A stretch of 64,000 bases of DNA from Seonamhaeicola aphaedonensis (GTDB lineage: Bacteria; Bacteroidota; Bacteroidia; Flavobacteriales; Flavobacteriaceae): positions 434,001 to 498,000 of the forward strand of contig NZ_QRDX01000001.1 of NCBI RefSeq assembly GCF_003386195.1. Direction: 5' to 3'. Shown here piece after piece: positions 1 through 64,000 of this stretch (position 1 is the stretch's first letter; each line of letters begins with the position of its first letter). Below the pieces are notes generated by a model. It was not told the DNA's origin. It saw nothing but the letters and a program-made list of their open reading frames with translations, and did no database searches. Position numbers and translations under genes: made by a program.

Positions 1-41
1 TAAATCTGAAACAGGGGTAAGAAAATTGAAATTCATTTAGG

Positions 42-2531
42 CTACTTCTTTTTAGTGGTTGCTTTTTTTCTTGTTGTTTTCTTTGTTGGTGCATTGGCTT
101 CAATAAGGCCTTTGGCTTCTTCAAGAGTCATTTCTGAAACATCAACCGTTTTTGCCAATTCAACTTTCACCTTTCCTTTGATAACATGATGTCTTCCCCA
201 TCTTGCTTTCTCAACTCGTATACCTTGATCTTCCCAATTATGAACTACCTTTTCAATGTCTTTCTGAATTTTGGTTTCAATCAACTCAACAATATCTTCA
301 TCAGAAAGGTTATCCCAGTCATACTTTTTATTTACATTAATGAACATATTGTTCCATTTAATAAAGGGTCCAAAACGTCCTTTACCTTTTTGCACTGGTA
401 AATCTTTATATATATATATAGGAGCATCTGCCTTTATCTTTTCTTTAATTAAAACAATAGCATCATCAAGGTCAACACTCAATGGGTCAACACCTTTTGG
501 TAAGGATACAAAGCTATTTCCAAATTTCACATAAGGGCCAAATCTACCGTTATTTACCTGAACTTCTTCTCCTTTATACGTTCCTAGATCTTTTGGAAGT
601 TGAAACAAATCCATAGCTTCCTCATAGGTTATGTTACTTAATTGTTGATCTGGACTTAAACTAGCAAACAAAGGCTTTTCTTCATCCTCAAAAGTTCCTA
701 TTTGAACCATAGGCCCAAATCTTCCTAAGCGCACACTAACTTGTCTTCCCGTTTCAGGATCCTCACCTAAAATACGTTCTCCAGATTCTCGTTCTGCATT
801 TTCTTTGACGTCTTCTACTTTAGGGTGAAAATTTTTGTAAAACGATTTCATCATTTTAGTCCAATCCTCTTCTCCATCAGCTATACTATCAAAATCTTCT
901 TCAACCTTTGCTGTAAAATTATAATCTAGAATTTGATCGAAATGATTCACTAGAAAATCTGTAACAATCATTCCAATATCTGTAGGAACTAATTTGCCTT
1001 TATCAGATCCTACTTTTTCTGTGAGTAGTTTACTTGAAATACTCCCTTCTTTTAAAGTGAGTTGGGTATATTCTCTTTCTTCACCCTCTACCGAACCCTT
1101 TTCAACATAATTTCTATTTTGAATGGTAGAAATGGTTGGTGCATAGGTTGACGGACGCCCAATACCTAATTCCTCTAACTTCTTTACAAGAGATGCTTCT
1201 GTGAATCTTGCTGGTGGACGCGTATATCGTTCTGTTGCCGTGATATAGTTATTAAGAAGTATCTCTCCAGTTTTCATAGCAGGTAACATATCCTCTTGTT
1301 CAACATCTTCATCGTCTGTACCTTCTAAATATACCTTTAAAAAGCCATCAAAAGTAATCACTTCTCCGTTAGCTGTGAATAGTTCATTATGATTAGATGC
1401 ACTTATTTTTACATTGGTACGTTCTAATTGAGCTTCACTCATTTGTGATGCAATAGAACGCTTCCAAATTAACTCATATAAACGCGCTTGGTCTCTATCT
1501 ATATTTACAGAATGCCTTGAAAAATCAGTAGGTCGTATAGCCTCATGAGCTTCTTGAGCTCCTTTAGATTTTCCAGTATAATTTCTCGGATTACTATAAT
1601 TAGAACCAAATGCTTTTTCTATTTCAGCTTGAGCACCATGTCTGGCTTCATTTGATAAATTAGTACTATCGGTTCTCATATATGTAATTAAACCAGCTTC
1701 ATAAAGGCGTTGTGCCATAGTCATGGTTTTACTTACAGAAAAATATAGTTTACGGGATGCTTCTTGTTGTAAAGTTGACGTTGTAAATGGAGCTGCTGGT
1801 AATTTTTTTCCAGGTTTCTTTTCTAAACTCGCTACTTTAAAACTTGCCGAAACATTTTGCTCTAAAAATTTTTGAGCTTCTTCCTTGGCAGAAAAATTCT
1901 TGGGTAATTTCGCCTTAAAAGACTGTCCTTTTTGATTAGAAAACTCCGCATCAATTCTATATGATGCCACCGGTTTGAAATCTTGAATTTCTCTTTCTTT
2001 TTCAACAATTAACCGTACCGAAACAGATTGTACTCTTCCTGCAGACAAACCTCCTTTTACCTTGCGCCATAAAACTGGAGATAGTTCATACCCCACAATT
2101 CTATCTAACACGCGGCGTGCTTGTTGTGCATCAACTAAGTCATAGTCAATACCTCTTGGGTTTTCAATAGCCTTTTGAATGGCCGACTTTGTAATTTCAT
2201 GAAAAACAATGCGTTTGGTTTTCTCTTTGTCTAGTTTTAAAGCCTCGGCTAAATGCCATGCTATAGCCTCTCCTTCTCGGTCTTCATCACTTGCCAACCA
2301 AACAGTATCTGCTTTTTTAGCTAACTCTTTAAGTTTTTTAACAACCGCCTTTTTATCTTTAGAAACTTCGTATTTAGGTTTAAAATCACCATCTACATCT
2401 ACCCCTAACTCCTTAGAAGGAAGGTCTGATATATGCCCAAAGCTAGATTCTACTTTAAAATCTTTCCCTAAAAATTTCTCAATGGTTTTTGCTTTTGCAG
2501 GTGACTCAACTATCACTAAATTCTTCGCCAT
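42..2531 (-). CDS. topA: DNA topoisomerase I (type IA)
   Basis: Relaxes negative supercoils by transient single-strand cleavage. The N-terminal TOPRIM domain begins with VIVESPAKAKTIEKF at about residues 6-20 and has the acidic SDEDREGEAIAWH motif near 81-93. The catalytic tyrosine is Y284 in the ITYMRTDS motif. The C-terminal third carries repeats of the type LGRFGPMVQIG and GRFGPYVKFG instead of the Cys4 zinc fingers of E. coli TopA, and ends in a Lys/Thr-rich tail. At 829 residues it is full length for Bacteroidota. The ATG start at 2531 lies just downstream of a consensus -7 box. Confident from family motifs. Confidence 0.98.
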   Translation of the reverse strand: MAKNLVIVESPAKAKTIEKFLGKDFKVESSFGHISDLPSKELGVDVDGDFKPKYEVSKDKKAVVKKLKELAKKADTVWLASDEDREGEAIAWHLAEALKLDKEKTKRIVFHEITKSAIQKAIENPRGIDYDLVDAQQARRVLDRIVGYELSPVLWRKVKGGLSAGRVQSVSVRLIVEKEREIQDFKPVASYRIDAEFSNQKGQSFKAKLPKNFSAKEEAQKFLEQNVSASFKVASLEKKPGKKLPAAPFTTSTLQQEASRKLYFSVSKTMTMAQRLYEAGLITYMRTDSTNLSNEARHGAQAEIEKAFGSNYSNPRNYTGKSKGAQEAHEAIRPTDFSRHSVNIDRDQARLYELIWKRSIASQMSEAQLERTNVKISASNHNELFTANGEVITFDGFLKVYLEGTDDEDVEQEDMLPAMKTGEILLNNYITATERYTRPPARFTEASLVKKLEELGIGRPSTYAPTISTIQNRNYVEKGSVEGEEREYTQLTLKEGSISSKLLTEKVGSDKGKLVPTDIGMIVTDFLVNHFDQILDYNFTAKVEEDFDSIADGEEDWTKMMKSFYKNFHPKVEDVKENAERESGERILGEDPETGRQVSVRLGRFGPMVQIGTFEDEEKPLFASLSPDQQLSNITYEEAMDLFQLPKDLGTYKGEEVQVNNGRFGPYVKFGNSFVSLPKGVDPLSVDLDDAIVLIKEKIKADAPIYIYKDLPVQKGKGRFGPFIKWNNMFINVNKKYDWDNLSDEDIVELIETKIQKDIEKVVHNWEDQGIRVEKARWGRHHVIKGKVKVELAKTVDVSEMTLEEAKGLIEANAPTKKTTRKKATTKKK

Positions 2532-2550
2532 ACTTCAGTTTTTGAAGCTA

Positions 2551-2558
2551 CAAATGTA
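2551..2558 (-). promoter_or_regulatory. -7 promoter element of topA
   Basis: Read on the minus strand this is TACATTTG, an exact match to the Bacteroidota -7 consensus TAnnTTTG. It lies about 20 bases before the topA ATG. No good -33 TTTG is visible upstream, so the assignment rests on the -7 box and its position. Confidence 0.5.
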
Positions 2559-2615
2559 TATGAAAAAAAGTTTATCTGCTGCATTTTACAGATTAACCAC
2601 ATATTATTTTATTAA

Positions 2616-2650
2616 TAAAACCCGCATTTAACTGAATAAACACGGGCTTT
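2616..2650 (-). terminator. Rho-independent terminator after the membrane-protein pair
   Basis: On the minus strand a 10-bp stem (CCCGTGTTTA pairing with TAAATGCGGG, two G-U wobbles) closes a 6-base loop and is followed by TTTTATT. The wobble pairs work only in the minus-strand RNA, so it most likely ends the transcript of the gene at 2672-3451. Confidence 0.7.
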
Positions 2651-2671
2651 TTAAAATTATTTGTAAAAATT

Positions 2672-3451
2672 TTATTCGGTATGAGTTCCTATTTCTTCAA
2701 TAGATGCGACCTCATCAAAACCAATAACTTCTTTGTAAATTAAATAAATTGGATGATATGGAAATGCGGCCGTAAACAATAATCCAATACCGCATAACAT
2801 TAACCCAACAATTTCTGCTAACAAACCAGATAACAGTAGTAAACCAAAAATAAGTAACCATTTCTTGTTACCTAGCTTGAAACTTACTTTCACAATTTCA
2901 CCCACACTTAATTCTGGATTAAAAGCAAAAACTATAGCAAATAATGACAACGGTACCATTACATAGAATATAGGCAGATAACATAATAAAGCAGCCAAAA
3001 TTGCAACACCAAATGAAGCTAACATTAAAACAAATATTTTGCTTAAATATTTACCTTTAATAAAATAGAAAAAATCTGAAGCGGTAGTGACCTCATTATT
3101 ATCTAACTTTCGCATGATTCTGTAAAACCCAGCGTTTAACCCCACAGAAATAGCTCCTAACACTAATACACCTGCAAGAATGAAAACTATATATAATACT
3201 GATATACCAGCAATAAAACTCTCAAATGATTCATTCGCGTAGCCACTTTCTTGCTGAGCAATAACAGCCGCTATTAATGGAACATAAAGCACTATTATTA
3301 ATGGTAGCATTACTATAAGCGTGAATAATTGCAATAAAAAACCTTGTAGCCAAGTCTTCTTAAAAAGTTCAATAGAATCACTAAAAATATTACCAAAATC
3401 TAAAGATTTGGCACTATTTATTTTTTCAATTAATGTGTTTACAGTATTCAT
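2672..3451 (-). CDS. Multi-pass membrane protein of unknown function (paralog of the next gene upstream)
   Basis: 259 residues with several long hydrophobic segments, at roughly 35-65, 88-112, 135-180 and 195-235. The N-terminus is soluble and contains a SLDFGNIFSDSIELFKKTW stretch. The last cytosolic segment, YLIYKEVIGFDE, is nearly repeated in the neighbouring gene at 3504-4274, so the two are tandem paralogs. They are 52 bases apart and probably co-transcribed. There is no catalytic motif. Proteins like this are widespread in Flavobacteria and have sometimes carried a carotene monooxygenase label that nothing visible here supports. Function unknown. Confidence 0.85.
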   Translation of the reverse strand: MNTVNTLIEKINSAKSLDFGNIFSDSIELFKKTWLQGFLLQLFTLIVMLPLIIVLYVPLIAAVIAQQESGYANESFESFIAGISVLYIVFILAGVLVLGAISVGLNAGFYRIMRKLDNNEVTTASDFFYFIKGKYLSKIFVLMLASFGVAILAALLCYLPIFYVMVPLSLFAIVFAFNPELSVGEIVKVSFKLGNKKWLLIFGLLLLSGLLAEIVGLMLCGIGLLFTAAFPYHPIYLIYKEVIGFDEVASIEEIGTHTE

Positions 3452-3503
3452 ATAATTTGTTTTATGTCAGCAATTACTTATGTATCCAGATTATTTTCTA
3501 TAA

Positions 3504-4274
3504 TTAACTAAAATCATTTTCTTCTCCTATCAAATCAATTTCAGATTGTTCATTAAAACCAATAACCTCCTTATAAATTAAAAAGAATGGTAAATAGGCA
3601 ATACTTATAGTTAATAAAATACCTATACCACAAGCAATTATTCCTAACATTCCTAAAATTGAACAAACAAAGAGACTACCAAATGAAATAAGCCACTTTT
3701 TATTACCAATAGCAAAACTTATTTTCACAATTTCCATCTCTCTTAGATCTGGATTATTAGAAAACACTATGGAAAAATACGACAGTGGTACAATTGCATA
3801 AATATAAGGAATGAGCAATAAAAGTTGAGTAATGGTAGCTATAGCAGTATATATCATTCCTAGGAGTAATGCCTTGGTGAAATATTCTTTCTTAAAAAAA
3901 TAAAAATAATCATCATTTTCATTTTGTCCTAAACTCACTTGCTTGCAAATCCTGTAAAAAGCAGCCATTAAAGCTATAGTTACCGAACTTACAATAATGG
4001 TTTGTGGTATACTATTGATGGCATTCTGAGAGTAAAACCCAACAAAAGTCTCTAAATTAAAATCATTATTTACAAAAAACGAAGAGTCTGGAGCTAAACC
4101 AATTAATTGAAAAACAAAACTGACAGCAATGGCAGTAACAGCAATGATTAAAATAGTTAAGAAGCCTTTAATCCAAACCTTTTTAAATAGTTCTATGGCA
4201 TCATTGATGATATCCCCAAAATTCAAATCTGGGGCAGCATTTATCTTTTTAGTTATTGTATTGAAGGTCTGCAT
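3504..4274 (-). CDS. Multi-pass membrane protein of unknown function (paralog)
   Basis: 256 residues, with the same layout as its downstream neighbour: a short soluble N-terminus (LNFGDIINDAIELFKKVW), several transmembrane helices, and the ending FFLIYKEVIGFNE. Divergence over most of the length with conserved ends points to an old tandem duplication. It is first in a two-gene transcript, and the region before it holds weak -7-like sequences only. No enzyme motif is visible. The conserved soluble ends flanking the membrane part may be interaction surfaces, which is inference. Confidence 0.85.
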   Translation of the reverse strand: MQTFNTITKKINAAPDLNFGDIINDAIELFKKVWIKGFLTILIIAVTAIAVSFVFQLIGLAPDSSFFVNNDFNLETFVGFYSQNAINSIPQTIIVSSVTIALMAAFYRICKQVSLGQNENDDYFYFFKKEYFTKALLLGMIYTAIATITQLLLLIPYIYAIVPLSYFSIVFSNNPDLREMEIVKISFAIGNKKWLISFGSLFVCSILGMLGIIACGIGILLTISIAYLPFFLIYKEVIGFNEQSEIDLIGEENDFS

Positions 4275-4346
4275 TTTTTAATGATTAAAGTTATTTAGCA
4301 ATTATACACAATAAAAGTAACCGTTTTTTGTAATTCGTTACTGGTT

Positions 4347-4376
4347 TTAAAAAAAATCTGCTGGAAAGCAGATTTT
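4347..4376 (-). terminator. Rho-independent terminator
   Basis: The perfect stem AAAATCTGCT / AGCAGATTTT closes a 4-base loop. On the minus strand it runs into eight T. It lies downstream of the decayed fragment at 4417-4632 and of the lipoprotein gene, and presumably once ended that transcript. Confidence 0.75.
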
Positions 4377-4416
4377 CATTATTTAAGAAATAGTTTTTAG
4401 TAGATTGAAAATGAGC

Positions 4417-4632
4417 TTAAAAAAAATTAATATTATCCTCAAGGTATTCATATTGATAATGCCTATTATCTCCAACCGTCACTAAACTATTTATTAGCGG
4501 AATAACATCAGTGGCCTGAACATTACTATAGTTCTTATCAAATTAAAATCTACAGGCGTGTTTCTATTTAATAATTTTATCTCCAAAGTCCCATCCCAAA
4601 CAAAAAGCAAATCACCCTTTATTCCCATTCAT
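4417..4632 (-). pseudogene. C-terminal remnant of a decayed gene, possibly an S9-type peptidase
   Basis: On the minus strand a frame starting at 4632 reads MGIKGDLLFVWDGTLEIKLL and onward. It shifts frame near 4530 into YSNVQATDVIPLINSLV and an ending LEDNINFF followed by TAA at 4417-4419. A frameshift, loss of the upstream part and a good terminator just beyond the stop all fit a decaying gene end. The spacing of NV, the L..L helix and a short tail loosely resembles the C-terminal end of prolyl-oligopeptidase (S9) family hydrolases, but I cannot see a catalytic His. The family assignment is weak; the remnant status is better supported. Confidence 0.45.
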
Positions 4633-4695
4633 TAAGAAATGATCTAAAGCATAACGTTTTGCTAAAACAGGCTTTCATTATCTATTAAATTTCAA

Positions 4696-5154
4696 TTAAT
4701 ATGTGTATTCCAAAGTCTCATTGAGTCTTTCAATATGAAGTACAATTTTATTACTTCCCTCTACTTGAATTGGTGTTAGGTTAAACAAAACTTTCCTTTC
4801 AATATATGCAAGACAAAGTTCCTCATTACCAAAATCTAACTTCAAAAACCGCTGCTCAGGGAATGATTCTGCAATTGCTCCAGAACCAATCAAACCAAAT
4901 TCCCAAGAATTTCCATCACACCCAGAAGCTCCAATGGTTAGTTCTAAACAATCGCCATTTATTTCAGTATTAATAAAGGTAAAATCATCAGCATTCATAT
5001 TATTGTATTTAGAAGCATCAACGATAGTAGCGAAGTCACAATTAGCATCTCCTACTAAATCATCTTCCTCTTCGCATTGCGTGTTCAAAAACAAAAGCCC
5101 TAATGCAGTGCAAAAAAGCATTTGCTTGGTAGTCTTGAACATTAATCTTTGCAT
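4696..5154 (-). CDS. Small surface lipoprotein, unknown function
   Basis: 152 residues. A signal sequence ends at LFLNTQC, with the acylated cysteine at residue 27, directly followed by EEEDD. An acidic run right after the lipid cysteine is the kind of export signal that sends flavobacterial lipoproteins to the outer face of the outer membrane (inference). The mature part is about 125 residues, probably beta-rich, with two or three further cysteines (CDF, GDCLEL, ASGCDG). A start four codons later at MFKTTKQ is equally possible. No family recognised. The region downstream holds only a gene remnant. Confidence 0.8.
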   Translation of the reverse strand: MQRLMFKTTKQMLFCTALGLLFLNTQCEEEDDLVGDANCDFATIVDASKYNNMNADDFTFINTEINGDCLELTIGASGCDGNSWEFGLIGSGAIAESFPEQRFLKLDFGNEELCLAYIERKVLFNLTPIQVEGSNKIVLHIERLNETLEYTY

Positions 5155-5248
5155 AGTTGAGTTAAGTTTTATTTAAGAGATACCTCAACCCTAAATTGGT
5201 TGCTCGAAAATCCATCAAAAACTATAAAATTTAATAACAAAATAGAGT

Positions 5249-5288
5249 CTGACACTTTGTCACGAAAACTAAATTAATTGTATCTTTG
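5249..5288 (+). promoter_or_regulatory. miaB operon promoter with a CTGACA-n3-TGTCA dyad
   Basis: The -7 box TATCTTTG (5281-5288) matches TAnnTTTG. A TTTG at 5256-5259 can serve as the -33 element, 21 bases away. The TTTG lies inside an imperfect dyad, CTGACACTTTGTCAC (5249-5263), that recurs upstream of groES at 10203-10217. Transcription would start about 50 bases before the miaB ATG. Confidence 0.6.
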
Positions 5289-5345
5289 CACCTGCCTTCT
5301 TATTGGTAGGCATAAATATTGACCACAAACTGCTTCAAGCAAATT

Positions 5346-6794
5346 ATGGAAAAGATTATAGACGAAAATAAACAAGGTGAATCTCTCACTTTAGAGCATA
5401 AAGAAGGTAACCAACGTAAACTTTTTATTGAAAGCTATGGCTGTCAGATGAATTTTTCTGATAGCGAGATTGTTGCTTCTATTTTGAATGAACAAGGGTA
5501 CAATACTACTCAAAATTTGGAAGAAGCAGATTTGGTTTTAGTAAATACTTGTTCCATTAGAGATAAAGCTGAACAAACCGTTCGTAAACGTTTAGAGAAG
5601 TACAATGCCGTAAAACAGGAAAGCAATCCAAATATGAAAGTTGGAGTTTTAGGCTGTATGGCAGAACGGTTAAAAGCTAAATTCCTTGAAGAAGAAAAAA
5701 TTGTGGATTTGGTGGTTGGCCCTGATGCATACAAAGATTTACCAAACCTTTTAGCCGAAGTTGATGAAGGCAGAGACGCCATTAATGTGATTCTCTCTAA
5801 AGAAGAAACTTATGGTGATATATCTCCAGTTAGATTAAACAGTAATGGCGTGACCGCTTTTGTGTCTATTACTCGTGGTTGCGATAACATGTGTACCTTT
5901 TGTGTAGTACCATTTACACGTGGTAGAGAGCGCAGTAGAGACCCTCAAAGTATTATTGAAGAAATAAACGATTTATGGAATAGAGGCTATAAAGAAGTTA
6001 CGCTTCTTGGGCAAAATGTAGATAGTTTTTTATGGTATGGCGGCGGACTTAAAAAAGATTTTGATAAAGCCAGCGATATACAAAAAGTAACGGCCGTTAA
6101 CTTTGCTTTGCTTTTAGAGATGTGTGCCAAGGCTCAACCAAAAATGCGTTTTAGATTTTCTACATCTAACCCTCAAGATATGACCTTAGATGTAATTGAA
6201 ACCATGGCTAAATATGATAACATTTGTAAATACATTCATTTACCAGTACAGAGTGGTAGTAATCGTATTTTAAAAGAAATGAATCGTCAGCATACACGAG
6301 AGGAATATTTTGAACTCATTGACAACATTAAACGTATTATTCCTGATTGCGCTATCAGTCAGGATATGATTGCAGGATTTCCAACAGAAACCGAAGCAGA
6401 TCACCAAGATACATTAAGCCTTATGGAGTATGTTAAGTACGATTTCGGATTTATGTTTGCTTATTCTGAAAGACCTGGAACATTAGCAGAACGCAAACTG
6501 GAAGATGACATTCCACTGGACATTAAAAAACGTCGTTTAAACGAAATCATTGCTTTACAGCAAAAGCACGGATTAATACGTACACAAGAGCATGTTGGTA
6601 AAGTAGAGGAAGTGCTTATTGAAAAAGCCTCCAAACGTTCTAATGCTCATTGGGCAGGTAGAAACAGCCAAAATACTATGGTAGTTTTCCCAAAAGAAAA
6701 CTACAAGATAGGTGATTTTGTAAACGTAAAAATTACAGATTGCACCAGCGCCACACTCATTGGTGAGGCTTTAGGATATTCAGATAATAATTAA
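5346..6794 (+). CDS. miaB: tRNA-2-methylthio-N6-dimethylallyladenosine synthase MiaB
   Basis: Radical SAM enzyme that methylthiolates i6A37 in tRNAs reading UNN codons. The N-terminal MTTase domain has its three cluster cysteines in [15 protein letters not shown] and VLGCMAE. The radical SAM motif is [15 protein letters not shown]-type domain closes the protein ([15 protein letters not shown] onward). A TTG in frame at 5319 would add nine residues, but the ATG at 5346 (MEKIIDENK) is preferred, giving 482 residues. It heads a plus-strand run with the sigma-54 activator and lptE. Confidence 0.97.
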
Positions 6795-6806
6795 CTAATA
6801 ATTGTT

Positions 6807-6864
6807 ATTCCGCACTTAATGCGGAATCTATATTTTAACCCAAAAAGATGCCTGCCTTAGCAGG
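6807..6864. repeat. Pair of REP-like hairpins
   Basis: Two small hairpins stand in the miaB to activator gap. ATTCCGCA / TGCGGAAT (6807-6827) has a 5-base loop, and CCTGC / GCAGG (6851-6864) has a 4-base loop followed by ATTC. Neither is followed by a T-run, so they are not ordinary terminators. They resemble the hairpin pair at 16214-16282 and the single degenerate copy near 58973. Confidence 0.45.
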
Positions 6865-6879
6865 ATTCACATAAAATAA

Positions 6880-8151
6880 ATGGAATCAGTTCAAGCAATA
6901 AAACAACGTTTTGGTATTATTGGAAATACACCAGCTTTAAACCGTGCCATTGAAAAAGCCATTCAGGTGGCTCCAACCGATATTTCGGTATTGGTAACTG
7001 GAGAAAGTGGTGTTGGTAAAGAAAGTATTCCAAAAATCATACATCAATTATCTCATAGAAAGCATAACAAATATATTGCGGTTAACTGCGGTGCTATTCC
7101 AGAAGGAACCATTGACAGTGAATTGTTTGGGCATGAAAAAGGAGCCTTTACGGGCGCTACCCAAACCCGTAGTGGTTACTTTGAAGTTGCTGATGGGGGT
7201 ACTATTTTTCTTGATGAAGTTGGAGAGTTACCATTAACTACTCAGGTACGTTTGCTACGTGTTTTAGAAAATGGTGAGTTCATTAAAGTAGGTTCTAGTA
7301 AAGTTCAAAAAACCAATGTGCGCATTGTGGCAGCTACTAACGTAAACATGTTTGAGGCCATTGAAAAAGAAAAATTCAGAGAAGATTTGTACTATCGTCT
7401 AAGTACGGTTGAAATCCATTTACCGCCGCTACGTGAAAGACAAGATGATATTCATTTACTGTTTAGAAAATTTGCGAGCGATTTTGCCTTAAAGTACAAG
7501 ATGCCAACCATAAAACTTACAGACAATGCCATTCAACTACTTTTAAAGTACCGTTGGAGCGGTAATATTAGGCAGTTACGAAATATTGCAGAGCAACTCT
7601 CGGTACTAGAGCAAAACAGAACCATAACCGCCGATGTTTTAAGAAGTTATTTACCTACCACAGCATCAACAAACTTACCAGCAGTAATTAAAACCACTAA
7701 ATCTGAAAGTGATTTTAGTAGTGAACGTGAAATTCTTTATAAAGTTTTATTCGATATGAAAAGCGATTTAAACGATTTGAAGAAACTAACCATGGAACTC
7801 ATGAAAAGCGGTAACATTAAAGAAGTTGAAAAAGATCATGAGCATCTCATTCAAAAAATTTATGGTGAAGATGATAATGACGATACTGTTTATGAAGAAT
7901 CTCTAGAGGAAACAGAAGTACTATCAATCTCTGAACACGCTTCCAACCATGAAGTTCCTGAGAACGTTCAGGATAAGTATCATTTTGCAGAAGAAATTGA
8001 AGAGGAAGAAACACTTTCTTTACAAGACAAGGAATTAGAATTAATTAAAAAATCTCTTGAACGTCACAACGGAAAACGTAAATTAGCGGCTGCCGAACTG
8101 GGTATTAGTGAACGCACTTTATATAGAAAGATTAAGCAATATGATTTATAG
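6880..8151 (+). CDS. Sigma-54-dependent transcriptional activator (AAA+ and Fis HTH, no receiver)
   Basis: A 423-residue bacterial enhancer-binding protein. The AAA+ domain starts almost at the N-terminus, with Walker A GESGVGKE at 41-48. The sigma-54 contact loop GAFTGA is at 88-93 and Walker B TIFLDE ends at 113. The C-terminus has a Fis-type helix-turn-helix (GKRKLAAAELGISERTLYRK). An acidic linker of about 90 residues joins the two. There is no receiver, GAF or PAS domain before the ATPase, so activity must be controlled by level, by a partner or by the linker. It lies between miaB and lptE, an order I recall as common in Flavobacteria. Confidence 0.93.
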   Translation: MESVQAIKQRFGIIGNTPALNRAIEKAIQVAPTDISVLVTGESGVGKESIPKIIHQLSHRKHNKYIAVNCGAIPEGTIDSELFGHEKGAFTGATQTRSGYFEVADGGTIFLDEVGELPLTTQVRLLRVLENGEFIKVGSSKVQKTNVRIVAATNVNMFEAIEKEKFREDLYYRLSTVEIHLPPLRERQDDIHLLFRKFASDFALKYKMPTIKLTDNAIQLLLKYRWSGNIRQLRNIAEQLSVLEQNRTITADVLRSYLPTTASTNLPAVIKTTKSESDFSSEREILYKVLFDMKSDLNDLKKLTMELMKSGNIKEVEKDHEHLIQKIYGEDDNDDTVYEESLEETEVLSISEHASNHEVPENVQDKYHFAEEIEEEETLSLQDKELELIKKSLERHNGKRKLAAAELGISERTLYRKIKQYDL

Positions 8152-8226
8152 TTTATCATTAAACCCTAAACAACTGATACTTTTATAAATATTAATAGTT
8201 GTCTTTACGGAACCTCAACAAAATAA

Positions 8227-8733
8227 ATGAAATACATAAAATATCTTTTTTTAGTTTTAACCTTCTCTGTTTTTACAAATTGTAAAATACAATACAGCTT
8301 TTCACCACCTACATCAATAGTTGCTGAAACTTATCAAGTAAATCAATTTGAAAATACTTCATTGCTATTTGAACCAGGTTTAGATAGGGATTTTAAAATA
8401 GCTCTAGAAGATTTAATTCAAAACCAAACCAATTACAGGTTGGTTCCATCTGGTGGCGATTTAATTTATGAGGGGGAAATTACAGATTATCGTATTGCAC
8501 CAACCACCTCTACGGCACAAAATACAGCAGCGCAAAACAGGTTAACAATTTCGGTTAAAGTTCGATTTTATAATACTAACAATGAAGAGGATGATTTAGA
8601 GCAAACTTTTTCATTCTTCTATGATTTCCCTGGTAGTGCACAATTAACAGGAGCACAAAAGGCTACTGCCCATGAAGAAATTTTAGACCGCTTAACACAA
8701 GATATATTCAATGCTACTTTAGCAAGATGGTAG
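8227..8733 (+). CDS. lptE: LPS-assembly lipoprotein LptE family
   Basis: 168 residues. The lipoprotein signal ends with TNC, acylated cysteine C19. The mature domain has the LptE-like pattern: an N-terminal IQYSFSPPTSIVAETYQV segment, a central strand-rich region with GDLIYEGEITDYRI, and a C-terminal helix (DRLTQDIFNATLARW). LptE plugs the LptD barrel that inserts lipopolysaccharide into the outer membrane. It follows the sigma-54 activator after 75 bases, which makes envelope control by that activator plausible but unproven. Confidence 0.85.
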   Translation: MKYIKYLFLVLTFSVFTNCKIQYSFSPPTSIVAETYQVNQFENTSLLFEPGLDRDFKIALEDLIQNQTNYRLVPSGGDLIYEGEITDYRIAPTTSTAQNTAAQNRLTISVKVRFYNTNNEEDDLEQTFSFFYDFPGSAQLTGAQKATAHEEILDRLTQDIFNATLARW

Positions 8734-8824
8734 CTTCAGTTGGCAGTACTCAGTCTTCAGTAAAGACGTCTGAATATTTTGTATGGAATACTAAAATAAT
8801 TATAACTAAATTTGGCTTTAGTCA

Positions 8825-9775
8825 ATGAACTCATCAGATTTTACCAACATACTACAGCATCCGCAGGAAATTACTCATCAGCAAACTGAAGCTATAAAAT
8901 CTGTTATTGATGAGTTTCCGTATTTTCAGTCGGCTAGGGCAGTTTATTTAAAAGGACTAAAAAACCAAAGTAGTTTTAAATATAATCAGGAATTAAAAAC
9001 TACTGCCGCCTACACCACAGACCGCAGTATTTTATTCGATTTTATAACCTCTGAGTCTTTTGTTCAAAATGAAATATCCCAATTCATAAAACAAAACACA
9101 GAACATTTAAATGATATTGATGTATCTATTGAAGATCTATCTGTAAATAAAAGTGTGGCCATTGATGAAGCATTAAAACTTCAAATTAAAGAAACCAAAG
9201 GAGTTTTAGACCCCGCATTGTTTCAACCAAAAGAACCACTTACTAAAAAAGAACCTCATTTTACATTAGACGAATCTGAAGCCATTGAAACGGCTGCAGA
9301 ATCAACCCTAGAACCAGAATTATCAGCAACAGAAATTTTAAGTTTAGGGAAACCGCTTCAATTTGATAAAAATGAAAAACATTCGTTTAATGAGTGGTTA
9401 AAACTTACACGTTACAAGCCAATAAAAAGAGACACTATTCCTAAAAACAAACCTGAAGAGAAAGAAGAACTTCTATCTACTGAGTTAGAAAAAACTAAAA
9501 AGTTTGAACTCATAGATAAATTTATTAGCAAAAATCCCAAAATAAAGCCTGCTGTATCATCAAGTAAAAAAGGGAATTTAGCAAAGGCCCAAATGATAAA
9601 ACCAGAAGCTTTAATGACTGAGACTTTAGCACGCATTTATGTAGAGCAGAGAAACTACAAAAAAGCTATTCAATCATATAAAATATTAAGTTTGAAATAT
9701 CCAGAAAAAAGTGGTTTCTTTGCAAACCAAATTAAGGCAGTAGAACAATTACAAGAACAAAACAATAAAGAATAA
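8825..9775 (+). CDS. TPR-like protein of unknown function
   Basis: 316 residues, soluble and highly charged, with no signal peptide. The C-terminal 60 residues (ETLARIYVEQRNYKKAIQSY, then LKYPEKSGFF) form one clear tetratricopeptide unit. The middle is a low-complexity Glu/Lys/Pro linker. The N-terminal HPQEITHQQTEAIKSVIDEF region looks like a small helical domain. Its stop overlaps the secG start by one base, so the two are translationally coupled. Located between lptE and secG, it may act in envelope biogenesis, by context only. Confidence 0.85.
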   Translation: MNSSDFTNILQHPQEITHQQTEAIKSVIDEFPYFQSARAVYLKGLKNQSSFKYNQELKTTAAYTTDRSILFDFITSESFVQNEISQFIKQNTEHLNDIDVSIEDLSVNKSVAIDEALKLQIKETKGVLDPALFQPKEPLTKKEPHFTLDESEAIETAAESTLEPELSATEILSLGKPLQFDKNEKHSFNEWLKLTRYKPIKRDTIPKNKPEEKEELLSTELEKTKKFELIDKFISKNPKIKPAVSSSKKGNLAKAQMIKPEALMTETLARIYVEQRNYKKAIQSYKILSLKYPEKSGFFANQIKAVEQLQEQNNKE

Positions 9776-10128
9776 TGAATTTTACAATATTTTTAGCATT
9801 AATTGTTGTAGTAGCATTTTTGTTAATAGTAGTAATCATGGTACAAAACCCTAAAGGTGGCGGTTTATCTTCTACTTTTGGTGGCGGTGGCTCTCAACAA
9901 TTGGGTGGTGTAAAAAAGACAACCGACTTTTTAGATAAAAGTACTTGGTATTTAGCAACCTTTTTGTTGGTATTAATTCTAGCTTCAAATGTAGCAATTA
10001 ATAAAGGTGGTGATAGCGCAGACTCTAAGGCATTAGACCCAGACGCAACAACCACACAACCATTGCCTGATGCAGCGCCATTACCTACAGCAAATGATGG
10101 AACCACTGCTAATGACACTGCTCAATAG
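9775..10128 (+). CDS. secG: Preprotein translocase subunit SecG
   Basis: 117 residues with the SecG plan: an N-terminal transmembrane helix (about 3-23), the loop VQNPKGGGLSSTFGGGGSQQLGG, a second helix (about 55-75), then a Thr/Ala/Asp-rich tail of about 35 residues typical of Bacteroidota. SecG assists SecYE and SecA in protein export. The ATG overlaps the stop of the upstream TPR-like gene by one base. A strong terminator follows within 20 bases, separating it from groES. Confidence 0.95.
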   Translation: MNFTIFLALIVVVAFLLIVVIMVQNPKGGGLSSTFGGGGSQQLGGVKKTTDFLDKSTWYLATFLLVLILASNVAINKGGDSADSKALDPDATTTQPLPDAAPLPTANDGTTANDTAQ

Positions 10129-10144
10129 CCCAAAATAATCTCAT

Positions 10145-10179
10145 AAAAAAATGCCAACTTATTCAGTTGGCATTTTTTA
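10145..10179 (+). terminator. Rho-independent terminator after secG
   Basis: A 9-bp perfect stem ATGCCAACT / AGTTGGCAT with a 5-base loop is flanked by A6 before and T6 after. It ends the miaB-to-secG transcription run. Confidence 0.9.
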
Positions 10180-10202
10180 TTTCCAGTGTATTACAAGTAT
10201 AT

Positions 10203-10243
10203 CTGAAAGTTTGTCAGTCTAAAAGCAATGGCACATTTTTAGT
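10203..10243 (+). promoter_or_regulatory. groESL promoter region with shared dyad and sigma-54-like sequence
   Basis: CTGAAAGTTTGTCAG (10203-10217) is a dyad matching the miaB promoter dyad. Eleven bases later TGGCAC (10229-10234) resembles a sigma-54 -24 element, with AGTA at the -12 place (GG-N10-GT instead of GG-N10-GC). Alternatively, TTTG in the dyad with CACATTTT 18 bases on could be a weak housekeeping promoter. No CIRCE element is present. Confidence 0.4.
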
Positions 10244-10293
10244 ATAACTATTAAGCGTTAAAATAAATCAATTAATAAAAACTATTATAGAAA

Positions 10294-10569
10294 ATGGGCA
10301 TTAACATTAAACCATTAGCAGACAGAGTTGTTGTAGAACCTGCTGCTGCTGAAACTACTACTGCTTCGGGAATTATTATCCCAGACAACGCAAAAGAAAA
10401 ACCACAAAAAGGAACCGTTGTTGCTGCTGGACCTGGCACAAAAGACGACCCTATTACCGTAAAAGTTGGTGATACCGTTTTATATGGTAAATATGCTGGA
10501 ACAGAACTAAAATGGGAAGGCACTGATTATTTAATCATGCGAGAAAGCGATATTCTTGCAATAGTTTAA
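10294..10569 (+). CDS. groES: Co-chaperonin GroES
   Basis: 91 residues, the usual GroES length. It has the conserved N-terminal [12 protein letters not shown], the mobile-loop region with [16 protein letters not shown], and the C-terminal [13 protein letters not shown]. Seven copies cap the GroEL ring during ATP-driven folding. It is followed by groEL after 105 bases and preceded by the secG terminator, so the pair forms its own transcription unit. Confidence 0.99.
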
Positions 10570-12306
<1,737 letters not shown>

Positions 12307-12331
12307 TATCGATTTTTCATTTATTATATTT

Positions 12332-12367
12332 AAACAAGCCCTTGAAATATTTCAAGGGCTTGTTTAT
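12332..12367 (+). terminator. Terminator after groEL
   Basis: A perfect 16-bp inverted repeat starting AAACAAGCCCTTG, with TA at its centre, ends in TTGTTTATTTC. It is one of the strongest hairpins in the window and closes the groESL transcript. Confidence 0.9.
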
Positions 12368-12468
12368 TTCGGTTAAAGAATTAACAATAAATCTATTTTA
12401 ACTGATATTCCTCATTGATAATAATTTAAATAGTTTTCAAATTTGTTAATAATCATAATTATAATATC

Positions 12469-13074
12469 ATGAAAACAATTGAAGATAATCGATTTATTGA
12501 TAATGTAGTAGAAACACTTAGAAAAGCTGCCATTGAAATTGAAGAACTTCAAGTACAAGCTGCTTTAGGAAAGGCTGAAGCAAAAGATAAATATGAGGAA
12601 GTAAAGAAAAAGTTTAATCATGTTCTAAACGAAGCTAAAATTAAAATTGAAGCTGGCAGAGAAAAAACCAAAGATATCCATACTAAATTTGATGAGTTCA
12701 GGGTTCAGTTAGAATTAGGTAAAACAGAAGGTCTAGATACATTTAAAGAACAAAAGAAAACCTTGTTAGCAAAACTGCATGAAATTGAGGTACAAATTAA
12801 AACTAATAAACGACTTAATGATATTTACGCCTTTGTTTTACTTGAGATTGAAAAATTTAAGATTAAGTTAGAAGTCTTAGAACAAAAATTTGAAAGAAAA
12901 AAAACAAATGCTAAATCATCTTTTGAAAAAGGAAAAAATGAATTCAATGTTTTTATTGAAAAAATAAAGACCAAGTATAGAGGCAAAAAAGAAGAGACTA
13001 AATGGGAACATTTTCAAGATGAAATCTCTGAAGCATTTACGCACTTTAAAAAAGCTTTTATGCAGCCTTCATGA
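12469..13074 (+). CDS. Coiled-coil protein of unknown function
   Basis: 201 residues, almost entirely charged amphipathic helix rich in Lys and Glu, with no signal peptide, membrane segment or cysteine. Blocks such as VQAALGKAEAKDKYEEVKKK and VQLELGKTEGLDTFKEQKK are related, suggesting internal duplication of an L-G-K-x-E unit around residues 34 and 80. Such proteins are often structural or stress-related. It is monocistronic between the groEL terminator and the bidirectional terminator at 13094. No family recognised. Confidence 0.8.
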   Translation: MKTIEDNRFIDNVVETLRKAAIEIEELQVQAALGKAEAKDKYEEVKKKFNHVLNEAKIKIEAGREKTKDIHTKFDEFRVQLELGKTEGLDTFKEQKKTLLAKLHEIEVQIKTNKRLNDIYAFVLLEIEKFKIKLEVLEQKFERKKTNAKSSFEKGKNEFNVFIEKIKTKYRGKKEETKWEHFQDEISEAFTHFKKAFMQPS

Positions 13075-13093
13075 GTTTTAAAACATTAAATTT

Positions 13094-13137
13094 AATAAAG
13101 AAGGGTACTAAGCTTAAGCTTAGTACCCTTCTTTATT
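13094..13137. terminator. Bidirectional terminator, 44-bp perfect palindrome
   Basis: The arm AATAAAGAAGGGTACTAAGCTT is followed immediately by its exact reverse complement. The flanking AATAAAG/CTTTATT gives a U-rich end on both strands. It separates the convergent coiled-coil gene and the ABC1 kinase gene. Confidence 0.85.
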
Positions 13138-13163
13138 ACAATAGGTTTATTAGAACTTAAAAA

Positions 13164-14885
13164 TTATTCATTCATGTACCACCACTCATCACGATCTCCT
13201 TTTTTAATATCTCTAATCATACCGTATGCTAATACTAATGCTAATATAATAAACACAATACCTATTAAAGAAATATCTCCCCAGAGTGGTTTTATACCTG
13301 AAATTATAAATAGTGATGCACCAACAATTAATGCTCCTATAATGAATGCAGTAATAATTTGTTTAGCAATCCTGTGTATTGTATGTACCATAGGATCAAT
13401 CCCTTTATGAGTTAAATCTACTTTTACTTCTCCCCTATTTATTTTTCGAATGGCATTCTTTAAATCTCTTGGAAACTCTTCTATATAATTACCTAATTCA
13501 TAAAGCGAATTAATTACTTTTTCACCAAATAGTATCGGATTAAAACTTTTAGCTACAGCTTTTAGTAAAAAAGGTTTTGCAATATTATATTGGTCTATAG
13601 TTGGATCCAATTTATGAGTTACCCCTTCTATAGTAACTAATGATCTAGCAAAAAGGAAGAAATGCGTTGGAACTTTTAATCCATGTGCTATAATAATATC
13701 TTTCAACTCTAAGAGTATAGTACTCATCTCATTTTTGTGGACAGATCTAACATAATGCTTCTCTACAAACTCATTGATATCAAATTCAAGAGCCCTTATA
13801 TCTTCAATATTTGTATAGTTTGAAAACTCCTGCAACGCTTTAATTATTCGTTTAACATCACGTCTAGTAATAGCAAGGAACAACTTGCCAAAAACCTCAA
13901 TATCTCTTGGTAGTATGCTTCCCATCATACCAAAATCTAAAAAGCAAATATGTCCGTTTGATTTTACGAGTAAGTTCCCCGCATGCGGATCTGCATGAAA
14001 GAAACCATAATTAAAAATTTGTTTAAAATAACTGTTGGTTAGGCGTCTTGAAATTACCTTCGCATCAATATTTTTAGTGATTAGCTCATCAAAATTATCA
14101 ATTTTAGTACCAGACATAAATTCTAAAGCCAGCACTTTGGTAGTAGTATACTCCCTATATACCCTTGGAGCCACTGCAAAATTATCTATGCTTGTATCAC
14201 TTGTGATATTATTATAAAAACGTTGCACATTTATAGACTCGTTAATAAAATCGAGCTCCTTTATAATAGCTTCTTCAAAATTTCTAACCAATCCTTTGGG
14301 ATCAAAACTTTTTATTGACGGTATACGTTTTTGAAGTACTTCTGCAATGCTATACATTACTTTAATATCTTCTTCAATAACTTCTTTTATTCCAGGACGT
14401 TGTATTTTTAATGCAACGCGCTTGCCATTTTTGAGAGTAACCCTATGCACCTGTGCCATAGAGGCTGATGCAAAAGGTTTAGGCTCAAACCAAGCAAATA
14501 AATTTTCAATAGAATCTTTTAGTTCTTCCTCTACCACTTTTTTTGCCACCTCCTCTGGAATTGGAGGAACATCATCAAGCAGTTTCTCTAACTCGAGAGT
14601 TAGTTTTAATGGAATTAAATCTGGTCTATTACTTAGTATTTGACCAAATTTTACAAATGTTGGACCAAGCTCCTCACACACCAAACGCATTTTTTCCCAT
14701 TTGGTATATTTATAAGCATTTTCACGTGAGGCTTTGGGTATGAGTCTTCGTAGGAATTCAAAGCGTTTTTTTTCTTCTAAATACTGTACCAAATCTTCAA
14801 AGCCATATTTGACCAAAACCTTTAGGATTTGATTATATCGTGCTACCGATTTATATTTTTTACCAATATCTAAATATAAACTCAT
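13164..14885 (-). CDS. ABC1/UbiB family atypical kinase
   Basis: 573 residues from the ATG at 14885; a TTG 18 bases upstream lies inside the preceding gene and is less likely. It has the signature KFGQILSNRPDLIP and the Ala-rich loop PFASASMAQVHRV that replaces a normal kinase P-loop. VALKIQRPG carries the ATP-binding lysine, and the catalytic NYGFFHADPHAGNLLV and CFLDFGMMG motifs follow. Two C-terminal hydrophobic helices anchor it in the membrane. UbiB-type proteins support isoprenoid quinone synthesis or lipid trafficking; in Flavobacteria the quinone would be menaquinone, so the exact role is open. The start is one base after the stop of the small gene upstream. Confidence 0.9.
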   Translation of the reverse strand: MSLYLDIGKKYKSVARYNQILKVLVKYGFEDLVQYLEEKKRFEFLRRLIPKASRENAYKYTKWEKMRLVCEELGPTFVKFGQILSNRPDLIPLKLTLELEKLLDDVPPIPEEVAKKVVEEELKDSIENLFAWFEPKPFASASMAQVHRVTLKNGKRVALKIQRPGIKEVIEEDIKVMYSIAEVLQKRIPSIKSFDPKGLVRNFEEAIIKELDFINESINVQRFYNNITSDTSIDNFAVAPRVYREYTTTKVLALEFMSGTKIDNFDELITKNIDAKVISRRLTNSYFKQIFNYGFFHADPHAGNLLVKSNGHICFLDFGMMGSILPRDIEVFGKLFLAITRRDVKRIIKALQEFSNYTNIEDIRALEFDINEFVEKHYVRSVHKNEMSTILLELKDIIIAHGLKVPTHFFLFARSLVTIEGVTHKLDPTIDQYNIAKPFLLKAVAKSFNPILFGEKVINSLYELGNYIEEFPRDLKNAIRKINRGEVKVDLTHKGIDPMVHTIHRIAKQIITAFIIGALIVGASLFIISGIKPLWGDISLIGIVFIILALVLAYGMIRDIKKGDRDEWWYMNE

Positions 14886-14886
14886 G

Positions 14887-15261
14887 TTAAGTATTTGCTT
14901 CAAGTTTATTTAGTCTTGCTTCTAGCAAAGCAATTTTAGCATCTGCTTTTTCAAGCTTTTCCCTTAAGCCTTTAATATCATCAAGATGTGCTATTTTTAT
15001 TTTTTTATAAGTATTAGATATCACATCTTCAATCTTAGCTTCTAATTCGACTTTAACTTGTTCTGCCTTTAGTTTTATCTTATCCAGTAATTGTAACTCA
15101 TTTCCATCTCCATCCAAAACAGTTTCAGAAGCTATGCCGTTCATTTTTTTTGCTTTTTCATCAGTCCACTCTCCAAACTTATCAAGCAAATGAGTATCTC
15201 GGGCTAAAATGTAAAGACTTGAAGAAAGCGTAATTAACTCTATTAATGTTTTGGTTTTCAT
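14887..15261 (-). CDS. Small coiled-coil protein coupled to the ABC1 kinase
   Basis: 124 residues. A short N-terminal hydrophobic stretch (LIELITLSSSLYILA) is followed by a charged helical region and a C-terminal leucine-rich coiled coil (EKADAKIALLEARLNKLEA). The pattern is reminiscent of phasin-like or membrane-tethered helical proteins. Its stop is one base from the kinase start, so co-translation and a partner role are likely. No family named with confidence. Confidence 0.75.
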   Translation of the reverse strand: MKTKTLIELITLSSSLYILARDTHLLDKFGEWTDEKAKKMNGIASETVLDGDGNELQLLDKIKLKAEQVKVELEAKIEDVISNTYKKIKIAHLDDIKGLREKLEKADAKIALLEARLNKLEANT

Positions 15262-15402
15262 AACTTGAACTATTAGTTTTTTCTACAATACAATATATCG
15301 TTTAACATCATTTTTAAAAATGATTTTCCTCAGTTCATATATGCGATTAGAAACTTATTTTTGAAATAGAGTCAGCTAGGTGTTAATTAAAATTTAGAAG
15401 TT

Positions 15403-15804
15403 ATGAAATCTGTACCCATCTCCTCAATAATGACGAAAAATGTGGTTTGTGTTTCACCAGACCAAAAGATTATTGATGTAAAATGTATTTACGAAAAGAA
15501 AAAGTTTCATCACCACATACCAGTTACTAAAGGCAAGAAATTAGTTGGCATACTTAGTTTGATAGATTTTATGTACCACATTAAAGGAGCCGGACTAAAT
15601 GATGATGATGCAATTTATAATGAATTATGTGTAAAAGACATTATGACACCCAATCCTTATGCTATAGGACCAGATACTATGCTAAATGAAGTAGCTGAAG
15701 AATTATCAAAAGGACGTTACCACGCTATACCTATTGTAGAAAATGAAAATATTGTTGGCATAGTATCAACTGCCGACATTATAAGATTCCTTATGAAACA
15801 ATAG
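15403..15804 (+). CDS. CBS-domain pair protein
   Basis: 133 residues consisting of two CBS motifs. The first has ISSIMTKNVVCVSPDQKI and HHIPVTKGKKLVGILSLIDF. The second has VKDIMTPNPYAIGPDT and YHAIPIVENENIVGIVSTADI. Tandem CBS pairs bind adenosine nucleotides and usually act as sensors. With no attached catalytic domain it must regulate a partner in trans, not identifiable from context. Monocistronic. Confidence 0.9.
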   Translation: MKSVPISSIMTKNVVCVSPDQKIIDVKCIYEKKKFHHHIPVTKGKKLVGILSLIDFMYHIKGAGLNDDDAIYNELCVKDIMTPNPYAIGPDTMLNEVAEELSKGRYHAIPIVENENIVGIVSTADIIRFLMKQ

Positions 15805-15828
15805 TCTGAGTTTAAACCCAGACTATTG
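15799..15828. terminator. Bidirectional terminator between CBS and HMA genes
   Basis: CAATAGTCTG / CAGACTATTG form a 10-bp stem with a 10-base loop. The left arm includes the CBS stop codon. The element serves the two convergent genes. Confidence 0.6.
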
Positions 15829-15834
15829 TTTAAA

Positions 15835-16191
15835 TTATTCTTCGGTGTGGTCATTCTTAACATCCTCATCACGGTATTTGCAACAATGATGAACCTTAGC
15901 ATAGGCTTCGTCTGTAGCCTTAGTTTCCTTAACATCATGACCTGCTGCCAATATATTTTCCTCAACAGTTTTTAAATTGGTTTTACGTTCATCAAAGATT
16001 AAACTTAGCTGATGTGTTTTTACATCCCATTTGGCATATTTCACACCTTTGGTATTTAAACAAGCCTTTTCAATACGAGCCTTACACATTTCACAAACTC
16101 CATCAACTTCTGTAGTGGCTTTGGTATTCTTGCTTTGAGCAAACGTTATACTCCCTATTAGCATTAAAGCAATTATTAGTATTTTTTTCAT
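15835..16191 (-). CDS. Secreted heavy-metal-associated (HMA) domain protein
   Basis: 118 residues with a signal peptide (IALMLIGSITFAQS). The single HMA fold has the metal site GVCEMCKARIEKAC, a CxxC motif. A His/Cys-bearing tail (KVHHCCKYRDEDVKNDH) may add a second metal site. It is last on the minus strand after the TonB receptor and HMA-MauE genes, suggesting periplasmic copper or similar soft-metal binding. Confidence 0.88.
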   Translation of the reverse strand: MKKILIIALMLIGSITFAQSKNTKATTEVDGVCEMCKARIEKACLNTKGVKYAKWDVKTHQLSLIFDERKTNLKTVEENILAAGHDVKETKATDEAYAKVHHCCKYRDEDVKNDHTEE

Positions 16192-16213
16192 ACTCTGTTA
16201 TTTGTTTTTTGAC

Positions 16214-16282
16214 ATTCCTGCAAAAGCGGGAATCTAATTTTACTTAATTTAATTTTATGTAGATTCCCACCTTTGCGGGAAT
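16214..16282. repeat. REP-like inverted pair
   Basis: Two 23-base arms (16214-16236 and 16260-16282) are inverted copies differing at three positions. Each arm is itself a hairpin of the ATTCC-n-GGAAT type. This double-hairpin layout resembles BIME/REP elements. A degenerate relative lies at 6807-6864. Confidence 0.6.
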
Positions 16283-16290
16283 AATGAACT

Positions 16291-18528
16291 CTATTCAATT
16301 CTATAGCGTAATCCAGCATAATACATACTCCCAAAAATAGGACCATATACAAAAGTGGTATCAAAATTTGAACCAAACGGATCATCTGTTCCTAAAATTG
16401 GATTTGGCTGCCTTACATTGGTAATGTTTTCACCACCTATGTATATCTCAAATTTAGCCGAAAACACTTTAGTCAATTGGGTGTTTAAAGTTGAAACTGT
16501 TGGGGTTTGATCAGGCAATTGATATTGCATAGGATTTGTTGCTGTTGATGAAAATCGCTGCTCCCCTAACCAATTAAATGTGGCATCAAATTTCCATTGA
16601 CTTCCCTGCTCAGTTAATTTAGTTTTATAACCAACATTAGCAAAAAATCGATGTTTTGGTGTTAACGGTCTTGTTAACCTACCCGATCTATAATCGGTTT
16701 TAACTTCATAATACTTATAAGCTGCTCTCAAATCTATTCCTCCAAATGGATTGTAATTAAACTCAACCTGAAAACTATTGGCGTAACTTTTTCCTTCTAA
16801 ATTATAAAAACTTACTTCTTGCGGATTTTCATAATCTACCACTACCTGATTTTTAAAATCGGTCTTATAATAATCTAACGTTATATCTGCTTTTTTTCCA
16901 AAGAGGTTGAAACCTTGTAAATAAGACACGCCATAATTCCAAGCAATTTCAGGATCTAAACCATAAATGTTTCCTCCAACATCATTAATAATAATATTTC
17001 GGGATGTAGCAAAAAGTTTCTGGTTTTCAGCAAAAATATTGGCACTTCGCTTTCCTCTTCCAAAAGAAGCTCTAAAGGCCGATTTTAGCCAAGGAGAATA
17101 ACGCACATGCACCCTTGGAGTTATAAAAGTTCCTAATAAATTATGATAATCTATCCTAATTCCAGCTGTTAAATTAAACAACTCTAAATTATCATGTGAA
17201 TACTCAAAAAAACCACCCACCGAAGTTTCGGTTCTTACAAAATCGTTAGAATTGACAAACTCATCATAATGGTCATAGGTATAACTAACACCCGTTTTTA
17301 TTTTATGACGCGAATCACTGATAATAGAATTATAAATAGCATTAGCATACAAACTATTATGTGTAATATCATAAGTATTCAATCCAAAATACGATTCTTG
17401 TTTATGACTACTAAATGCTGTTTGCACACCTAAACTTCGCCAGGGAATATCAGGATTTACATAACCAAGTTTAGTTGCAACCTCAAAACGTTCAGTATCA
17501 ATCTCACTTCCCCAAAAAATAGTTGTGCCTCTATCCCTGCTAGGGTCAAAATCTAATTGTCCTGCTTGCGTATTGTCATTGAGATATCTTAGGTTTATAA
17601 AACTTACAATACCTTTCTCTCCATTGGTATACTGCAAACGGTTCATAAGATTGATTTGCTGCTTCAATGGTACGTCAAGAAAAGAATCATTATTTCTATC
17701 AAATTTTTGATCTCTTAAGTTACCATGAACATACAAACCTGTACTCCATTTATTAGAAATATTCTGGTTAATATGTGTATTAAGTTCGTACCTACCGTTA
17801 ATACCAGCATAAGCGTTTACAAACAATTTATCATCTGTAGCAGGTTTAACCAATTCCGTATTGATTTGCCCTGCAATACTTTCAAAGCCATTTACAACAC
17901 TTCCAGCTCCCTTGGTGATTTGGATGCTTTCCACCCAAGTCCCTGGAATAAAACTTAATCCAAACGCTTGAGATGCACCACGTATGGACGGAATATTTTC
18001 AGTTGTGATTAAGATATAGGGGCTTGTAAGCCCCAACATTTTAATTTGTCTTGTTCCCGTAACAGCATCTGCAAAATTAACATCAATAGATGGATTGGTT
18101 TCAAAACTTTCAGACAGATTACAACAAGCAGCTTTTAATAACTCATCACTACTCACCGTTAACACATTCTGAGCTTGTAAATATGATTTTCTGGTAGCCA
18201 GCTTTCTTGTGGTCACGGTAATTTCATCTAAATTATCGGTTGGTTGCAGCCAATGCTCAATGGTTTTTTGTTTAGTTATGGTAATGGTATCTGTTTTAAA
18301 CCCCACATAACTAATAACCAATTTAGTATACTGCTTAGAATAACTTAAAGCAAACCTACCATCAACATCGGTTACAGTTCCTATATCGGTATTAAGCCAA
18401 TATACATTCGCTCCAACTAAAGCAAGTCTTTCGTTCTTTTCATTTGCTTCCAAAATGATTCCGCTTATACTTTCTTGTGATAAGACTAAAACTGGAAGTA
18501 TGAATAGTATATATATTATTTTCTTCAT
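16291..18528 (-). CDS. TonB-dependent receptor, probably metal-related
   Basis: 745 residues. A signal peptide is followed by a carboxypeptidase-regulatory-like beta domain (about 20-100), a plug (about 110-230, with ITKGAGSVVNGFESIAGQIN) and a 22-strand barrel ending in an aromatic-rich strand (MYYAGLRYRIE). The plug includes a CC pair in LKAACCNLSESFETNPS. It imports a ligand across the outer membrane with energy from TonB-ExbBD. Gene neighbours on both sides are HMA-domain and HYC_CC_PP proteins, so the ligand may be copper or a metal complex; that is inference from context. Confidence 0.92.
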   Translation of the reverse strand: MKKIIYILFILPVLVLSQESISGIILEANEKNERLALVGANVYWLNTDIGTVTDVDGRFALSYSKQYTKLVISYVGFKTDTITITKQKTIEHWLQPTDNLDEITVTTRKLATRKSYLQAQNVLTVSSDELLKAACCNLSESFETNPSIDVNFADAVTGTRQIKMLGLTSPYILITTENIPSIRGASQAFGLSFIPGTWVESIQITKGAGSVVNGFESIAGQINTELVKPATDDKLFVNAYAGINGRYELNTHINQNISNKWSTGLYVHGNLRDQKFDRNNDSFLDVPLKQQINLMNRLQYTNGEKGIVSFINLRYLNDNTQAGQLDFDPSRDRGTTIFWGSEIDTERFEVATKLGYVNPDIPWRSLGVQTAFSSHKQESYFGLNTYDITHNSLYANAIYNSIISDSRHKIKTGVSYTYDHYDEFVNSNDFVRTETSVGGFFEYSHDNLELFNLTAGIRIDYHNLLGTFITPRVHVRYSPWLKSAFRASFGRGKRSANIFAENQKLFATSRNIIINDVGGNIYGLDPEIAWNYGVSYLQGFNLFGKKADITLDYYKTDFKNQVVVDYENPQEVSFYNLEGKSYANSFQVEFNYNPFGGIDLRAAYKYYEVKTDYRSGRLTRPLTPKHRFFANVGYKTKLTEQGSQWKFDATFNWLGEQRFSSTATNPMQYQLPDQTPTVSTLNTQLTKVFSAKFEIYIGGENITNVRQPNPILGTDDPFGSNFDTTFVYGPIFGSMYYAGLRYRIE

Positions 18529-18573
18529 TCAATTCTTAGCATCATTTGAGATTTTAAATAAATCATGACAATT

Positions 18574-18613
18574 TCTAGATTACCACGTCATTTTGTCTTT
18601 CTCAATGACAAAT
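18574..18613 (-). repeat. Degenerate intergenic repeat (GTCATT-type hairpin)
   Basis: On the minus strand this reads TTTGTCATTGAGAAAGAC, then AAAATGACGTGGTAATCTAG. Arms GTCATT / AATGAC are at 18587-18592 and 18604-18609. It resembles the widespread bacterial intergenic repeat with the pattern GTCATTGCGAG...ATGACGTGGCAATCT. It lies between the TonB receptor and the HMA-MauE gene. Confidence 0.4.
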
Positions 18614-18621
18614 ATTTTTAG

Positions 18622-19317
18622 TTAATTTTTAATTAGCATGATAAGCGCCATAACAATCATGATACTATTTTCAATAAAAGTGGCTTTGGTCATGGGCAAC
18701 TTTAAAGCAGTGCCTAAACAAGCACATTGTATGGCATTTTTATTCAATAAGGTTTTTGTTACGCCAATAGTAGTAATTCCTAAAATAACCAGCGTAATTA
18801 TTAAAGCCCATTGAATTTCTATTCGCATTAAAAACATGATTCCTAGAGCCACCTCTATAAACGGATATAGCCAACTGTAAATGGGCATTACTTTTGCCAA
18901 GGGATCATACATTCTAAATGACTGAGGAAAGCCTTTTAGATCTAGTAGCTTAAAAAAGCTAAAAACAATATAAAAAAGCCCCATAAAGTCTAGCATAAAG
19001 CTATCTGTATGCCATAATTTATAGTTTAAAAGCACACTTGTTACAATGATATATCCGAATATTAAAAACAGCGGAAATAGTTGTTGTAATTCTGATTTTT
19101 TCTCAGCTTCTTCTTTGGTTTCAGAAATGGTATATTTAGTTGAAAGTGCTTTTTGTAATTTTTCTATTGAAAGGTGCTTTTTCATTTCAATAGAGACTCT
19201 AGAGGTCTCTAAATATGCAGTAGCACTAGATACTTCAGCAAGCTTGTTTAAAGCTTCTTCTACAGATACTTTGCATCCATTACAGGTCATACCTGTAACT
19301 GTATATGTTTTTTTCAT
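18622..19317 (-). CDS. HMA domain fused to MauE/DoxX-like membrane domain
   Basis: 231 residues. The N-terminal HMA domain has the metal site GMTCNGCKVSVEEAL (CxxC). From about residue 75 four or five transmembrane helices form a MauE/DoxX-type domain containing a CACLGTAL motif near residue 198. This domain resembles methylamine-utilisation MauE proteins that handle disulfides or metal delivery. It lies between the TonB receptor and HYC_CC_PP genes, all minus strand, as part of a metal import or detoxification unit. Confidence 0.85.
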   Translation of the reverse strand: MKKTYTVTGMTCNGCKVSVEEALNKLAEVSSATAYLETSRVSIEMKKHLSIEKLQKALSTKYTISETKEEAEKKSELQQLFPLFLIFGYIIVTSVLLNYKLWHTDSFMLDFMGLFYIVFSFFKLLDLKGFPQSFRMYDPLAKVMPIYSWLYPFIEVALGIMFLMRIEIQWALIITLVILGITTIGVTKTLLNKNAIQCACLGTALKLPMTKATFIENSIMIVMALIMLIKN

Positions 19318-19444
19318 TGTAAATTAAATTTGATAAATAATCTTTAGCCATCCCATATTAAAAGGAAGTCATTAAGTTCTATATTCTGAAACAACACTTC
19401 AACTGTGTTCAGTGAGGTATTTCAAAATGGAAAAAGTTTATAAA

Positions 19445-19855
19445 TCAAATCAAGAAAACTTGGTCTAAAACAAGAATATCCCTGACCAAAATAGGCGGAG
19501 AATAACCTCTACAGGGCACTATTTTTTTAGGTATCCCTTCAAAAAGGTTGATATACGAATAAAAAATAGAAGTAATAAATTGTTGTTGTTTTATATTAAA
19601 ATCATTAAAAGATTTTAAGAGTTCGTCCTGACCTTTAACAACATCTATTTCATCTTTACAACAAGGCTTTTTTGTTATTTCAGCTAAAGCCTTTTCTTCA
19701 GTTTCCATATCACATTTTTCAACTTCGGTAAAGACCGCAACATCTACCAAAACATCTCCGCAGAAATGTTTTTCAATAGTAAAAGAAAGTGTTGAAAACA
19801 ACACCAAAGATGCCAAGAACACCGAAAAACTTTTATGTAATATCTCTTTAATCAC
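19445..19855 (-). CDS. HYC_CC_PP family periplasmic protein
   Basis: 136 residues from a GTG start at 19855; no suitable ATG exists. It has an N-terminal signal-type helix, then the family landmarks HFC (in place of HYC), KKPCCKDE and YSPPIL. The Cys/His set suggests a metal site. A perfect -7 box ends only four bases before the GTG, so the mRNA may be leaderless or nearly so. It is first of the minus-strand metal cluster that continues with HMA-MauE and the TonB receptor. Confidence 0.82.
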   Translation of the reverse strand: MIKEILHKSFSVFLASLVLFSTLSFTIEKHFCGDVLVDVAVFTEVEKCDMETEEKALAEITKKPCCKDEIDVVKGQDELLKSFNDFNIKQQQFITSIFYSYINLFEGIPKKIVPCRGYSPPILVRDILVLDQVFLI

Positions 19856-19859
19856 AATA

Positions 19860-19867
19860 CAAAGTTA
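19860..19867 (-). promoter_or_regulatory. -7 promoter element of the metal cluster
   Basis: TAACTTTG on the minus strand matches TAnnTTTG exactly. It ends four bases from the GTG start of the HYC_CC_PP gene, implying a start site at or next to the start codon. Confidence 0.5.
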
Positions 19868-19917
19868 CAAAACCTACAGTTTTTCACTTTCCTTTTATAA
19901 AATGATTAACATTCTTA

Positions 19918-20349
19918 TCATCTACTCTTTAGTTTTTGATAATAAAAAGCAGGAATTAAAAGAAGTAAAAATATGGGTTGAATTAAAAATCTTCTAACAT
20001 TAAAAAACAAATAATAATCTTCTTGTCTAGGATTAATCACAAAATACAAATAAGCAAGCATTAACACAATATAAGCCAAAGCATACACCAGTAAAGAAAA
20101 CTTAATAGCGCTCTTGCTTTTAAAGAATATAAATAATATTGCTAATGAAATAATGGTATTTAAGATGTATCTTAATGTTGTAAAAAAGACCAATTTAGCC
20201 ACTTCACGTCTGGGGCTATCAATGTAAAGATAGTCGTTCTTAAAGAACACCAAATAAGGATCATAGAACAGTTCATTTTCAAAAGCCCTTATGAGAATAA
20301 GCATTCCGAACAAAACAAAAAGCAATAAATATTTTATTAATTTATTCAT
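19918..20349 (-). CDS. Exosortase F system-associated membrane protein
   Basis: 143 residues with four predicted transmembrane helices and the small periplasmic motif NELFYDPYLVFFKNDYLYID near the N-terminus. This is the pattern of the short protein found next to XrtF in Flavobacteria. The start overlaps the xrtF stop by 8 bases, so the two are translationally coupled. Probably an accessory of the exosortase; no enzymatic residues are evident. Confidence 0.85.
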   Translation of the reverse strand: MNKLIKYLLLFVLFGMLILIRAFENELFYDPYLVFFKNDYLYIDSPRREVAKLVFFTTLRYILNTIISLAILFIFFKSKSAIKFSLLVYALAYIVLMLAYLYFVINPRQEDYYLFFNVRRFLIQPIFLLLLIPAFYYQKLKSR

Positions 20350-20893
20350 GTTTACGTTTTACATTAGAAAACCGATTGACCCAAATTAGCCAAAGCAAAA
20401 AAACGATGCCATAAATAATTGCTGGAAAAATCACCGTATGTAAAATATACTCTTTTTTAGGGTAATGATATAAACCAATACTTAAAAGCACTATTCTAAG
20501 TAAGTTGATAACATAGATAAATACTGCACCAGAAAAGGCATATAAAATAGCCGTCTTTAATTTTCCTGAAAAAGCAATAATAAATGATACAAACAGTATT
20601 ATAACACTCAAAGAATTACAGCCTTCAACAACTCTAGCTAAATATTTATCATTCACAATTACTTTAATTGAAGGTTCGTTAGTGTGAGGAATTATCACAG
20701 TTTTATAGTCTAATTTGTTTAAAAGAATTTCGGTTTGTCTGGCTACCAAATTGGTAAAATAATCAGGATAAAATGCCGTTCCAGTCGAAAATTGCAGATA
20801 AAATTTATAAGCTATTGTTAACAATCCGTAAACTATAGAAAATGTTAGAATAAATTTTATTACCGCCTTATATTTTAAAAGAAGTGTTTTCAA
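20342..20893 (-). CDS. xrtF: Exosortase family protein XrtF
   Basis: 183 residues, multi-pass. The exosortase triad is visible: Cys in VVEGCNSLSV, Arg in VINLLRIVLL and His in KEYILHTVIF. Exosortases cleave and sort C-terminal tripartite signals (motif, helix, basic end) on exported proteins, often in connection with exopolysaccharide. The only usable start is TTG at 20891-20893, since an in-frame stop lies six codons upstream and no ATG or GTG occurs between. The substrate is not obvious in this window. Confidence 0.9.
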   Translation of the reverse strand: MKTLLLKYKAVIKFILTFSIVYGLLTIAYKFYLQFSTGTAFYPDYFTNLVARQTEILLNKLDYKTVIIPHTNEPSIKVIVNDKYLARVVEGCNSLSVIILFVSFIIAFSGKLKTAILYAFSGAVFIYVINLLRIVLLSIGLYHYPKKEYILHTVIFPAIIYGIVFLLWLIWVNRFSNVKRKHE

Positions 20894-20968
20894 AAAATAT
20901 AATGTAAGTCACAATTTCGAAATTACACCTTTTATAAATACTTTTGAATAATAATTTTAGTTTTTGAT

Positions 20969-21424
20969 ATGATTTTTGAACAATTGAAACCGCAAGTTGA
21001 AGCTATTACTTCTAAAAAAAGCTCTGTTGATGAACGCCTTTTTGAAATTTGTCAGCTTCTAGAAAAACATATTCACTACTATAATTGGGTTGGTTTTTAT
21101 TTTAGAAATAGAAACAAAGAAGAACTAAAATTGGGACCTTACGTTGGTACCCCAACAGATCACACAATAATCCCTTTTGGGAAAGGCATTTGCGGACAAG
21201 TGGCTGTTAGCAACCAGAATTTTGTAGTGCCAGATGTGTCTGTTCAAGATAACTACATTGCTTGTAGCATGACCGTAAAAGCCGAAATTGTCATCCCAAT
21301 TTTTGTGAATGGTAAAAATATTGGACAGATAGATATAGACTCCAACACTCCAGATCCTTTTACCGAAGCTGACGAACGTTTTTTAGAGTTTGTTACTCAA
21401 AAAGTTTCTGAAATACTTCAATAA
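20969..21424 (+). CDS. GAF-domain protein related to free methionine-R-sulfoxide reductase
   Basis: 151 residues forming one GAF domain of the fRMsr type: VGFYFRN, LKLGPYVGTP, IPFGKGICGQVA, DNYIACS, IGQIDIDS and DPFTEADERFLEFV in order. In the E. coli enzyme three cysteines work together. Here the second (C75) and third, catalytic one (C99) are present, but the first is replaced by H65. It could reduce free Met-R-sulfoxide with a changed recycling route, or be a binding protein. Monocistronic and divergent from xrtF. Confidence 0.85.
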   Translation: MIFEQLKPQVEAITSKKSSVDERLFEICQLLEKHIHYYNWVGFYFRNRNKEELKLGPYVGTPTDHTIIPFGKGICGQVAVSNQNFVVPDVSVQDNYIACSMTVKAEIVIPIFVNGKNIGQIDIDSNTPDPFTEADERFLEFVTQKVSEILQ

Positions 21425-21570
21425 AATTCAAAGTACTGTTTAAGATTTCTTTCCAAAACTAAACATTACAACATTTAGAATTTGAGTTCCTTAGTTAACA
21501 ACTCTTTTTTTTAGTTAAAAAAAACACCATTTTTTTCTATCATTCAAATCCGTTTTTTGCTTTAAATAAC

Positions 21571-21578
21571 TACTTTTG
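21571..21578 (+). promoter_or_regulatory. -7 promoter element of purH
   Basis: TACTTTTG matches TAnnTTTG exactly and is followed by CACTTT. It lies 90 bases before the chosen purH start. A TTTTTTG 12 bases upstream is too close for a standard -33, so the -33 element is uncertain. Confidence 0.45.
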
Positions 21579-21667
21579 CACTTTATTACAAAACACATCA
21601 ATTTTTAACAAAACAATAACCTTAAATACTCATTTTCAAAAGCGTGGGTATTCAAAATCAAACAGGA

Positions 21668-23200
21668 ATGAGCAACAAAAAAACAATCAAATCTGCCCTA
21701 ATTTCGGTATTCAGTAAAAACGGTTTAGAACCTATTGTAAAAAAACTAAATGAGCAAGGCGTAACCATCTACTCTACTGGTGGAACAGAAAAGTTTATAA
21801 ACGATTTAGGCATTGAGGTTGTTCCAGTTGAAGACGTTACGTCTTATCCATCAATTCTTGGTGGACGTGTAAAGACATTACACCCTAAAGTTTTTGGTGG
21901 TATTCTAAATAGGCAAAATAACGATTCTGATATTGCTGAATTAGCTGAATATGAAATTCCTCAGATTGATGTAGTTATTGTTGATTTATATCCGTTTGAA
22001 AAAACTGTTGCCTCTGGTGCGAGCAACCAAGATATTATTGAAAAAATTGATATTGGTGGTATTTCGTTAATTAGAGCCGCCGCAAAAAATTATGCCGATG
22101 TGGTATGCGTTGCATCAGTTGATGATTATGCTGAATTTTTAGACTTAATTACAGAGAAAAACGGAACACTTTCTGAAGCAGACAGAAAACGTTTTGCAAC
22201 CAAAGCTTTTAATGTATCATCGCATTATGATTCAGCTATCTTCAACTATTTTAATACCACTCATGAAGTTGTCGCTTTAAAAGTTAGTGAAACAAAAGGA
22301 AAAGTATTGCGTTACGGTGAAAACCCACACCAAAAAGGCTTTTTCTTTGGAGACTTTGATGAATTATTTACAAAACTCAACGGAAAAGAATTAAGTTACA
22401 ACAACTTGTTAGATGTTGATGCAGCCGTTAATTTAATGCTAGAGTTTAAAAATGACGCCCCAACTTTTGCTATTTTAAAACATAACAACGCATGCGGTTT
22501 AGCACAGCGCAATACTATTAAACAAGCTTATGTGGATGCCTTGGCAGGAGATCCCGTATCGGCTTTTGGAGGTGTTTTGATTAGCAATAAGGAAATTGAT
22601 TTAGAAACAGCAGAAGAAATTCACAAGTTATTCTGTGAGGTAGTTATTGCTCCTTCTTTTGCTGCTGATGCCTTGAACTTACTAGAAGGTAAAAAGAATA
22701 GAATTTTATTGGAAATTCATGATGTGGATATGCCGCCTATGAACGTAAGAACTTGTTTAAACGGAGTATTACTTCAAGAAAGAAATAACATTACTGACAA
22801 AGCCGAAGACTTAAAAACCGTAACTAATTTAACTCCAACATCAGAACAAATTGAAGACTTATTATTCGCTTCTAAAATTTGCAAGCATACCAAGTCTAAC
22901 ACCATTGTTTTAGTAAAGAACAAACAATTATGCGCTAGCGGAACAGGGCAAACAAGTCGTGTAGATGCCCTTCAACAAGCCATTCATAAAGCTAATTCAT
23001 TTAATTTTGATTTAAATGGAGCTGCTATGGCAAGTGATGCCTTTTTCCCATTCCCAGATTGTGTTGAGATTGCTAAAAACGCTGGAGTAACGTCTGTGAT
23101 TCAACCTGGTGGATCTATAAAAGACCAATTAAGTATTGATTACTGTAACGAAAATGACGTGGCTATGGTCATGACAGGAACACGCCATTTTAAACACTAA
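21668..23200 (+). CDS. purH: Bifunctional AICAR transformylase/IMP cyclohydrolase
   Basis: 510 residues from ATG 21668 (MSNKKTIKSALISVFSK); a GTG at 21644 would add eight residues and is less likely. The IMP cyclohydrolase half (1-200) has SVFSK, YSTGGT, SILGGRVKTLHP. The transformylase half has LKHNNACG, DPVSAFGG, and the ending SIKDQLSIDYCNE, MVMTGTRHFKH. It catalyses the last two steps of IMP synthesis using 10-formyl-THF. Monocistronic upstream of mreB, 159 bases away. Confidence 0.98.
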   Translation: MSNKKTIKSALISVFSKNGLEPIVKKLNEQGVTIYSTGGTEKFINDLGIEVVPVEDVTSYPSILGGRVKTLHPKVFGGILNRQNNDSDIAELAEYEIPQIDVVIVDLYPFEKTVASGASNQDIIEKIDIGGISLIRAAAKNYADVVCVASVDDYAEFLDLITEKNGTLSEADRKRFATKAFNVSSHYDSAIFNYFNTTHEVVALKVSETKGKVLRYGENPHQKGFFFGDFDELFTKLNGKELSYNNLLDVDAAVNLMLEFKNDAPTFAILKHNNACGLAQRNTIKQAYVDALAGDPVSAFGGVLISNKEIDLETAEEIHKLFCEVVIAPSFAADALNLLEGKKNRILLEIHDVDMPPMNVRTCLNGVLLQERNNITDKAEDLKTVTNLTPTSEQIEDLLFASKICKHTKSNTIVLVKNKQLCASGTGQTSRVDALQQAIHKANSFNFDLNGAAMASDAFFPFPDCVEIAKNAGVTSVIQPGGSIKDQLSIDYCNENDVAMVMTGTRHFKH

Positions 23201-23359
23201 AAAAGAGTCACTCCAAAGTCTAAAAACCGATAAAAGACGTATAACAATCATATGCTTAAAATTATGAGTATTTTAAGTGTGTCTAAGTGTATATTTTTAC
23301 CAACTTTTATTACATTTACAAGATTTCGTATACTAACCCAATTAAACCACTAAAAATAC

Positions 23360-24388
23360 ATGGGCTTTTTTGACTTCCTAACTGAAGAAATAGCAATAGA
23401 TTTAGGGACAGCAAACACACTTATTATTCACAACGACAAAGTTGTTGTAGATGCGCCATCAATTGTAGCAAGAGATAGAATTTCTGGTAAAATAATTGCC
23501 GTAGGCCAGGAGGCAAATTTAATGCAAGGAAAAACCCATGAAAACATAAAAACCATTCGCCCGTTAAAAGATGGGGTTATTGCAGATTTTGATGCTTCGG
23601 AACAAATGATTAGTATGTTTATTAAAAACATACCTGCTTTGAAAAAGAAGTTTTTTACCCCAGCTCTTAGAATGGTAATTTGTATTCCCTCAGGGATTAC
23701 TGAAGTTGAGATGCGCGCCGTAAAAGAAAGTGCCGAGCGTGTTAACGGAAAAGAGGTTTACCTTATTCATGAGCCTATGGCTGCGGCTATTGGTATTGGT
23801 GTTGATATTATGCAGCCAAAAGGCAATATGGTGGTTGATATAGGTGGAGGAACTACCGAAATTGCAGTTATTGCACTTGGTGGTATTGTATGTGATAAAT
23901 CTGTTAAAATTGCCGGTGACGTGTTTACAAACGATATTGTGTATTACATGCGTACCCAACATAACCTATATGTTGGTGAGCGAACTGCCGAAAAGATAAA
24001 AATCCAAATTGGTGCAGCCACTGAAGATTTAGAACTCCCTCCAGAAGATATGAGTGTTCAAGGACGTGATTTGTTAACAGGTAAACCAAAACAAGTATCC
24101 ATTTCTTATAGAGAAATAGCTAAAGCTTTAGACAAGTCTATTCTACGAATTGAGGATGCCGTTATGGAGACGCTATCACAAACACCTCCAGAATTAGCGG
24201 CTGATATTTATAATACTGGTATTTATTTAGCTGGTGGTGGTTCTATGTTACGTGGTTTAGACAAACGCTTATCTCAAAAAACAGACCTTCCTGTTTATAT
24301 TGCTGAAGATCCTTTACGTGCCGTTGTTAGAGGCACGGGTATCACACTTAAAAATTTATCCAAATACAAAAGTGTATTGATAAAATAG
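23360..24388 (+). CDS. mreB: Rod shape-determining protein MreB
   Basis: 342 residues, actin fold: phosphate-1 loop IDLGTANTLI, phosphate-2 loop VVDIGGGTTEIAV, adenosine motif LAGGGSMLRGL. It forms membrane-associated filaments that guide lateral wall synthesis. It is the first gene of the elongasome operon mreB-mreC-mreD-PBP2-rodA, with very short spacers or overlaps downstream. Confidence 0.99.
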   Translation: MGFFDFLTEEIAIDLGTANTLIIHNDKVVVDAPSIVARDRISGKIIAVGQEANLMQGKTHENIKTIRPLKDGVIADFDASEQMISMFIKNIPALKKKFFTPALRMVICIPSGITEVEMRAVKESAERVNGKEVYLIHEPMAAAIGIGVDIMQPKGNMVVDIGGGTTEIAVIALGGIVCDKSVKIAGDVFTNDIVYYMRTQHNLYVGERTAEKIKIQIGAATEDLELPPEDMSVQGRDLLTGKPKQVSISYREIAKALDKSILRIEDAVMETLSQTPPELAADIYNTGIYLAGGGSMLRGLDKRLSQKTDLPVYIAEDPLRAVVRGTGITLKNLSKYKSVLIK

Positions 24389-24399
24389 GAGTTTAAAGC

Positions 24400-25215
24400 A
24401 TGCAGCAGATTATAAATTTTATAATTAGGAACAAAAATTTCCTGTTGTTCTTGTTGCTGTTTTTTATTGCTATTGTTTTTACCATTCAATCACATTCTTA
24501 CCACAAAAGCAAATTTATTAATTCTGCTAACTTTGTTAGCGGAGGGGTCTATAACTCAGTAAACAATATTAGTGAGTATTTCAATTTGAAATCTCAAAAC
24601 CAGTTGCTTTCAGAAGAAAATAACCGATTACGAGAGCTTCTTTTCAATAGCGAAATTGACGATGATTCTACTTATTTTGATTCTATCTCTCAAAATAAAT
24701 CTTACAGGTTTTCTACAGCTCAAGTTATCAAAAACAGTTATTCTGCTACGGATAATATCCTTTTAATAAATAAAGGACAAAACAATAGTATAAGACAAGA
24801 TTTTGGAGTTATTACTACCAAAGGGATAGTAGGTATTGTGGATAAATCTAGCTCAAGATTTTCAACGGTCATTTCAATTTTAAACACCACAAATAGTAGT
24901 ATTAGCGCTGGGTTAAAGAAAACAGCTCATTATGGTTCTTTAAGGTGGAATGGCGAAAACCCTCAATTAGTTCAGTTAATAGATGTACCAATAAATGCCA
25001 GAATAAATATAGGTGATACCATTGTTACTTCTGGACAATCATCTATTTTTCCAAAAGGCATCCCTATAGGAGCTATACAGGATTTTAAAAATGATGTTGC
25101 TGAAAATTTTTATGAAATAAACGTAAAACTTTTCAATGACATGACCAACCTAGAACATGTTTATATAATCGAAAATATTCATAAGGAAGAAATTGAAAAC
25201 TTATTAAATGAATAG
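24400..25215 (+). CDS. mreC: Rod shape-determining protein MreC
   Basis: 271 residues. It has an N-terminal transmembrane helix (about 12-28), a coiled coil (LNLKSQNQLLSEENNRLRELL region), then the beta-rich periplasmic MreC domain (NNILLINKGQ, GVITTKGIVGIVD, SGQSSIFPKGIPIGAI). MreC links the MreB filament to PBP2. Its stop overlaps the mreD start by eight bases. Confidence 0.95.
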   Translation: MQQIINFIIRNKNFLLFLLLFFIAIVFTIQSHSYHKSKFINSANFVSGGVYNSVNNISEYFNLKSQNQLLSEENNRLRELLFNSEIDDDSTYFDSISQNKSYRFSTAQVIKNSYSATDNILLINKGQNNSIRQDFGVITTKGIVGIVDKSSSRFSTVISILNTTNSSISAGLKKTAHYGSLRWNGENPQLVQLIDVPINARINIGDTIVTSGQSSIFPKGIPIGAIQDFKNDVAENFYEINVKLFNDMTNLEHVYIIENIHKEEIENLLNE

Positions 25216-25714
25216 TGCTATTACAGGAAATATAATTCGGTTTATAGCATTGGTTTTGGTCCAGGTTGTTATTTTTAATCATATAAATTTTTATGGATAT
25301 ATCAACCCCTACATCTATATACTTTTTATTGCATTTTTTCCTGTTAAAGACAACAGAACCACACTTATATTAATTAGTTTTTTTCTCGGATTATCAATTG
25401 ATATATTTTTAGACTCTGGAGGCATTCATGCAGCGGCAAGTGTTTTTATAGCTTACATAAGGCCTGTTCTTTTAAAATCATCTTTCGGAACAATGTATGA
25501 GCATCAAACTATTAGGTTTTCTGGAATTGATCTTGGCCCTAAAATTGTTTACATAACACTTTTGGTTTTAGCACACCACCTTATTTTATTTTCACTTGAA
25601 ATTTTTAGCATTTCCAAAATAATTTTCATCCTTCAAAAAACGTTATTCTCTAGTATATTTACTATTTTATTAAGTATAATCATATCTGTTATCTTCAGCA
25701 AAAATACTAAATGA
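25208..25714 (+). CDS. mreD: Rod shape-determining protein MreD
   Basis: 168 residues with five or so transmembrane helices. Typical features are an N-terminal LVLVQVVIFNHINFYGYINP segment and GLSIDIFLDSGGIHAAASVF, the conserved membrane D-x-F-x-x-x-G-I-H-A-A motif. It is the integral membrane partner of MreC. It overlaps mreC by eight bases and the PBP2 gene by four (ATGA). Confidence 0.92.
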   Translation: MNSAITGNIIRFIALVLVQVVIFNHINFYGYINPYIYILFIAFFPVKDNRTTLILISFFLGLSIDIFLDSGGIHAAASVFIAYIRPVLLKSSFGTMYEHQTIRFSGIDLGPKIVYITLLVLAHHLILFSLEIFSISKIIFILQKTLFSSIFTILLSIIISVIFSKNTK

Positions 25715-27630
25715 GACAATTTTTACTTTTTGGTTCTGTAATTCTTGTTGGGATTTTGTTCATTTCAAGATTATTTTACCTTCAGATTTATTCATCTGAA
25801 GGTCATAATCTTTATGAAGACAATGCCATTAGAGCTGTTTACGATTATCCAAAAAGAGGGTTTGTTTATGATAGAAATGGTTTATTATTAGTCTCTAACC
25901 AACCATCATATGATGTCATGGTTACCCCAAGAGAAGTTGAACCATTAGATACTATTGAGTTTTGTAACCTGTTAAAAATAACTAAGGAGCAATTCATTAA
26001 AAATTATGATAGAGCCAGACGTTATTCCCCTAGATTATCATCGGTTTTTATTTCTCATTTATCAAAAAAAGATTATGCAGCTCTTCAAGAAAAAATGCGA
26101 AAATTTAAAGGGTTCTATATTCAAAAACGCTCACTGCGCCACTATCAAAGAGAAGTGGGTGCCAATGTATTGGGTTATATAGCCGAAGTTAATCAAAATG
26201 AAATAAAAAAAGACGGCTATTACCTTAGCGGCGATATTATTGGGAAACAGGGCATAGAGAAATCTTACGAAAAAGAACTACGTGGTGTTAAAGGAGTGAA
26301 ACGTTATCAGAGAGATCGGTTTAACAGAAATATAGGATCATACAAAGATGGAAAATATGATACTTTACCTATTCCAGGTAAAGATATTACCATTACTATA
26401 GATGCAGAACTTCAAGAATACGGTGAATTTTTAATGAAAAACAAAGTAGGTGGTATTGTGGCTATTGAACCTCAAACAGGTGAAATACTAAGTCTTATTT
26501 CGGCTCCCTCATACAACCCTAATCTACTTGTTGGCAGAAAACGTTCAAGAAACTATACGAAACTTCATAACGACTCTATACACCTTCCCTTAATTGACAA
26601 AGGACTTTTAAGAATGCATGAACCTGGTTCTCCGTTTAAAACGCTTATTGCTTTAACTGCATTACAAGAAGGAGCTATTGATGAAAGAACCTCAATTAGA
26701 TGTTCTGGAGCCTATTATTATGGTGGTAGTAGGCCTATGGGCTGTCATTGTGGTGGTGGAACTAGAGTTCTTAACAATGGCATTTCCAAATCGTGCAATT
26801 CTTATTTTGCCAATGCCTTTAGAAAAACTATTGATAAATATGATAATGCTACTATAGGCATGAATAAATGGAGTGAGCACATTAAAAGTTTTGGTCTAGG
26901 TAATTATTTAGGATATGATTTATCCATTGGTAAAAAAGGTAACATTCCTGATGGTTCATATTATGATAATTGGTATCCTGATTTTAGATGGGGCGCAACA
27001 ACTATTATTTCCAATTCTATTGGTCAAGGAGAAGTATTGGTAACACCTATTCAGCTGGCTAATATGATGGCCGCAATTGCTAATAGAGGTTATTATTACA
27101 CCCCACACATCATTAAAGAAATTGAAAATGACACTATTCCATTTCAATACACTACAAAACACCAAACAACTATAGACAGAAAGTACTTTGACCCGGTAAT
27201 TGAAGGATTGCATGATGTTTATGGACCCAATGGTACCGCATGGTTTTTAAATGCTCCGGGTATTGAAATCTGTGGAAAAACAGGTACAGCCGAAAATTTC
27301 ACCAAAATTGATGGCGAAAGAAAGCAATTGACAGACCATTCCATTTTCGTAGCATTTGCCCCAAAAGACAATCCAAAAATTGCTCTAGCAATATTAGTCG
27401 AAAATGGTTATTACGGCGCTAGGTTTGCAGGTAGAATTGCAACCTTGATGATTGAAAAATACATTAACAGAACTATAACAAGAAAAGATCTTGAAAATTG
27501 GGTTCTAACCTATACATTAGAACATGAATATCATAAACCTTTCCTTGGGGAGCCTTTTGAAATAAACGCCAAGTCTAGAATGATGACAGTTGAAGAATAT
27601 GATGCTCTAAGAAAGCAAATAGACTATTAA
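25711..27630 (+). CDS. mrdA: Penicillin-binding protein 2, elongasome transpeptidase
   Basis: 639 residues. It has one N-terminal transmembrane anchor, the PBP dimer (pedestal) domain with RGFVYDRNG, then the transpeptidase. The active-site serine is S307 in EPGSPFKTL (SxxK), followed by SCN in the ISKSCNSYF motif and KTGTAE at 523-528. It cross-links peptidoglycan during cell elongation, with RodA (next gene, no gap) as glycosyltransferase. In Flavobacteria this is the usual mreD-mrdA-rodA order. Confidence 0.97.
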   Translation: MRQFLLFGSVILVGILFISRLFYLQIYSSEGHNLYEDNAIRAVYDYPKRGFVYDRNGLLLVSNQPSYDVMVTPREVEPLDTIEFCNLLKITKEQFIKNYDRARRYSPRLSSVFISHLSKKDYAALQEKMRKFKGFYIQKRSLRHYQREVGANVLGYIAEVNQNEIKKDGYYLSGDIIGKQGIEKSYEKELRGVKGVKRYQRDRFNRNIGSYKDGKYDTLPIPGKDITITIDAELQEYGEFLMKNKVGGIVAIEPQTGEILSLISAPSYNPNLLVGRKRSRNYTKLHNDSIHLPLIDKGLLRMHEPGSPFKTLIALTALQEGAIDERTSIRCSGAYYYGGSRPMGCHCGGGTRVLNNGISKSCNSYFANAFRKTIDKYDNATIGMNKWSEHIKSFGLGNYLGYDLSIGKKGNIPDGSYYDNWYPDFRWGATTIISNSIGQGEVLVTPIQLANMMAAIANRGYYYTPHIIKEIENDTIPFQYTTKHQTTIDRKYFDPVIEGLHDVYGPNGTAWFLNAPGIEICGKTGTAENFTKIDGERKQLTDHSIFVAFAPKDNPKIALAILVENGYYGARFAGRIATLMIEKYINRTITRKDLENWVLTYTLEHEYHKPFLGEPFEINAKSRMMTVEEYDALRKQIDY

Positions 27631-28908
27631 ATGAACACTGATAGAACGCGATATTTTAAATTTGATTGGATAACCATAGTTTTATTTTTTCTACTGGTAG
27701 GGTTTGGTTGGTTAAATATTATATCAGCCTCCCACACTAGCGATACTATCAGTTATTTTGACCTCTCTCAACCCTATGGAAAACAAACCATTTTTATTTT
27801 TCTAACATTTGCATTAATCATTTTACTCCTAGCTATTGATGCTAAATTCTACGAACGATTTTCCAGTATTATTTACATTGTTTCTATGCTCTCCTTAGTT
27901 GGACTTTTTGCATTTGGTAAAAATGTAAATGGTGCCACCTCTTGGTATGCCTTTGGAGGCATGACATTGCAACCTAGCGAATTTGCAAAGGCGGCCACGG
28001 CACTAGCAGTTGCTAAACATATTAGCGATTTAAATACTAACATTAACAACCTAAAGGACCAAATAAAAACCTTTATTATTATTATCATTCCGGCACTTTT
28101 AGTGCTACTTCAAAATGACACAGGAAGCACTATAGTTTATGGCGCTTTCTTTTTCGTTTTATATAGAGAAGGATTACCTAAAATCTACTTATATCTAGCA
28201 CTTTTTGTGGTGTTAATTTCCATTTCTGCATTAAAATTCGGTGCTCCTTTAATAGCCATATTAGCAGCTATCATTAGCATAACTTTATACTTGATAAATA
28301 AAAAGAAGCACCCCTTGTTACAAACATTATTTATTATTTTTATTACTTCAGGATTATGTTTTGGAGTTAATTTTTTCTATGAACATATTCTTCAAGAACA
28401 TCAACAAGATAGAATTAGTCTATGGTTACGATTAGAAAAAGATCCAGACAAACTAGAAGCTATGAAAAAAACCTTTGCCTATAATCTAAACGAATCTGAA
28501 AAGGCTATTAGCTCAGGTGGTTTTGGCGGTAAAGGATTTATGGAAGGCACTAGAACCACTGGTAAATTTGTTCCTGAACAACATACCGATTATATTTTCA
28601 GTACGGTTGGCGAGGAATGGGGCTTTATTGGAGCATCGTTTGTTGTAATTCTATTCGTTTTATTATTGCTACGAATATTACACTTAGCTGAATTACAAAA
28701 GTCACAATTCAGTAGAGTTTATGGGTATGGCGTAGCATCCATCATTTTTATTCACTTTCTTATCAATATTGGTATGGTAATGGGATTAATCCCTACCATT
28801 GGTATCCCGCTGCCTATGTTTAGTTATGGTGGATCTGGTTTATGGGCATTTACCATATTAATTTTTATCTTTATTAAATTAGATTCTAACCGTATCAATG
28901 AATGGTAA
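27631..28908 (+). CDS. rodA: Peptidoglycan glycosyltransferase RodA (SEDS family)
   Basis: 425 residues, multi-pass membrane protein of the SEDS family. Motifs include NGATSWYAFGGMTLQPSEFAK, LLQNDTGSTIVYG, EQHTDYIFSTVGEEWGF and the C-terminal IGIPLPMFSYGGSGLW. It polymerises lipid II into glycan strands with PBP2. The start codon immediately follows the PBP2 stop, so the two proteins are made together. Confidence 0.97.
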   Translation: MNTDRTRYFKFDWITIVLFFLLVGFGWLNIISASHTSDTISYFDLSQPYGKQTIFIFLTFALIILLLAIDAKFYERFSSIIYIVSMLSLVGLFAFGKNVNGATSWYAFGGMTLQPSEFAKAATALAVAKHISDLNTNINNLKDQIKTFIIIIIPALLVLLQNDTGSTIVYGAFFFVLYREGLPKIYLYLALFVVLISISALKFGAPLIAILAAIISITLYLINKKKHPLLQTLFIIFITSGLCFGVNFFYEHILQEHQQDRISLWLRLEKDPDKLEAMKKTFAYNLNESEKAISSGGFGGKGFMEGTRTTGKFVPEQHTDYIFSTVGEEWGFIGASFVVILFVLLLLRILHLAELQKSQFSRVYGYGVASIIFIHFLINIGMVMGLIPTIGIPLPMFSYGGSGLWAFTILIFIFIKLDSNRINEW

Positions 28909-28938
28909 ACCTAAGAATCTTTTAATAATCTCACCAAG

Positions 28939-29559
28939 ATGAAAACAAATATTATAATAGCTTTTGGGTTATTTTTTGTTGTAGGATGCTCAAGCACAAA
29001 GGATATTACAAAAGGAAATTTTTCAAAATCTGAAGTCGAATTAATTTCTAATGCTGATAATGATAAGCCTATGCGGGTTTATAAAATCACAAACAAAAAG
29101 GATTCACTAATCTTACGAACTAGAAGTAGTTATATAAAACCAAACCCTCACAATAAACTTCAACAGAAATTTATTAAACGTTTATATGCTACCGTAAGAG
29201 ATAGTTTATCTTTAGGAGTTGGTATTGCAGCGCCTCAAGTGGGTGTTTTAAAAAATATTATTTGGGTACAGCGCTTTGATAAAGAAAGCCTTCCATTTGA
29301 AGTGTATCTAAATCCAAAAATTATAGAATACTCAGAAAAGAAGCAAACGGTTAGGGAAGGATGCTTATCAATACCCAATAGAACAGATACCTTAAACTCA
29401 AGATCATACACCATTAAAATTGAATATGATACGCAAGATGCCATACATAAAACAGAAACTATTGAAGGATTTACAGCAGTAATATTTCAACATGAAATAG
29501 ACCATTTAAATGGTATTTTATACTTAGATCATCTTAATAGAGAATTGAATCAGCAATAA
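28939..29559 (+). CDS. Peptide deformylase family protein with lipoprotein signal
   Basis: 206 residues. Residues 1-17 form a lipoprotein signal ending VVGC, so C17 would be acylated and the enzyme placed in the cell envelope. The catalytic part keeps all three deformylase motifs: GVGIAAPQVG (93-102), EGCLS (140-144) and HEIDH (185-189), including the metal ligands C142, H185, H189 and catalytic E186. Ordinary deformylases act in the cytosol on new proteins. An exported active version must have another substrate or role. It is last in the elongasome operon, 30 bases after rodA. Confidence 0.88.
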   Translation: MKTNIIIAFGLFFVVGCSSTKDITKGNFSKSEVELISNADNDKPMRVYKITNKKDSLILRTRSSYIKPNPHNKLQQKFIKRLYATVRDSLSLGVGIAAPQVGVLKNIIWVQRFDKESLPFEVYLNPKIIEYSEKKQTVREGCLSIPNRTDTLNSRSYTIKIEYDTQDAIHKTETIEGFTAVIFQHEIDHLNGILYLDHLNRELNQQ

Positions 29560-29560
29560 G

Positions 29561-29731
29561 TTATACAATAAAATAATCCATAAACACCTTAAAATTGTCT
29601 ATCTTATTTCTTTTACTAGAAGGTATCTTTACATCAAAAGTTTCTATCTTATTTTCTAACAGGCTTATGTTTTCTGTTATAAATACTCTATTCTGGATTG
29701 AAAGGAAAAATCCATAATAAGAAGTTTTAAT
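29561..29731 (-). pseudogene. C-terminal remnant of an unidentified gene
   Basis: On the minus strand 56 sense codons run without a stop from 29731 to a TAA at 29561-29563. They read like a protein end (GFFLSIQNRVFITENISLL, later PSSKRNKIDNFKVFMDYFIV). There is no start codon except one near the end, and an in-frame stop lies just upstream. It abuts the deformylase gene by one base. Probably the tail of a gene lost before the GH59 gene region; family unknown. Confidence 0.4.
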
Positions 29732-29856
29732 TTAGTAAACCATATACTAAGAAAAACAGAACTATGAGACTTAATTTAAGATATTGTTACATTTATAATA
29801 TTTGAAAAGTGGCATGCTTTTGGAATAAAAAATTACCAAACAAACTAAATAAAATT

Positions 29857-32163
29857 ATGAGATTAATTACTTTATGCATACTCTGCCTGTGTTCAATGGC
29901 TCAGGCTTTAGATGTAAAAGATTTAAAATGTGAATCTAAAACTAATCCCACAGGTATAACCAAGGCTAGACCAAGTTTTAGCTGGACTTTTATTGGAGAT
30001 GACGTAAGTACAGAACAGGGAGGTTTTAGAATTATGATGGCCACTAGTATTGAAAGACTTAAATATCCCGATTTATGGGATACTGGGCCAACTAGTAAAT
30101 CTGAAACAGGTTCCTATCAGTACTTGGGAGAACCCTTAAAATCGGGGCAAAAAGTCTATTGGATGGTTACGGTTTGGGGTAACAACCGTGGCGTAGCTCA
30201 TAGTGAACCCGCATGGTTTGTAATGGGAGACATTGAAAACCCTGAAAAACCATTCCAACCGCCCGTGTTTAAACAAAAAGATGGCGTAACTACAATCTAT
30301 TTAAACCCTGAAGACACTGGTAGAACATTTGAAGGTATTGGAGGTGTGAGTGCTGGTGCTTCTACAGATTTATTATATGATTATGAAGACCCCTACCGTA
30401 GTCACATTCTTGATATGCTTTTTAAGCCTAAATTTGGCGCTGGTTTTCAGCACTTGAAAGTCGAAATGGGTGGTGGTGAAAATTCAACCTGCGGTTCTGA
30501 ACCCTCTCATGCCATAACTCGAGAAGAATTAAAAAATCCTGTTTCACGTGGTTATGAGTTTTGGTTTATGAAAGAAGCCAAAAAAAGAAATACTAATATG
30601 ATTTTGGAATACTTACCTTGGAGTTTCCCAGGATACTTAAAACCAAATATTTTTACCAAAGAATCGGCTGAATACTTTGTTACTTTTTTAGATGTAGCTA
30701 AAAGAGATTGGGATTTAGATATTGACTGGGTAGCCGCAGCTGAAAATGAAAACTATACTGACAGGGATTGGCTTGTAAATGACGTGCGCCCTATGCTTGA
30801 TGCTAGAGGTTACAAAGATGTAAAAATTCAAGGACCAGATGACAATAGTGGCGATTGGCAAATATTTGAAGAACTTGAAAAAGATCCTGACTTTGACAAG
30901 GTAATTGAAGCAGCTGGTTATCATTATGTAACTGGTCGAGAATTTAATGAAAACATGGTAGATGGCCGCGGTAGACCAACAACGGCTAAAGCAAAAGCCT
31001 CTGGCAAACCACTTTGGGCTAGCGAAGACTGGAGTTGGACAGGTAAAGACTGGGGAGGCGCAGGAGCGCTTAATCTTGCTCGTATTTACAATAAATTTTA
31101 TATACGCGATAAAATTACCAAAACTTTAATATGGGCTCCAATTGGTTCCATTTATAAATCAGTAACATGGGATAAAGCTGGGGCTATGAAAGCTAACAGC
31201 CCCTGGAGTGGTTATTATGAAGTTTGGCCAACCATTTGGGCTACAGCACATACTACCCAATTTACCCAACCTCTTACTTGGAAATACTTAGATGAAGGCT
31301 GCGGACTATTTGATGCTAGTACATATAAAGGCAGTATTGTTTCATTAAAAGAAAAGAACAGTGAAAACTGGAGTATGATAATATGTACAGAAAACTCTGA
31401 AAAACTTCAAGTGAACATTAACGATGGTTTAGCAAATAAAATTGTTCATGTATGGAAATCAGATGAAAATGAACAGTTCGTACAACAAAAAAGCATAATA
31501 CCAGAAAATGGACAATTCAGCATTGAACTAGACCCTAAATGTATATACTCACTAACCACTACTGTAGGTCAACAAAAAGGACAATATAAAATCCCTAAGG
31601 AAGAGGCTTTTCCGTTTCCGTATAAAGAAGATTATGAAGACCGAGATGTTGGAGATCTTCCAAAATATCACTCAGATCAAACAGGAAGTTTCGAAATTGC
31701 TAAAAAAGAAGATGGCACTAATTGTTTAAAGCAAATAAACCCTGAGCAAGGTTATGATTGGATGCGTGTTTACCGTCGTTCTAATATTAAACCCAATACA
31801 TTGATAGGCGATGTTAACTGGAAAGACTTTACGTGTAGTGTAGATGTATTTATAGATGATGGAAATGTAGAATTAGGAGGGCGTGTGCAAGGGAGCTACC
31901 TTAAGGGATACCGACTCATGCTACAAAAAGATGGTAACTGGAAATTAGTTTTTGATAAAGAAACGCTTGCCGAAGGACTTATTAAAAACTTTGATGGTAG
32001 TATATGGCACAATATAAAATTAAAATTTTATGGTAAAGACATTGAGGCCTTTGTTGACGGGACAGCTTTATCAAAAATAACCCATAAAAGTAAAACAGGT
32101 TATGTTTTACTAGGAAGTTCTTATAACGCTAATTTATTTGATAATTTAGAGGTTATACCGTAA
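29857..32163 (+). CDS. Secreted GH59-family glycosidase (galactosylceramidase-like) with rhamnosidase-type N-terminal domain
   Basis: 768 residues from ATG 29857 with signal peptide ending AQA. Residues 20-125 resemble the N-terminal beta domain of bacterial alpha-L-rhamnosidases (KCESKTNPTGITKARPSFSW, SGQKVYWMVTVWG). Residues about 145-470 match the TIM barrel of mammalian galactocerebrosidase: FEGIGGVSAGAS, PYRSHILDMLFKPKFGA, MKEAKKRN, LPWSFPG, HTTQFTQP. Acid/base E298 sits in ENENY and nucleophile E390 in WASEDWS. A beta-sandwich and a C-terminal lectin-like domain (about 590-768) follow, as in GALC. It should cleave beta-galactosides; the natural substrate is unknown. No SusCD or other polysaccharide genes are nearby. 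Confidence 0.88.
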   Translation: MRLITLCILCLCSMAQALDVKDLKCESKTNPTGITKARPSFSWTFIGDDVSTEQGGFRIMMATSIERLKYPDLWDTGPTSKSETGSYQYLGEPLKSGQKVYWMVTVWGNNRGVAHSEPAWFVMGDIENPEKPFQPPVFKQKDGVTTIYLNPEDTGRTFEGIGGVSAGASTDLLYDYEDPYRSHILDMLFKPKFGAGFQHLKVEMGGGENSTCGSEPSHAITREELKNPVSRGYEFWFMKEAKKRNTNMILEYLPWSFPGYLKPNIFTKESAEYFVTFLDVAKRDWDLDIDWVAAAENENYTDRDWLVNDVRPMLDARGYKDVKIQGPDDNSGDWQIFEELEKDPDFDKVIEAAGYHYVTGREFNENMVDGRGRPTTAKAKASGKPLWASEDWSWTGKDWGGAGALNLARIYNKFYIRDKITKTLIWAPIGSIYKSVTWDKAGAMKANSPWSGYYEVWPTIWATAHTTQFTQPLTWKYLDEGCGLFDASTYKGSIVSLKEKNSENWSMIICTENSEKLQVNINDGLANKIVHVWKSDENEQFVQQKSIIPENGQFSIELDPKCIYSLTTTVGQQKGQYKIPKEEAFPFPYKEDYEDRDVGDLPKYHSDQTGSFEIAKKEDGTNCLKQINPEQGYDWMRVYRRSNIKPNTLIGDVNWKDFTCSVDVFIDDGNVELGGRVQGSYLKGYRLMLQKDGNWKLVFDKETLAEGLIKNFDGSIWHNIKLKFYGKDIEAFVDGTALSKITHKSKTGYVLLGSSYNANLFDNLEVIP

Positions 32164-32220
32164 ATAAGAAACAATTAGCATCTTCTATTTATATAACCAG
32201 AAAACACATTTTACAATAAT

Positions 32221-32266
32221 AAAAAAAGACCTCACAAAAAAGCTCAAAAGCTTACTTTGTGGGGTT
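32221..32266 (-). terminator. Terminator after gldC
   Basis: Arms ACCTCACAAA and TTTGTGGGGT pair with one mismatch around an inner AGCTC/AAGCTT dyad. On the minus strand the hairpin runs into seven T. It ends the gldB-gldC transcript. Confidence 0.7.
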
Positions 32267-32280
32267 GTTATTTAAGATTT

Positions 32281-32619
32281 TTACTTATTTTTCAATTCTA
32301 ATTTTTCGGCAAAATAATCACAAAAATCTTTCATGGTTGCCGTCATCTTTTCGTCTTGTGTCGCTCTTTTAAATGTATCACTCATAGATACTAAAGTTTG
32401 ATAAAAAAACACCTTCATTTCATCAACAGGCATATCTTTAGTCCATAAATCTATACGCAAAGATTCTTGGGTATTAGAGTCCCAAACACTAAGCATCATC
32501 GCTTTAGATTCTTCATTGTTTATGCCTCCATCTTCAGCAGACCAAAACAGTTTTTCTGGAACTCTATTTTCATCTAGTTCAACATTCAATTCAATCTTTG
32601 ATGTGTATGTTTTACCCAT
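32281..32619 (-). CDS. gldC: Gliding motility protein GldC
   Basis: 112 residues, cytosolic, matching GldC: SKIELNVELDENRVPEKLFW and AEDGGINNEESKAMMLSVWD, then ESLRIDLWTKDMPVDEMKVF. GldC is not absolutely essential but enhances gliding, and its gene sits beside gldB in Flavobacteria, as here. Its start coincides with the last base of the gldB stop, so the two are translationally coupled. Confidence 0.95.
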   Translation of the reverse strand: MGKTYTSKIELNVELDENRVPEKLFWSAEDGGINNEESKAMMLSVWDSNTQESLRIDLWTKDMPVDEMKVFFYQTLVSMSDTFKRATQDEKMTATMKDFCDYFAEKLELKNK

Positions 32620-33599
32620 TATTTTTTTGGTTTGTATTTAGTTTTGTTAAAAATTTCTTCTGCACTAGTTATTAGCATCTCGTTCAAAGACACATCATTT
32701 TGTTCCACATAGGCACGCACTATTTTCCAACCAATGTATTGCCCCAATCTACCTGGAGAATTAGAATCAATCTCTTCTAAATAAAATTTAGTAAAAGGCG
32801 CAGGATTTATAAATCTATTTGGTAGTTTAGAATCGGTACTAAAAAGCAATTCACGCTCTACAAAATAACGCCAAATATAACTTTCATTGGCATTAGCCCA
32901 ATGTAATTCCTCTTGAGTATACCCAATACGTTGTGCTTCGGTTTTAAAAGGAACCATTAAATCTTTGAAGTAAAGCTGTTTACCAAAATAAATCATTTCA
33001 TCTAGTAATGTTTTATTTTGACTCAGATAAATATACTTTTTAGCATACGCTTCAGCTAAATCTACAACAAGTTGCTCTTTTTTTAAATTGGCTGTAATAA
33101 ACTTGGGTATGTTAGCGTAAAACTCATGGTTACTACCTAAATAATTATCCAATGCTATGATAGCAATCGTATCAGTTACAATAACTTTGTTTCTATAATC
33201 AACGTCACTTGTTGTGGTAATAACTCTTGGCGGATTAAATCCCTCAAAATAATATTTCAGGTGATTAAATAGTGATTCTATTTCTGCTTCGGTAACATCA
33301 AAATTACTGAATGTTTTATCAACGGCTGTATTCAGCATTCTTTGGAGGGTATCCTCCTTTTTTACTATCCAAAATGAGTCTTTAATTGTTTCAGAAAACA
33401 TAAACGGATAAGCTGTCCTTAATTTAGGTAGTTCATTAACTTCTATTTTGGCAAATAATTGATCAAATCGTTCCACATTAATATCAATATTAATTTTTGC
33501 TATTTCCTTTTCAATTTTATTTTCTTTTATACAGGAAACAGCAACAAGAACTAGACATGTAATCATTACGAAATTCTTGACATAAAACTTAAACAGCAT
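32619..33599 (-). CDS. gldB: Gliding motility lipoprotein GldB
   Basis: 326 residues. The lipoprotein signal ends VAVSC (acylated cysteine about residue 23). The mature protein has the GldB features INVERFDQLFAKI, FDVTEAEIESLFNHLKYYF, DNYLGSNHEFYANIP and the ending GRLGQYIGWKIVRAYVEQN. GldB is needed for gliding and stability of the type IX secretion/gliding machinery. It is first in a two-gene operon with gldC and divergent from nadE. Its promoter overlaps that of nadE. Confidence 0.95.
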   Translation of the reverse strand: MLFKFYVKNFVMITCLVLVAVSCIKENKIEKEIAKINIDINVERFDQLFAKIEVNELPKLRTAYPFMFSETIKDSFWIVKKEDTLQRMLNTAVDKTFSNFDVTEAEIESLFNHLKYYFEGFNPPRVITTTSDVDYRNKVIVTDTIAIIALDNYLGSNHEFYANIPKFITANLKKEQLVVDLAEAYAKKYIYLSQNKTLLDEMIYFGKQLYFKDLMVPFKTEAQRIGYTQEELHWANANESYIWRYFVERELLFSTDSKLPNRFINPAPFTKFYLEEIDSNSPGRLGQYIGWKIVRAYVEQNDVSLNEMLITSAEEIFNKTKYKPKK

Positions 33600-33626
33600 A
33601 AATTTTTATTAATTGAGTGATTCGCT

Positions 33627-33646
33627 TACTTTTGTTTGCAAAGGTA
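33627..33646. promoter_or_regulatory. Interlocked promoters of gldB and nadE
   Basis: TACTTTTG on the plus strand (33627-33634, for nadE) and TACCTTTG on the minus strand (33639-33646, for gldB) both match the -7 consensus TAnnTTTG. They point toward each other with four bases between, forming a 20-base near-palindrome. No convincing -33 elements were found. Transcripts would overlap by a few bases and the two genes would compete for polymerase. Confidence 0.5.
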
Positions 33647-33676
33647 GTATTCTTAGAATTAAAATCTTTCATTAAA

Positions 33677-34474
33677 ATGCAAACTAAAAAAGTTATAGAT
33701 TATATTGTTAATTGGTTAAAAGACTATGCTACTAACGCTGGTGTAAATGGTTTTGTAATAGGAGTTTCTGGTGGTATAGATTCTGCAGTAACGTCTACAT
33801 TATGTGCTAAAACAGGTTTACCACTTTTATGTTTAGAAATGCCTATTCATCAAGCTCCTAGCCAAGTAAATAGAGCTTTAAAACATATAGATTGGTTACA
33901 GTCTAAATTTAATAAAGTAACTATGACTCAAGTAAATTTAACCCCTGTATTTGATAGTCTTATAGAAGCTCTACCTTCTGTTGAAGATGAAGAAGAACGT
34001 TTTATGTCATTGGCAAATACCAGGGCTAGATTAAGAATGACATCACTTTATTATTTTGCAGCTCTTGACAATCTTTTAGTAGCAGGAACAGGAAATAAGG
34101 TTGAGGATTTTGGTGTTGGGTTTTATACTAAATATGGTGATGGTGGTGTAGATTTGAGTCCTATTGCAGATTTACTTAAAACAGAAGTTTACTCCATTGC
34201 CGAATTTTTAGGTATCAATCAAGATATTATAGATGCTGCCCCTACTGATGGTTTATGGGGTGATGACAGAACCGATGAAGATCAGATAGGAGCATCATAT
34301 CCAGAACTTGAATGGGCTATGAAAATGAATGATCAAGGTAAAACTGAAGCAGATTTCCAAGATAGAGAAAAAGAGGTTTTCAAAATATACAAACGCTTTA
34401 ATACTGCTAATAAACACAAGATGATTCCTATACCAGTTTGTAAAATTCCTAATAAATTAAAGAATTTATTGTAA
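33677..34474 (+). CDS. nadE: NAD synthase, ammonia-dependent
   Basis: 265 residues from ATG 33677 (MQTKKVIDYIVNWLKDY); an in-frame upstream start at 33617 would read through the promoter and is rejected. P-loop VSGGIDSAV of the ATP pyrophosphatase family, GTGNKVEDFGVGFYTKYGDGG, and PTDGLW. It adenylates and amidates nicotinate adenine dinucleotide to NAD using ammonia, having no glutaminase domain. Divergent from gldBC. Confidence 0.96.
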   Translation: MQTKKVIDYIVNWLKDYATNAGVNGFVIGVSGGIDSAVTSTLCAKTGLPLLCLEMPIHQAPSQVNRALKHIDWLQSKFNKVTMTQVNLTPVFDSLIEALPSVEDEEERFMSLANTRARLRMTSLYYFAALDNLLVAGTGNKVEDFGVGFYTKYGDGGVDLSPIADLLKTEVYSIAEFLGINQDIIDAAPTDGLWGDDRTDEDQIGASYPELEWAMKMNDQGKTEADFQDREKEVFKIYKRFNTANKHKMIPIPVCKIPNKLKNLL

Positions 34475-34562
34475 AATATTCAGGAAATCATTACTTTTAC
34501 AGTTGCATATTCTCTCAACTTATAATTATCTCTCTAAGTAATTATGCAAAACAACCAAAATT

Positions 34563-35195
34563 ATGATAAAGTTATTAATAGCAGAAAATCACCCTATTAC
34601 TAGAAAGGGACTGGAAGTTCTTTTCTCTGCATCACCCAACATTAAAGTTGTTGGTAGTGTTGAAGACGGCGAAGCCGCAATGGATTTTATTAAGAAAAAT
34701 CCCGTTGACATCCTTTTAACTGAAGCCGATTTACCAAAACTTAATGGATTAACTATTTTACGCCATTTAAAAAATGAGCATCCAGATGTTAAGACTATTA
34801 TATTTAGTGGGCAACCAGAAGAAGTATATGCCATAAACGCCATTAAAGCTGGTGCTTCTGGTTATGTTTCTAAAACGGTTAACGTTATAACTATTAGCGA
34901 AGCCATTACAAAGGTACATGATGGCGGTATTTATTTAAGCAATGAGCTTACTCAACAGCTGGCATTTGGCAACCGTATTGGAAGAAGCACTGGGTCTTTT
35001 TACAAGAAATTATCTACCAGAGAAGCTGAAGTACTTAAACTTTTAACCATTGGTAGAAAGAACAAAGAAATATCTAGGGAACTTGATATTAACGAAAAAA
35101 CCGTTAGTACTTACAAAGCACGATTAATGCGTAAGCTAAAAGTTACTAACTTGGTAGATTTAGTTAATCAAGCAAAATTAGCAGATCAGTTATAA
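34563..35195 (+). CDS. NarL/LuxR-type response regulator with atypical receiver
   Basis: 210 residues: a receiver (1-120) and a LuxR helix-turn-helix (about 148-208, KLSTREAEVLKLLTIGRKNKEIS and EKTVSTYKARLMRKL). In the receiver the phospho-acceptor Asp position is Glu (E54 in LLTEADLP). The acidic pair before it is E8-N9 where DD is usual. S82 and K104 are normal. Such a change usually means phosphorylation-independent or always-on behaviour. It overlaps the convergent dnaG by six bases, and no histidine kinase is near. Confidence 0.9.
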   Translation: MIKLLIAENHPITRKGLEVLFSASPNIKVVGSVEDGEAAMDFIKKNPVDILLTEADLPKLNGLTILRHLKNEHPDVKTIIFSGQPEEVYAINAIKAGASGYVSKTVNVITISEAITKVHDGGIYLSNELTQQLAFGNRIGRSTGSFYKKLSTREAEVLKLLTIGRKNKEISRELDINEKTVSTYKARLMRKLKVTNLVDLVNQAKLADQL

Positions 35196-37148
35196 AACTC
35201 TGTTAAGCTTTCTAGATAGTAGCATTTTTAAGCCTGAGTAGTCTTTTACCTCTTCAAGAATATTTTTATTTACATCATTTTTATTGTGTAAAGTTTCTTG
35301 CTGATACTCTTTGACCTTTTGGTCTATTAAAAAACATCGCAGGCTTAAAATTGTTTCACTTACCAATTGCGAAACAGTATTTAATTTTTCCTTAGGATAG
35401 ATATTCATCCTATTCCAATTGTCAAGAGAATAACGTTCATCTTCCATCAAAATAGTAGTGATTTCATTTGCTGTTTCTTGGCTTACAGAATTAATAAACA
35501 TTTTTAAATCGAACTCTGGATTCTGATTCAAGACATCTATAATGGTGTAATATAAATTTTTAAATTGCTCATTTGAAAACTGCATTTCATCATCCTGAAG
35601 GTCTAAGTATATTTTTTCAAATACTTTAGCCTGCTGAATTATGGGTTCTAAAATTAAATCACCTTTATCATTTTCCTTTAAAACCAAATCCTCAAAATCT
35701 TCAACTCTATTCCCATAAAGTAATAAGATTTCTATAATTTTTCGTTCTAAAACGTATTGAACATCTACCTTTTTTACAGGCTGTTGATGTTTAATCACCT
35801 CAAAAGCTTTTTGCTGTTTGGTGAATTGTTTATTCTGTTCTTGAAAATCCTTTTTATTTATTTGAGCTAATGTACTAAACAATACCTCCTCACTAATATC
35901 CATGATTCTAGCACATTCCTGAATGTAAATTTCTTTTTTAATTCTATCAGGAATTTTAGAAATACTATTAACAATATCTCTTACGGTTTCCGCTTTTTTT
36001 ATGGGGACATCCTTAGAATCCTCATGTAAAACCCCAGCCTTAAACTGAATAAAATCCTTAGCATTTTCTTCAAGATATAGCGTTAGCTCTTGAAGGGTAT
36101 TTTGTTTTGCAAAACTATCAGGATCTTCACCTTCTGGAAACGAACATACTTTCACATTCATGCCTTGTTCTAAAATCAAATCAATACCTCGAAGCGATGC
36201 TCTCATACCAGCAGCATCGCCATCAAAAAGTACCGTAATGTTTTTTGTTAGCCTATTTATAAGCCTAATTTGTTCTGAAGTAAGTGCTGTTCCAGACGAT
36301 GATACGACATTTTTTATCCCTGTTTGATGAAACTGAATGACATCTGTATAACCCTCTACCAAATAACAATTATCTTCTTTGGCTATACTTTGTTTAGCAT
36401 TATAAATTCCGTAAAGCACTTTACTTTTATGGTAGATATCACTCTCTGGCGAATTAAGATATTTGGCCGCCTTTTTGTCATTAATAAGTATACGCCCACC
36501 AAATCCCAACACACGACCACTCATACTTTTGATTGGAAACATCACACGCCCTTTGAACCTATCAAAATGCTTATCGGGTTTTACAATGGTGAGTCCGGTT
36601 TTTTCAAGATAATCAATACTATATCCCTTTTTTAAAGCTTCATCTGTAAAGGCTTGCCAATCATCAAGAGAATAACCTAAATTAAATTTTTTGATAGTCT
36701 CATCTGTAAACCCACGTTCTTTAAAATAACTGAGCCCGATAGATTTTCCTTGGTCAGTTTTATGTAATATTTTCTGAAAATACTCATTAGCAAACTCATT
36801 AACCAAATACAAACTTTCGCGCTCATTGGCTGCTTCTTTTTGCTCATTGCTTTGCTGGGTCTCTTCAATTTCAACATTATATTTTTTTGCCAGATATTTT
36901 ATGGCCTCGGGATAAGTAAAATGCTCATGCTCCATTAAAAATGCCACCACATTGCCTCCTTTTCCCGTACTGAAGTCTTTCCATATTTGTTTTACGGGAG
37001 ACACCATAAAACTTGGAGTACGTTCGTCGCTAAACGGACTTAACCCCTTAAAATTACTCCCTGCTTTCTTAAGGTTTACAAAATCACCAATTACCTCCTC
37101 TACTCGGGCAGTTTCAAAAACTTGGTCTATGGATGATTGTGATATCAA
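35190..37148 (-). CDS. dnaG: DNA primase DnaG with degenerate zinc-binding domain
   Basis: 652 residues. The N-terminal CHC2 domain is recognisable (VIGDFVNLKKAGSNFKGLSPF, TPSFMVSPVKQIWKDFSTGKGG), but all four zinc ligands are replaced: S37, S40, D58 and T61. The TOPRIM catalytic domain is normal, with YLVEGYTDVI and LFDGDAAG. The C-terminus is a helicase-interaction region. It makes RNA primers for replication. The same zinc-less pattern occurs, as I recall, in other Flavobacteriia, so it is likely a lineage trait. The last bases overlap the end of the convergent response regulator. Confidence 0.95.
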   Translation of the reverse strand: MISQSSIDQVFETARVEEVIGDFVNLKKAGSNFKGLSPFSDERTPSFMVSPVKQIWKDFSTGKGGNVVAFLMEHEHFTYPEAIKYLAKKYNVEIEETQQSNEQKEAANERESLYLVNEFANEYFQKILHKTDQGKSIGLSYFKERGFTDETIKKFNLGYSLDDWQAFTDEALKKGYSIDYLEKTGLTIVKPDKHFDRFKGRVMFPIKSMSGRVLGFGGRILINDKKAAKYLNSPESDIYHKSKVLYGIYNAKQSIAKEDNCYLVEGYTDVIQFHQTGIKNVVSSSGTALTSEQIRLINRLTKNITVLFDGDAAGMRASLRGIDLILEQGMNVKVCSFPEGEDPDSFAKQNTLQELTLYLEENAKDFIQFKAGVLHEDSKDVPIKKAETVRDIVNSISKIPDRIKKEIYIQECARIMDISEEVLFSTLAQINKKDFQEQNKQFTKQQKAFEVIKHQQPVKKVDVQYVLERKIIEILLLYGNRVEDFEDLVLKENDKGDLILEPIIQQAKVFEKIYLDLQDDEMQFSNEQFKNLYYTIIDVLNQNPEFDLKMFINSVSQETANEITTILMEDERYSLDNWNRMNIYPKEKLNTVSQLVSETILSLRCFLIDQKVKEYQQETLHNKNDVNKNILEEVKDYSGLKMLLSRKLNRVL

Positions 37149-37350
37149 TTAAAAAAATTAAAGAGACTGTAAATGTAATATTAATCAATTGATTTTAGAA
37201 ATTAAAGCTTATTGGATACTTAACCTCAACTAAACTTTGTAAACTTCAGACTATACAATATTCAATCATAAAAAAGGTCGTAAAGCCAATTAAAATTGAT
37301 ATTTATCTTAATTTTTAATTCATCAATCTAAAAAAAATGTTTTCAAAAAA

Positions 37351-37385
37351 TTTGTCAAATAAACCATTAATCGTAATATTGCAAT
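37351..37385 (+). promoter_or_regulatory. arsR promoter and operator 1
   Basis: A -33 TTTG (37351-37354) is 19 bases from a -7-like TAATATTG (37374-37381). The imperfect palindrome ATCGTAATATTGCAAT (37370-37385) covers the -7 box, 11 bases before the arsR ATG. A near copy precedes arsM. Binding of ArsR here would block transcription of its own gene. Confidence 0.65.
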
Positions 37386-37396
37386 AAATAAATTAT

Positions 37397-37723
37397 ATGG
37401 GAGTAACAAAATCAGAAAAGTTTACAAACCTTCAAAATGACATTGCTGTATTAGCTAAAGTGTTAGGACATCCTGCCAGAGTAGCCATCATTCAACATTT
37501 GTTTAAAATTAACACCTGTATCTGTGGCGACTTGGTTGACGAAATTGGTCTAGCACAACCCACTATTTCGCAACATTTAAAGGAACTTAAAAATGTAGGA
37601 CTTATTAAAGGTAATATTGAAGGTACTAGTGTTTGTTACTGTATTGATAAAGACAACTGGACTAAAATGAAAGATTTAATGACAGAGTTTTTAGACTTAG
37701 ATATAACCTTTAACTGTTGTTAA
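37397..37723 (+). CDS. arsR: ArsR-family arsenic-responsive repressor
   Basis: 108 residues, winged helix: LAKVLGHPARVAIIQHL, GLAQPTISQHLKELKNVGLI. A C41-x-C43 pair (CICGDLV) sits where the ELCVCDL metalloid site of classical ArsR lies; C80/C82 and a terminal C107-C108 pair are also available. It should leave DNA when arsenite binds. It is followed after 49 bases by arsM, whose leader carries a second copy of the same operator. Confidence 0.9.
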   Translation: MGVTKSEKFTNLQNDIAVLAKVLGHPARVAIIQHLFKINTCICGDLVDEIGLAQPTISQHLKELKNVGLIKGNIEGTSVCYCIDKDNWTKMKDLMTEFLDLDITFNCC

Positions 37724-37741
37724 AAAAATTTAAATTATTTA

Positions 37742-37757
37742 ATCGTAAAATTACAAT
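37742..37757 (+). promoter_or_regulatory. ArsR operator 2, before arsM
   Basis: ATCGTAAAATTACAAT differs from operator 1 at three of 16 bases and is a more symmetrical palindrome. It ends 15 bases before the arsM ATG, within the arsR-arsM spacer. Confidence 0.65.
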
Positions 37758-37772
37758 AAAAGAGTATTATTC

Positions 37773-38660
37773 ATGGATTCAAAAGAGCAAGCTTTAAAAG
37801 ACATCGTTAAAGAACGCTACAGCAAAATAGCTGAACAGGGTAAAGCAGAAAACGCATCATCATGCTGTGGTGCTACTACACCATCAAATAAAGTATACAA
37901 CATTATGATGGACGATTATTCTAAAACCAAAGGTTATGTTGAAGATGCCGATTTAGGTTTGGGTTGCGGACTTCCAACGCAGTATGCTAAAATACATAAA
38001 GGCGATACTGTTATCGATTTAGGCTCTGGGGCAGGAAATGATTGCTTTGTAGCCAGACATGAAACGGGTGCTAAAGGCAAAGTCATAGGCATTGACTTCA
38101 CTCCTACTATGATTGAAAAAGCACGTACTAATTCCGAAAAGCTTGGTTACAATAATGTTGAATTTAGAGAAGGTGACATTGATAATATGCCTGTTAATGA
38201 TAATGTAGCCGATGTTATTGTTAGTAATTGTGTATTAAACCTAGTTCCCAACAAACAAAAGGTCATTGGAGAAATTTTTAGAGTTTTAAAACCGGGTGGA
38301 CATTTTAGTATTTCGGACATTGTGCTTGTTGGTGATTTACCAGATGCTTTAAAACAAGATGCTGAAATGTATGCCGGTTGTGTAGCGGGTGCTATTCAAA
38401 AACATGACTATTTACAATTTATTAAAGATAAAGGTTTTGAGTCTATTACCATTCAAAAGGAAAAAACCATTAACATCCCTGAGGATATCCTTTCAAAATA
38501 TCTTACTATAGAACAAGTTAAAGCATTTAATAATAGTGGAGTTGGTATTTTTAGTATTACTGTTTATGCTGAAAAACCAGGAGTAAAAACTGATAAATCT
38601 AAAATTAAGCTATCAGAATTACAAGACACCTGTTGTTCGCCTAAGAGCGGGTGTTGTTAA
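37773..38660 (+). CDS. arsM: Arsenite S-adenosylmethionine methyltransferase ArsM
   Basis: 295 residues. The SAM-binding motif is VIDLGSGAGND (80-90). The three arsenite-binding cysteines of ArsM enzymes are matched by C65 (GLGCG), C153 (SNCVLNL) and C203 (YAGCVAGA). A CC pair at 31-32 and a terminal CC...CC motif (287-288, 294-295) supply more thiols. It converts arsenite to methylated, partly volatile arsenicals for detoxification. It forms an operon with arsR and ends before a strong terminator. No arsenite pump or reductase is adjacent. Confidence 0.95.
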   Translation: MDSKEQALKDIVKERYSKIAEQGKAENASSCCGATTPSNKVYNIMMDDYSKTKGYVEDADLGLGCGLPTQYAKIHKGDTVIDLGSGAGNDCFVARHETGAKGKVIGIDFTPTMIEKARTNSEKLGYNNVEFREGDIDNMPVNDNVADVIVSNCVLNLVPNKQKVIGEIFRVLKPGGHFSISDIVLVGDLPDALKQDAEMYAGCVAGAIQKHDYLQFIKDKGFESITIQKEKTINIPEDILSKYLTIEQVKAFNNSGVGIFSITVYAEKPGVKTDKSKIKLSELQDTCCSPKSGCC

Positions 38661-38688
38661 TTAAAACAAGAATTTATCAACAAAAACA

Positions 38689-38716
38689 AAAAGTCTGCAC
38701 TCACGTGCAGACTTTT
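38689..38716 (+). terminator. Terminator after arsM
   Basis: A perfect 12-bp stem AAAAGTCTGCAC / GTGCAGACTTTT encloses a TCAC loop. It ends the arsR-arsM transcript just before the convergent tRNA. Confidence 0.9.
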
Positions 38717-38727
38717 CTATTTATTCG

Positions 38728-38810
38728 TGGGAAGAGCAGGATTCGAACCTGCGAAGGTGAAAACCAACAGATTTACAGTCTGTCCTCGTTGGCCGCTTGA
38801 GTATCTTCCC
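38728..38810 (-). tRNA. tRNA-Tyr (anticodon GTA)
   Basis: On the minus strand the 83-base gene begins GGGAAGATACTCAAGCGG and ends TGCTCTTCCC plus discriminator A. The acceptor stem is GGGAAGA / TCTTCCC. The anticodon loop reads CTGTAAA with GTA, the T-arm has GGTTCGAATCC, and a long variable arm marks a class II tRNA. CCA is not encoded. Confidence 0.97.
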
Positions 38811-39033
38811 AAAACCGAGCGCAAATATATTATTGTTTAGTAATTAAACAAAGAATTTTTGACATAATGAGAGACACGTTTACCTAACAATCTGATTCAT
38901 AAAAAATTTGTGTCATTTAAAGCAAATAATTACAGATATGGTGAGCAATGATAAGCTTCTGATGGTCTTTCGAAAATACTTCAAAATTTTCTTAATCAAT
39001 TCTGGTTCTTTTGAATTATTTGAAAAAAAAGTA

Positions 39034-41745
39034 TTACAACTCATATCGTAATCTAAAAGTTACAAATCTGGGTTGTATAAAAAACTCTACCTCACTAACA
39101 GAAACATTCCCTGTATTACTCCTATTTTGACTTTGGGTATCTAATATGTTAGAGGCTCTAACTTCAAACTCCCACTTACTATCCTGGTCTTTTCTATAGG
39201 ATAATGATGCATTCCAAAATTCAAAGCTATTTATAGTTTTATCCTCATCACTAAAGTTATTATAGGAGTAATCTGTTTTAAAGGTAAACTTTTTAAAGAT
39301 TAAGGCGTCAAACTCTATAGATGGTGCCCTTGTAAAAAACGTAGTTTTGTTTTCTCCTTGGTTATTATCTTGTATGGAATGTCTGTAGCTTATTTCAAAA
39401 TTTGGGGCTTCTCTAAAGTTAGTACTTAACCCCGTTCTATAGGTATAAGTGTAATTTTCATTTATTGATCGTCTATTATTTATAAACTGGTTAAATTTAG
39501 AATAATCAAAATTACCACTAACCCTTGCTCTAAACTTCCCTAAAGTTTTTTCCAATCTGGCATTCGCACTAGCATTCTCATCGGCAAAATTTGAGTTAAA
39601 AGGCGTACTAACCCTCACTACACTTCCTGGTTGAAATTGTGATGTGGTTCTAATCCTATCAATCGTTTTAGAATAACTAAGTCTTGCCACAACATTGGTA
39701 TAGTTAAACATATTAAAACTGAAGTAAGACAGGTTCACGTTGTGAGCCAGTGCACTTTCTAATTCCTGATTACCTGAAAAAAGAGCATTATAATTGTTTA
39801 ATACCAACCCTCTTGCCAACTGATTTACATCTGTAAAGTTAGTTGACATTCGGTAATTAAAGTTAATATTTTCACTGTTTTTTAATTGAACTCTGGCATT
39901 AAAATCGGGCAATACTCTAAAAAAGTTATCTGTAAACCCTACATTAAACTGATTATTTTTAGCGCTATAAGCATGCGCTGAAGCTCCGGGAGTAAAGGTA
40001 AAAATACCCATTTTTAAACGGTAATGAAAACCTAAATAAACATCGCTAAACGTGTAGTTTATATCATTGCCATCAGGGTAGTCTGGAATTGTATTTGTAG
40101 GATTAAATATACTACCACTATCTAAATATTGGAAAATATTAGAATCAAAATCTTGATTACTGTAAATGGTTCCCAAAGTAAAATTAATATCACTCTTATT
40201 ATTCAAAACATTCCAGTAATCTAATTTAGCATCCATCTGATTGGATTTTACTATTTTTTGTTGAGCTACGTTGTAATCTATTTGTGCATTTTCTAAACCG
40301 AGTACATTTGCTGTATTTTCATAATTGGCTTTATCTTCTAAAATAGCATTATAAAAAGGATCTTCTTCTTGTAGCAGATGTTGAACTTCAAAAGCAAAAA
40401 TATTATTCTCATCAAGCGTGTAATAGTAATTTAAATTTTGATTAAAGCTGTAAGGCGACGTATTTTCAAACTGATCAATATTTCCCAAAACATCAGAGAA
40501 AAACATTTGATTTTGAGACTCTTTAGATGTTCTTGCCAGCACATCATAATCTAATTGATTATTCACATTAGGTTTAAATGAGGCACTAAGTTTAAGCATC
40601 CCCAAGTCACTGCGTTGGGTTGTATTACTTTTGGTTTCTTCATCTGGAATATTTAAATCAGGATCTGTATAAGTTACCGCTCTCTTTTCCTGCAAATCTG
40701 TTCTGCTATTTGAAAAAATAGCAAACCCACTTAAATCTAAGGTCTTTTTGGGAGAATAACTAAAGTTGGCTGCACCAAACTTGGTATTAATATACTTAGC
40801 CCTGTTATTCTGAACCGTTAAAAACCCTATATCATTACTTCCAATATTAATGTTGGTACCACTACTTCTGCTGGGGCTTCTAAAACCCCCTGTAAATTTA
40901 AAATAATCACGTCTCGTAAAAGCTACTTCACCTAAATTATTCAAATCTCCAATAAGGTTTACACTATACTCTGGACTATAATAGAATAATTTTGGTTGCG
41001 CTAAATACAAGGTTTCCTCATCAGAATTCCCAAGTCCCCCGGTAACGGTACCAAACCAAAATTTCTTTTTACCCTCTTTTAGCTTTATGTTGATGGCAAT
41101 GTTATCTTGATTATCTGTTACACCTCTTAGTTGCCCTATTTCAGCGTAATTTTTAAGAACCTCAACTTTGTCAATAGCGTTAGCTGGAATATTTTCAACG
41201 GCCAATTTAGAATCGCCATCAAAAAAATCCTTTCCTTCCACCATCACTTTTCCAACAGTTTTACCTTCAACTTCAATTTCACCATCATCATTAAGTTCAA
41301 CACCAGGAAGTTTTTTAAGAACATCACCCAATTTTCGCTCGGTACCAGATCTAAAAGAATCGGCATTGTAAACAATAGTATCACCTTTCACGGTTACTGG
41401 CATTTCATAAACTAATTCAATAGCATCAAGTGTATTATCACTTTGAAGAGAAAAGTCTTTTATAATAGGTTGATCTGTTGTCTCAATAGCAGCTTGAGCA
41501 GTTTTCATCCCTACATAACTTACTTGAATAGTATAAATAGTGTTTTTTTCTAAAGATAATCTGTAACGACCCTCATCATTAGTTATCCCATAAGAATCAA
41601 GCTTTTGAGTGGCTTGGTTTATAGCTATGACATTTGCAAGTTCAAGTGGTGTGCCTATACTATCCTTTACCACACCTTCTAGTTTAACTTGGGCATTGGT
41701 AATACCTACTGCCATAAGCAGTATTAACAAAACAATTTTATTCAT
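39034..41745 (-). CDS. TonB-dependent-receptor-like outer-membrane beta-barrel protein
   Basis: 903 residues from ATG 41745 (MNKIVLLILLMAVGITNAQ signal); codons upstream in frame lie within the preceding gene. A carboxypeptidase-regulatory-like domain (about 20-100) precedes a plug-like domain (LGDVLKKLPGVELNDDGEIEVEGK, VMVEGKDFFDGDSKLA) and a large barrel ending FVTFRLRYEL. It belongs to the outer-membrane beta-barrel family (OMP_b-brl type) common in Bacteroidota and lacks an adjacent SusD. It follows a GLPGLI gene after 34 bases, so the two are co-transcribed. Confidence 0.92.
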   Translation of the reverse strand: MNKIVLLILLMAVGITNAQVKLEGVVKDSIGTPLELANVIAINQATQKLDSYGITNDEGRYRLSLEKNTIYTIQVSYVGMKTAQAAIETTDQPIIKDFSLQSDNTLDAIELVYEMPVTVKGDTIVYNADSFRSGTERKLGDVLKKLPGVELNDDGEIEVEGKTVGKVMVEGKDFFDGDSKLAVENIPANAIDKVEVLKNYAEIGQLRGVTDNQDNIAINIKLKEGKKKFWFGTVTGGLGNSDEETLYLAQPKLFYYSPEYSVNLIGDLNNLGEVAFTRRDYFKFTGGFRSPSRSSGTNINIGSNDIGFLTVQNNRAKYINTKFGAANFSYSPKKTLDLSGFAIFSNSRTDLQEKRAVTYTDPDLNIPDEETKSNTTQRSDLGMLKLSASFKPNVNNQLDYDVLARTSKESQNQMFFSDVLGNIDQFENTSPYSFNQNLNYYYTLDENNIFAFEVQHLLQEEDPFYNAILEDKANYENTANVLGLENAQIDYNVAQQKIVKSNQMDAKLDYWNVLNNKSDINFTLGTIYSNQDFDSNIFQYLDSGSIFNPTNTIPDYPDGNDINYTFSDVYLGFHYRLKMGIFTFTPGASAHAYSAKNNQFNVGFTDNFFRVLPDFNARVQLKNSENINFNYRMSTNFTDVNQLARGLVLNNYNALFSGNQELESALAHNVNLSYFSFNMFNYTNVVARLSYSKTIDRIRTTSQFQPGSVVRVSTPFNSNFADENASANARLEKTLGKFRARVSGNFDYSKFNQFINNRRSINENYTYTYRTGLSTNFREAPNFEISYRHSIQDNNQGENKTTFFTRAPSIEFDALIFKKFTFKTDYSYNNFSDEDKTINSFEFWNASLSYRKDQDSKWEFEVRASNILDTQSQNRSNTGNVSVSEVEFFIQPRFVTFRLRYEL

Positions 41746-41779
41746 GGTTAGTTGTTTCTGTGTTTTAGGTTTAATCTGG

Positions 41780-42634
41780 TTATCTTCTTCCTCCTCCGCC
41801 TCCAGGACGACCACCGCCTCGTCTAAAATTTTGGCGCATTTCTTCCATCTTCTCTTTAGAAATTTCATCAAACTCTGCTCTGGATACTTCTTTCCCTTTT
41901 GATGGGATTTTAATTTCATCCTTCTCATCAGGATTCATGATAATTTTTGAACATAATATAGTCGTTCTTCCCTCGCTTACTTCTAAAATTAAACCAGGTA
42001 ATCCCCAATAGTCAGTTGGTCCTTGGCTAACAGGTATCTGTGGGGTATACCATACAATAACTTCTACTGTTTCTTGCTCATTTTCTGTGTTTTCTTCTTC
42101 ACTTTCATCTTCAGGACGTGGTCTTCTTGTATTAATATCTAAACCATATTTTATTTTTTCGCCTATGGCTTTAAAGCAAGTATACTGACCTATTTGTTTA
42201 GTCTCCCCAGTCATTTTCCATTCAAAAGATGGAATTGAATCTTTTATTAAAAATTTTTTACCAAAAACCTCTCGTTCTTGCAAAAACGTTTTGTCTTTGA
42301 TGTTTTTATATTGATTACCATCAACAAAATTACCGGCCATCATACTTCTAAACCCACCTCCTCCAGTTCCAGGGGCTTTCAATTTTTCCTCTTCTTTATA
42401 TATTGATTCTGATTTATTAAATGTTAGAATGAATGTCTTCTCTAACATACTTTTCATTCTTGCTGCAATTCGGTTTTTTGTTTCCTCATCCATCCTACCA
42501 CCTCCAAAATTAGCCATATCTATGGTAGTTTTAGACATGTAGTAGGCTTTCCCTTGAAAATCTTGGGAATAAATTCTATTGGAGGTTAAAACTAAAAGAC
42601 AAAGGATAAAATAATTTATGAACACTTTCTTCAT
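41780..42634 (-). CDS. GLPGLI family protein
   Basis: 284 residues with a signal peptide. The family motif is present as WGLPGLILEVSEG. It shares with its neighbour the opening QDFQGKAYYMSKTTIDM, the ILTFNKSESIYKEEEKL segment and the QIGQYTCFKA strand, so it is a paralog of the 42762-43625 gene. The C-terminus is a Gly/Arg-rich tail (RRGGGRPGGGGGRR). Function unknown; these proteins are typically encoded next to TonB-like outer-membrane proteins, as here. Confidence 0.9.
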   Translation of the reverse strand: MKKVFINYFILCLLVLTSNRIYSQDFQGKAYYMSKTTIDMANFGGGRMDEETKNRIAARMKSMLEKTFILTFNKSESIYKEEEKLKAPGTGGGGFRSMMAGNFVDGNQYKNIKDKTFLQEREVFGKKFLIKDSIPSFEWKMTGETKQIGQYTCFKAIGEKIKYGLDINTRRPRPEDESEEENTENEQETVEVIVWYTPQIPVSQGPTDYWGLPGLILEVSEGRTTILCSKIIMNPDEKDEIKIPSKGKEVSRAEFDEISKEKMEEMRQNFRRGGGRPGGGGGRR

Positions 42635-42761
42635 TATTAGTAATATTATTAGTTAATCTGTAGCTAATACTTGATTGGACCAAAATACAAATTCAAAGTT
42701 TAATTCTCTGACGTTAATATTTCGTTAAATAATAAAGTTCTGAATTTTGTAAAACATAATA

Positions 42762-43625
42762 TTACCTCACACGCCTACCCATTCTGTTCTCCCTAAATTC
42801 ACGCATTTTTTTGAAAATAATATCAGTGTACTCGTTTTTATTTACGCGTTTACCTTTGTTGGGTATATCAATGTCATTTTTTTCTTTAGGATTGAGGATA
42901 ACCTTGGTACATAACATTGTAGTTCCATTATAATTAACCTCTAAAATTAACCCTGGTAAACCCGAGAATTCTAGAGGCCCATGGCTTAGAGGTATTTGTG
43001 GTGTGTACCAAGCAATAATTTGTCTCATTTCATCCATTTCAGCCTTTGACTCTTCATTTAATACTTCATCTTTATTCTGATTATTTGTAACATTATCCTC
43101 TTGATTATCTCTATTTCTGAGTTTATTCCAAGAAAAAGACCACCATTCTAAATCAGATGCGGGAATTAATGCTACAGCTTTGTAACATGTGTATTGTCCA
43201 ATTTTCTTGACTTCATTACCCAGGTTCCAATTAATCTCTTGTATTTGATCCTCAATTACAAAACGCTTACCATAAAATTCTTGCTCTTGGACGAGTTTAT
43301 TCTCTTTTACATTTTTATACTGATTACCAGCTCTAAAATTTTTACCCCATGAATCTGTTGCCCCTGAAATGGCATCCAAAACTTCTACTTCCTCAAAAAT
43401 TGACTCCGTTTTGTTGAAGGTTAAAGTAAATGTCTTTTCTAGTCTGTTTTTTAACCTTGCCGCAATTTGGTTTTTTTGCTGCTGGCTCATTGTAGCACCC
43501 CAGCGCCCCAACTCCAGGGTAGATTTAGACTGATAATATGCTTTTCCGTGGAACTCCTGACTCACCAAGAAAATTGGACAAAGAAATAACAAGGTAACAG
43601 CAATATATTTTAAGTTACAATTCAT
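42762..43625 (-). CDS. GLPGLI family protein (paralog)
   Basis: 287 residues with a signal peptide, family motif SGLPGLILEVNYN. Compared with the neighbour it lacks the Gly/Arg-rich tail and has a longer acidic insert near residue 180 (NRDNQEDNVTNNQNKDEV). A -7 box lies just upstream. Tandem duplication followed by divergence of the variable middle suggests different partners. Function unknown. Confidence 0.9.
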   Translation of the reverse strand: MNCNLKYIAVTLLFLCPIFLVSQEFHGKAYYQSKSTLELGRWGATMSQQQKNQIAARLKNRLEKTFTLTFNKTESIFEEVEVLDAISGATDSWGKNFRAGNQYKNVKENKLVQEQEFYGKRFVIEDQIQEINWNLGNEVKKIGQYTCYKAVALIPASDLEWWSFSWNKLRNRDNQEDNVTNNQNKDEVLNEESKAEMDEMRQIIAWYTPQIPLSHGPLEFSGLPGLILEVNYNGTTMLCTKVILNPKEKNDIDIPNKGKRVNKNEYTDIIFKKMREFRENRMGRRVR

Positions 43626-43646
43626 AATTAACTATATTTTGTTTAA

Positions 43647-43654
43647 CAAATATA
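43647..43654 (-). promoter_or_regulatory. -7 promoter element of the GLPGLI genes
   Basis: TATATTTG on the minus strand matches TAnnTTTG and lies 21 bases before the ATG at 43625. A TTTG further up is too close (9 bases) to be a normal -33. Confidence 0.45.
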
Positions 43655-43842
43655 AAATTTCATCAAACATTCTTTATTGTTTTTATGTAACAATTAACAA
43701 AATTCATGAATAAACCATTTTCTGTTTGTACTTTATAATCTATAATATCGTTTTACCTTAATATTTATACATACAAATTGATTCTTTAAAACTGATTTCT
43801 TGCAATAAGAAATGGTTTGTTTTTTGTATTTTTCAAGTCTCT

Positions 43843-44622
43843 ATGAAGCAGATTTTAATACTTCTCTTCTTATTTAAATTTTCAACATATGCACAAAACA
43901 GTGTTGATATTTCTCATGTAAAAACCACTACCTTTAAAGCTGATAACATTGTATCTATAGATGATTTTGGCACTGTGTATTATATTTTAAATAATGTGTT
44001 TTATAAAAAAACTAGAACTCAAACTATCTCATATAATAATTTACAATTAGGTGATGTTGCCGCCGTAAATGCTTTCAACCCTTTAAAAATAAATCTGTTT
44101 TACAAGGATTTTAATACGACTATTATTCTAGATAATCGGCTTGCTGAAATTTTCAAAATAGATTTTAACACCATTCAACCTTATAAAAATATCACCCATA
44201 TTTCGAGTGGTTTTGACAACACATTTTGGGTTTTCAACCAAGACAGCCAACAACTGGAATTATACAATTACAAAAATAACACTACCCAAGCTCGAACAGT
44301 ACCAATTCAAAGTAAAGTATTAGACCTAAAAAGTAATTACAATAGCGTTTGGTTACTCTCCGAAAAATACCTCTATGAGTATAATTACTTTGGGAATTTA
44401 CTTAGAAAAACTAAAAACAATGGTTACACACAGCTATCTGAAGACCACGGAATTTTAATTTTAATAAAAGATAATAATTTGTACTTTTTAAAGAAAGATT
44501 GGAGTGAAACAATCCCGATTAATCTACCAAATTTGTTGATAAATCAGTTTTTTGTAACCAATGAAACCTTGTATATTTACCAGAATCAAAAACTACAACA
44601 ATTTCAATTAAAAATTAATTAA
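43843..44622 (+). CDS. Secreted protein of unknown function
   Basis: 259 residues with an N-terminal signal peptide (ILILLFLFKFSTYAQ). The rest is strand-rich, with repeated units of the type hydrophobic-x-D/N-x-G...YLY, such as SIDDFGTVYYILNNVFYK, VWLLSEKYLYEYNYFGN and HGILILIKDNNLYFLK. That looks like a small beta-propeller. It ends two bases before the deoxynucleoside kinase start, so the two are co-transcribed, although a functional link is not obvious. Confidence 0.82.
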   Translation: MKQILILLFLFKFSTYAQNSVDISHVKTTTFKADNIVSIDDFGTVYYILNNVFYKKTRTQTISYNNLQLGDVAAVNAFNPLKINLFYKDFNTTIILDNRLAEIFKIDFNTIQPYKNITHISSGFDNTFWVFNQDSQQLELYNYKNNTTQARTVPIQSKVLDLKSNYNSVWLLSEKYLYEYNYFGNLLRKTKNNGYTQLSEDHGILILIKDNNLYFLKKDWSETIPINLPNLLINQFFVTNETLYIYQNQKLQQFQLKIN

Positions 44623-44624
44623 GT

Positions 44625-45239
44625 ATGCATATTGCTATAGCAGGAAACATTGGCGCAGGAAAAACTACCCTAACAAATTTACTTGCTAAACACTACAAAT
44701 GGGAAGCTCAATTGGAAGATGTTGTAGATAACCCGTATCTAGACGATTTTTATAATCAAATGGAACGTTGGAGCTTTAACCTTCAAGTATATTTTTTAAA
44801 TAGCAGATTTAGACAGGTTTTACAAATCCGTGAAAGTGGAAAAGACATCATTCAAGATAGAACTATTTACGAAGATGCCCATATTTTTGCTCCCAACCTT
44901 CATGCAATGGGGTTGATGACTAACAGAGATTTTGAGAATTATAAAACGCTTTTTGATTTAATGGAATCTTTAGTTCAAGGACCTGATTTACTAATTTACT
45001 TGCGAAGTTCTATTCCAAATTTAGTAAAGCAAATTCATAAACGTGGACGCGAATATGAAAATTCTATAAGTATTGACTATTTAAGTAGATTAAATGAACG
45101 TTATGAAGCTTGGATTCATGGATACAGTAATGGCAAATTAGTAATTATTGATGTAGACAATTTAGACTTTGTTGATAACCCTGAAGATTTAGGAAAGGTT
45201 ATTAATACCATTGACGCTGAAATTAACGGATTGTTTTAA
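44625..45239 (+). CDS. Deoxynucleoside kinase
   Basis: 204 residues, dCK/dGK family. The P-loop GNIGAGKTT is at residues 7-15. QDRTIYEDAHIFA is the family DR(S/T)-x-x-E-D motif, and the lid region has HKRGREYENSISIDYL. It phosphorylates deoxynucleosides for salvage. Preceded after two bases by the secreted unknown protein; a terminator follows. Confidence 0.93.
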   Translation: MHIAIAGNIGAGKTTLTNLLAKHYKWEAQLEDVVDNPYLDDFYNQMERWSFNLQVYFLNSRFRQVLQIRESGKDIIQDRTIYEDAHIFAPNLHAMGLMTNRDFENYKTLFDLMESLVQGPDLLIYLRSSIPNLVKQIHKRGREYENSISIDYLSRLNERYEAWIHGYSNGKLVIIDVDNLDFVDNPEDLGKVINTIDAEINGLF

Positions 45240-45270
45240 TAGATAGCTCTTTCTCTTTGGCTCATATAAA

Positions 45271-45299
45271 GAAAAACCACGCTTAAAGCGTGGTTTTTT
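45271..45299 (+). terminator. Terminator after deoxynucleoside kinase
   Basis: ACCACGC / GCGTGGT stem with a TTAAA loop, A5 before and T6 after. It can end transcripts on both strands, including the convergent pyrophosphatase gene. Confidence 0.85.
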
Positions 45300-45338
45300 C
45301 AGTTTAGTTAGTTATTTAGTTTAATTAGTAGTAGGTGG

Positions 45339-47675
45339 TTAACTCTTTTTTATGGCATCAATGCTAGCTTTTACCTCTGCCTCTGTTCCTTCAAAAGTTT
45401 CATAAGTAGTTGAAGCCTCACCATTTTCTGTGGTAACAACGGTAACAACCGCTTTAACAGTACCATTGTCATTGTTACTCATATTTACTTTTATTTCTTT
45501 TGAAACCTCAACCATTTCAACGTCGTTACTGTTATTAGTATCATTGTAAGCCTGAACTGCTTCATCTGACACTAAACTAGGTGCAATTACTAAAGCAACT
45601 ACACTCATTAACTTTAATAAAATATTTAATGATGGTCCTGAAGTATCTTTAAAAGGATCTCCTACCGTATCTCCAACTACAGCAGCTTTATGGGCATCGG
45701 TTCCTTTTCTTCCTTCTTCTTCAATAGTCTTTTTAGCATTATCCCATGCGCCTCCTGCATTAGATTGAAAAATTGCCATTAACACCCCACAAGTAGTCAC
45801 ACCTGCAAGCAAGCCTCCAAGCATTTCAGCACCTCCAATAAACCCTACAGCAACTGGAACTGCAATTGCTAATAACCCTGGTAATACCATTTCTTTAATG
45901 GATGCCTGAGTTGAAATTTCAACACACTTATCGTATTCTGCAACCCCATTAGCGGCATCAAATATCTTTCTGTCAGCTTCTGAAGCTTTGCTCATATCGG
46001 AGTCATACTTTCTCATAACATCTAAAGCCGCTTTTAACTGTGGAATATCTCTAAACTGACGACGCACCTCTTCAATCATAGCCATAGCTGCTCTTCCAAC
46101 CGCATTCATAGATAAGGCTGAAAATACAAATGGCAACATACCACCAACTAATAAACCAGCCATAATTTTTGGTTGTGAAACATCAATAGCAACAACCCCA
46201 GCAGTTTCCATAAAAGCAGCAAATAATGCAAGTGCCGTTAATGCAGCAGAAGCAATAGCAAATCCTTTTCCAATGGCAGCGGTTGTATTTCCTACAGCAT
46301 CTAACTTATCTGTACGCTCTCTAACTTCGCTAGGTAACTCAGCCATTTCTGCAATACCACCTGCGTTATCAGAAATAGGTCCGTAGGCATCAACCGCTAA
46401 TTGAATTCCAGTATTAGCTAACATACCAACAGCAGCAATAGCAATTCCATACAACCCTGCATAATGATGAGATACTAAGATAGCGGCAGCAATTAATAAA
46501 ATTGGAATCATAGTAGACATCATTCCAGTTCCTAAACCTGCAATAATGTTTGTTGCTGCTCCAGTTTCAGATTGTCTTACGATAGCATTTACAGGTTTTG
46601 TTCCTGTACCTGTATAATATTCTGTGACCTTACCGACAGCTAAACCAGCTATTAAACCGGCTATTACGGCAACAAACACACCCATAGAACCATGAGGCAA
46701 ACCTGTGGTTCCTTGCAGCATTAAATCAATAACAAAATAAGAAACAATAACCATTAGACCAGCAGAACCAAATTCTCCAAGGTTTAAAGCTTTATGCGGA
46801 GAACCTCCATCTTTAACCTTTACAAAAAACGTCCCTATGATAGACATAATGATACCTACAGCAGCTAATACCAAAGGTAAGTATACGGCTCCTAGTCCGT
46901 CAAAATTACTAGTAGTAATTAAAGCCCCTAGTACCATTGTACCAATAATAGAACCCACATAAGATTCAAATAAATCAGCACCCATACCAGCAACATCTCC
47001 TACATTATCTCCTACATTGTCAGCAATAGTTGCGGGATTTAAGGGGTGATCTTCTGGGATACCGGCTTCAACCTTTCCTACTAAGTCGGCACCAACATCA
47101 GCAGCCTTGGTATAAATACCTCCACCAACACGTGCAAATAATGCAATAGATGATGCCCCTAGTGAGAATCCAGAAAGTACATTAAGAACTTCATTAATTC
47201 CCCAGCCCATTTCACTGTATATCATAAATAAACCACTCAGTCCTAAAACACCTAAACCTACAACGCCTAATCCCATAACAGCACCACCAGCAAAAGCAAC
47301 TTCTAAAGCTTTACCTAGTGAGTTTCTTGCTGCACTTGTGGTTCTAACGTTAGCTTTGGTTGCTACTTTCATTCCTATAAACCCTGCTAAAGCAGAACAA
47401 ATGGCACCTACAATAAAGGATACAGCTACCATACCATTAGAACCTTCCTCGCTGTTACCTTTAAAATATAACAAGATGGCAACCGCAGCAACAAAAATTG
47501 CTAATATTTTATACTCTGCTTTCAAAAAGGACATTGCTCCATCGGCAATGTTTTTGGCTATACCTTTCATGGTTTCCGTTCCTTGGTCTTGCTTAGATAC
47601 CCAAGCACTTTTTATAAAAACAAAAGCCAAGGCAACCACACCAAACAACGGTAAAAAATCAACTATAAATTCCAT
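45339..47675 (-). CDS. hppA: Membrane-bound ion-translocating pyrophosphatase
   Basis: 778 residues, about 16 transmembrane helices. Pyrophosphate-site motifs are [32 protein letters not shown] and [17 protein letters not shown]. The K+-dependence position has Ala (A466 in [10 protein letters not shown], with G469), so it is the K+-dependent class; many of these pump Na+ or both Na+ and H+. The C-terminal 75 residues after the last helix form a hydrophilic extension ([18 protein letters not shown] onward) that is longer than usual. It may add regulation. Near ppa, another pyrophosphatase. Confidence 0.96.
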
Positions 47676-47885
47676 ATTTTAATCAGTTAGTTTTATTAAT
47701 ATATTTTTCAAGGCGCTAAAAATAGCAAAATTAAAGTGATAAAAAAAACCTCTACAAATTAAAGATTTCATATTCAATCAAGCTTTAATTTATAATATTT
47801 ACAATACAATGATTTATGTTAGCTTTTTTGTTTTCAATAAAGTCAAAAATAGCATCATTAAAAAACACAACTGTAGGTTTTAAGC

Positions 47886-47914
47886 AAAAAAAACCATCTT
47901 AAAATTAAGATGGC
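47886..47914 (-). terminator. Terminator after ppa
   Basis: CCATCTTAA / TTAAGATGG stem. On the minus strand it is followed by eight T. It ends the ppa transcript. Confidence 0.8.
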
Positions 47915-47944
47915 TCATTCAATTATCTGTAACGATTGATTTTA

Positions 47945-48472
47945 CTATATGACAAACGTTCGTTTTTTCTTGTGTTCACTATCTTCATAACGTTTTACAC
48001 ATTCATGATAAATTTTGATTGCTTCTTCAGAATTTCCCCATCCACCAACATCAACCTTTTTCTTTTCTAAATCTTTATAGACCTGAAAAAAGTGTTCTAT
48101 CTCTTTTAACCTGTGTGGATTTAAATCAGAAATATCACTTCTGTGACTCCATACAGGGTCTGATACTGGTACACAAATAATCTTTTCATCTGGTCCCTTT
48201 TCATCTGTCATATGAAAAACGCCTACAGGCCTAACCTCCATTACCACCATAGGATAAGAAGGCTCTGTAGATAAAACCAAAACATCTAAAGGATCTTGGT
48301 CTAAAGCTAAGGTTTCAGGTATAAACCCATAATCGCCAGGATACATCATTGACGAGAATAAAGTACGATCAAAACGAATTTTATTTAATGTGAAATCATA
48401 TTCGTATTTGTTTCTACTTCCTTTTGGGATTTCTATGAGAACATCAAAAGTAATTTCTTTTTTCTTAGCCAT
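47945..48472 (-). CDS. ppa: Soluble inorganic pyrophosphatase (family I)
   Basis: 175 residues from ATG 48472 (MAKKKEITFDVLIEIP). Active-site motifs: GSRNKYEYD, YPGDYGFIPET and DQDPLDVLV, the family-I D-x-D-P-x-D. It hydrolyses pyrophosphate to drive biosynthesis. It lies next to the membrane pyrophosphatase gene, but each has its own terminator or spacer. Confidence 0.97.
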   Translation of the reverse strand: MAKKKEITFDVLIEIPKGSRNKYEYDFTLNKIRFDRTLFSSMMYPGDYGFIPETLALDQDPLDVLVLSTEPSYPMVVMEVRPVGVFHMTDEKGPDEKIICVPVSDPVWSHRSDISDLNPHRLKEIEHFFQVYKDLEKKKVDVGGWGNSEEAIKIYHECVKRYEDSEHKKKRTFVI

Positions 48473-48490
48473 ATTATCTATTTTAGGCAG

Positions 48491-48521
48491 CAAAGTTACT
48501 GAACCTAATAGCTTTTAACAA
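48491..48521 (-). promoter_or_regulatory. ppa promoter
   Basis: On the minus strand TTG (48519-48521) is 20 bases upstream of TAACTTTG (48491-48498), a perfect -7 box. The start site would be about 12 bases before the ppa ATG. Confidence 0.65.
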
Positions 48522-48754
48522 CAATAAATTCTCACATTTCAATATTTTTACAAAAGCATAAAGTTGATTAAGCTTCCAAAGCAATTTGTTAAAAAACCCT
48601 ATCAATAATTGTTATATTGTGAGCAATTACTGTATTTATCCTAAATTAAGGTATACTATAATACCTATACTAAGTTAGAAAGAACCACAGAGTTTGAGAA
48701 ATTAAAAGAGATTGGCAGCAAGTAATTTAGAATTAGGAATAGAGTTAAAAATCA

Positions 48755-48779
48755 AAATCCATGATTTTGTCATGGATTT
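48755..48779 (-). terminator. Hairpin, possible icd terminator
   Basis: A perfect 10-bp stem AAATCCATGA / TCATGGATTT has a 5-base loop. On the minus strand it is followed by TGATTTTTAAC. If used by icd, the 3' untranslated region would be about 220 bases. Confidence 0.45.
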
Positions 48780-48837
48780 CAATTCGATTTCAAAAAAAAA
48801 ATCGCACTTTTCAACTAACTCTAAACTAATCAACTAT

Positions 48838-48888
48838 ATGAATAAACTTTTTATAACAATTTTTTCCCTTTTCTTTTTACAAATGTAA
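48838..48888 (+). pseudogene. Signal-peptide stub of a lost gene
   Basis: ATG followed by a complete signal-type sequence MNKLFITIFSLFFLQM and then TAA. The sequence after it is non-coding AT-rich DNA. It reads like the first 16 codons of a secreted protein whose body was deleted or disrupted. Confidence 0.35.
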
Positions 48889-48897
48889 TATTTGATT

Positions 48898-48917
48898 TTA
48901 ATATATTTTTATTTATA
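48898..48917 (+). repeat. AT-rich direct repeat, copy 1
   Basis: The 20 bases TTAATATATTTTTATTTATA recur exactly at 50572-50591, on the other side of icd. Similar AT-rich sequence continues for about 30 bases after both. Confidence 0.5.
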
Positions 48918-49000
48918 ATTTTTATATTATGTATAAATATTATTTATGTTTTAAACAGAGCTCGTTACAACGTTTTTAATGCCTTGATTAAATTCATTTT

Positions 49001-50533
49001 TTATTCTCCCTGCCCAAGTGAGAACGCTCTTTTTCCATTAAACTCATAAAGGTTTTCGGTTTTAATAATATCCATACCTTCGTTATGTAGTTTTGAAAGG
49101 AGCGCAATAATCTGCTCAAATTCTACGGGCTTATACACGGGAGTACCACCTTCAATATCGGCATCCATGGCAACAAATCTACAACGCCAATGGTCTGTAC
49201 AATAGGTTTCTTTCAAGCCTTTTGGGAACACCTTTACCCCTCTATTGGTAATCATTTTTAACTTAAGCTTGAAAGCACTAATATTAGAAAGTATCTCCCC
49301 TATTTCTTCTGGATTTGTACCTTTCCAATCTATAAATACATCAACTCCCAACAATTGTTTATTTGTTAGTTTACGCTTATAATCAGGAATAGTGATTTTA
49401 CCTGTACCACTGGCCATTGTACTTTCTTGCAACCTCTTTGGTTTTTCTCCTAACCTCTCTATAATAGCCTCTGCAAATTCTGAAGTAGATAATTTTTTAA
49501 TACTGAATTTATTGTCGTAAATATCGGCGGTATGATGTCCCGCTTCTAGTGTAGATAACCACGCATTTTTAACTTTATCTGCTACTTCTGTTTGCCCAAT
49601 ATAAGCTAACATATTGATAGCAGCATTTAATAAACCTGAAGGGTTGGCTACATTTTGTCCTGCAATGTCAGGAGCCGATCCATGGATAGCCTCAAACATT
49701 GCTATATTCTTACCAATATTCGCAGAGCCTGCCATTCCAACTGAACCACCAATTTCTGCAGCAATGTCAGATATAATATCTCCATACAGATTTGATGTCA
49801 CTATAACATCATAACGTTCTGGATGTGCCGCTAAATGTGCAGCGCCAATATCAATAATTTGTGATTCATTAATAATATCAGGATATTCGGCTGCAATTTC
49901 TAAGAACACTTTATGAAACAAACCATCTGTTAGTTTCATAATATTGTCCTTAACCATACAAGTTACTTTCTTCCTACCAAAAGCTCTGGCATATTCAAAA
50001 GTGTAACGTACAATTCGTTCACAACCTGGTCTGGTAATTAGTTTTAGGCATTGAACCACATCATCGGTTTGTTGATGCTCTATACCTGCATACAAATCCT
50101 CCTCATTTTCACGAATTATTACTACATCCATATCTGGAAAGTTCGTCTTTACAAAAGGATGTAGGGCATTTACAGGACGTACGTTAGCAAATAAACCAAG
50201 TGATTTTCTCAGTGTAACATTTAAGCTTTTGTAGCCTTTTCCTTGAGGTGTTGTTACTGGAGCCTTTAATATTATTTTTGCATCACCAATGATATCCCAA
50301 GCTTTAGTTGAAATACCAGAAGTGTTTCCAGATAAGTACACTTGTTCACCTAATTCAATAAAATTAGGCTCTATATTGGCTCCAGCTGCCTTAAGAATTT
50401 TTAGTGTTACATCCATTATTTCTGGACCAATACCATCTCCTTGGGCAATGGCTATTTTTACCTTTTGTTGAGTTTTGTTTAGCTTTTTACTAGCGTAGTT
50501 CTTAGAGCTACCATTTAATAATTCTGTTTCCAT
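49001..50533 (-). CDS. icd: NADP-dependent isocitrate dehydrogenase (long form)
   Basis: 510 residues. The first 350 are the beta-decarboxylating dehydrogenase fold: QGDGIGPEI, substrate motif SLNVTLRKSLGLFANVRP, IIRENEEDLYAGIE, NLYGDIISDIAAEIGGSVG and EAIHGSAPDIAG. An extra C-terminal domain of about 130 residues follows (VDVFIDWKGTNPEEIGEIL onward), as in Thermus-type IDH. It oxidises isocitrate to 2-oxoglutarate in the TCA cycle and supplies NADPH. A -7-like box lies upstream and AT-rich repeats flank the gene. Confidence 0.93.
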   Translation of the reverse strand: METELLNGSSKNYASKKLNKTQQKVKIAIAQGDGIGPEIMDVTLKILKAAGANIEPNFIELGEQVYLSGNTSGISTKAWDIIGDAKIILKAPVTTPQGKGYKSLNVTLRKSLGLFANVRPVNALHPFVKTNFPDMDVVIIRENEEDLYAGIEHQQTDDVVQCLKLITRPGCERIVRYTFEYARAFGRKKVTCMVKDNIMKLTDGLFHKVFLEIAAEYPDIINESQIIDIGAAHLAAHPERYDVIVTSNLYGDIISDIAAEIGGSVGMAGSANIGKNIAMFEAIHGSAPDIAGQNVANPSGLLNAAINMLAYIGQTEVADKVKNAWLSTLEAGHHTADIYDNKFSIKKLSTSEFAEAIIERLGEKPKRLQESTMASGTGKITIPDYKRKLTNKQLLGVDVFIDWKGTNPEEIGEILSNISAFKLKLKMITNRGVKVFPKGLKETYCTDHWRCRFVAMDADIEGGTPVYKPVEFEQIIALLSKLHNEGMDIIKTENLYEFNGKRAFSLGQGE

Positions 50534-50553
50534 GTCTTATTTTTTGTATAATT

Positions 50554-50561
50554 CAAAATTA
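50554..50561 (-). promoter_or_regulatory. -7 promoter element of icd
   Basis: TAATTTTG on the minus strand matches TAnnTTTG and lies 20 bases before the icd ATG. No clear -33 element. Confidence 0.4.
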
Positions 50562-50571
50562 TGACAAAGAA

Positions 50572-50591
50572 TTAATATATTTTTATTTATA
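50572..50591 (+). repeat. AT-rich direct repeat, copy 2
   Basis: Identical to 48898-48917. It sits just upstream of the icd -7 box, where it could act as an UP-like element. Because the sequence is all A and T, chance is not excluded. Confidence 0.5.
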
Positions 50592-50749
50592 TTTTTTATT
50601 AAAAACATAAATATTTTTTATATTACAATGAGATTTCACACCACTATGGCCAAATAAAAAATGTGACAATTACGTTTAATAATTGAAAAACCCGATAAGA
50701 AGGAACAATGAAAATTGTGAGATAACCTTACACGGCCAAAGTAAAATCT

Positions 50750-53257
50750 TTAAAAATTAAATCCAAAACTACCTGTTACACCAAACTTTCTAGCATTTGG
50801 ATATAATGTCTCATCTTTATAATTACCTCGGAAGTTAAAATCAATTCTAAAGACCTTAAATATATTTCCTATACCAAGTCCGTATTCGTAATATATTTTA
50901 TCACTAGGAGCTACTAAAGGAATGTTGAAAGGATTATTAGTTGTGCTTAAAGCTACATTTTTATCAGATATATCTCCCCAAACCCCCCGAATACTCACAA
51001 TCTCTCTTAAATTAAACTTTCTTAGAAAAGGAATTCTAGAAAATAAGCGTCCGTTAAAATTATGTTCCACATGAAATGAAGTATACGTATCAGACACAAA
51101 CTCATAAAAATCTAGTTGCGAAAAAGTGTTATAAATTGAAAAATATGATTGATTACCAGGAATGACACTCAATAAGCCAAGAGGTACCTCTCCAAAAGTT
51201 TTCCCCGCTTCTACTGAAGTTGTTAACCTACCAAAACCACCTAACTGCCAAGGTTGAACATAAGAACATTGTAGTTTAGTATAATCAAAATCGCTATTAA
51301 ATATACTTTTATCTCCAAGACTTATCTGTGCAAAAACTCTAGCATAATCGTCATTTGCATCATAACGCTCAACTCCAAAACCCGTCATTTTTCTACCTGG
51401 GAAAAAATATACTGCAGCTGTAGTTTCAAATTGTTTAATCTCAGATGCTATACCATTTGGCGTATTATAATCTAAACTAAAAGTAGGTGAGGCCGACTCT
51501 AAAGTTCTATAATTTGCTCCTAGCCTTAAAATTAAGTTTCTAAAAGGCTCTGCTTCTATTGCAAAGCTTGTGAGGTTGATTGTAGTTAATTTATCATTGG
51601 CACCAGCAGTTACTACAGCTGAAGAGGCTAGACTTCGTCCCAAAACATCCGTTGAATTGGTCAAACTAGCACCCAATTGCTCAACATCTCGACGATTACC
51701 TCCAGAAATAATCAATCGGCTCTTTTTATCTAACAACCACTTTCCTGAAATACCATACTTGAATTTATCATCTTTAAAACCATAAGCTAAAAAGCCTTCT
51801 AATCGCCATAAATCATTTCTGCCAAAATAAGTGCGTCCACCAGTACGCAACCGTACCCCCTCAACTTCATTAAAACCAAAAGTTGAAAAAATAGGACCAT
51901 AATCTAAAGGTAATGTATTGAACTCAATATATCCAGAAGATAAAATACTCCCCAGATTATACATCTGCTTAAACTTTTTGACCGTCTTTAAAGTGTCTAG
52001 CATTTTATAGACCCCTTTCTCATCTTTATTTAAAGCCTCTAGACGGTTCTTTTGCCAAAAAGCGTCATCTCTGTCATAAACATCTTTGTCATAATTATAG
52101 ACTTCAGCATCATAGAATTTTTTATCTTTTTGAACATTAAATTCATAATTATCGTAAAGTGTGGTACGCTTACCATAAATCCCTCTTGATGTCTCTTTTT
52201 TACTTAAGGCAAAATCAGACATCATATAATCGCGCTTTACCAAAAAAATAGAATCGTTCAATACTTCAAACTCCTGCTCAATATAAATCTCTTTTACCCA
52301 GTTTATATTAGCACTTTTCGAAGCTTGTAAGTTAATCTCCTTAAGTGCGTAAGTTGAATCCGCTACCCAGAAGTCTCCTTTAAAGGTGAGTTCGTTTTTT
52401 CGCCTTGGGTAGTAAATAATATTGAAGCACCACTTATTATCAATATAAGCGCTGTCAGTCAAGACATAGTTATAAGTACTGATACCTGTTCTGGATAACG
52501 GACTCACAAAACTCTTATCGAAAAACTTAAGGTAATTATCATACACATCATAATCGGAATAAAGGTCATCAACAAAATCAATAATTACTTGATTGTCGTT
52601 AAAACCAGAGTTCTTATTACCTTTTAAAACTTCCTTTTCTTTATTTATGATGTTGTCTCCATATACCCTTGACGCCGCTTCATTAATAAACATGGGTAGA
52701 TAGGTTTTCCCTGTAACACGAGAGGTGTCTACTTCATTAAACACAAACTCCATCCCTTTAAAAAACTTGCTTTTTATTAAGGCACTGTCTATGGTATTAA
52801 TATCAAACTCTACTTTTTCATATTTATCGTATTCGTATTGTTTAAAACGCCTTAGGCCATTTTCTCGTTTGTTTTCCCAAATTTTTCTAAGAATATCAAT
52901 AGCTGGATTATTTTTTTTTGATTGCTTTCCAGTCAATAAAACTACAGCATCTAGTTGAGCAGCTTCTTCCTTGAGTGTGAATTTTAGATTATAGTTTACT
53001 TTTTTATCTAGGGAAATTTTTAAGGTTTCATAACCAATAAATGAAATAGTAAGCACATTCCAAGTTTCTTCAGACTCTAAATAAAATTTCCCGTTTTCAT
53101 TAGTAGTTGTTCCTTCAGTAGAGCCTTGAAATATGATGTTAGCAAAAGAAATAGGCTCGTTGTATTCATCAAAAACATAACCACTCACTTTAGTTTGGGC
53201 ATATGCACTAATATTGCAAATAAATGATAATAAAACACCTAGTAATCTCAACTTCAT
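50750..53257 (-). CDS. DUF5686 outer-membrane protein with carboxypeptidase-like regulatory domain
   Basis: 835 residues from ATG 53257 (signal KLRLLGVLLSFICNISAYAQ); an in-frame ATG six codons upstream is also possible. Residues 25-105 are a CarboxypepD_reg-like beta domain (KVSGYVFDEYNEPISFANI). The middle has NPAIDILRKIWENKREN and long beta segments. The C-terminal third looks like an outer-membrane barrel ending GVTGSFGFNF. The family is widespread in Bacteroidota with unknown function. Monocistronic between icd and pdhB. Confidence 0.88.
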   Translation of the reverse strand: MKLRLLGVLLSFICNISAYAQTKVSGYVFDEYNEPISFANIIFQGSTEGTTTNENGKFYLESEETWNVLTISFIGYETLKISLDKKVNYNLKFTLKEEAAQLDAVVLLTGKQSKKNNPAIDILRKIWENKRENGLRRFKQYEYDKYEKVEFDINTIDSALIKSKFFKGMEFVFNEVDTSRVTGKTYLPMFINEAASRVYGDNIINKEKEVLKGNKNSGFNDNQVIIDFVDDLYSDYDVYDNYLKFFDKSFVSPLSRTGISTYNYVLTDSAYIDNKWCFNIIYYPRRKNELTFKGDFWVADSTYALKEINLQASKSANINWVKEIYIEQEFEVLNDSIFLVKRDYMMSDFALSKKETSRGIYGKRTTLYDNYEFNVQKDKKFYDAEVYNYDKDVYDRDDAFWQKNRLEALNKDEKGVYKMLDTLKTVKKFKQMYNLGSILSSGYIEFNTLPLDYGPIFSTFGFNEVEGVRLRTGGRTYFGRNDLWRLEGFLAYGFKDDKFKYGISGKWLLDKKSRLIISGGNRRDVEQLGASLTNSTDVLGRSLASSAVVTAGANDKLTTINLTSFAIEAEPFRNLILRLGANYRTLESASPTFSLDYNTPNGIASEIKQFETTAAVYFFPGRKMTGFGVERYDANDDYARVFAQISLGDKSIFNSDFDYTKLQCSYVQPWQLGGFGRLTTSVEAGKTFGEVPLGLLSVIPGNQSYFSIYNTFSQLDFYEFVSDTYTSFHVEHNFNGRLFSRIPFLRKFNLREIVSIRGVWGDISDKNVALSTTNNPFNIPLVAPSDKIYYEYGLGIGNIFKVFRIDFNFRGNYKDETLYPNARKFGVTGSFGFNF

Positions 53258-53322
53258 AATACAAAAAAACTTCATCAGCAATTACATGCTAATGAAGTTT
53301 ATATAACGTAAAAAATTTTCTT

Positions 53323-54300
53323 TTATTGATACAATACTTTCTTTACTGCTTTGATAACGTCTTCACTATTTGGCAACCATTCTTTCAATAAAACTGGAGA
53401 GTATGGCGCAGGTGTATCAGCTGTGTTTAATTTAATTACCGGTGCGTCTAAATAATCGAATGCTTCAGACTGAACCAAATAAGTAATTTCTGTTGCTACA
53501 CTTCCAAAGGGCCAAGCTTCTTCCAAAACTACCAACCTATTGGTTTTTTTAACAGATTCTATAATAGCTTTTCTATCCATAGGACGAACCGTACGTAAAT
53601 CAATGATTTCACATGAGATACCTTCTTTGTCTAATTCATCGGCAGCCTTGTAAGCTTCCTTAATAATTTTTCCAAAGGATACAATGGTCACATCGTCGCC
53701 TTTTCTTTTAATATCTGCAACGCCTATTGGAATTAAGTACTCTCCTTCTGGCACTTCTCCCTTATCTCCATACATTTGTTCACTTTCCATGAAAATAACT
53801 GGATCATCATCACGAATAGCAGATTTTAATAACCCTTTAGCATCAGCAGGATTTGAAGGCACTACTACTTTTAAACCAGGTGTATTAGCAAACCAATTTT
53901 CAAAAGCCTGTGAGTGTGTAGCACCTAACTGACCCGCAGAAGCCGTAGGCCCACGAAATACAATAGGACATTTAAACTGCCCTCCAGACATCTGCCTAAT
54001 TTTAGCTGCATTATTTATAATCTGATCAATACCAACTAAAGAGAAATTAAAGGTCATGTATTCTACAATGGGTCTATTTCCAGTCATAGTAGACCCAATG
54101 GCAATACCAGCAAAACCAAGCTCTGCAATAGGTGTATCTATAACACGTTTAGGACCAAACTCATCTAACATTCCTTTTGAAGCTTTGTAAGCTCCATTAT
54201 ATTCTGCTACCTCCTCACCCATTAAATATACGCTTTCATCTCGGCGCATTTCTTCGCTCATGGCTTCACAAATAGCCTCTCTAAATTGAATTGTCTTCAT
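53323..54300 (-). CDS. pdhB: Pyruvate dehydrogenase E1 component, beta subunit
   Basis: 325 residues with the transketolase-like fold of E1 beta: MGEEVAEYNGAYKASKGML, the TPP-contact ELGFAGIAIG, MTFNFSLVGIDQIINNAAK, and the C-terminal VVLEEAWPFGSVATEI. Together with E1 alpha it decarboxylates pyruvate to acetyl-CoA on E2. The alpha subunit and E2 are not in this window, so the complex is encoded at separate loci. Confidence 0.95.
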   Translation of the reverse strand: MKTIQFREAICEAMSEEMRRDESVYLMGEEVAEYNGAYKASKGMLDEFGPKRVIDTPIAELGFAGIAIGSTMTGNRPIVEYMTFNFSLVGIDQIINNAAKIRQMSGGQFKCPIVFRGPTASAGQLGATHSQAFENWFANTPGLKVVVPSNPADAKGLLKSAIRDDDPVIFMESEQMYGDKGEVPEGEYLIPIGVADIKRKGDDVTIVSFGKIIKEAYKAADELDKEGISCEIIDLRTVRPMDRKAIIESVKKTNRLVVLEEAWPFGSVATEITYLVQSEAFDYLDAPVIKLNTADTPAPYSPVLLKEWLPNSEDVIKAVKKVLYQ

Positions 54301-54322
54301 TAATCTTGTTTTATTCGAGATG

Positions 54323-54330
54323 CAAAAATA
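54323..54330 (-). promoter_or_regulatory. -7 promoter element of pdhB
   Basis: TATTTTTG on the minus strand matches TAnnTTTG, 22 bases before the ATG. Confidence 0.45.
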
Positions 54331-54534
54331 AGAATTATTGGTTATAATTAACCATAAAACTTGGCAGTAAAATATAGACCCTCTAAAAATTAATAATTTA
54401 ACAGAAATGACTTAAAATTGATGAAGGATTACTATTCAAAAGAAGTTCCATTTATTTAATTAATTCTTAAATATGTTTGCGGTGTTTCTTATGGATACTT
54501 AAAGAGCTACTTTACTTTCTATTTTTTTATAACA
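54331..54534. other. pdhB-etfB divergent intergenic region
   Basis: About 200 bases with no open frame of note. Apart from the pdhB promoter at one end and the etf palindrome at the other I see no distinct element. Confidence 0.4.
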
Positions 54535-54574
54535 TTTCTAAAAAATACTATGCGCGCATAGTATTTTTTAGAAA
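54535..54574. promoter_or_regulatory. Perfect 40-bp palindrome, probable operator of etfBA
   Basis: The 20-base arm TTTCTAAAAAATACTATGCG is followed directly by its exact reverse complement, with the GC-rich centre TATGCGCGCATA in AT-rich DNA. It lies 9 bases upstream of a -7-like TACCTTCG (54584-54591) and so covers the -33 area of the etfB promoter. There is no T-run after it and no gene before it on either strand, so a terminator role is unlikely. A dimeric repressor such as a TetR-type fatty-acid regulator is a reasonable guess. Confidence 0.7.
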
Positions 54575-54627
54575 TAAAATAATTACCTTCGTAGCCATAA
54601 AAAATTGTCTATTTTAAACACAGGTTT

Positions 54628-55374
54628 ATGAATATTTTAGTGTGTATTAGTCATGTTCCCGACACAACTTCTAAGATAAATTTTACAGATAACGACTCCA
54701 AGTTTGACGCCAATGGTGTGCAGTTTGTAATTAATCCTAATGATGAATTTGGATTAACCCGCGCTATGTGGTTTAAAGAAAAGCAAGGCGCTAAAGTTAC
54801 GGTTGTAAATGTTGGAGGCTCTGAAACAGAACCAACACTCAGAAAAGCTTTAGCAATTGGGGCAGATGCAGCTATTCGTGTTAACACCAAAGCCACAGAT
54901 GGTTTTAAAGTTGCTAAACAATTAGCAAAAGTAATAACCGATGGTAGCTTTGACCTTGTCATTGCAGGTAGGGAGTCTATAGATTACAACGGTGGCATGG
55001 TACCAGGTATGGTAGCTGGATTAACTAATGCTAATTTTGTAAATAACTGTATTGCTCTAGAGGTTGATGGTAATACTGCCAGCGCAACCAGAGAAATTGA
55101 TGGAGGAAAAGAAACTATTTCTGTTGGGTTACCTCTAATCATTGGTGGACAAAAAGGATTAGTTGAAGAAAGTGAGCTACGCATCCCAAATATGCGCGGA
55201 ATTATGATGGCACGTCAAAAACCGTTAACGGTTGTTGAACCCGATGAAACTAATTCAAAAACAGCTTCAATTAAATTTGAAAAACCAGCACCCAAAGGTG
55301 CGGTAAAGTTAGTACCAGAAGATAATTTAGATGAGTTAATTAATTTACTTCACAACGAAGCAAAAGTTATTTAA
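54628..55374 (+). CDS. etfB: Electron transfer flavoprotein, beta subunit
   Basis: 248 residues: CISHVPDTTSKINF, VINPNDEFGLTRAMWFKEK, IAGRESIDYNGGMVPGMVAG, and the ETF-beta signature region LRIPNMRGIMMARQKPL. With EtfA it takes electrons from acyl-CoA and other dehydrogenases and passes them to the quinone pool through ETF-QO. It lies directly behind the 40-bp palindrome and is followed by etfA after 113 bases. Confidence 0.96.
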   Translation: MNILVCISHVPDTTSKINFTDNDSKFDANGVQFVINPNDEFGLTRAMWFKEKQGAKVTVVNVGGSETEPTLRKALAIGADAAIRVNTKATDGFKVAKQLAKVITDGSFDLVIAGRESIDYNGGMVPGMVAGLTNANFVNNCIALEVDGNTASATREIDGGKETISVGLPLIIGGQKGLVEESELRIPNMRGIMMARQKPLTVVEPDETNSKTASIKFEKPAPKGAVKLVPEDNLDELINLLHNEAKVI

Positions 55375-55487
55375 CATCAACTTTTCTGAATTAATTTTAG
55401 GAATATCCTACCAGTAAAAACATTAAATGAAATCTTGAAACCAAATTGTGTTTGGAATAAGCTCAAGACGATGAAAAAGAAAATATT

Positions 55488-56447
55488 ATGTCAGTTTTAG
55501 TATATACAGAATCAGATCAAGGCAAATTAAAAAAAGGGGCTTTTGAAGTAGCGTCTTATGGCAAAGCAGTTGCTAATCAATTAGGAACCACAGTTACGGC
55601 AATTTCTATAAATGCAGATGAAACTTCGGTGTTAGGAAATTATGGCGTAGATAAAGTATTAACTGTTTCAAGTTCAGAATTAGAATCGTTTAATGCTAAA
55701 ATTTATGCGAGCGTTATAAAACAAGCTGCCGAAAAAGAAAACTCCCAAATAGTTATTATCAGCTCTAGTGCAGACAGCAAGTATTTAGCGCCACTTTTAG
55801 CAGTTGACTTACAAGCTGGTTACGTCTCTAATGTTATTGAAACACCAATTAGTACATCGCCATTTACGGTAAAAAGGAATGCCTTCACAAACAAGGCTTT
55901 TGAAATCACTCAAATAAATACCAATGTGAAAATTGTTGGAGTATCAAGTAATGCCTTTGGTTTAGTTGAAAGTAATGGCAGCGCTACTGCAGAAGACTTT
56001 TCGCCTACAATTGAAGCATCAAACTTAAAAGTTGAATCGGTTGACAGAACCACTAATAAGGTAACCATTGCAGATGCTGATATTGTAGTATCGGGTGGAC
56101 GTGGTTTAAAAGGTCCTGAAAACTGGGGTATGATTGAGGAATTAGCCGATGTTTTGGGTGCCGCCACTGCCTGCTCTAAACCAGTGTCAGACTTGGGTTG
56201 GAGACCACATAGTGAACATGTTGGACAAACAGGTAAACCTGTGGCATCTAACCTTTACATTGCTATTGGTATTTCAGGAGCTATTCAACATTTAGCAGGT
56301 GTTAACGCTTCAAAAGTAAAAGTTGTTATTAATACCGATGCCGAAGCACCATTCTTTAAAGCAGCAGATTACGGTGTGGTTGGAGACGCATTTACCGTAG
56401 TACCTAAACTCATAGAAAAAATAAAAGCGTTTAAGGCTCAACAGTAA
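55488..56447 (+). CDS. etfA: Electron transfer flavoprotein, alpha subunit
   Basis: 319 residues. The FAD-binding C-terminal domain has VVSGGRGLKGPENWG, LGAATACSKPVSDLGWRPHSEHVGQTG, YIAIGISGAIQHLAG and INTDAEAPFFKAADYGVVGD, the ETF-alpha signature. It completes the heterodimer with EtfB. Expression is presumably shared with etfB. Confidence 0.96.
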   Translation: MSVLVYTESDQGKLKKGAFEVASYGKAVANQLGTTVTAISINADETSVLGNYGVDKVLTVSSSELESFNAKIYASVIKQAAEKENSQIVIISSSADSKYLAPLLAVDLQAGYVSNVIETPISTSPFTVKRNAFTNKAFEITQINTNVKIVGVSSNAFGLVESNGSATAEDFSPTIEASNLKVESVDRTTNKVTIADADIVVSGGRGLKGPENWGMIEELADVLGAATACSKPVSDLGWRPHSEHVGQTGKPVASNLYIAIGISGAIQHLAGVNASKVKVVINTDAEAPFFKAADYGVVGDAFTVVPKLIEKIKAFKAQQ

Positions 56448-56655
56448 TTTTTTTCATAACTTGTATTCTCAATTACATGGAATAATTTGGCACATTTTAT
56501 CTAAATGTGTGTTTAGCAGTTGGTAAATTCCAAATTTAAACGGTTCTTTGTGCCCGATTAGTTACCTCAGTAAATAAACACTTGGTGTTTTAAGAATCAT
56601 AATTTTATTGAGAGGTAAACATCTGAATGTTTAAATCTCGATTATTGAGTGGAAT

Positions 56656-57276
56656 ATGAGCTTAGTTCGATTAAATATAAAGGGAATATCCTACAGTCAA
56701 ACCCAAAATGGTGCTTATGCATTAATCTTAAACGAAGTAGATGGCGAACGAAAACTTCCTATTGTTATTGGTGCTTTTGAAGCACAATCCATTGCCATTG
56801 CTTTAGAAAAAGAAATTCGCCCCCCCAGACCACTTACTCATGATTTATTCAAAAACTTTGCAGACCGCTTTGATATTGTAGTTAAGCAAGTTATCATCCA
56901 CAAATTAGTTGACGGTGTATTTTTTTCAAGTTTGATATGTGAACGTGATAAAATTGAAGAAATCATTGATGCTAGAACCAGTGATGCCATAGCCTTGGCG
57001 TTGCGTTTTGATGCACCAATTTTTACTTACAAGAATATTTTGGATAAAGCTGGCATTTATTTAAAAGTGAATCCAACAAAAGATGATGAAGATGAATCTA
57101 CAGAAGATAGTGTTTTAGTAGATGATTTAATGGCTAGTGAACTAGAACCTGCTCCACGGGAAAATTATGCCAGTAAAACTTTAGAAGAACTAGAAAACTT
57201 ATTGGATGAAGCTGTTGCCAACGAAGACTACGAAAAGGCCGCTCATATTAGAGACGAAATTTCCAAACGAAAATAA
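56656..57276 (+). CDS. Bifunctional nuclease (BFN/DUF151) family protein with UVR motif
   Basis: 206 residues. The BFN domain (1-135) has LPIVIGAFEAQSIAIALE, PRPLTHDLFKNFADRF and ARTSDAIALALRFDAPIF. A C-terminal UvrB/UvrC (UVR) motif follows an acidic linker (LEELENLLDEAVANEDYEKAAHIRDEI). BFN proteins of plants have RNase and DNase activity; the bacterial role is poorly known. Its stop is directly followed by the transporter start, so the two are co-transcribed. Confidence 0.9.
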   Translation: MSLVRLNIKGISYSQTQNGAYALILNEVDGERKLPIVIGAFEAQSIAIALEKEIRPPRPLTHDLFKNFADRFDIVVKQVIIHKLVDGVFFSSLICERDKIEEIIDARTSDAIALALRFDAPIFTYKNILDKAGIYLKVNPTKDDEDESTEDSVLVDDLMASELEPAPRENYASKTLEELENLLDEAVANEDYEKAAHIRDEISKRK

Positions 57277-58806
57277 ATGCCAATTATGAAACAACTTTTT
57301 CTGTCTTTTCTATTGGCTTTTTTAGTTTTTTCAACTTCAATATCAGCACAGGAAACAGAAAAAGTAACACTTCAAGAAATTACCACTACACTTCAGGAGA
57401 CTGAAATTAATAACGCCTCCAACACCACTTTAGTTAATCATACTTTAGAAACTAAATCAGAAATAGTTAAAACTACAGAGAGAGGTATCATACCTAGTCA
57501 GGGGTTTTCATTTAACAGTTTGTGGCGTGGTGTTCTAGGTATGATGTCGTTAATATTTATCGCCTTTCTTTTTAGTAGTAACAAAAGAGCTATAAACTGG
57601 AAAACTGTTAGCATTGGTTTGTCTTCACAATTGATACTTGCTATTTTAATTTTGAAAGTCCCTTTCGTTAAATCTATTTTCAATTACTTAGGTAAAGCCT
57701 TCAATAAGGTTTTAACATTTACTGAGGCCGGAACAAAATTTTTATTCAGTGCATTTTCAACTGGTGAAATTGAAAACCCTTTACTTAATTTTGCTGTTAC
57801 TATACTTCCAACAATCATATTCTTTTCAGCCCTTACTTCTGTATTATTTTACTTAGGAATTATTCAAAAAGTGGTAAAAGCCTTAGCTTGGTTGCTCACC
57901 AAACTGTTAAAAATATCTGGAGCAGAAAGCCTAAGCGTTGCTGGTAATATTTTTTTGGGTCAAACTGAATCTCCTTTAATGATAAAAGCCTATTTAGAAA
58001 AAATGAATAAATCTGAAATGCTTTTGGTGATGATTGGTGGTATGGCAACTGTAGCCGGAGGTGTTTTAGCTGTTTATATACAATTTCTAGGTGGTGATGA
58101 CCCTATTTTAAGAGAATACTTTGCTAGTCATTTACTTGCTGCTTCTGTAATGGCAGCCCCCGGAGCGATTGTAATATCAAAGATATTATATCCTCAAACA
58201 GAAGCTATTAATAAAGATGTAAAAGTTTCAGCAGACAAAATAGGTTCAAATATTTTAGATGCCATTGCAAACGGAACAACCGAAGGATTAAAGTTAGCGG
58301 TTAATGTAGCCGCCATGCTTTTGGTATTTGTTGCTTTTATAGCTATGATAAACTATGGCTTATTTAAACTTGGTACTTTAGGTAATATTAACGCGTGGGT
58401 ATCTAGTAATAGCCCCTATAATAGCCTATCAATTGAATCTTTACTGGGCACTGTTTTCGCACCATTAATGTGGCTTATAGGAGTAGCTAAAGAAGACACC
58501 ATGATGATGGGGCAATTAATAGGAATTAAACTTGCAGCCAGCGAGTTTATAGGTTACATTCAGCTTGTTGATTTAAAAAACATAAACAACCCTTTACATC
58601 TTAACTATCAAAAATCTGTTGTTATGGCAACATATATGCTTTGTGGGTTTGCCAATTTCGCTTCTATAGGCATTCAAATTGGTGGTATTGGGTCTTTAGC
58701 GCCTGGACAACGTAAGCTACTCTCAAAATTTGGTATGAAAGCGCTACTGGGTGGCACTATAGCCTCTTTAGTTTCAGCAACTATTGCTGGTATGATAATA
58801 GGGTAA
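57277..58806 (+). CDS. Concentrative nucleoside transporter (CNT/NupC family) with N-terminal extension
   Basis: 509 residues. A cleavable-type signal (LFLSFLLAFLVFSTSISAQ) and about 60 soluble residues precede the CNT core, which has LLILKVPF-like first helix, GQTESPLMIKAYLEKM, and AKEDTMMMGQLIG. CNT proteins import nucleosides with Na+ or H+. The Gln-Thr-Glu-Ser-Pro motif is the nucleoside-binding loop. Start is at 57277 or the ATG three codons later. The signal-bearing N-terminus is a Bacteroidota trait. Confidence 0.9.
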   Translation: MPIMKQLFLSFLLAFLVFSTSISAQETEKVTLQEITTTLQETEINNASNTTLVNHTLETKSEIVKTTERGIIPSQGFSFNSLWRGVLGMMSLIFIAFLFSSNKRAINWKTVSIGLSSQLILAILILKVPFVKSIFNYLGKAFNKVLTFTEAGTKFLFSAFSTGEIENPLLNFAVTILPTIIFFSALTSVLFYLGIIQKVVKALAWLLTKLLKISGAESLSVAGNIFLGQTESPLMIKAYLEKMNKSEMLLVMIGGMATVAGGVLAVYIQFLGGDDPILREYFASHLLAASVMAAPGAIVISKILYPQTEAINKDVKVSADKIGSNILDAIANGTTEGLKLAVNVAAMLLVFVAFIAMINYGLFKLGTLGNINAWVSSNSPYNSLSIESLLGTVFAPLMWLIGVAKEDTMMMGQLIGIKLAASEFIGYIQLVDLKNINNPLHLNYQKSVVMATYMLCGFANFASIGIQIGGIGSLAPGQRKLLSKFGMKALLGGTIASLVSATIAGMIIG

Positions 58807-58972
58807 CTAATTTCTGCAAACCTAAGAACCTTATCCAACTTGATTTCAAATTAGACCGTTAATAACTTTTTAATATTATACGCTTTGCGAAGAAGAATTT
58901 AAACGCTCTTTTTCTTTAAATTCGTTTCCGCTATCATTTTACTGATTGCTGCGTAATTTTTAACCAATTATT

Positions 58973-58994
58973 AGATTCCTATTTTCACGGGAAC
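58973..58994. repeat. Degenerate REP-like hairpin
   Basis: AGATTCCTATTTTCACGGGA is closest to one arm of the 16214-16282 element (ATTCC...GGGAA). The stem is TTCC / GGAA only. It lies just before thyA. Confidence 0.3.
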
Positions 58995-59001
58995 AAGATC
59001 T

Positions 59002-59826
59002 ATGAAGCAATATCACGACTTAGTAAAACATGTTTTAGAAAACGGAAACGAAAAAGGAGATAGAACAGGAACAGGAACAAAAAGCGTTTTTGGTTATCAA
59101 ATGCGTTTTGACTTAAGTGAAGGCTTTCCTATGGTAACAACCAAAAAACTCCATTTGAAATCCATAATTTATGAGCTCCTTTGGTTTTTAAGAGGTGATA
59201 CCAATATTAAATATTTAACCGAAAATGGCGTTAGAATTTGGAATGAATGGGCTGATGAAAATGGTGATCTAGGACCTGTGTATGGTCATCAATGGCGCAA
59301 TTGGAATAGTGATGAGATAGATCAAATTAAAGAAGTCATTGATACGCTCAAGAAGAATCCTAACAGCCGAAGAATGTTAATTTCTGCTTGGAACCCATCG
59401 GTATTACCAGATACATCAAAAACTTTTAGTGAAAATGTAGCCAATGGTAAAGCAGCCCTACCACCGTGTCATGCCTTTTTTCAGTTTTATGTAGCAGACG
59501 GAAAGCTATCTTGTCAATTATATCAGCGTAGTGCAGATATCTTTTTAGGTGTTCCTTTTAACATTGCGTCTTATGCCTTATTTACCATGATGATTGCTCA
59601 GGTTTGTGGTTATCAGCCAGGTGAATTCATACATACTTTTGGCGATGCTCATATTTATAGCAACCATTTTGAACAGTTGGAATTACAACTTTCTAGAGAG
59701 CCAAGACCTTTACCTAAAATGGTTTTAAATCCAGAAATAACTGATGTTTTTGATTTTACTTTTGAAGACTTCACCTTATTAGATTACAATCCTCACCCAC
59801 ATATTAAAGGGGTAGTAGCAGTATAA
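59002..59826 (+). CDS. thyA: Thymidylate synthase
   Basis: 274 residues: [32 protein letters not shown], catalytic C156 in [32 protein letters not shown] and [12 protein letters not shown]. It methylates dUMP to dTMP with 5,10-methylene-THF, producing dihydrofolate, which the DHFR encoded at 60479 would recycle. An approximately 10-residue insert before the catalytic loop ([13 protein letters not shown]) is present. Confidence 0.98.
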
Positions 59827-59828
59827 AC

Positions 59829-59859
59829 AAAAAGCATCCTCAGGAAAGAAGATGCTTTT
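59829..59859 (+). terminator. Terminator between thyA and the CBM48 gene
   Basis: AAAAGCATC / GATGCTTTT stem with a 12-base loop and T-run. It can act on both strands between the convergent genes. Confidence 0.7.
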
Positions 59860-59879
59860 AATAAAAATTTCAAAAAACT

Positions 59880-60176
59880 TTATACAGTTACAACGCTGTT
59901 TTCTGCACCAGCAAAATCATTCCATGCATAAGCATCAGCAGCAGCATCGTTTAAATATTCTCCGTCTACCAAATACTTAAACTCATAAGAGCTATCTTTA
60001 TCTAAATCAATAGTTCCTTTAAATACGCCACTCTTTAATTTTTTAAGAGGTGCCTTTTTTGCATTCCAATCATTAAAACTTCCTACTACAGAAACTTTTT
60101 TTGCGTCTTCTGCTTCTATAGAAAAAGTTACCTTGCATACTGGTTTACTTTTTAAGTATTGTTTTTTAATAGCCAT
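59880..60176 (-). CDS. CBM48 (isoamylase N-terminal-like) glycogen-binding protein
   Basis: 98 residues made of one CBM48/AMPK-beta-type domain: VTFSIEAEDAKKVSVVGSFNDWNAKKAPLKK, FKGTIDLDKDSSYEFKYLVDGEYLND. The fold binds glycogen-like glucans. There is no catalytic part. Free-standing CBM48 proteins are common in Flavobacteria. Monocistronic. Confidence 0.9.
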   Translation of the reverse strand: MAIKKQYLKSKPVCKVTFSIEAEDAKKVSVVGSFNDWNAKKAPLKKLKSGVFKGTIDLDKDSSYEFKYLVDGEYLNDAAADAYAWNDFAGAENSVVTV

Positions 60177-60297
60177 AATTTAAATTTTTTGCGTGTTGTT
60201 TAATGGGACAAATTTATAAAACAATCCTCTACTGATCTATATTAAAAGCTCTTAACCCAAAAGAATTATCAATTTAGTAATATTTGCAAGCATTATT
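60177..60297. other. Leader of the CBM48 gene
   Basis: About 120 AT-rich bases between the CBM48 start and the first 14-bp inverted repeat. No clear promoter or structure beyond a GC-poor stretch. Confidence 0.3.
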
Positions 60298-60422
60298 TTA
60301 TTGTATAGAAAAAATTAAGTGAAAAAATAAAGTATTATCAACAAAAAAATCAACGCTTTAACACTGATTTTCAGATGATTTAACACTACATCGTTTGCGA
60401 AAAACACCTTTCTATACAATAA
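60298..60422. repeat. 125-bp segment bounded by 14-bp perfect inverted repeats
   Basis: TTATTGTATAGAAA (60298-60311) and its exact complement TTTCTATACAATAA (60409-60422) flank 97 bases. Inside are two direct TTTAACACT copies and a small CTGA/TCAG hairpin. It resembles either a miniature inverted-repeat element or a paired regulator site for the DHFR gene. No clear target-site duplication is seen. Confidence 0.5.
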
Positions 60423-60478
60423 TTCAAACTAAAAGGTCTCATATAAAATAGTAACTTTACAGTCCTTATTTTAGAATT

Positions 60479-61393
60479 ATGTTCGGAAAGAAAAAAAGTA
60501 TGACTCAAATTGATAAAGAGCAGCTAGAATTAATTGAAAATGCCCAAAGACGTATTAAACAAAAAAAACGTCTATACATTCATTTTGTATTATTTCTTAT
60601 TGGCTCTATATTAATAATAGTAGCTAATACTGTTTTAGGTATAGGCAAAGATTTTACACCATTTGAAAAAGAATGGTTTGTCTTTGCTATTCTTATCTGG
60701 TTATTTTTGTTGCTTTATCACACCTTTAATGTGTTTGTAACCCATAAATTTATGGGTAAAGAATGGGAGCAAAAGCAGTTGAACAAGTTGGTTGCTGAAC
60801 AAAAAACTAGGATTGAAAAAATTAAGAAAGAGCTAAAAAAAGAAGCGTCTCATATTGCCGAGAGTGAAATTTACAATGAAGAACTTACCATAAAAGATAA
60901 AACTTCAGAACTTACAATTATTGCTGCTGCTGCTGAAAACAACGCTATTGGAAAAGACAACAAACTTATTTGGCATTTAAGTAATGATTTAAAAAGGTTT
61001 AAATCCTTAACCGATGGTCACCATATAATTATGGGACGAAAAACATTTGAAAGCTTTCCTAAGCCCTTACCGAATAGGACACACGTTGTTATTACTAGGC
61101 AATCAGATTACAAAGCCCCTAATGGTGTTATTTTAGTGAATAGTTTAGAGGCTGCGATTGAAGCTTCAAAAAATGATTCACAACCCTTTGTAATTGGTGG
61201 GGGCGAAATTTACAAGCAAGCCATGACTTTTGCAGATAAAATTGAACTTACTAGAGTTCATGAAACGTTTGAAGCAGATGCCTTTTTCCCAGAAATAGAT
61301 TCTAATATTTGGAAAGAAACTTTTAATGAATTTCATCAAAAAGATGAAAACCATGATTTTGAGTTTTCTTTTTTAACTTACGTAAGAATCTAA
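60479..61393 (+). CDS. folA: 2TM-domain dihydrofolate reductase fusion
   Basis: 304 residues in one frame. Residues about 33-88 form two transmembrane helices of the bacterial 2TM domain (RLYIHFVLFLIGSILIIVAN, ILIWLFLLLYHTFNVFV). A coiled coil (about 95-135) follows. From 144 a complete DHFR domain reads ELTIIAAAAENNAIGKDNKL with catalytic D170 after W165, IIMGRKTFESFP and VIGGGEIYKQAM. It should reduce dihydrofolate to THF at the inner face of the membrane. The two parts are usually separate genes, so this fusion is unusual. Close to thyA. Confidence 0.92.
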   Translation: MFGKKKSMTQIDKEQLELIENAQRRIKQKKRLYIHFVLFLIGSILIIVANTVLGIGKDFTPFEKEWFVFAILIWLFLLLYHTFNVFVTHKFMGKEWEQKQLNKLVAEQKTRIEKIKKELKKEASHIAESEIYNEELTIKDKTSELTIIAAAAENNAIGKDNKLIWHLSNDLKRFKSLTDGHHIIMGRKTFESFPKPLPNRTHVVITRQSDYKAPNGVILVNSLEAAIEASKNDSQPFVIGGGEIYKQAMTFADKIELTRVHETFEADAFFPEIDSNIWKETFNEFHQKDENHDFEFSFLTYVRI

Positions 61394-61398
61394 AGAAA

Positions 61399-62697
61399 AT
61401 GAAAATTCGACTGCTTGTAATTTTATTATGTTTAATCCTTGTATCATGTAAGTCAAATGCTCAGATTAAAGATCAATGGATTGATAAAAATGAAGATGAG
61501 AACTATACTGCTCGCCATGAATGTTCTTTTGTACAAGCGGGTGATAAATTTATCATGTTTGGTGGAAGAGAATCTGCCCCCAAACTAGATATTTATGATT
61601 TTCAAAGTAATTCTTGGACAACTGCAAAAAATAAAGCTCCAAAAGAATTTAATCACTTTCAGGCTACCTTCTACAAAGGGTTTATTTGGGTAATAGGTTC
61701 TTTTAAAACGAATAATTTCCCCAGAGAACTTCCAGAAGAAAATGTTTGGTTATATTATCCAGTAAATGACGTTTGGATTAAAGGGCCTGAAATCCCTGAG
61801 AAAAGAAGACGTGGTGGTGCTGGTTTGGTAATTTACAAAGATAAATTCTATTTGGTTGGTGGTAACACTATAGGTCATGATGGCGGTTATGTAAATTGGT
61901 TTGATGAATATGACCCAGTTAACAACACATGGAAGATTTTAGAAAATGCCTCTCAGGCTAGAGATCATTTTAGTGCAGCTGTTATAGGAAATAAACTTTA
62001 TGCTGTAGCAGGAAGGCATTCAGGAGGAGAAGGCGGTGTATTTGGGCCTCTCGTAAGTGTTGTTGACGTTTACAATTTTAACACCAAAACATGGTCTGTT
62101 TTAAAAAATAACATACCAACGCCAAGAGCGGCTCCTGGAGTTGCGGTTTTTAACAATGAATTATTAGTTATGGGCGGTGAAGGTGAAGAAAAAGGACCCG
62201 CCTATAAAATTGTAGAAGCTTACAATCCTAAAACTAATAAATGGACTAATAAAGCTAGTATGCACTACCCAAGACATGGCACTCAAGCGATACTATCAGG
62301 CGAAGGTATTTATATAGCTGCAGGCTCTCCAAAAAGAGGTGGTGGCAGACAATTAAATATGGAAGTTTATAATGTAGATAACCCTAATGGAACACCTTTA
62401 ACCGCTTCTTATTTAACAGCTCCCGAAAAAGTTCAGATTTCAAAAGGGTCTTCAATAGAAATTAAGGTAAAAAATGAAGGTGGTAATACGGGTAGTTTTA
62501 TTACTTCAGTTCAAATAGCTGGAGTAGACGCCAATGCTTTCAAAATAGAATCAAATCATAATCATACATTAATTGACAGCAATATTGAATTCAGAATAAA
62601 AGTTAGCCACTTAACAAAAGTTATTGGAGAAACTGCCGATTTAGAAATCAATTACAATGGCAACGCTAAAAAAATTATTAATCTGGTAAGTCACTAA
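61399..62697 (+). CDS. Kelch-repeat lipoprotein
   Basis: 432 residues. The lipoprotein signal ends LVSCK, cysteine about 17. Residues 40-330 carry Kelch propeller repeats with the GG-x...Y-x(6)-W pattern, such as FIMFGGRESAPKLDIYDF, YLVGGNTIG and LLVMGGEGEEKG. The last 95 residues are an Ig-like domain (KVQISKGSSIEIKVKNEGGN). Five bases separate it from the DHFR fusion gene, so it is co-transcribed. Function unknown; envelope-located binding protein. Confidence 0.9.
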   Translation: MKIRLLVILLCLILVSCKSNAQIKDQWIDKNEDENYTARHECSFVQAGDKFIMFGGRESAPKLDIYDFQSNSWTTAKNKAPKEFNHFQATFYKGFIWVIGSFKTNNFPRELPEENVWLYYPVNDVWIKGPEIPEKRRRGGAGLVIYKDKFYLVGGNTIGHDGGYVNWFDEYDPVNNTWKILENASQARDHFSAAVIGNKLYAVAGRHSGGEGGVFGPLVSVVDVYNFNTKTWSVLKNNIPTPRAAPGVAVFNNELLVMGGEGEEKGPAYKIVEAYNPKTNKWTNKASMHYPRHGTQAILSGEGIYIAAGSPKRGGGRQLNMEVYNVDNPNGTPLTASYLTAPEKVQISKGSSIEIKVKNEGGNTGSFITSVQIAGVDANAFKIESNHNHTLIDSNIEFRIKVSHLTKVIGETADLEINYNGNAKKIINLVSH

Positions 62698-62706
62698 AAT
62701 TTCACG

Positions 62707-62714
62707 TACTTTTG
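62707..62714 (+). promoter_or_regulatory. -7 promoter element of fabD
   Basis: TACTTTTG matches TAnnTTTG and lies 23 bases before the fabD ATG. A CTGG about 20 bases upstream is a poor -33 candidate. Confidence 0.5.
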
Positions 62715-62737
62715 CCACACTAAAAAAACGAACTTAA

Positions 62738-63619
62738 ATGAACGCATATATATTTCCTGGTCAAGGTGCTCAATTCTCTGGAATGGGACTAGATCTTTAT
62801 GAACAATCTGCTGAGGCACAAGAATTATTTGAACAAGCCAACAATATATTAGGTTTCAATATTACAGACATCATGTTTGAAGGTTCTACTGATGATTTAA
62901 AAGAAACTAAAGTCACTCAACCAGCTATCTTTTTGCATTCAGTGATTTTAGCTAAAACTTTGGGTGATTCCTTTAAACCAGATATGGTTGCAGGACATTC
63001 ACTTGGTGAGTTTTCTGCTTTGGTAGCTAATGGCACATTAAACTTTGAAGATGGTTTAAAATTAGTTTCACAACGTGCCATGGCTATGCAAAAAGCTTGT
63101 GAATTACAGCCAAGTACTATGGCTGCTGTTTTAGGTTTAGATGATGATATTGTTGAAAAGGTTTGTGCTTCTACTGATGGTGTGGTAGTTGCAGCTAACT
63201 ATAATTGCCCAGGACAATTAGTAATTTCTGGTGAAATTGAAGCCATTAACAAAGCTTGCGAAACCTTAAAGGAGTTAGGTGCACGAAGAGCTCTGGTACT
63301 ACCTGTTGGAGGCGCGTTTCACTCGCCTTTAATGGAGCCTGCACGTGAGGAATTGGCAGCCGCTATTGAAAGCACTACATTTAAGAAACCAAAATGCCCT
63401 ATTTATCAAAATGTGACCGCTAATGCTGTTACAGATGAAACGGCAATAAAAATCAATCTAATTTCTCAATTAACAGCACCTGTTCGTTGGACACAATCTG
63501 TTCAGCAAATGATTGCTGATGGAGCTACATTATTCACAGAAGTTGGTCCTGGTAAAGTACTACAAGGTTTGGTTAAAAAAATTAATAGAGAATCTGAAGT
63601 TGCCTCGGCTACTTTATAA
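62738..63619 (+). CDS. fabD: Malonyl-CoA:ACP transacylase
   Basis: 293 residues: FPGQGAQFSGMG, active-site S88 in VAGHSLGEFSAL, and the catalytic His in GGAFHSPLMEPA. The ending FTEVGPGKVLQGLVKKIN is typical. It loads malonate onto ACP for fatty-acid synthesis. lspA follows after 10 bases. Confidence 0.97.
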   Translation: MNAYIFPGQGAQFSGMGLDLYEQSAEAQELFEQANNILGFNITDIMFEGSTDDLKETKVTQPAIFLHSVILAKTLGDSFKPDMVAGHSLGEFSALVANGTLNFEDGLKLVSQRAMAMQKACELQPSTMAAVLGLDDDIVEKVCASTDGVVVAANYNCPGQLVISGEIEAINKACETLKELGARRALVLPVGGAFHSPLMEPAREELAAAIESTTFKKPKCPIYQNVTANAVTDETAIKINLISQLTAPVRWTQSVQQMIADGATLFTEVGPGKVLQGLVKKINRESEVASATL

Positions 63620-63629
63620 GTTTTATAAA

Positions 63630-64000
63630 ATGAAGATTTCTCGTCGGTCAGCATTCATCATTTTAACCATTATTGGCTCTATAGGCTTAGATCAAATCTC
63701 TAAAGTTTGGGTTAGGGCCCATGTAAAGGCAGGAAGTGTTTCTGAAATTTTTGGAGATTATTTTACGTTACATAATGTTGAAAATAAGGGTGCTTTTTTA
63801 GGTATGGGTAGTGATTTAAATGAAACACTTAGAGTTGTTCTCTTATTAATTCTTCCAGTGGTTGTTTTGGGACTTGTGCTTAGATATGTGTTTAAAGATA
63901 AAAGTTTAGGCAATTGGTCACTTTTTGCATTTGCCAGTATTATTGGTGGAGGTATAGCTAATGTTTATGATCGTTTTGTTTACGGAAGCGTTACTGATTT
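63630..64000 (+). CDS. lspA: Lipoprotein signal peptidase II (truncated by window end)
   Basis: The first 123 codons of LspA: transmembrane helix 1 with SIGLDQISKVWV, then NVENKGAFLGMG (the N-x-GAAF-like motif). GGGIANVYDRFVYGSVTDF contains both catalytic aspartates. It cleaves the signal of lipidated prolipoproteins, of which this window encodes several. The ORF runs off the window. It begins 10 bases after fabD, so it is in the same transcript. Confidence 0.95.
   Translation, partial: MKISRRSAFIILTIIGSIGLDQISKVWVRAHVKAGSVSEIFGDYFTLHNVENKGAFLGMGSDLNETLRVVLLLILPVVVLGLVLRYVFKDKSLGNWSLFAFASIIGGGIANVYDRFVYGSVTD

Follow-up and report, generated by a model that had tools for sequence, protein, structure and literature searches.

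The gene at positions 29857 to 32163 of the window, which is the whole stretch of 64,000 nucleotides (64 kb) of Seonamhaeicola aphaedonensis DNA that was analyzed, is, judged by its sequence, a member of a GH59 subfamily of marine bacteria with a three-domain core of the galactocerebrosidase (GALC) type and an additional Ig-like N-terminal domain of the GH78 type. GH59 proteins with this N-domain were designated "two-part" and those without it "one-part." The favored explanation, which is given slightly better than an even chance, is that the product is secreted, takes part in ulvan breakdown as a retaining enzyme of the exo-beta-galactosidase type, and is encoded outside the ulvan cluster; we infer the activity, galactose as the sugar, and the stage at which the enzyme would act. 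Animal galactocerebrosidase is the enzyme lost in Krabbe disease, GH59 enzymes are retaining, as is the case for GALC, and to our knowledge the family is known mainly through this one human disease enzyme.

The open reading frame (ORF) of 768 aa begins with the ATG at 29857 and ends with the final stop base at 32163, so that the earlier coordinates were right; an alternative GTG start 48 bases upstream of the ATG would give a product of 784 aa. The gene and its parts are as follows.

29857 to 32163, + strand: GH59 enzyme, 768 aa, with Ig_Rha78A_N domain, barrel, beta-sandwich, and lectin domain (ORF, Pfam, model)
29857 to 29907, + strand: probable Sec signal peptide, residues 1 to 17 (read from the sequence)
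29914 to 30228, + strand: Ig_Rha78A_N domain as in GH78 alpha-L-rhamnosidases, residues 20 to 124 (Pfam, E 1.3e-22)
30328 to 31260, + strand: GH59 catalytic barrel, residues 158 to 468 (Pfam, E 2.5e-109; predicted model)
31675 to 32154, + strand: GH59 C-terminal lectin domain, residues 607 to 766 (Pfam, E 1e-14)

The original prediction of a GH59 galactosylceramidase homolog with an extra rhamnosidase-like N-domain was confirmed by these assignments. The barrel model PF02057 was covered end to end (positions 1 to 294 of 294), and the best solved relative by sequence was mouse GALC (E 3.5e-74). Two solved rhamnosidases matched residues 18 to 124 only, with a best E of 2.1e-10. The Ig_Rha78A_N domain, which shared 26 to 37% identity with ten further proteins of the own genome, was the sole GH78-type part: the N-terminal Ig domain is held in common with the GH78 alpha-L-rhamnosidases, but their catalytic (6-hairpin) domain was not found by Pfam. 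The enzyme is probably secreted, with the periplasm as its likely location; no lipobox was read at its start, and a T9SS domain was absent in the Pfam scan.

The AlphaFold model used was built with 79 sequences and reached a mean pLDDT of 90.7, replacing an earlier one from 11 sequences with a pLDDT of 55.3. Residues 145 to 768 were superposed on mouse GALC with a Z score of 48.3 and 1.8 Å over 591 residues at 36% identity, and the structure matches to the model were headed by three GALC entries, followed by GH30 enzymes with Z scores of 37 and lower. The barrel and both C-terminal domains had been claimed to follow GALC, and in the predicted model they do. The middle domain had a weak Pfam score (E 0.0038, under its own cutoff) and is nevertheless present in the predicted fold, because the model superposes on GALC over residues 145 to 768.

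To place the protein among its relatives, genomes of 84,980 species were scanned, which yielded 441 GH59-encoding stretches, and the best 80 of these (79 loci) were kept. One locus, L125, had no GH59 ORF and was left out of the tree and the alignment but was kept among the 48 one-part neighborhoods. Among these best 80 of 441, the N-domain was present in 31 of the 78 loci giving an ORF and was common to 32 of 79 aligned GH59 proteins, so by sequence comparison this gene is not alone in having the extra domain. The 31 two-part loci were distributed to 27 Flavobacteriaceae, 3 other Bacteroidota (Labilibacter, Carboxylicivirga, and a Bacteroidales metagenome-assembled genome [MAG]), and 1 Opitutae MAG, and their products were 72 to 92% identical to the window protein. 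One-part bacterial GH59 proteins were found in Acidobacteriota, Verrucomicrobiota, Planctomycetota, Sphingobacteriaceae, and others.

The two-part proteins formed one clade of 33 rows, including the window protein and that of the congener G301, with an SH-aLRT of 100, and the close sister of the window protein in the tree was that of Seonamhaeicola sediminis. Repeated independent fusions were rejected, since the two-part N-domains also formed one set of 33 rows (SH-aLRT 100) in a short alignment of 114 columns with flagged long branches; this set contained 32 labeled rows and one unlabeled row, presumably a second entry of the L064 protein. A recent transfer from animals was rejected as well, because GH59 occurs widely among bacteria (441 encoding stretches); mouse GALC, the sole animal sequence in the tree, had a long and weakly placed branch. 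The window gene is also not the sister of the GH59 gene in the G301 cluster, which grouped with that of Algibacter onchidii (SH-aLRT 100). An approximately unbiased (AU) test rejected the window protein, S. sediminis, and G301 as one clade with a p of 1.5e-63, a value that is optimistic because the tested group was chosen after viewing the tree. L090 was rejected as a two-part candidate, since its GH59 ORF has no N-domain and a GH78 gene adjoins it.

Residues of the predicted active site and its surroundings are listed with their conservation among the best 80 of 441 stretches.

30748 to 30750, + strand: E298, predicted acid/base, GALC E182; conserved in 79 of 79 aligned GH59 proteins
30928 to 30966, + strand: 13-residue stretch, residues 358 to 370, with R361; gapped in mouse GALC and L048, edges of the gap uncertain by one residue
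31024 to 31026, + strand: E390, predicted nucleophile, GALC E258; conserved in 79 of 79 aligned GH59 proteins
31384 to 31386, + strand: C510, corresponding to GALC R380; all 32 two-part proteins have Cys here
31765 to 31776, + strand: R637 and R640, beside W635 (GALC W524); all 32 two-part proteins have Arg at both positions

On a point set beforehand as a refuting test, the alignment placed E298 and E390 on the GALC pair E182 and E258, as had been claimed. The available text of PMC4445328 names W135, G48, T93, S261, and R380 of GALC as the partners of the 3-, 4-, and 6-OH of the sugar, positions N181 and E258 at its C2, credits the galactose specificity to W291, counts W524 as part of the pocket, and states that glucose-based analogues fail to bind. 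E182 and these contacts gave ten residues for comparison, nine of which were kept (G48, T93, W135, N181, E182, E258, S261, W291, and W524). In the window protein, W135, G48, T93, S261, R380, N181, E258, W291, and W524 correspond to W255, G167, T211, S393, C510, N297, E390, W426, and W635, respectively; G48 was assigned to G167 by eye from the alignment, and G167 is invariant among the aligned sequences. Like C510, W426 was conserved in all 32 two-part proteins (best 80 of 441). The place of Y303 of GALC, which we take to be a pocket residue, is occupied by Trp in the window protein. One-part bacterial proteins have the same core and the catalytic pair in 47 of 47 cases; 39 of the 47 have Glu where GALC has R380, and 31 of them have Pro where it has S261 (best 80 of 441). 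All 32 two-part proteins have the stretch of residues 358 to 370, and its columns 359 to 363 were occupied in just 11 of 47 one-part proteins (best 80 of 441). Judged from their neighbors in the sequence, this stretch as well as R637 and R640 may be near the pocket.

The window protein resembles animal GALC (EC 3.2.1.46) in its predicted three-domain fold, the two catalytic Glu residues, and nine of the ten pocket positions compared, and differs in the extra Ig N-domain, the exchange of R380 to Cys, the added residues 358 to 370, and R637/R640. A sugar with an axial 4-OH is likeliest at position −1 because W426 and the other contacts are kept, and a modified or acidic sugar is allowed instead because R380 is lost and Arg residues are added. 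The alternatives to the favored explanation partly overlap, so their probabilities need not total unity. It is a tentative possibility that the exchange of R380, the Arg-bearing additions, and the rhamnosidase-type Ig domain represent a retuning of the GALC fold for an acidic or sulfated galacto-configured ulvan branch outside the accepted structure of ulvan; in this case, bacterial gene context would reveal an unmapped sugar linkage. It is rather doubtful that the protein is an ulvan enzyme of different specificity whose −1 site accommodates, in place of beta-D-galactose, a sugar such as alpha-L-arabinopyranose, xylose, a uronic acid of galacto configuration, or galactose bearing sulfate or methyl groups. 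The invariant Cys at the R380 place in the two-part proteins and the residues R637, R640, and the R361 stretch added relative to mouse GALC agree with such an enzyme, as do the regular occurrence of xylose in ulvan according to the available text of PMC8511951, an XylE-like major facilitator superfamily (MFS) transporter gene beside GH59 in L040, and the galacturonic acid and possible 3-O-methyl-galactose in the AGP-like fraction of Ulva lactuca discussed below. The conservation of W426 and the other compared contacts in 32 of 32 two-part proteins (best 80 of 441) argues against it, little about the substrate can be read from an XylE-like transporter, and xylose in particular is argued against because glucose-based analogues do not bind GALC in the available text of PMC4445328.

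The gene neighborhoods of the relatives pointed toward a polysaccharide substrate. The ORFs around ten family loci (L039 to L048) were sorted into 33 clusters, and 20 proteins were scanned by family models; the neighbors included GH78, GH106, GH2, sulfatases, PL8, BNR_4 proteins, GH88-like proteins, and others. Three BNR_4 proteins are ulvan lyases by their match to solved ulvan lyases, proteins of L043 and of the own-genome locus L050 matched the "short ulvan lyase" and Uly1 with E values of 5e-156 and 4e-177, and the protein adjoining GH59 in L044 matched PL25 (E 1e-161). Uly1 is presumably a PL24 enzyme. LOR_107 (6BYT) is assigned to PL24 in the available text of PMC8377490.

Matches by blastp (E 1e-12, at least 150 residues) up to 10 kb on each side were counted around the loci from the best 80 of 441 stretches. 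For the two-part loci, GH78 was found in 22 of 31, GH106 in 19 of 31, a sulfatase in 21 of 31, and a PL24/PL25 lyase in 13 of 31, a count that favors matches near two-part loci because the reference proteins were mostly from the same relatives. At least one rhamnosidase, sulfatase, or PL24/PL25 lyase was within 10 kb in 30 of the 31 (best 80 of 441), and the sole exception was L057, the S. sediminis gene at the window's own site. The one-part loci, many of which sit on short contigs, had GH78 in 2, GH106 in 1, and a sulfatase in 3 of 48, and PL24/PL25 relatives in none of the 48 neighborhoods, many of them short (best 80 of 441). GH78 or GH106 was thus present in 27 of 31 two-part versus 3 of 48 one-part loci (Fisher 1e-13) and, when restricted to at least 18 kb of sequence, in 27 of 30 versus 1 of 17 (best 80 of 441). 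Because nearly all close relatives reside among ulvan genes, the substrate is probably a galactose-like sugar from the algal cell wall rather than from a lipid.

A cassette of an XylE-like MFS gene, a gene for a TPR/DUF5107 protein, and GH59 was observed at L040:7502-14563 and L043:3975-11042, and one of MFS, TPR/DUF5107, and GH59 also in G301 at about 2200462-2207535 of C1; the MFS gene adjoining GH59 in L040 is closest to that of the xylose symporter XylE. Both partners were present around 3 of the 31 two-part loci; of the 48 one-part loci, 7 had TPR/DUF5107 and 11 had MFS in the vicinity (best 80 of 441). The pairing looks old because it also occurs near one-part GH59 loci. A literature search on DUF5107 gave nothing related, judged by title.

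Co-occurrence within the family pointed in the same direction. Three samples of Flavobacteriaceae genomes were taken as one set of 299, including the own genome. In 11 of these, GH59 was matched strongly (E below 1e-80); 10 were two-part, and the eleventh, G094, was a 708-aa form without the N-domain. In total, 49 family genomes matched the GH59 model, 38 of them weakly and mostly by ORFs of about 490 aa, which may be GH30. PL24 was encoded in 14 of 299 genomes, of which 9 were among the 10 two-part carriers and 5 among the 289 others (Fisher p 4e-13, with kinship uncorrected), and PL25 likewise in 14 of 299, in the same nine carriers and 5 of 289 others. The carrier without PL24 and PL25, G271, is listed as 76% complete. 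Within Seonamhaeicola, a full GH59 was found in 3 of 7 genomes, PL24 in exactly these three, and PL25 in these three and one more. GH59 is not required, because five genomes with PL24 and five with PL25 have no two-part GH59. In G071, two PL24-type frames (C1:3057688-3059085 and C1:2924607-2925857) have one internal stop each, with an intact copy beside.

A galactolipid had been suggested as a possible natural substrate, and this was not supported: the two-part relatives sit among rhamnosidases, sulfatases, and ulvan lyases, and their carriers also possess ulvan lyases, 9 of 10 with PL24 plus PL25. A galactolipid hydrolase cleaving galactosylceramide or algal MGDG is accordingly very improbable, although GALC is the nearest solved relative across all three domains. 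The polysaccharide gene context of the two-part proteins is a further difference from GALC, and R380, which moves upon substrate binding in GALC in the available text of PMC5764952, is absent.

The window gene is the sole full GH59 gene found in the own genome, which encodes two PL24 relatives and one PL25 relative on contig C5. About 1 to 176 kb of C5 is a large ulvan-type cluster with GH78, GH106, sulfatases, and lyases and without GH59. Its first 160 kb (1 to 160 kb) are collinear with 100 kb of the G301 cluster, the reciprocal best hits being mostly 70 to 95% identical, and C5 is devoid of the G301 block of a 286-aa gene, MFS, TPR/DUF5107, and GH59, in which the names MFS and TPR/DUF5107 were taken over from the similar genes at L040 and L043. 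As far as the available texts go, the C5 cluster resembles PUL H of Formosa agariphila (PMC8511951) in uniting lyases, several GH families, and sulfatases, and PUA1001 of Pseudoalteromonas marina (PMC13050008) in having PL24, PL25, and GH106. Unlike in ulvan utilization loci, the window GH59 copy is outside the locus. The available texts of two papers on ulvan clusters (PMC13050008 and PMC12313589) do not mention GH59, a literature search with most subscription journals outside its reach gave nothing that links GH59 to ulvan, and the GH59 literature among the matches listed, judged by titles and the starts of abstracts, contained none on GH59 of ulvan clusters. At C5:6465-9980, one ORF combines sulfatase with rhamnosidase regions.

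According to the favored explanation, PL24/PL25 lyases would cut ulvan, sulfatases and rhamnosidases would trim the products, and the GH59 enzyme would then release beta-D-galactose, or an equivalent sugar of galacto configuration, from the ends of oligosaccharides associated with ulvan. E298 would protonate the glycosidic oxygen, E390 would form the covalent intermediate, and W426 would select for the axial 4-OH. In the window species and S. sediminis, this gene occupies a housekeeping site, with the window species' own ulvan cluster staying on another contig. The most economical account of the target is a minor portion of ulvan that carries galactose, or an attached Ulva glycan. It counts against this explanation that the main ulvan repeats consist of rhamnose, glucuronate, iduronate, and xylose, those listed in the available text of PMC8511951 being without galactose, that the sugar-contacting R380 is lost, and that the window copy itself is outside any cluster. 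Galactose is nevertheless reported for ulvan preparations, with an entry of 9.8 in a neutral-sugar table for U. lactuca ulvan in the available text of PMC9164130 and with 16 mol% for U. ralfsii in that of PMC11377408. The same text of PMC9164130 ascribes, as a suggestion, 3-O-methyl hexose in ulvan to contaminating glycoproteins and reports galactose, galacturonic acid, and possible 3-O-methyl-galactose in an AGP-like fraction of U. lactuca.

The same enzyme class could also act on another green-algal polymer that is processed by the same cluster, such as an AGP-like protein glycan, a rhamnan, or a rhamnogalactan, which overlaps with the favored explanation. The galactose in the AGP-like fraction would agree with this, as would the rhamnogalactan sulfates named in green algae by the available text of a review, but the co-occurring markers are ulvan lyases, so such a target is unlikely. 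If the assignment to ulvan breakdown is true, the GH59 family gains a role in polysaccharide degradation via a bacterial, ulvan-tied subfamily, a soluble bacterial counterpart of GALC becomes available for structural and inhibitor studies, and a galactose-type branch that is removed by degraders is suggested to exist on ulvan or on an Ulva glycan associated with it.

The site of the gene in the window is bordered by two genes identified by family-model scan and comparison with congeners.

28939 to 29559, + strand: peptide deformylase-like gene, left flank, adjoining the insertion
32281 to 32619, − strand: gldC, right flank

On the left, mreB-mreC-mreD-mrdA (names read from the ORFs) and rodA precede the deformylase gene; on the right are gldC, gldB, and nadE. 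The same gene order, GH59 included, exists at this site in S. sediminis. Among the congeners without GH59 here, the deformylase gene is directly beside gldC in G300 and G302, one 135-aa ORF is between them in G213 and G301, and the fifth congener, G303, is rearranged, with a different deformylase side. The simplest account is a single insertion in the ancestor of the window species and S. sediminis, with four of five other congeners examined being empty at the site. The window showed no trace of this 135-aa ORF, the best match (E 0.094) being elsewhere than at the site. The claim that no SusCD or other CAZyme is nearby was supported: no relative of 15 carbohydrate-cluster reference classes, which include sulfatase, GH78, GH106, GH2, GH43, GH88, three lyase types, SusC, and SusD, occurred elsewhere in the 64-kb window, and family models assigned no GH or PL family above the cutoff to the 25 other window ORFs that were scanned. 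One TonB-type receptor is encoded 11 kb from the GH59 gene (16291 to 18528).

The orphan GH59 copy is under purifying selection. In comparison with S. sediminis, its dN/dS was 0.061 over 768 codons and 0.053 for the first 140, and that of the flanking genes was 0.039 (gldC), 0.122 (gldB), 0.099 (rodA), and 0.003 (mreB). These values and the intact ORF make a stranded relic without a present role extremely improbable, even though the site is known in two species only. The G+C content of the gene was 37.2%, that of the C5 genes had a median of 36.5%, and the window mean was 33.3%.

The deformylase-like protein (28939 to 29559) has a lipoprotein-like start with VVGC by sequence reading, and the genome has two deformylase matches, this gene and one on contig C7; a deformylase located outside the cytoplasm would be odd. 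Elsewhere in the window, positions 37397 to 38660 contain a small ArsR-like regulator gene (ORF reading) adjoining an arsenite methyltransferase gene, and positions 60479 to 61390 encode a dihydrofolate reductase behind a membrane domain with two transmembrane segments (2TM) in a single ORF.
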